In this document: in pieces, positions 1 through 9,288 of the stretch
How positions within the stretch are numbered: the stretch's first letter is position 1
How the letters are laid out: each line of letters starts with the position of its first letter
Source: an uncultured Gemmatimonadota bacterium
Lineage (GTDB): Bacteria; Gemmatimonadota; Gemmatimonadetes; Gemmatimonadales; Gemmatimonadaceae
Reading direction: 5' to 3'
Length of the DNA: 9,288 nucleotides
NCBI GenBank assembly: GCA_946480295.1
Contig: CAMLIT010000147.1
Span: 1-9,288 of the forward strand
The notes under the pieces: model-generated
Seen by the model: the letters and a program-made list of their open reading frames with translations, nothing else
Told to the model about the DNA's origin: nothing
Databases searched by the model: none
Translations under genes and position numbers: made by a program

Positions 1-2377
1 GCGCCTTGGTGAACTTCATCTCCGCGCCCACGTAGCCGCACTCGGGGCACTTCTCGGCGACGGGCTTGTTCCAGGCGACGAAGTCGCAGTTCTCGTTCGA
101 GCAGGCGTAGAAGGCGGTGCCGCGCTTGCGCGAGCGGCGCTCGACGAGCTCCCCGCCGTCCTTCGGGCAGAAGACTCCCGTGGGCAGCGAGCGCGTGCCG
201 CGGCACTTCGGGAAGGTGCTGCAGCCGAGGAACTGGCCGCTACGCCCCGTGCGGATGACCATCGGCGCGCCACAGAGGTGGCACTTGTAGTCGGTCATCA
301 CCGGCTTGGCGCGCTCGCCCTTGATGGGGCGCGTGTACTTGCAGTCCTTCGGGTGGTGCTCGCAGGCGAGGAACGGGCCGAAGAAGCCGCCACGCGGCTC
401 CAGCTTGCCGCCGCACTCGGGGCAGCGCTCGTTGGCGATCGCCGACAGGTCGTGCGCGGCGGCGATGAGCGCGCCGGCGTCGACCTTGTTCAGTGACTTC
501 TCGAACGGCTTGTAGAACTCGGCGAGCACGCGCTGCCACCCGAGCTCTCCGTCCTCGATCTTGTCGAGCTCCCCCTCCATCTCCGAGGTGAAGCCGACGT
601 TGAAGATGTCGGGAAACTGCTTGACCATGACCTTCTCCACCGTCTCACCGAGCTCGGTGGGGAAGAAGCGGCGCTGCTCGAGGTTCACGTACCGCCGATC
701 CACGAGCACGCTGATGATGCTGGCGTACGTGGAGGGCCGCCCGATGCCGAGCCGCTCGAGCTCCTTGACGAGGCTCGCCTCGGAGAAGCGCGGCGGCGGC
801 TCGGTGAAGTGCTGCGACGGCGTGATCCCCCTGCACGCGACCTGCTCGCCGACGGTCATGACGGGCAGCGCCTGCTCGTCCTCGAGGGTACGGTGCTCGC
901 CCTCCTCGCGTGCCTCGCGGTAGAGCGCGAGGAAGCCCTGGAACTTGACGATGCTGCCGGTGGCGCGGAACAGGTAGCTGCGCCGACCGATGTCCGGCTG
1001 CGCGGCCGCCGGGATGTCGAAGTCCACGGTGGTCGTGTCGAACACCGCGGGCGCCATCTGCGAGGCCATGAAGCGCTGCCAGACGAGCTGGTAGAGCTTG
1101 AACTGGTCCGGCGACAGGTAGCGCTTCACCTCGTCCGGACGGCGCGTGGGGTCGGTGGGCCGGATGCCCTCGTGCGCGTCCTGGGTGTTCTTCGACTTCG
1201 CGTTGCCGTAGAGCTGCAGGCCGCTGGCGAGGAACTCCTTGCCGAAGAGGGTCTGCAGGTACTCGCGCGCCTGCGTCGCGGCGACCTCGGCGACGCGCGT
1301 CGAGTCGGTACGCATGTAGGTGATGAGACCGACGGCGCCCTCGTTCCCGAGCTCGATGCCCTCGTACAGGTCCTGCGCGACGCGCATCGTGCGCTTGCTG
1401 CCAAACGAGAGCTTCTTCGCCGCCTCCTGCTGGAGCGTGGAGGTGGTGAAGGGCGCGGCCGGGTTCTTCCGGCGCTCGCGGCGCTTGACGTCGGTGACCG
1501 GGAAGGTGCGGCGCCCCTTCAGGTCGGCGAGGATGCGGTCCGCCGACTCCTGGTTGGGGATCTCCGCCTTCTTGCCATCGATGTTGTGGAGCTTCGCCGT
1601 GAACTGCTGGCCATCCTTCTCCAGCAGCGCCTCGACGCTCCAGTACTCGACGGGCTTGAACGCGCGGATCTCCCGCTCGCGCTCGACGATCAGCCGCAGC
1701 GCGACCGTCTGCACGCGCCCCGCCGACAGCCCCTTCTTCACCGTCTTCCAGAGCACGGGGCTCGCCTTGTAGCCCACGAGGCGGTCGAGCACGCGCCGCG
1801 CCTGCTGGGCCTCGACCTTCTTCTCGTCGATCTGCCCCGCCTGCTGGATGGCGCGCTGCACCGCGTCCTTGGTGATCTCGTGGAAGAGCACGCGTCGGAT
1901 GGGCGGCGCGGCGTCGACGGTCGTGCTCTTGCGAGCCCGCTTCGGCCGGATCTGCTCCGCCACGTGATACGCGATCGCCTCCCCCTCACGATCAGGGTCG
2001 GTCGCGATGAACACTTCGCGCGACTGCTTCGCGGCGCTCTTCAGCTCCGCGATCGTCTTCTCCTTCCCCGGGATCGGCACCAGCTCAGGCTCGAAGCCGT
2101 GCTCCAGGTCGATGCCGAGCTTCTTCTGGGGCAGGTCCATGATGTGCCCGACGGTCGCCTTCACGCGGAAGCCGCGGCCCAGGTACTTGCCGATGGTCTT
2201 CGCTTTCGCCGGCGACTCGACGATGACCAGGGAGGTCGATCCCGCCGGCTCGGGCGGCAGCTCCTCCTCGTGCACGGCCGTGGCGCGCCCGGCCCGGCCC
2301 CCGCGCTTGGCGGCGGCCTTCGCGCCGGCGGCGCGCTTCGTCCTCGTGCGGGTGGTCGTTGTCTTTCTCGCAGCCAT
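1..2377 (-). CDS. topA: DNA topoisomerase I (type IA), C-terminal end cut by window edge
   Basis: Relaxes negatively supercoiled DNA by single-strand cleavage and passage, through a 5'-phosphotyrosine intermediate. 792 codons are visible and the reading frame runs off the left edge. The TOPRIM domain shows VIVESPAKAKTIGKYLG with the metal-site Glu at 54, and ATDPDREGEA with Asp127, Asp129 and Glu131. The catalytic tyrosine is Tyr354 in LITYMRTDS. C-terminal zinc-finger segments follow: C652/C655/C672/C679, C699/C702/C719/C725, C737/C759/C764 (the second Cys is replaced by Asp740), and a fourth starting at C777/C780. Residues 1-48 are a Lys/Arg/Ala/Thr-rich tail not present in the E. coli enzyme, where the TOPRIM Glu is residue 9. 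The ATG lies 2 nt after the smg-like stop codon with no strong ribosome binding site, so translational coupling is likely. No better start exists before the TOPRIM domain. The identification is secure from catalytic motifs and domain order. Confidence 0.97.
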   Translation of the reverse strand, partial: MAARKTTTTRTRTKRAAGAKAAAKRGGRAGRATAVHEEELPPEPAGSTSLVIVESPAKAKTIGKYLGRGFRVKATVGHIMDLPQKKLGIDLEHGFEPELVPIPGKEKTIAELKSAAKQSREVFIATDPDREGEAIAYHVAEQIRPKRARKSTTVDAAPPIRRVLFHEITKDAVQRAIQQAGQIDEKKVEAQQARRVLDRLVGYKASPVLWKTVKKGLSAGRVQTVALRLIVEREREIRAFKPVEYWSVEALLEKDGQQFTAKLHNIDGKKAEIPNQESADRILADLKGRRTFPVTDVKRRERRKNPAAPFTTSTLQQEAAKKLSFGSKRTMRVAQDLYEGIELGNEGAVGLITYMRTDSTRVAEVAATQAREYLQTLFGKEFLASGLQLYGNAKSKNTQDAHEGIRPTDPTRRPDEVKRYLSPDQFKLYQLVWQRFMASQMAPAVFDTTTVDFDIPAAAQPDIGRRSYLFRATGSIVKFQGFLALYREAREEGEHRTLEDEQALPVMTVGEQVACRGITPSQHFTEPPPRFSEASLVKELERLGIGRPSTYASIISVLVDRRYVNLEQRRFFPTELGETVEKVMVKQFPDIFNVGFTSEMEGELDKIEDGELGWQRVLAEFYKPFEKSLNKVDAGALIAAAHDLSAIANERCPECGGKLEPRGGFFGPFLACEHHPKDCKYTRPIKGERAKPVMTDYKCHLCGAPMVIRTGRSGQFLGCSTFPKCRGTRSLPTGVFCPKDGGELVERRSRKRGTAFYACSNENCDFVAWNKPVAEKCPECGYVGAEMKFTKA

Positions 2378-2379
2378 AC

Positions 2380-2688
2380 TCAGTGTATCGTCTGGTTCTC
2401 GCCGCTCGCCCCCGGATCCTCGAATCCCGCCCCCTCCATGAGGGCGCGCAGGTCGTCGAGGGCGATGCGACCGTCAATTTGCAGGAGGGCGCGCTCGATG
2501 ACGTGCTCCAGCTCCGCGGCATTCAGTGCCCCGGCGCGAGCCAGCCCGAGGAGATGCCCCCACGCCTCGGGGGCAAATCGTCCGCGCTCGTGTGGTCCCA
2601 GGACCCGAAAGCTCATCACTCGTTCCATGCCGGCACGACCCACGCCGGACCTAAGCAATAAGGGGAGAAGACGCCGGCGCACCAGCAC
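2380..2688 (-). CDS. smg: Short DUF494/Smg-like protein
   Basis: 102 residues. The part from about residue 27 (FRVLGPHERGRFAPEAWGHL) through VIERALLQ to LDDLRALMEG resembles the C-terminal half of the Smg/DUF494 family (FTPEE...RGFLLFLE...VIERVLAL...LDDLKW in E. coli). Family function is unknown. E. coli Smg is about 157 residues, so the N-terminal half is missing here and replaced by an Arg/Leu-rich stretch. The GTG start at 2688 is chosen because a GGGAGAG ribosome binding site lies 7 nt upstream. Internal ATG codons at 2628 and 2616 are alternatives without a clear binding site. The stop codon is 2 nt before topA. In E. coli smg neighbours yrdD, which encodes a topoisomerase-type zinc-finger protein, so linkage to topA supports the call. 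The family assignment is from remembered pattern, not a search. Confidence 0.72.
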   Translation of the reverse strand: MLVRRRLLPLLLRSGVGRAGMERVMSFRVLGPHERGRFAPEAWGHLLGLARAGALNAAELEHVIERALLQIDGRIALDDLRALMEGAGFEDPGASGENQTIH

Positions 2689-2804
2689 CGATTCTCTCCC
2701 CGTGTCATCGAAAGGATCGTCGGGCCGCCCTTCCCGTCCGGGACTCGTCCAGCTCCAGCGGGCCAGCCCCCCGCGCCGTTGCGCGAGCGGGTAAGCTATC
2801 CGCG
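2689..2804. other. aroK-smg intergenic region
   Basis: 116 nt between the aroK stop and the smg-like start. It contains the smg ribosome binding site and a GC-rich inner part. The side next to aroK is locally AT-richer. No hairpin followed by a T-tract is visible, so there is no clear terminator, and aroK, smg and topA may be co-transcribed. No convincing promoter was found. The smg reading frame is open through this region but has no ATG, GTG or TTG upstream of 2688. Confidence 0.6.
2694..2700 (-). promoter_or_regulatory. Ribosome binding site of the smg-like gene
   Basis: The minus strand reads GGGAGAG; its GGAG core ends 7 nt before the GTG at 2688. This favours GTG 2688 over the downstream ATG codons as the start of the short DUF494-like protein. 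Confidence 0.6.
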
Positions 2805-3365
2805 CTATAATGTAGTGGCAAGGCGCGCGACTCGATCTATAACCCCTTTTGCATCAAGTAGTTCCGTATCGACGACTGCATCCGCCGTCTCGTACGCCCT
2901 TCGCCGCTCCGCCAACAGCCGCCTCAACTCGCCGACTGGATCGGGACGCATGAGCAACGGCCGCGTCGCCCGGAACGCCCCCAAGCGCTTGAGTGCCGTC
3001 TCCGGGCGCACCTGAAGGTAGACCATTCGCGCCGGCGGCCGGATCAGCGCCACCACCTCGGGCTGCGTCACCCAGCCACCACCGGGCGAGAGCACCATGT
3101 TCCCGAACAGCCGCAGCTCCTCGGTGAGCGCCCGCTCGAGCTGGCGGAAGTAGCCCTCCCCCTTCTCGCCGAAGATCTGGCTGACGGACTGACCCTCGCG
3201 CCGCTCGATCTCGACGTCGATATCGAGGAACGTGCGCCCGAGCCGCTCGGCCACCGCCGCGCCGACGGTCGACTTTCCCACCCCGGGCAGGCCGACCAGG
3301 ATCAGGTGCGGCTTCCCCGGCTCAGCCGCTGATCCGCCCTTCGAGGTACGAAAGGTAGGACTCAT
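2805..3365 (-). CDS. aroK: Shikimate kinase
   Basis: Phosphorylates shikimate to shikimate 3-phosphate with ATP, the fifth step of the shikimate pathway, in the cytoplasm. 186 residues, close to the usual 170-190. The Walker A loop is GLPGVGKST (25-33). The shikimate-binding and metal region is FLDIDVEIE (Asp48, Asp50). FRQLE with Arg74 and the GGG loop (95-97) complete the substrate site. The lid contains Arg132 and Arg135 (FRATRPLL), and RRRAYE lies near the C-terminus. The ATG at 3365 is the only start codon before the Walker loop. It makes the gene overlap the end of aroC by 44 nt, with a weak AGG 7 nt upstream, which suggests coupled translation. The first ~18 residues (SPTFRTSKGGSAAEPGK) are a tail encoded within the overlap and are not conserved family sequence. 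aroB, often next to aroK, is not present here. Confidence 0.95.
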   Translation of the reverse strand: MSPTFRTSKGGSAAEPGKPHLILVGLPGVGKSTVGAAVAERLGRTFLDIDVEIERREGQSVSQIFGEKGEGYFRQLERALTEELRLFGNMVLSPGGGWVTQPEVVALIRPPARMVYLQVRPETALKRLGAFRATRPLLMRPDPVGELRRLLAERRRAYETADAVVDTELLDAKGVIDRVARLATTL

Positions 3366-4611
3366 AGTTTCGCCTGGTCTCGGCCAGCGAGTCGCCGCCG
3401 AACTTCTCGAGGAAGGCGTCGGCGAGCACGATCGCGATCATCCCCTCGGCGATCACGCCCATGGCCGGTACGGCGGTCACGTCGCTCCGTTCGGCGACCG
3501 CCGCGGCGGCCTGGCCGGTCTGGACGTCGATCGTGCCGAGCGGGCGCATGAGGGTGCTGATCGGCTTCATGGCGACGCGCACCACGAGCGGCTCGCCCGT
3601 CGTCATGCCGCCTTCCAGCCCGCCGGCCCGATTCGTCTTCCGGCGCACGTTGCCGGCGAGGATGCGGCCGGTCGCCATCTCGATCTCGTCGTGCACCTCG
3701 GCGCCGGTGACGCGCGCCGCCTGGAAGCCCATGCCGATCTCGACTCCCTTCACCGCGGGGATGGACATGATCGCCTGGCCGATGCGGCCGTCGAGCTTGC
3801 GGTCCCACGACACGTGCGAGCCGAGGCCAACCGGCAGCCCGTCGCAGACGACCTCGCAGATCCCGCCGAGGGTGTTCCCCTCGCGCTTGATGATGTCGAT
3901 GCGCTCGATCATCCGTCGCTCGGCATCGGGATCGAGCGTCCGCAAGGGCGATGCGTCCGAGGCGGCGTTGATGTCCTCGGGCATCTGCTCCGGGCGCAGG
4001 GCGTCGATCCCGCCGAGGTGCACGAGGTGGCTGCCGATGCGGACGCCGAACTCGTCGAGCAGGCGGCGGCAGACCGCGGAGGCGGCGACGCGCGCCGTGG
4101 TCTCGCGCGCCGAGGCGCGCTCGAGGATGTCGCGCGCGTCGTCGCGATCGTACTTGAGGATGCCCGTGAGGTCGGCGTGGCCGGGGCGCGGGCGGGTGAC
4201 GCTGCGCTTGCGCAGCGAGGGTCGAGGGTCGACGGTCGAGGGTCGAGACGGTGTCCCCGGCGCAGCGACGGCTCCCTCGACCAGGGGTGCATCTCGACCC
4301 TCTACACTCGACCCTCGCCCCTCGCCCTCCAGGGGCGCCGCGCTCATGATCTCCTGCCAGTTCTTCCAGTCGCGGTTGGCGATGAGCATGGCGATCGGGG
4401 AGCCGAGGGTCTCCCCGGCGCGCACGCCGGAGAGGAACTCCACGGTGTCCTTCTCGATCTGCATGCGCCGTCCGCGGCCGTAGCCCTGCTGGCGGCGCGC
4501 GAGCTGGGTGTTCACGTCCTCGGCCAGGAGCGGCAGCCCCGCCGGCATCCCTTCGACGATGCTGACGAGCGCCTGGCCGTGCGATTCTCCTGCGGTGGTG
4601 AAGCGGATCAT
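3322..4611 (-). CDS. aroC: Chorismate synthase with a repeat-encoded internal insertion
   Basis: Converts 5-enolpyruvylshikimate 3-phosphate to chorismate by trans-1,4 elimination of phosphate, using reduced FMN. It is the last step of the shikimate pathway. Signature motifs are visible: TAGESHG (6-12), RRQQGYGRGRRM (39-50), RPRPGHAD with His145 (140-147), SARET (167-171), SIPAVKGVEIG (283-293) and the C-terminal VPAMGVIAEG block (381-390). The length is 429, against about 360-400 in the family. The excess is residues ~95-134, a Pro/Arg/Ser/Gly/Val-rich stretch encoded by a heptamer-repeat hairpin between IMSAAPL and KRSVTRPRPG. The M. tuberculosis enzyme has a much shorter loop at this point. 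The frame stays open through the insertion and all core motifs are intact, so the enzyme is probably active with an enlarged surface loop. The start MIRFTTAGESHG matches the conserved N-terminus. The ATG lies 8 nt past a terminator T-tract, and no clear ribosome binding site is seen. Confidence 0.95.
   Translation of the reverse strand: MIRFTTAGESHGQALVSIVEGMPAGLPLLAEDVNTQLARRQQGYGRGRRMQIEKDTVEFLSGVRAGETLGSPIAMLIANRDWKNWQEIMSAAPLEGEGRGSSVEGRDAPLVEGAVAAPGTPSRPSTVDPRPSLRKRSVTRPRPGHADLTGILKYDRDDARDILERASARETTARVAASAVCRRLLDEFGVRIGSHLVHLGGIDALRPEQMPEDINAASDASPLRTLDPDAERRMIERIDIIKREGNTLGGICEVVCDGLPVGLGSHVSWDRKLDGRIGQAIMSIPAVKGVEIGMGFQAARVTGAEVHDEIEMATGRILAGNVRRKTNRAGGLEGGMTTGEPLVVRVAMKPISTLMRPLGTIDVQTGQAAAAVAERSDVTAVPAMGVIAEGMIAIVLADAFLEKFGGDSLAETRRNYESYLSYLEGRISG
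4211..4338. repeat. Heptanucleotide-repeat hairpin inserted in aroC
   Basis: The left arm (4217-4248) is four near-perfect copies of GAGGGTC (the third is GACGGTC) plus GAGA. The right arm (4292-4323) is its imperfect reverse complement. Pairing is 11 bp (4238-4248 with 4292-4302), a 5x5 mismatch, 10 bp (4223-4232 with 4308-4317), one mismatch, then 5 bp (4217-4221 with 4319-4323). The spacer is 43 nt. Each arm also sits between short direct repeats: GCGCAGCGA at 4210-4218 and 4260-4268, and CCAGGGGYGC at 4281-4290 and 4329-4338. The whole region is translated as part of aroC. Heptamer repeats of this kind recall the short tandem repeats of cyanobacteria. No transposase is nearby. Whether it is a dispersed family cannot be told from one copy. 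Confidence 0.85.
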
Positions 4612-4619
4612 GGCGGTGG

Positions 4620-4653
4620 AAAAAAGGTGAGCCCGACCGAGGCCGGGCTCACC
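4620..4653 (-). terminator. Rho-independent terminator after the lipoprotein gene
   Basis: A perfect 10-bp GC-rich stem (4626-4635 with 4644-4653, GGTGAGCCCG and its reverse complement) has an 8-nt loop. On the minus strand it is followed directly by six T residues (4625-4620). It lies 34 nt after the lipoprotein stop and ends the pil-side transcription unit. The T-tract ends only 8 nt before the aroC ATG, so it also occupies the leader of aroC. There is no T-tract on the plus-strand side, so it acts on the minus strand. Confidence 0.87.
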
Positions 4654-4687
4654 AAAGGTAGTACGAGGTCGACTTCGACGGAGAGTG

Positions 4688-7264
4688 CTAGTGGCCCGCC
4701 AGGATGTCGTTGGCGGTCAGGTCGATGACGACGAGGCCGTTCGACGAGAGGCCGTACAGCTTGTAGATCACGTCCGGCGGATCGCCGGGCATCGGACCGG
4801 AGACGCGCAGCGGCCCGTAGAGATTGCCCTTGGTGGTGAAGGTGCCGCGGTTGTTGAAGTAGGCCACGTCGATCGCCTGGATGACCCCACTCTTGGTGGC
4901 GGCGAACGCGAGCCGGTTGTTGTACGGCGGCGTGTACGGGACCGCGGGAGCCGGGCCCTTCGCGCCGGGCGCGAACGCGATGCCCGCGCCGTTGTCGAAC
5001 GAGTCGTACTCGCCCTCAAGACGCAGGGTGAAGGGGTCGTCGACGGCGGCGAAGTAGGACATCGAGCCGTGCGCCGCGACCTGCCGGCCGATCGAGTCGA
5101 CCGCGATGCCGAAGACGGTCTCCGAGGCGTTCTGCTGGAGGTCCGTGACCTGGATCGACGGGGTGAGGAACTCGGGCCCCTGATCGGCGCTGGAGGAGTC
5201 GTGCACCATGAAGACACGCGCCACGGCACGCGCGGAGAGGTTGCCCTCGCCGAACGCGATCCACTTCCGGTCCGTGCTCGCCGCCTCGTACGTCGTGTCG
5301 GTGAGCGCGAGATCCGAGAGGTCGAGGTTCGTCGCGGCCTCCACGTCGCTGCCCTGCGCCTGCAGGGCGGCGAACGCATTCTCCGGGACCGAGTCCGCCA
5401 CCTGGATGTTGCCGGTGGTCTGGCCGTACGGGTGATCCCAGAGGACGAGGATGTCCGACCGGCCGCTGTTGGGGGGCGCGGAGAGGATCGCCGCGGAGTC
5501 GACGTTGAACACCGCGTACGTCAGCGAGGACTGGCTGGCGAGCGTCTTGGCGTACTGCCAGACCTGGCGCGAGTCGGGTGACGGCAGCTTCGGGTCCATC
5601 CACCGCACCGTCCCCTCCGGCGCGAACGACGTCGGCCGGGTGGAGAAGTAGATGCGGCCGCCGTTGGATTCGGCCACGTACTCCGGACGGTCGGAGAAGC
5701 CGTAGACCTTCCCCGGCACGAGCCGGACCTGCTGGGTGTTCTGGTCCCGCGTGTACGTGAAGGTGAAGATGTAGCTGTTGCGCGTGCGGATGCGGCTGGC
5801 GAGCGCCTCGGTCGCCGGGGGCGCCGTGCCCGGAGCGCCGAGCAGCACGCGGCTGATGGTCGTCGCGCCGGAGTTGGCGACGAGCAGCGTGTCGTTGGCC
5901 AGGAACAGGCCCCAGGGCTGCGAGCCGACGGCGATGCCGTTCGGGACGAAGGACAGTGCCGGCCCCGCCGTGGTGGCGTCGTGCTGCCACACCTCGACGA
6001 GGTTGTAGTCGAGATTCGAGAGGAAGACATCGCCGCGGGTCGCGTCGACGGCCAGGTCGGCGATCACGCCGGGGCGCGGCAGCCGGTACGTGCGGCCGTA
6101 GACGATGAGCGACGAATCCACGTGCGCCTGCGACTCGACGGCGACGGCCTGGGTTGCCGTGGCGGGCACCGAGTAGCCGATGCGGCCGACCTCGTCGTAG
6201 GCGAAGGAGACGAAGCGGAGCTCCCGGCCCTGCTGCGTCTGCGGCAGCGTGACGGGGACGGAGACCGTACGCGGCGTGGAGTACGGCGCCGGCGAGAGGT
6301 CGATGCTGTCGCGCTTGATGAGCGTGCCGACGCTGTCGCGGACGACGTAGCCGACGAAGCGGATGCCGGCGTCGCCCTTGGCGGTGACGGTGATCGCGTC
6401 GCTGGTCTCCATCTTGGGCGGCACCGTCTGGTACACGCGCGGCGGCGAGGCGGTCTGGCCCTTGATCATGACGGTGACGGGCGCGGACTGGCCGGGATTG
6501 CGGTTCACGTCGATCGCCGAGGCGACGATCGTGAACGTGCCGTTGATCGGCGCGTCCTTCCGGATCAGCCACGTCGTGGTGAACCACGAGGTGTCCGGCT
6601 TCGGGCTGGTGAAGTTCGTCGTGATCGTGGTGTCGACCGGCGTCGGCCAGCTCCCGTTGTTCCGGATGTGGAAGCTCATGCTGGCGACGCCGTCCTTCTG
6701 CGCCGCGTACGCGGACAGCGACAGCAGGATGCCGGCGCTCTCCTGGTCGCCCGCCGGCGGGTCGATGATGCCGACGTGCGGACCGGTGACCATGAAGACG
6801 CGCACGCTGTCCTGGGCGACGTTGCCGGCGGAGTCGGTGGCGTACGCGCGCACGATCAGGCTGTCGACGGTGGTGTCGACGGGCTGCACCGGCTGGAGAT
6901 AGCGCCGGAGCGTGGTGTCCTTCGTGGCGCCGTCGAGCGGGACGTCGACGGCCGAGTAGCGCGCGGTCTGCTTGTACGTGCCGAGGTCGACGCTGCCGCT
7001 GACCTTGTAGCCGACGATCGTCACGTCCTTCAGGCCGAGCGAGCCGCCCGTCGCGTGCACGTGCACGTAGAGCGAATCGCCGACGTTGACGAGCGATCCG
7101 ACGCTCGGCGTGTCGATCGTGATGTGGAGGCCGGTGTTCGCGCCCGTGGTGCCGCCCTTGTTGCCCGAGCGGCTACCGGCGGCGGTGGGGACACCCGCAT
7201 CGCAGCTGACCACCACCGCGATGCCGGCGCCAAAGAGGGCAAAACGTGCAAGGAGTGATCGCAT
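4688..7264 (-). CDS. Lipoprotein with Ig-like repeats and a beta-propeller-like region, function unknown
   Basis: 858 residues, not recognised as a named family. Signal peptide: MRSLLARF, hydrophobic core LFGAGIAVVV, lipobox VVSC with the lipidated Cys21, and Asp at +2. A Gly/Ser/Thr linker follows. Three Ig-like repeats of ~100 residues are suggested at about 46-160, 163-267 and 276-375. Each begins with a 'PPxxG/PxxxxS' type strand and ends in a ...VRAYATDSAGNVAQDSV-like strand (compare IVASAIDVNRNPG and RFVSFAYDEVGRIG). Residues ~390-855 look like a beta-propeller: IADLAVDATRGDVFLSNL, IAVGSQPWGLFLANDTLLVAN, FGIAVDSIGRQVAAHG and LYGLSSNGLVVIDL resemble NHL/YVTN-type blades. The gene follows pilQ by 29 nt and ends before a terminator, so it belongs to the pil operon. 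The start 7264 is chosen for its GGAG site 7 nt upstream and the proper signal peptide. TTG 7297 and ATG 7294 would give an overlong N-terminus. It could be a pilus accessory or an unrelated surface protein. Confidence 0.85.
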   Translation of the reverse strand: MRSLLARFALFGAGIAVVVSCDAGVPTAAGSRSGNKGGTTGANTGLHITIDTPSVGSLVNVGDSLYVHVHATGGSLGLKDVTIVGYKVSGSVDLGTYKQTARYSAVDVPLDGATKDTTLRRYLQPVQPVDTTVDSLIVRAYATDSAGNVAQDSVRVFMVTGPHVGIIDPPAGDQESAGILLSLSAYAAQKDGVASMSFHIRNNGSWPTPVDTTITTNFTSPKPDTSWFTTTWLIRKDAPINGTFTIVASAIDVNRNPGQSAPVTVMIKGQTASPPRVYQTVPPKMETSDAITVTAKGDAGIRFVGYVVRDSVGTLIKRDSIDLSPAPYSTPRTVSVPVTLPQTQQGRELRFVSFAYDEVGRIGYSVPATATQAVAVESQAHVDSSLIVYGRTYRLPRPGVIADLAVDATRGDVFLSNLDYNLVEVWQHDATTAGPALSFVPNGIAVGSQPWGLFLANDTLLVANSGATTISRVLLGAPGTAPPATEALASRIRTRNSYIFTFTYTRDQNTQQVRLVPGKVYGFSDRPEYVAESNGGRIYFSTRPTSFAPEGTVRWMDPKLPSPDSRQVWQYAKTLASQSSLTYAVFNVDSAAILSAPPNSGRSDILVLWDHPYGQTTGNIQVADSVPENAFAALQAQGSDVEAATNLDLSDLALTDTTYEAASTDRKWIAFGEGNLSARAVARVFMVHDSSSADQGPEFLTPSIQVTDLQQNASETVFGIAVDSIGRQVAAHGSMSYFAAVDDPFTLRLEGEYDSFDNGAGIAFAPGAKGPAPAVPYTPPYNNRLAFAATKSGVIQAIDVAYFNNRGTFTTKGNLYGPLRVSGPMPGDPPDVIYKLYGLSSNGLVVIDLTANDILAGH

Positions 7265-7271
7265 GTGCTTG

Positions 7272-7276
7272 CTCCA
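7272..7276 (-). promoter_or_regulatory. Ribosome binding site of the lipoprotein gene
   Basis: The minus strand reads TGGAG, ending 7 nt before the ATG at 7264. It decides the start in favour of 7264, which places the signal peptide directly at the N-terminus. Confidence 0.7.
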
Positions 7277-7293
7277 CGTCAGGGCCGACTGCA

Positions 7294-9141
7294 TCAACGG
7301 CTCGGCGGGGGTTGCTCACCCTCGTCCACGATGTGCGGCGTGAGGAGGATGAGCAGATCGCGCTTCGCCTCTTCGCGGTTCGTCATGCCGAAGAGGTGTC
7401 CGATGATCGGCAGGTCGACGAGGATCGGGATGCCGGTCTTCGTGTAGCGCACGGTCGTCTGGGTGAGGCCACCCATGACCGCGGTCTCGCCATCGCCGAC
7501 GAGGACCTCGTTGTCCACCTTCTGGGTCGGGAACACCGCGCCGACGTCGCTCGACTGGAACTGCACGTCGGAGTTCTCCACGTGGACGCGCATCTGGATC
7601 TGCCGGTTGGCGGTGATCTGCGGGGTCACCTGGAGGATCACACCGACCTCGCGGAACGTCACATTCGCGCGGGGGAAGGCGCTCCCGCCGCCGGCGGAGC
7701 TGGCGGCGTCGATGACGCGGATCGGGACCGTGGTACCGGCGGTGAGGTTCGCCGTACGGTTGTTGAGCACCGTGGCGCTGGGCTCGGCCTGGATGTCGAG
7801 GAGCGACAGGTTCTGGAGCGCCTCGAGGAAGGTCGAGAGGGTGTAGCCACCCATCGCCGTGGAGTAGACGAGCTGCAGCGCCGCGCCGGGCACGCGCTCG
7901 GTGGCGTTGGCGATCGCGGCGAGCGCGTTGCCGCCGAGACTGAAGAGCCCCTCGCCGGTGACGAGCGGCGTACCGGTGGAGTCGACGCGCGGCAGGACGC
8001 CGTTGAAGAAGTTCGTGGCGGTGCCGATGTCGTACCGCAGGCCGAGCGCCTCGAGGTTCGTGCGATCGACGAGGATGATCTTGGCCTTGATGTTGACCTG
8101 CGGCTGGCGCAGGTCGAGCGACTTCGCGTACTCCTCGAGCTGCTCGAGGTTCGAGGGCACGTCGGTGATGCTGATGCTGTTCGTCAGCGTGTCCGGCGTG
8201 ACCGTGCCGCGGATCATGCAGCCCGGCGCGAGGTTGAGCGCGCCCGCCTGCGCGAGCTGGTTGGCGGACTGCGGGGTGTTGATCGTGGACGACGGCGCGG
8301 CGTGGCACTCACGGCTGAGGCGCTGCGCGATCATCGGCGCGACCTGGTCGGCGCGCGTGTAGTTCAGGCGGATCGTGCGCGTGGCGAGCGGCTCGGCCGC
8401 CTGGCGCGCGGCGATCTGCTGGAAGGTGTCGACGATGATGATGCCGCTGTTCGGATCCTCGGTCGCGTCGAAGCCGTTCGCGTTGAGGATCGCGCGCAGG
8501 GCGACGTCCCAGGGCTGGTTCGTGATCTCGGCGGTGATCTTCCCCGTCACGTCCTTCGACGGGATGATCGTGCGGCCGGAGAAGGCGGCGAAGGCGGCGA
8601 GGACGTCGCGGATGTCGGCGTCCTGATAGGTGACGGTGATGCGCGGCTGCGAGGCCGCCGGCGCCGCGGGGGCGGGGCGGAAGGAGCGCTGGGCGACGGC
8701 GGACGTGGCGGCCGTGACGTCGTCGGCGTGCCAGGCGGCGCAGCGCGCGTTGCCGCTCTGCACGGCGACGCGCAGGTCGTGGTCGCCGCGCACGATGTCG
8801 TACGGGTGCGCGCCATCGAGCTCGATGACGACGCGAACGACGTCGCGGCGGTACTGCGCGTAGCGGACGTTGGTGATGCCGCCGCGCGCGACGCGGTCAT
8901 AGAGCCGCGGGGCGACGCCGAGGGTGGCGCCGTTGACGTCGAGCACGATGCGGTCCGGCGACGTGAGGGGGAAGTCCTCGACGTTCACGGACCCGTCGAC
9001 GGCGATCACGACCTCCGCCTTGCCGGCCGTCGGCACGATGCTCACTCCGGTCACCGTGCCGCCACCGGGAGCCGCCGCGGCGCGCCGGGCGGGAGCCAGG
9101 GCGGCGATGGCCAGGGTGACGAGCGTCAAGACTCGCCTCAT
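7294..9141 (-). CDS. pilQ: Type IV pilus secretin PilQ
   Basis: Outer-membrane secretin pore through which the type IV pilus is extruded. 615 residues. Signal peptide 1-23 (MRRVLTLVTLAIAALAP...AAAA). AMIN-type peptidoglycan-binding domain at ~30-127 (VTGVSIVPTAGKAEVVIAVDG...DRIVLDV...VVRVVIELDG). Ala/Pro linker at ~140-166. STN domain at ~172-225 (ADIRDVLAAFAAFSGRTIIP...VTGKITAEI...WDVALRAIL). An N1-type secretin domain at ~254-345 is interrupted by an insertion holding Cys279 and Cys308. The secretin core at ~350-605 ends with VGVILQVTPQI, GGLTQTTVRYTKTGIPILVDLPIIGHLF and RDLLILLTPHIV. The ATG overlaps the upstream PilP-like stop (ATGA), with GAGG 5 nt upstream. This is the standard pilP-pilQ arrangement. 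AMIN plus STN plus secretin order separates PilQ from type II (GspD) secretins. It is shorter than many PilQ proteins because it has one AMIN domain. Confidence 0.93.
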   Translation of the reverse strand: MRRVLTLVTLAIAALAPARRAAAAPGGGTVTGVSIVPTAGKAEVVIAVDGSVNVEDFPLTSPDRIVLDVNGATLGVAPRLYDRVARGGITNVRYAQYRRDVVRVVIELDGAHPYDIVRGDHDLRVAVQSGNARCAAWHADDVTAATSAVAQRSFRPAPAAPAASQPRITVTYQDADIRDVLAAFAAFSGRTIIPSKDVTGKITAEITNQPWDVALRAILNANGFDATEDPNSGIIIVDTFQQIAARQAAEPLATRTIRLNYTRADQVAPMIAQRLSRECHAAPSSTINTPQSANQLAQAGALNLAPGCMIRGTVTPDTLTNSISITDVPSNLEQLEEYAKSLDLRQPQVNIKAKIILVDRTNLEALGLRYDIGTATNFFNGVLPRVDSTGTPLVTGEGLFSLGGNALAAIANATERVPGAALQLVYSTAMGGYTLSTFLEALQNLSLLDIQAEPSATVLNNRTANLTAGTTVPIRVIDAASSAGGGSAFPRANVTFREVGVILQVTPQITANRQIQMRVHVENSDVQFQSSDVGAVFPTQKVDNEVLVGDGETAVMGGLTQTTVRYTKTGIPILVDLPIIGHLFGMTNREEAKRDLLILLTPHIVDEGEQPPPSR

Positions 9142-9288
9142 TGCGTCCTCGCTTTCGTGGAATCACCCAGCGCCAGGACCACCTGGCGGCTGTAACCGAA
9201 TTCTTCGAGCATGAAGACCACGGCCTTCGGCTGGATCTGGTTGACCTTCATCCGGCCGAGGGTCTGGCCCACCTTCACGCGGTACTGG
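9138..9288 (-). CDS. pilP: PilP-like protein, C-terminal end only
   Basis: Only the last 49 codons are in the window; the gene enters from the right edge. The visible sequence begins QYRVKVGQTLGRMKVNQIQP and contains AVVFMLEEFGYSRQVVLALG, a small beta domain with a 'YRVKVGxxLG...V..I....V' pattern. This resembles the C-terminal domain of PilP, the periplasmic protein that connects the PilN/PilO inner-membrane complex to PilQ. The stop overlaps the pilQ start by 4 nt (ATGA), which is typical of the pilP-pilQ junction. The call rests on position and this short pattern. A PilP-like protein of another name remains possible. Confidence 0.65.
   Translation of the reverse strand, partial: QYRVKVGQTLGRMKVNQIQPKAVVFMLEEFGYSRQVVLALGDSTKARTQ

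Follow-up and report, generated by a model that had tools for sequence, protein, structure and literature searches.

Heptameric G-rich tandem repeats are a class already known from Xanthomonas and Nostoc. As described in the available portion of Rehm et al. (2015; PMC4692102), these repeats have the units GGGAATC and GGGGA(C/T)T and are 89% and 93% intergenic (11% and 7% intragenic); convergently oriented pairs of sites number 70 and 75. The arrays lie nearer to the 5' neighbouring ORF whatever its orientation, and a three-tetrad quadruplex was proposed for them. Dispersed repeats of other kinds include the TAACTGA repeats of marine Beggiatoaceae, with one fixed unit, one inverted case and 10 sets inside ORFs (PMC4679880, available in part), and the RPEs of Rickettsia, families of about 150 bp with a conserved peptide, nearly half of whose 44 copies lie in ORFs (work of Ogata et al. 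2000 and 2002 as summarised in the review PMC10969869, available in part).

The feature described here lies within the aroC gene of a Gemmatimonadota bacterium. It shares with the Xanthomonas and Nostoc repeats the 7-nt tandem unit and the G-rich strand, and a dispersed, mostly intergenic distribution, seen here in the relatives. In contrast to the unit GGGANTN given in the available text on Xanthomonas and Nostoc, the unit is GAGGGTC (GGGTCGA) in the window and GGAGAGT, GGGCGTG or others in the relatives; the units vary among genomes of one family, with several found within one genome, and in-frame use at matching protein linkers is recurrent. The available part of PMC4692102 and the literature searched, outside which most subscription journals lie, contained no link between Gemmatimonadota and heptameric repeats, and no report was found there of unit variation among relatives, of the loss of the quadruplex rule or of recurrent in-frame linker use.

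Among the other systems, the Beggiatoaceae repeats, as far as the available text describes them, are likewise dispersed 7-nt direct repeats, mostly intergenic, whereas the units here differ among genomes. The RPEs, in the accessible part of the review, are similar in that a palindromic repeat stands in frame in a metabolic gene and is absent from a relative (here P0002), but the period of 7 is the sole constant here, while unit, spacer and peptide vary. REP elements are matched in being dispersed, largely intergenic palindromes; unlike in the REP/RAYT system, there is no fixed sequence. Overall, the feature fits the convergent heptameric repeats better than a Rickettsia-type palindrome.

A paired heptamer hairpin in aroC

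The window, i.e. the whole stretch of 9,288 nt that was analysed, carries topA, aroC, a shikimate kinase gene and a pilQ-like gene on its minus strand (Table 1). If their starts are correctly predicted, the ORFs of aroC and of shikimate kinase share 44 nt of the minus strand (3322-3365). Upstream of aroC, an 869-aa ORF (4688-7297, minus strand) has no NCBIfam match at E 0.001.

Table 1. Positions of the aroC hairpin and of the surrounding features in the window.
Feature	Positions	Strand	Basis
aroC, chorismate synthase, 429 aa	3322..4611	-	ORF; NCBIfam PRK05382 (431.5 bits), TIGR00033; Pfam PF01264 (393 bits, residues 2-401)
Shikimate kinase gene, after aroC (context only)	2805..3365	-	best NCBIfam matches are to shikimate kinase, below curated cut-offs
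AroC variable loop, residues 86-139, 54 aa, NRDWKNW to RPRPGHAD	4195..4356	-	loop comparison
G-rich heptamer arm (GAGGGTC type)	4215..4248	+	inverted-repeat search, TRF
Spacer between arms, 43 nt	4249..4291		not conserved relative to P0001
C-rich heptamer arm	4292..4325	+	reverse complement of the 4215..4248 arm (30/34)

The hairpin in aroC is confirmed. An earlier note on this DNA had described inverted arms of GAGGGTC type, 32 nt long with 26 possible pairs, around a spacer of 43 nt; the arms and the spacer length stand, and the dimensions of the arms are corrected to 34 nt each with 30 complementary positions (88%). Arrays of period 7 were detected by TRF at 4216-4247 (4.6 copies, 92% matches) and at 4307-4327 (3.0 copies). 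With at most three mismatches, GAGGGTCGAGGGTC matches the window 12 times versus 3.0 expected, a number reached by none of 200 shuffles, and seven of these matches overlap the two arms. The RNA of the aroC strand at 4205-4335 folds with -86 kcal/mol, whereas shuffled sequences average -60.5 and none of 200 does as well (z -6.5); for the DNA of the plus strand z is -4.1 and one of 200 shuffles is as good. As read from the sequence, GGG occurs three times in the plus arm, next to one CGG, short of the four GGG tracts of the quadruplex proposed for the Xanthomonas and Nostoc repeats.

The aroC reading frame stays open through both arms and the spacer, as the earlier note had claimed for a repeat in frame in a core metabolic gene. 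Calculated from the coordinates, the two arms with their spacer correspond approximately to residues 96-133, which fall inside the variable loop. In the AlphaFold model of the protein (mean pLDDT 86.4), residues 98-110, 112-116 and 120-130 have a pLDDT below 50; the model as a whole matches solved chorismate synthases, the best being 2qhf (TM 0.86 by query length). The product of the insert is predicted to be a disordered extension of a loop on an otherwise normal chorismate synthase.

The loop is also longer than usual, as had been noted: the 54 residues of the window compare with 21 in 63 of the 120 homologues listed among at least 7,999 scored. Loops of at least 38 residues occur in 22 of these 120, and the length ranges from 18 to 55 among the sequences compared. 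The protein P0001 has a loop of equal length and is 92% identical to the window AroC overall and 94% outside the loop; 23 of 27 residues are identical in the arms and one of 14 in the spacer. The close relative P0002 has a loop of 21 residues. A quick tree was built from 62 AroC sequences after removal of the loop. On it, P0002 groups with the window and P0001 (SH-aLRT 99), and L001, whose heptamer pair at the matching AroC site is a different one, groups with P0064 (21 residues; SH-aLRT 89, not starred). At least nine changes between long and short loops are needed on this tree, and since the starred branches force two of them, two or more origins of the long loop are likely, if not strictly proven.

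At the protein level, identity at lag 7 in the 22 long loops is 0.226 versus 0.08-0.12 at other lags. There are 131 lag-7 matches, whereas permutations average 62 and reach 93 at most; because the loops are related, this comparison is not a clean probability. Several long loops, e.g. that of L005, lack a recognisable heptamer. A further AroC match (L172, G015:C4:406954-407844) contains one internal TGA, possibly a frameshift, a pseudogene or an assembly error.

Heptamer families and their polarity in related genomes

Heptamer arrays, mostly between genes, are carried by four relatives: G001 (the genome of L001), G011, G003 and G025. The sequence GGAGAGTGGAGAGT occurs 66 times in G001 and its backward control is not found; in G011, the 14-mer search gave 65 matches, a dispersed family as in G001. 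Three consecutive units of GAGGGTC were found in five of 98 relatives, with 31 of the 38 matches in G011; of GGAGAGT in three of 98 (31 of 33 matches in G001); and of GGGCGTG in four of 98 (64 of 69 matches in G003). The backward-pattern controls are not empty (two matches for GAGGGTC, 12 in three genomes for GGAGAGT and one for GGGCGTG); such matches are heptamer arrays of another unit, which some of the genomes have themselves. The half megabase of G011 that was examined holds 18 different units.

In stretches mostly chosen around matches, 30 arrays of period 7 were found in G001 and 67 in G011, whereas each of the remaining periods between 5 and 12 has 0-7. Sequence of G011 that was not chosen for matches has 14 arrays of period 7, eight of the double period 14 and at most two of others. 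The excess of period 7 is absent from unselected blocks of G001 (one array in 229 kb) and from 51 Gemmatimonadota AroC loci (540 kb), which have four arrays of period 7 versus eight of period 12. Blocks of G003 and G025 that were partly chosen through matches have 10 arrays of period 7, one of them a C homopolymer, and nine, respectively. The abundance of arrays differs greatly between genomes. Arrays stand at several contig ends (G003:C1:7-90, G003:C16:49-83, G011:C8:27-47 and G011:C29:8-21); assemblies therefore probably break there, and array counts are too low.

Sites within genes are few. Our own codon-usage gene caller placed four of the 30 GGAGAGT sites of G001 in genes, and none of the 30 GAGGGTC sites of G011; the corresponding numbers of arrays are three of 10 in G003 and one of nine in G025. 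An ACGGTCC array, whose unit differs from the main one of G001, lies in that genome at 6854-6882, within the M56 match of a HEAT-repeat BlaR1/M56 peptidase (L203:6520-8922).

The pairs are convergent with the G-rich strand inwards, as in the available account of Xanthomonas and Nostoc: the G-rich arm comes first in all 37 paired elements of the four genomes. A search for partner arms paired 20 of the 30 arrays of G001 and 16 of the 67 of G011, and the reversed-flank controls found partners for three of 30 and four of 67, so a few of the 37 pairs may be due to chance. The position relative to genes is also similar to that described for Xanthomonas and Nostoc, with 64 of 80 scored intergenic arrays nearer to the gene that lies 5' of their G-rich strand; the remaining 16 break this rule. 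It is followed by 40 arrays versus 14 between tandem genes, by 16 versus one between convergent genes and by eight versus one between divergent genes. In G001 and G011, 39 of 71 scored arrays lie at the stop edge of a gene with the G-rich strand as sense. Eight of the 67 arrays of G011 (loci L207, L213, L214, L215, L218, L222, L225 and L241) begin 2 nt inside the predicted end of the neighbouring gene, i.e. within its stop codon.

Heptamer arrays in protein linkers

In G001, paired GGAGAGT arms stand in frame between the homocysteine and pterin domains of MetH (PF02574, residues 2-300; PF00809, residues 352-586) and between two aldehyde dehydrogenase (ALDH) domains, and a predicted solute-binding protein has an array close to its N-terminus. 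The ALDH-ALDH and MetH linkers were chosen for a wider survey via these inserts, and the proportions given below hold for these linkers rather than for linkers generally. Pairs were counted at a score of 11 or more, and expectations were derived from codon shuffles.

Nine arrays and 10 pairs were found in 20 ALDH-ALDH linkers from 25 loci, seven linkers having both, compared with 0.00 arrays and 0.20 pairs expected. The 23 MetH linkers from 30 loci have three arrays and three pairs (two with both; expected 0.05 and 0.60), and the 77 distinct AroC loops from 134 loci, the window included, have three arrays (window, L001 and L167) and two pairs (expected 0.00 and 0.25). Apart from period 7, no array with a period between 4 and 12 occurs in the ALDH, MetH and AroC linkers surveyed. 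The seven ALDH linkers with both array and pair have seven different units and different peptides. Among the 11 surveyed linkers that combine the two, 10 have the G-rich arm first, L363 being the C-first exception. With G001 left out, the identity in ALDH linkers is 0.459 at lag 7 and 0.411 at lag 14, whereas the remaining lags between 4 and 15 give 0.26-0.33; in MetH linkers it is 0.373 at lag 7, no higher than at lag 9, and the DNA of the AroC loops is without a lag-7 excess. The recurrence of in-frame arrays at matching protein linkers with different units is the new part of these observations.

Origin of the in-frame arrays

We consider it probable that the aroC feature is an in-frame member of the convergent heptameric tandem repeats, lodged in a tolerant loop. 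The element has a G-rich arm, a short unconserved spacer and a C-rich arm complementary to the first. Such arrays are mostly intergenic in the relatives examined, and their unit changes from genome to genome; within genes, they also occupy flexible loops and inter-domain linkers, which would accept any sequence, and the long loop may be neutral for the AroC enzyme. Against this reading stand the lack of a period-7 excess in the unselected blocks of G001 and in the AroC loci, the 16 intergenic arrays that break the positional rule, the C-first pair of L363 and the long AroC loops in which no heptamer can be recognised. Arrays in genes could persist because many heptamers are stop-free on either strand: since 7 equals 1 modulo 3, three units traverse all three frames, and a stop-free unit is open in any frame and gives a peptide repeat of seven residues. 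On both strands, 50.4% of random heptamers are stop-free, and so are the six in-gene units tested. The arrays may grow by replication slippage, an older suggestion for heptamers that is cited in the available part of Rehm et al. (PMC4692102), and the second arm may be made by copying or by selection of the hairpin. A quadruplex as common denominator is ruled out by the units: a three-tetrad structure is not common to all of them, because GGAGAGT, for instance, has no GGG.

A mobile palindrome like the RPEs of Rickettsia or the REP/RAYT elements, transposing as a unit and sometimes landing in frame, is an unlikely source. Inverted-repeat structures are dispersed in the genomes and stand in frame in metabolic genes, and RPEs behave so in Rickettsia according to the accessible part of the review (PMC10969869). 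However, one and the same site has different heptamers in different genomes, the arms agree between the window and P0001 far better than the spacer does, and the copies in G001 share little in spacers and flanks beyond residual heptamers: a conserved spacer or flank, as a sign of transposition, was sought by blastn among 18 array-masked sites, and only short matches were returned, identified by reading as residual heptamers. Y1_Tnp (RAYT) was found in one of six relatives (G022) and not in G001 or G011, these being MAGs whose completeness is not given. The view of the earlier note that a Rickettsia-like palindromic unit had moved into the gene is therefore not supported: spacers vary, the unit differs among genomes and RAYT was not found in G001 or G011.

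About as improbable is a selected RNA or DNA hairpin, i.e. a terminator, mRNA stabiliser or regulator, of which the aroC copy would be a regulatory hairpin within the message. The fold is very stable, and many intergenic arrays of G001 and G011 lie beside the end of a gene, their G-rich strand being the sense strand; against this, the polarity is kept between divergent genes, where a terminator is unneeded, and copies occur inside genes. TTTT lies within 15 nt of one of the 37 pairs only, and the intrinsic terminator was rejected on this count.

Slippage does not account for the G-first polarity. We speculate, as a long shot, that an active process adds G-rich 7-nt units to 3' ends, e.g. to both ends of a chromosome break before joining. 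Such a process would explain the fixed period, the change of unit, the G-first pairs in any gene orientation, the unconserved spacers and the single arms; if true, the linkers would be scars of break healing, much as telomere repeats heal breaks. RVT_1 was found in one of six relatives, which was neither G001 nor G011, and this gives no support to a classical reverse transcriptase. Ordinary variation in loop length with repeats arising by chance, which would fit the spread of AroC loop lengths in the family, partly without heptamers, is hardly credible given the single period, the different units, the paired arms, the 0.00-0.05 arrays expected by shuffling per linker set and, with the caveat of relatedness, the permutation maximum.

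If the aroC hairpin is a convergent heptameric repeat in a tolerant loop, a little-studied class of bacterial repeats is linked to protein evolution. Flexible linkers of essential enzymes would have been filled repeatedly by hairpins whose seven-letter word changes with the genome, so that linker sequence here would be partly written by a repeat process and not by residue-by-residue selection. Xanthomonas and Nostoc have the strict period of 7 and the one-way polarity as well, which points to a common generating mechanism that is now testable across many units and sites.
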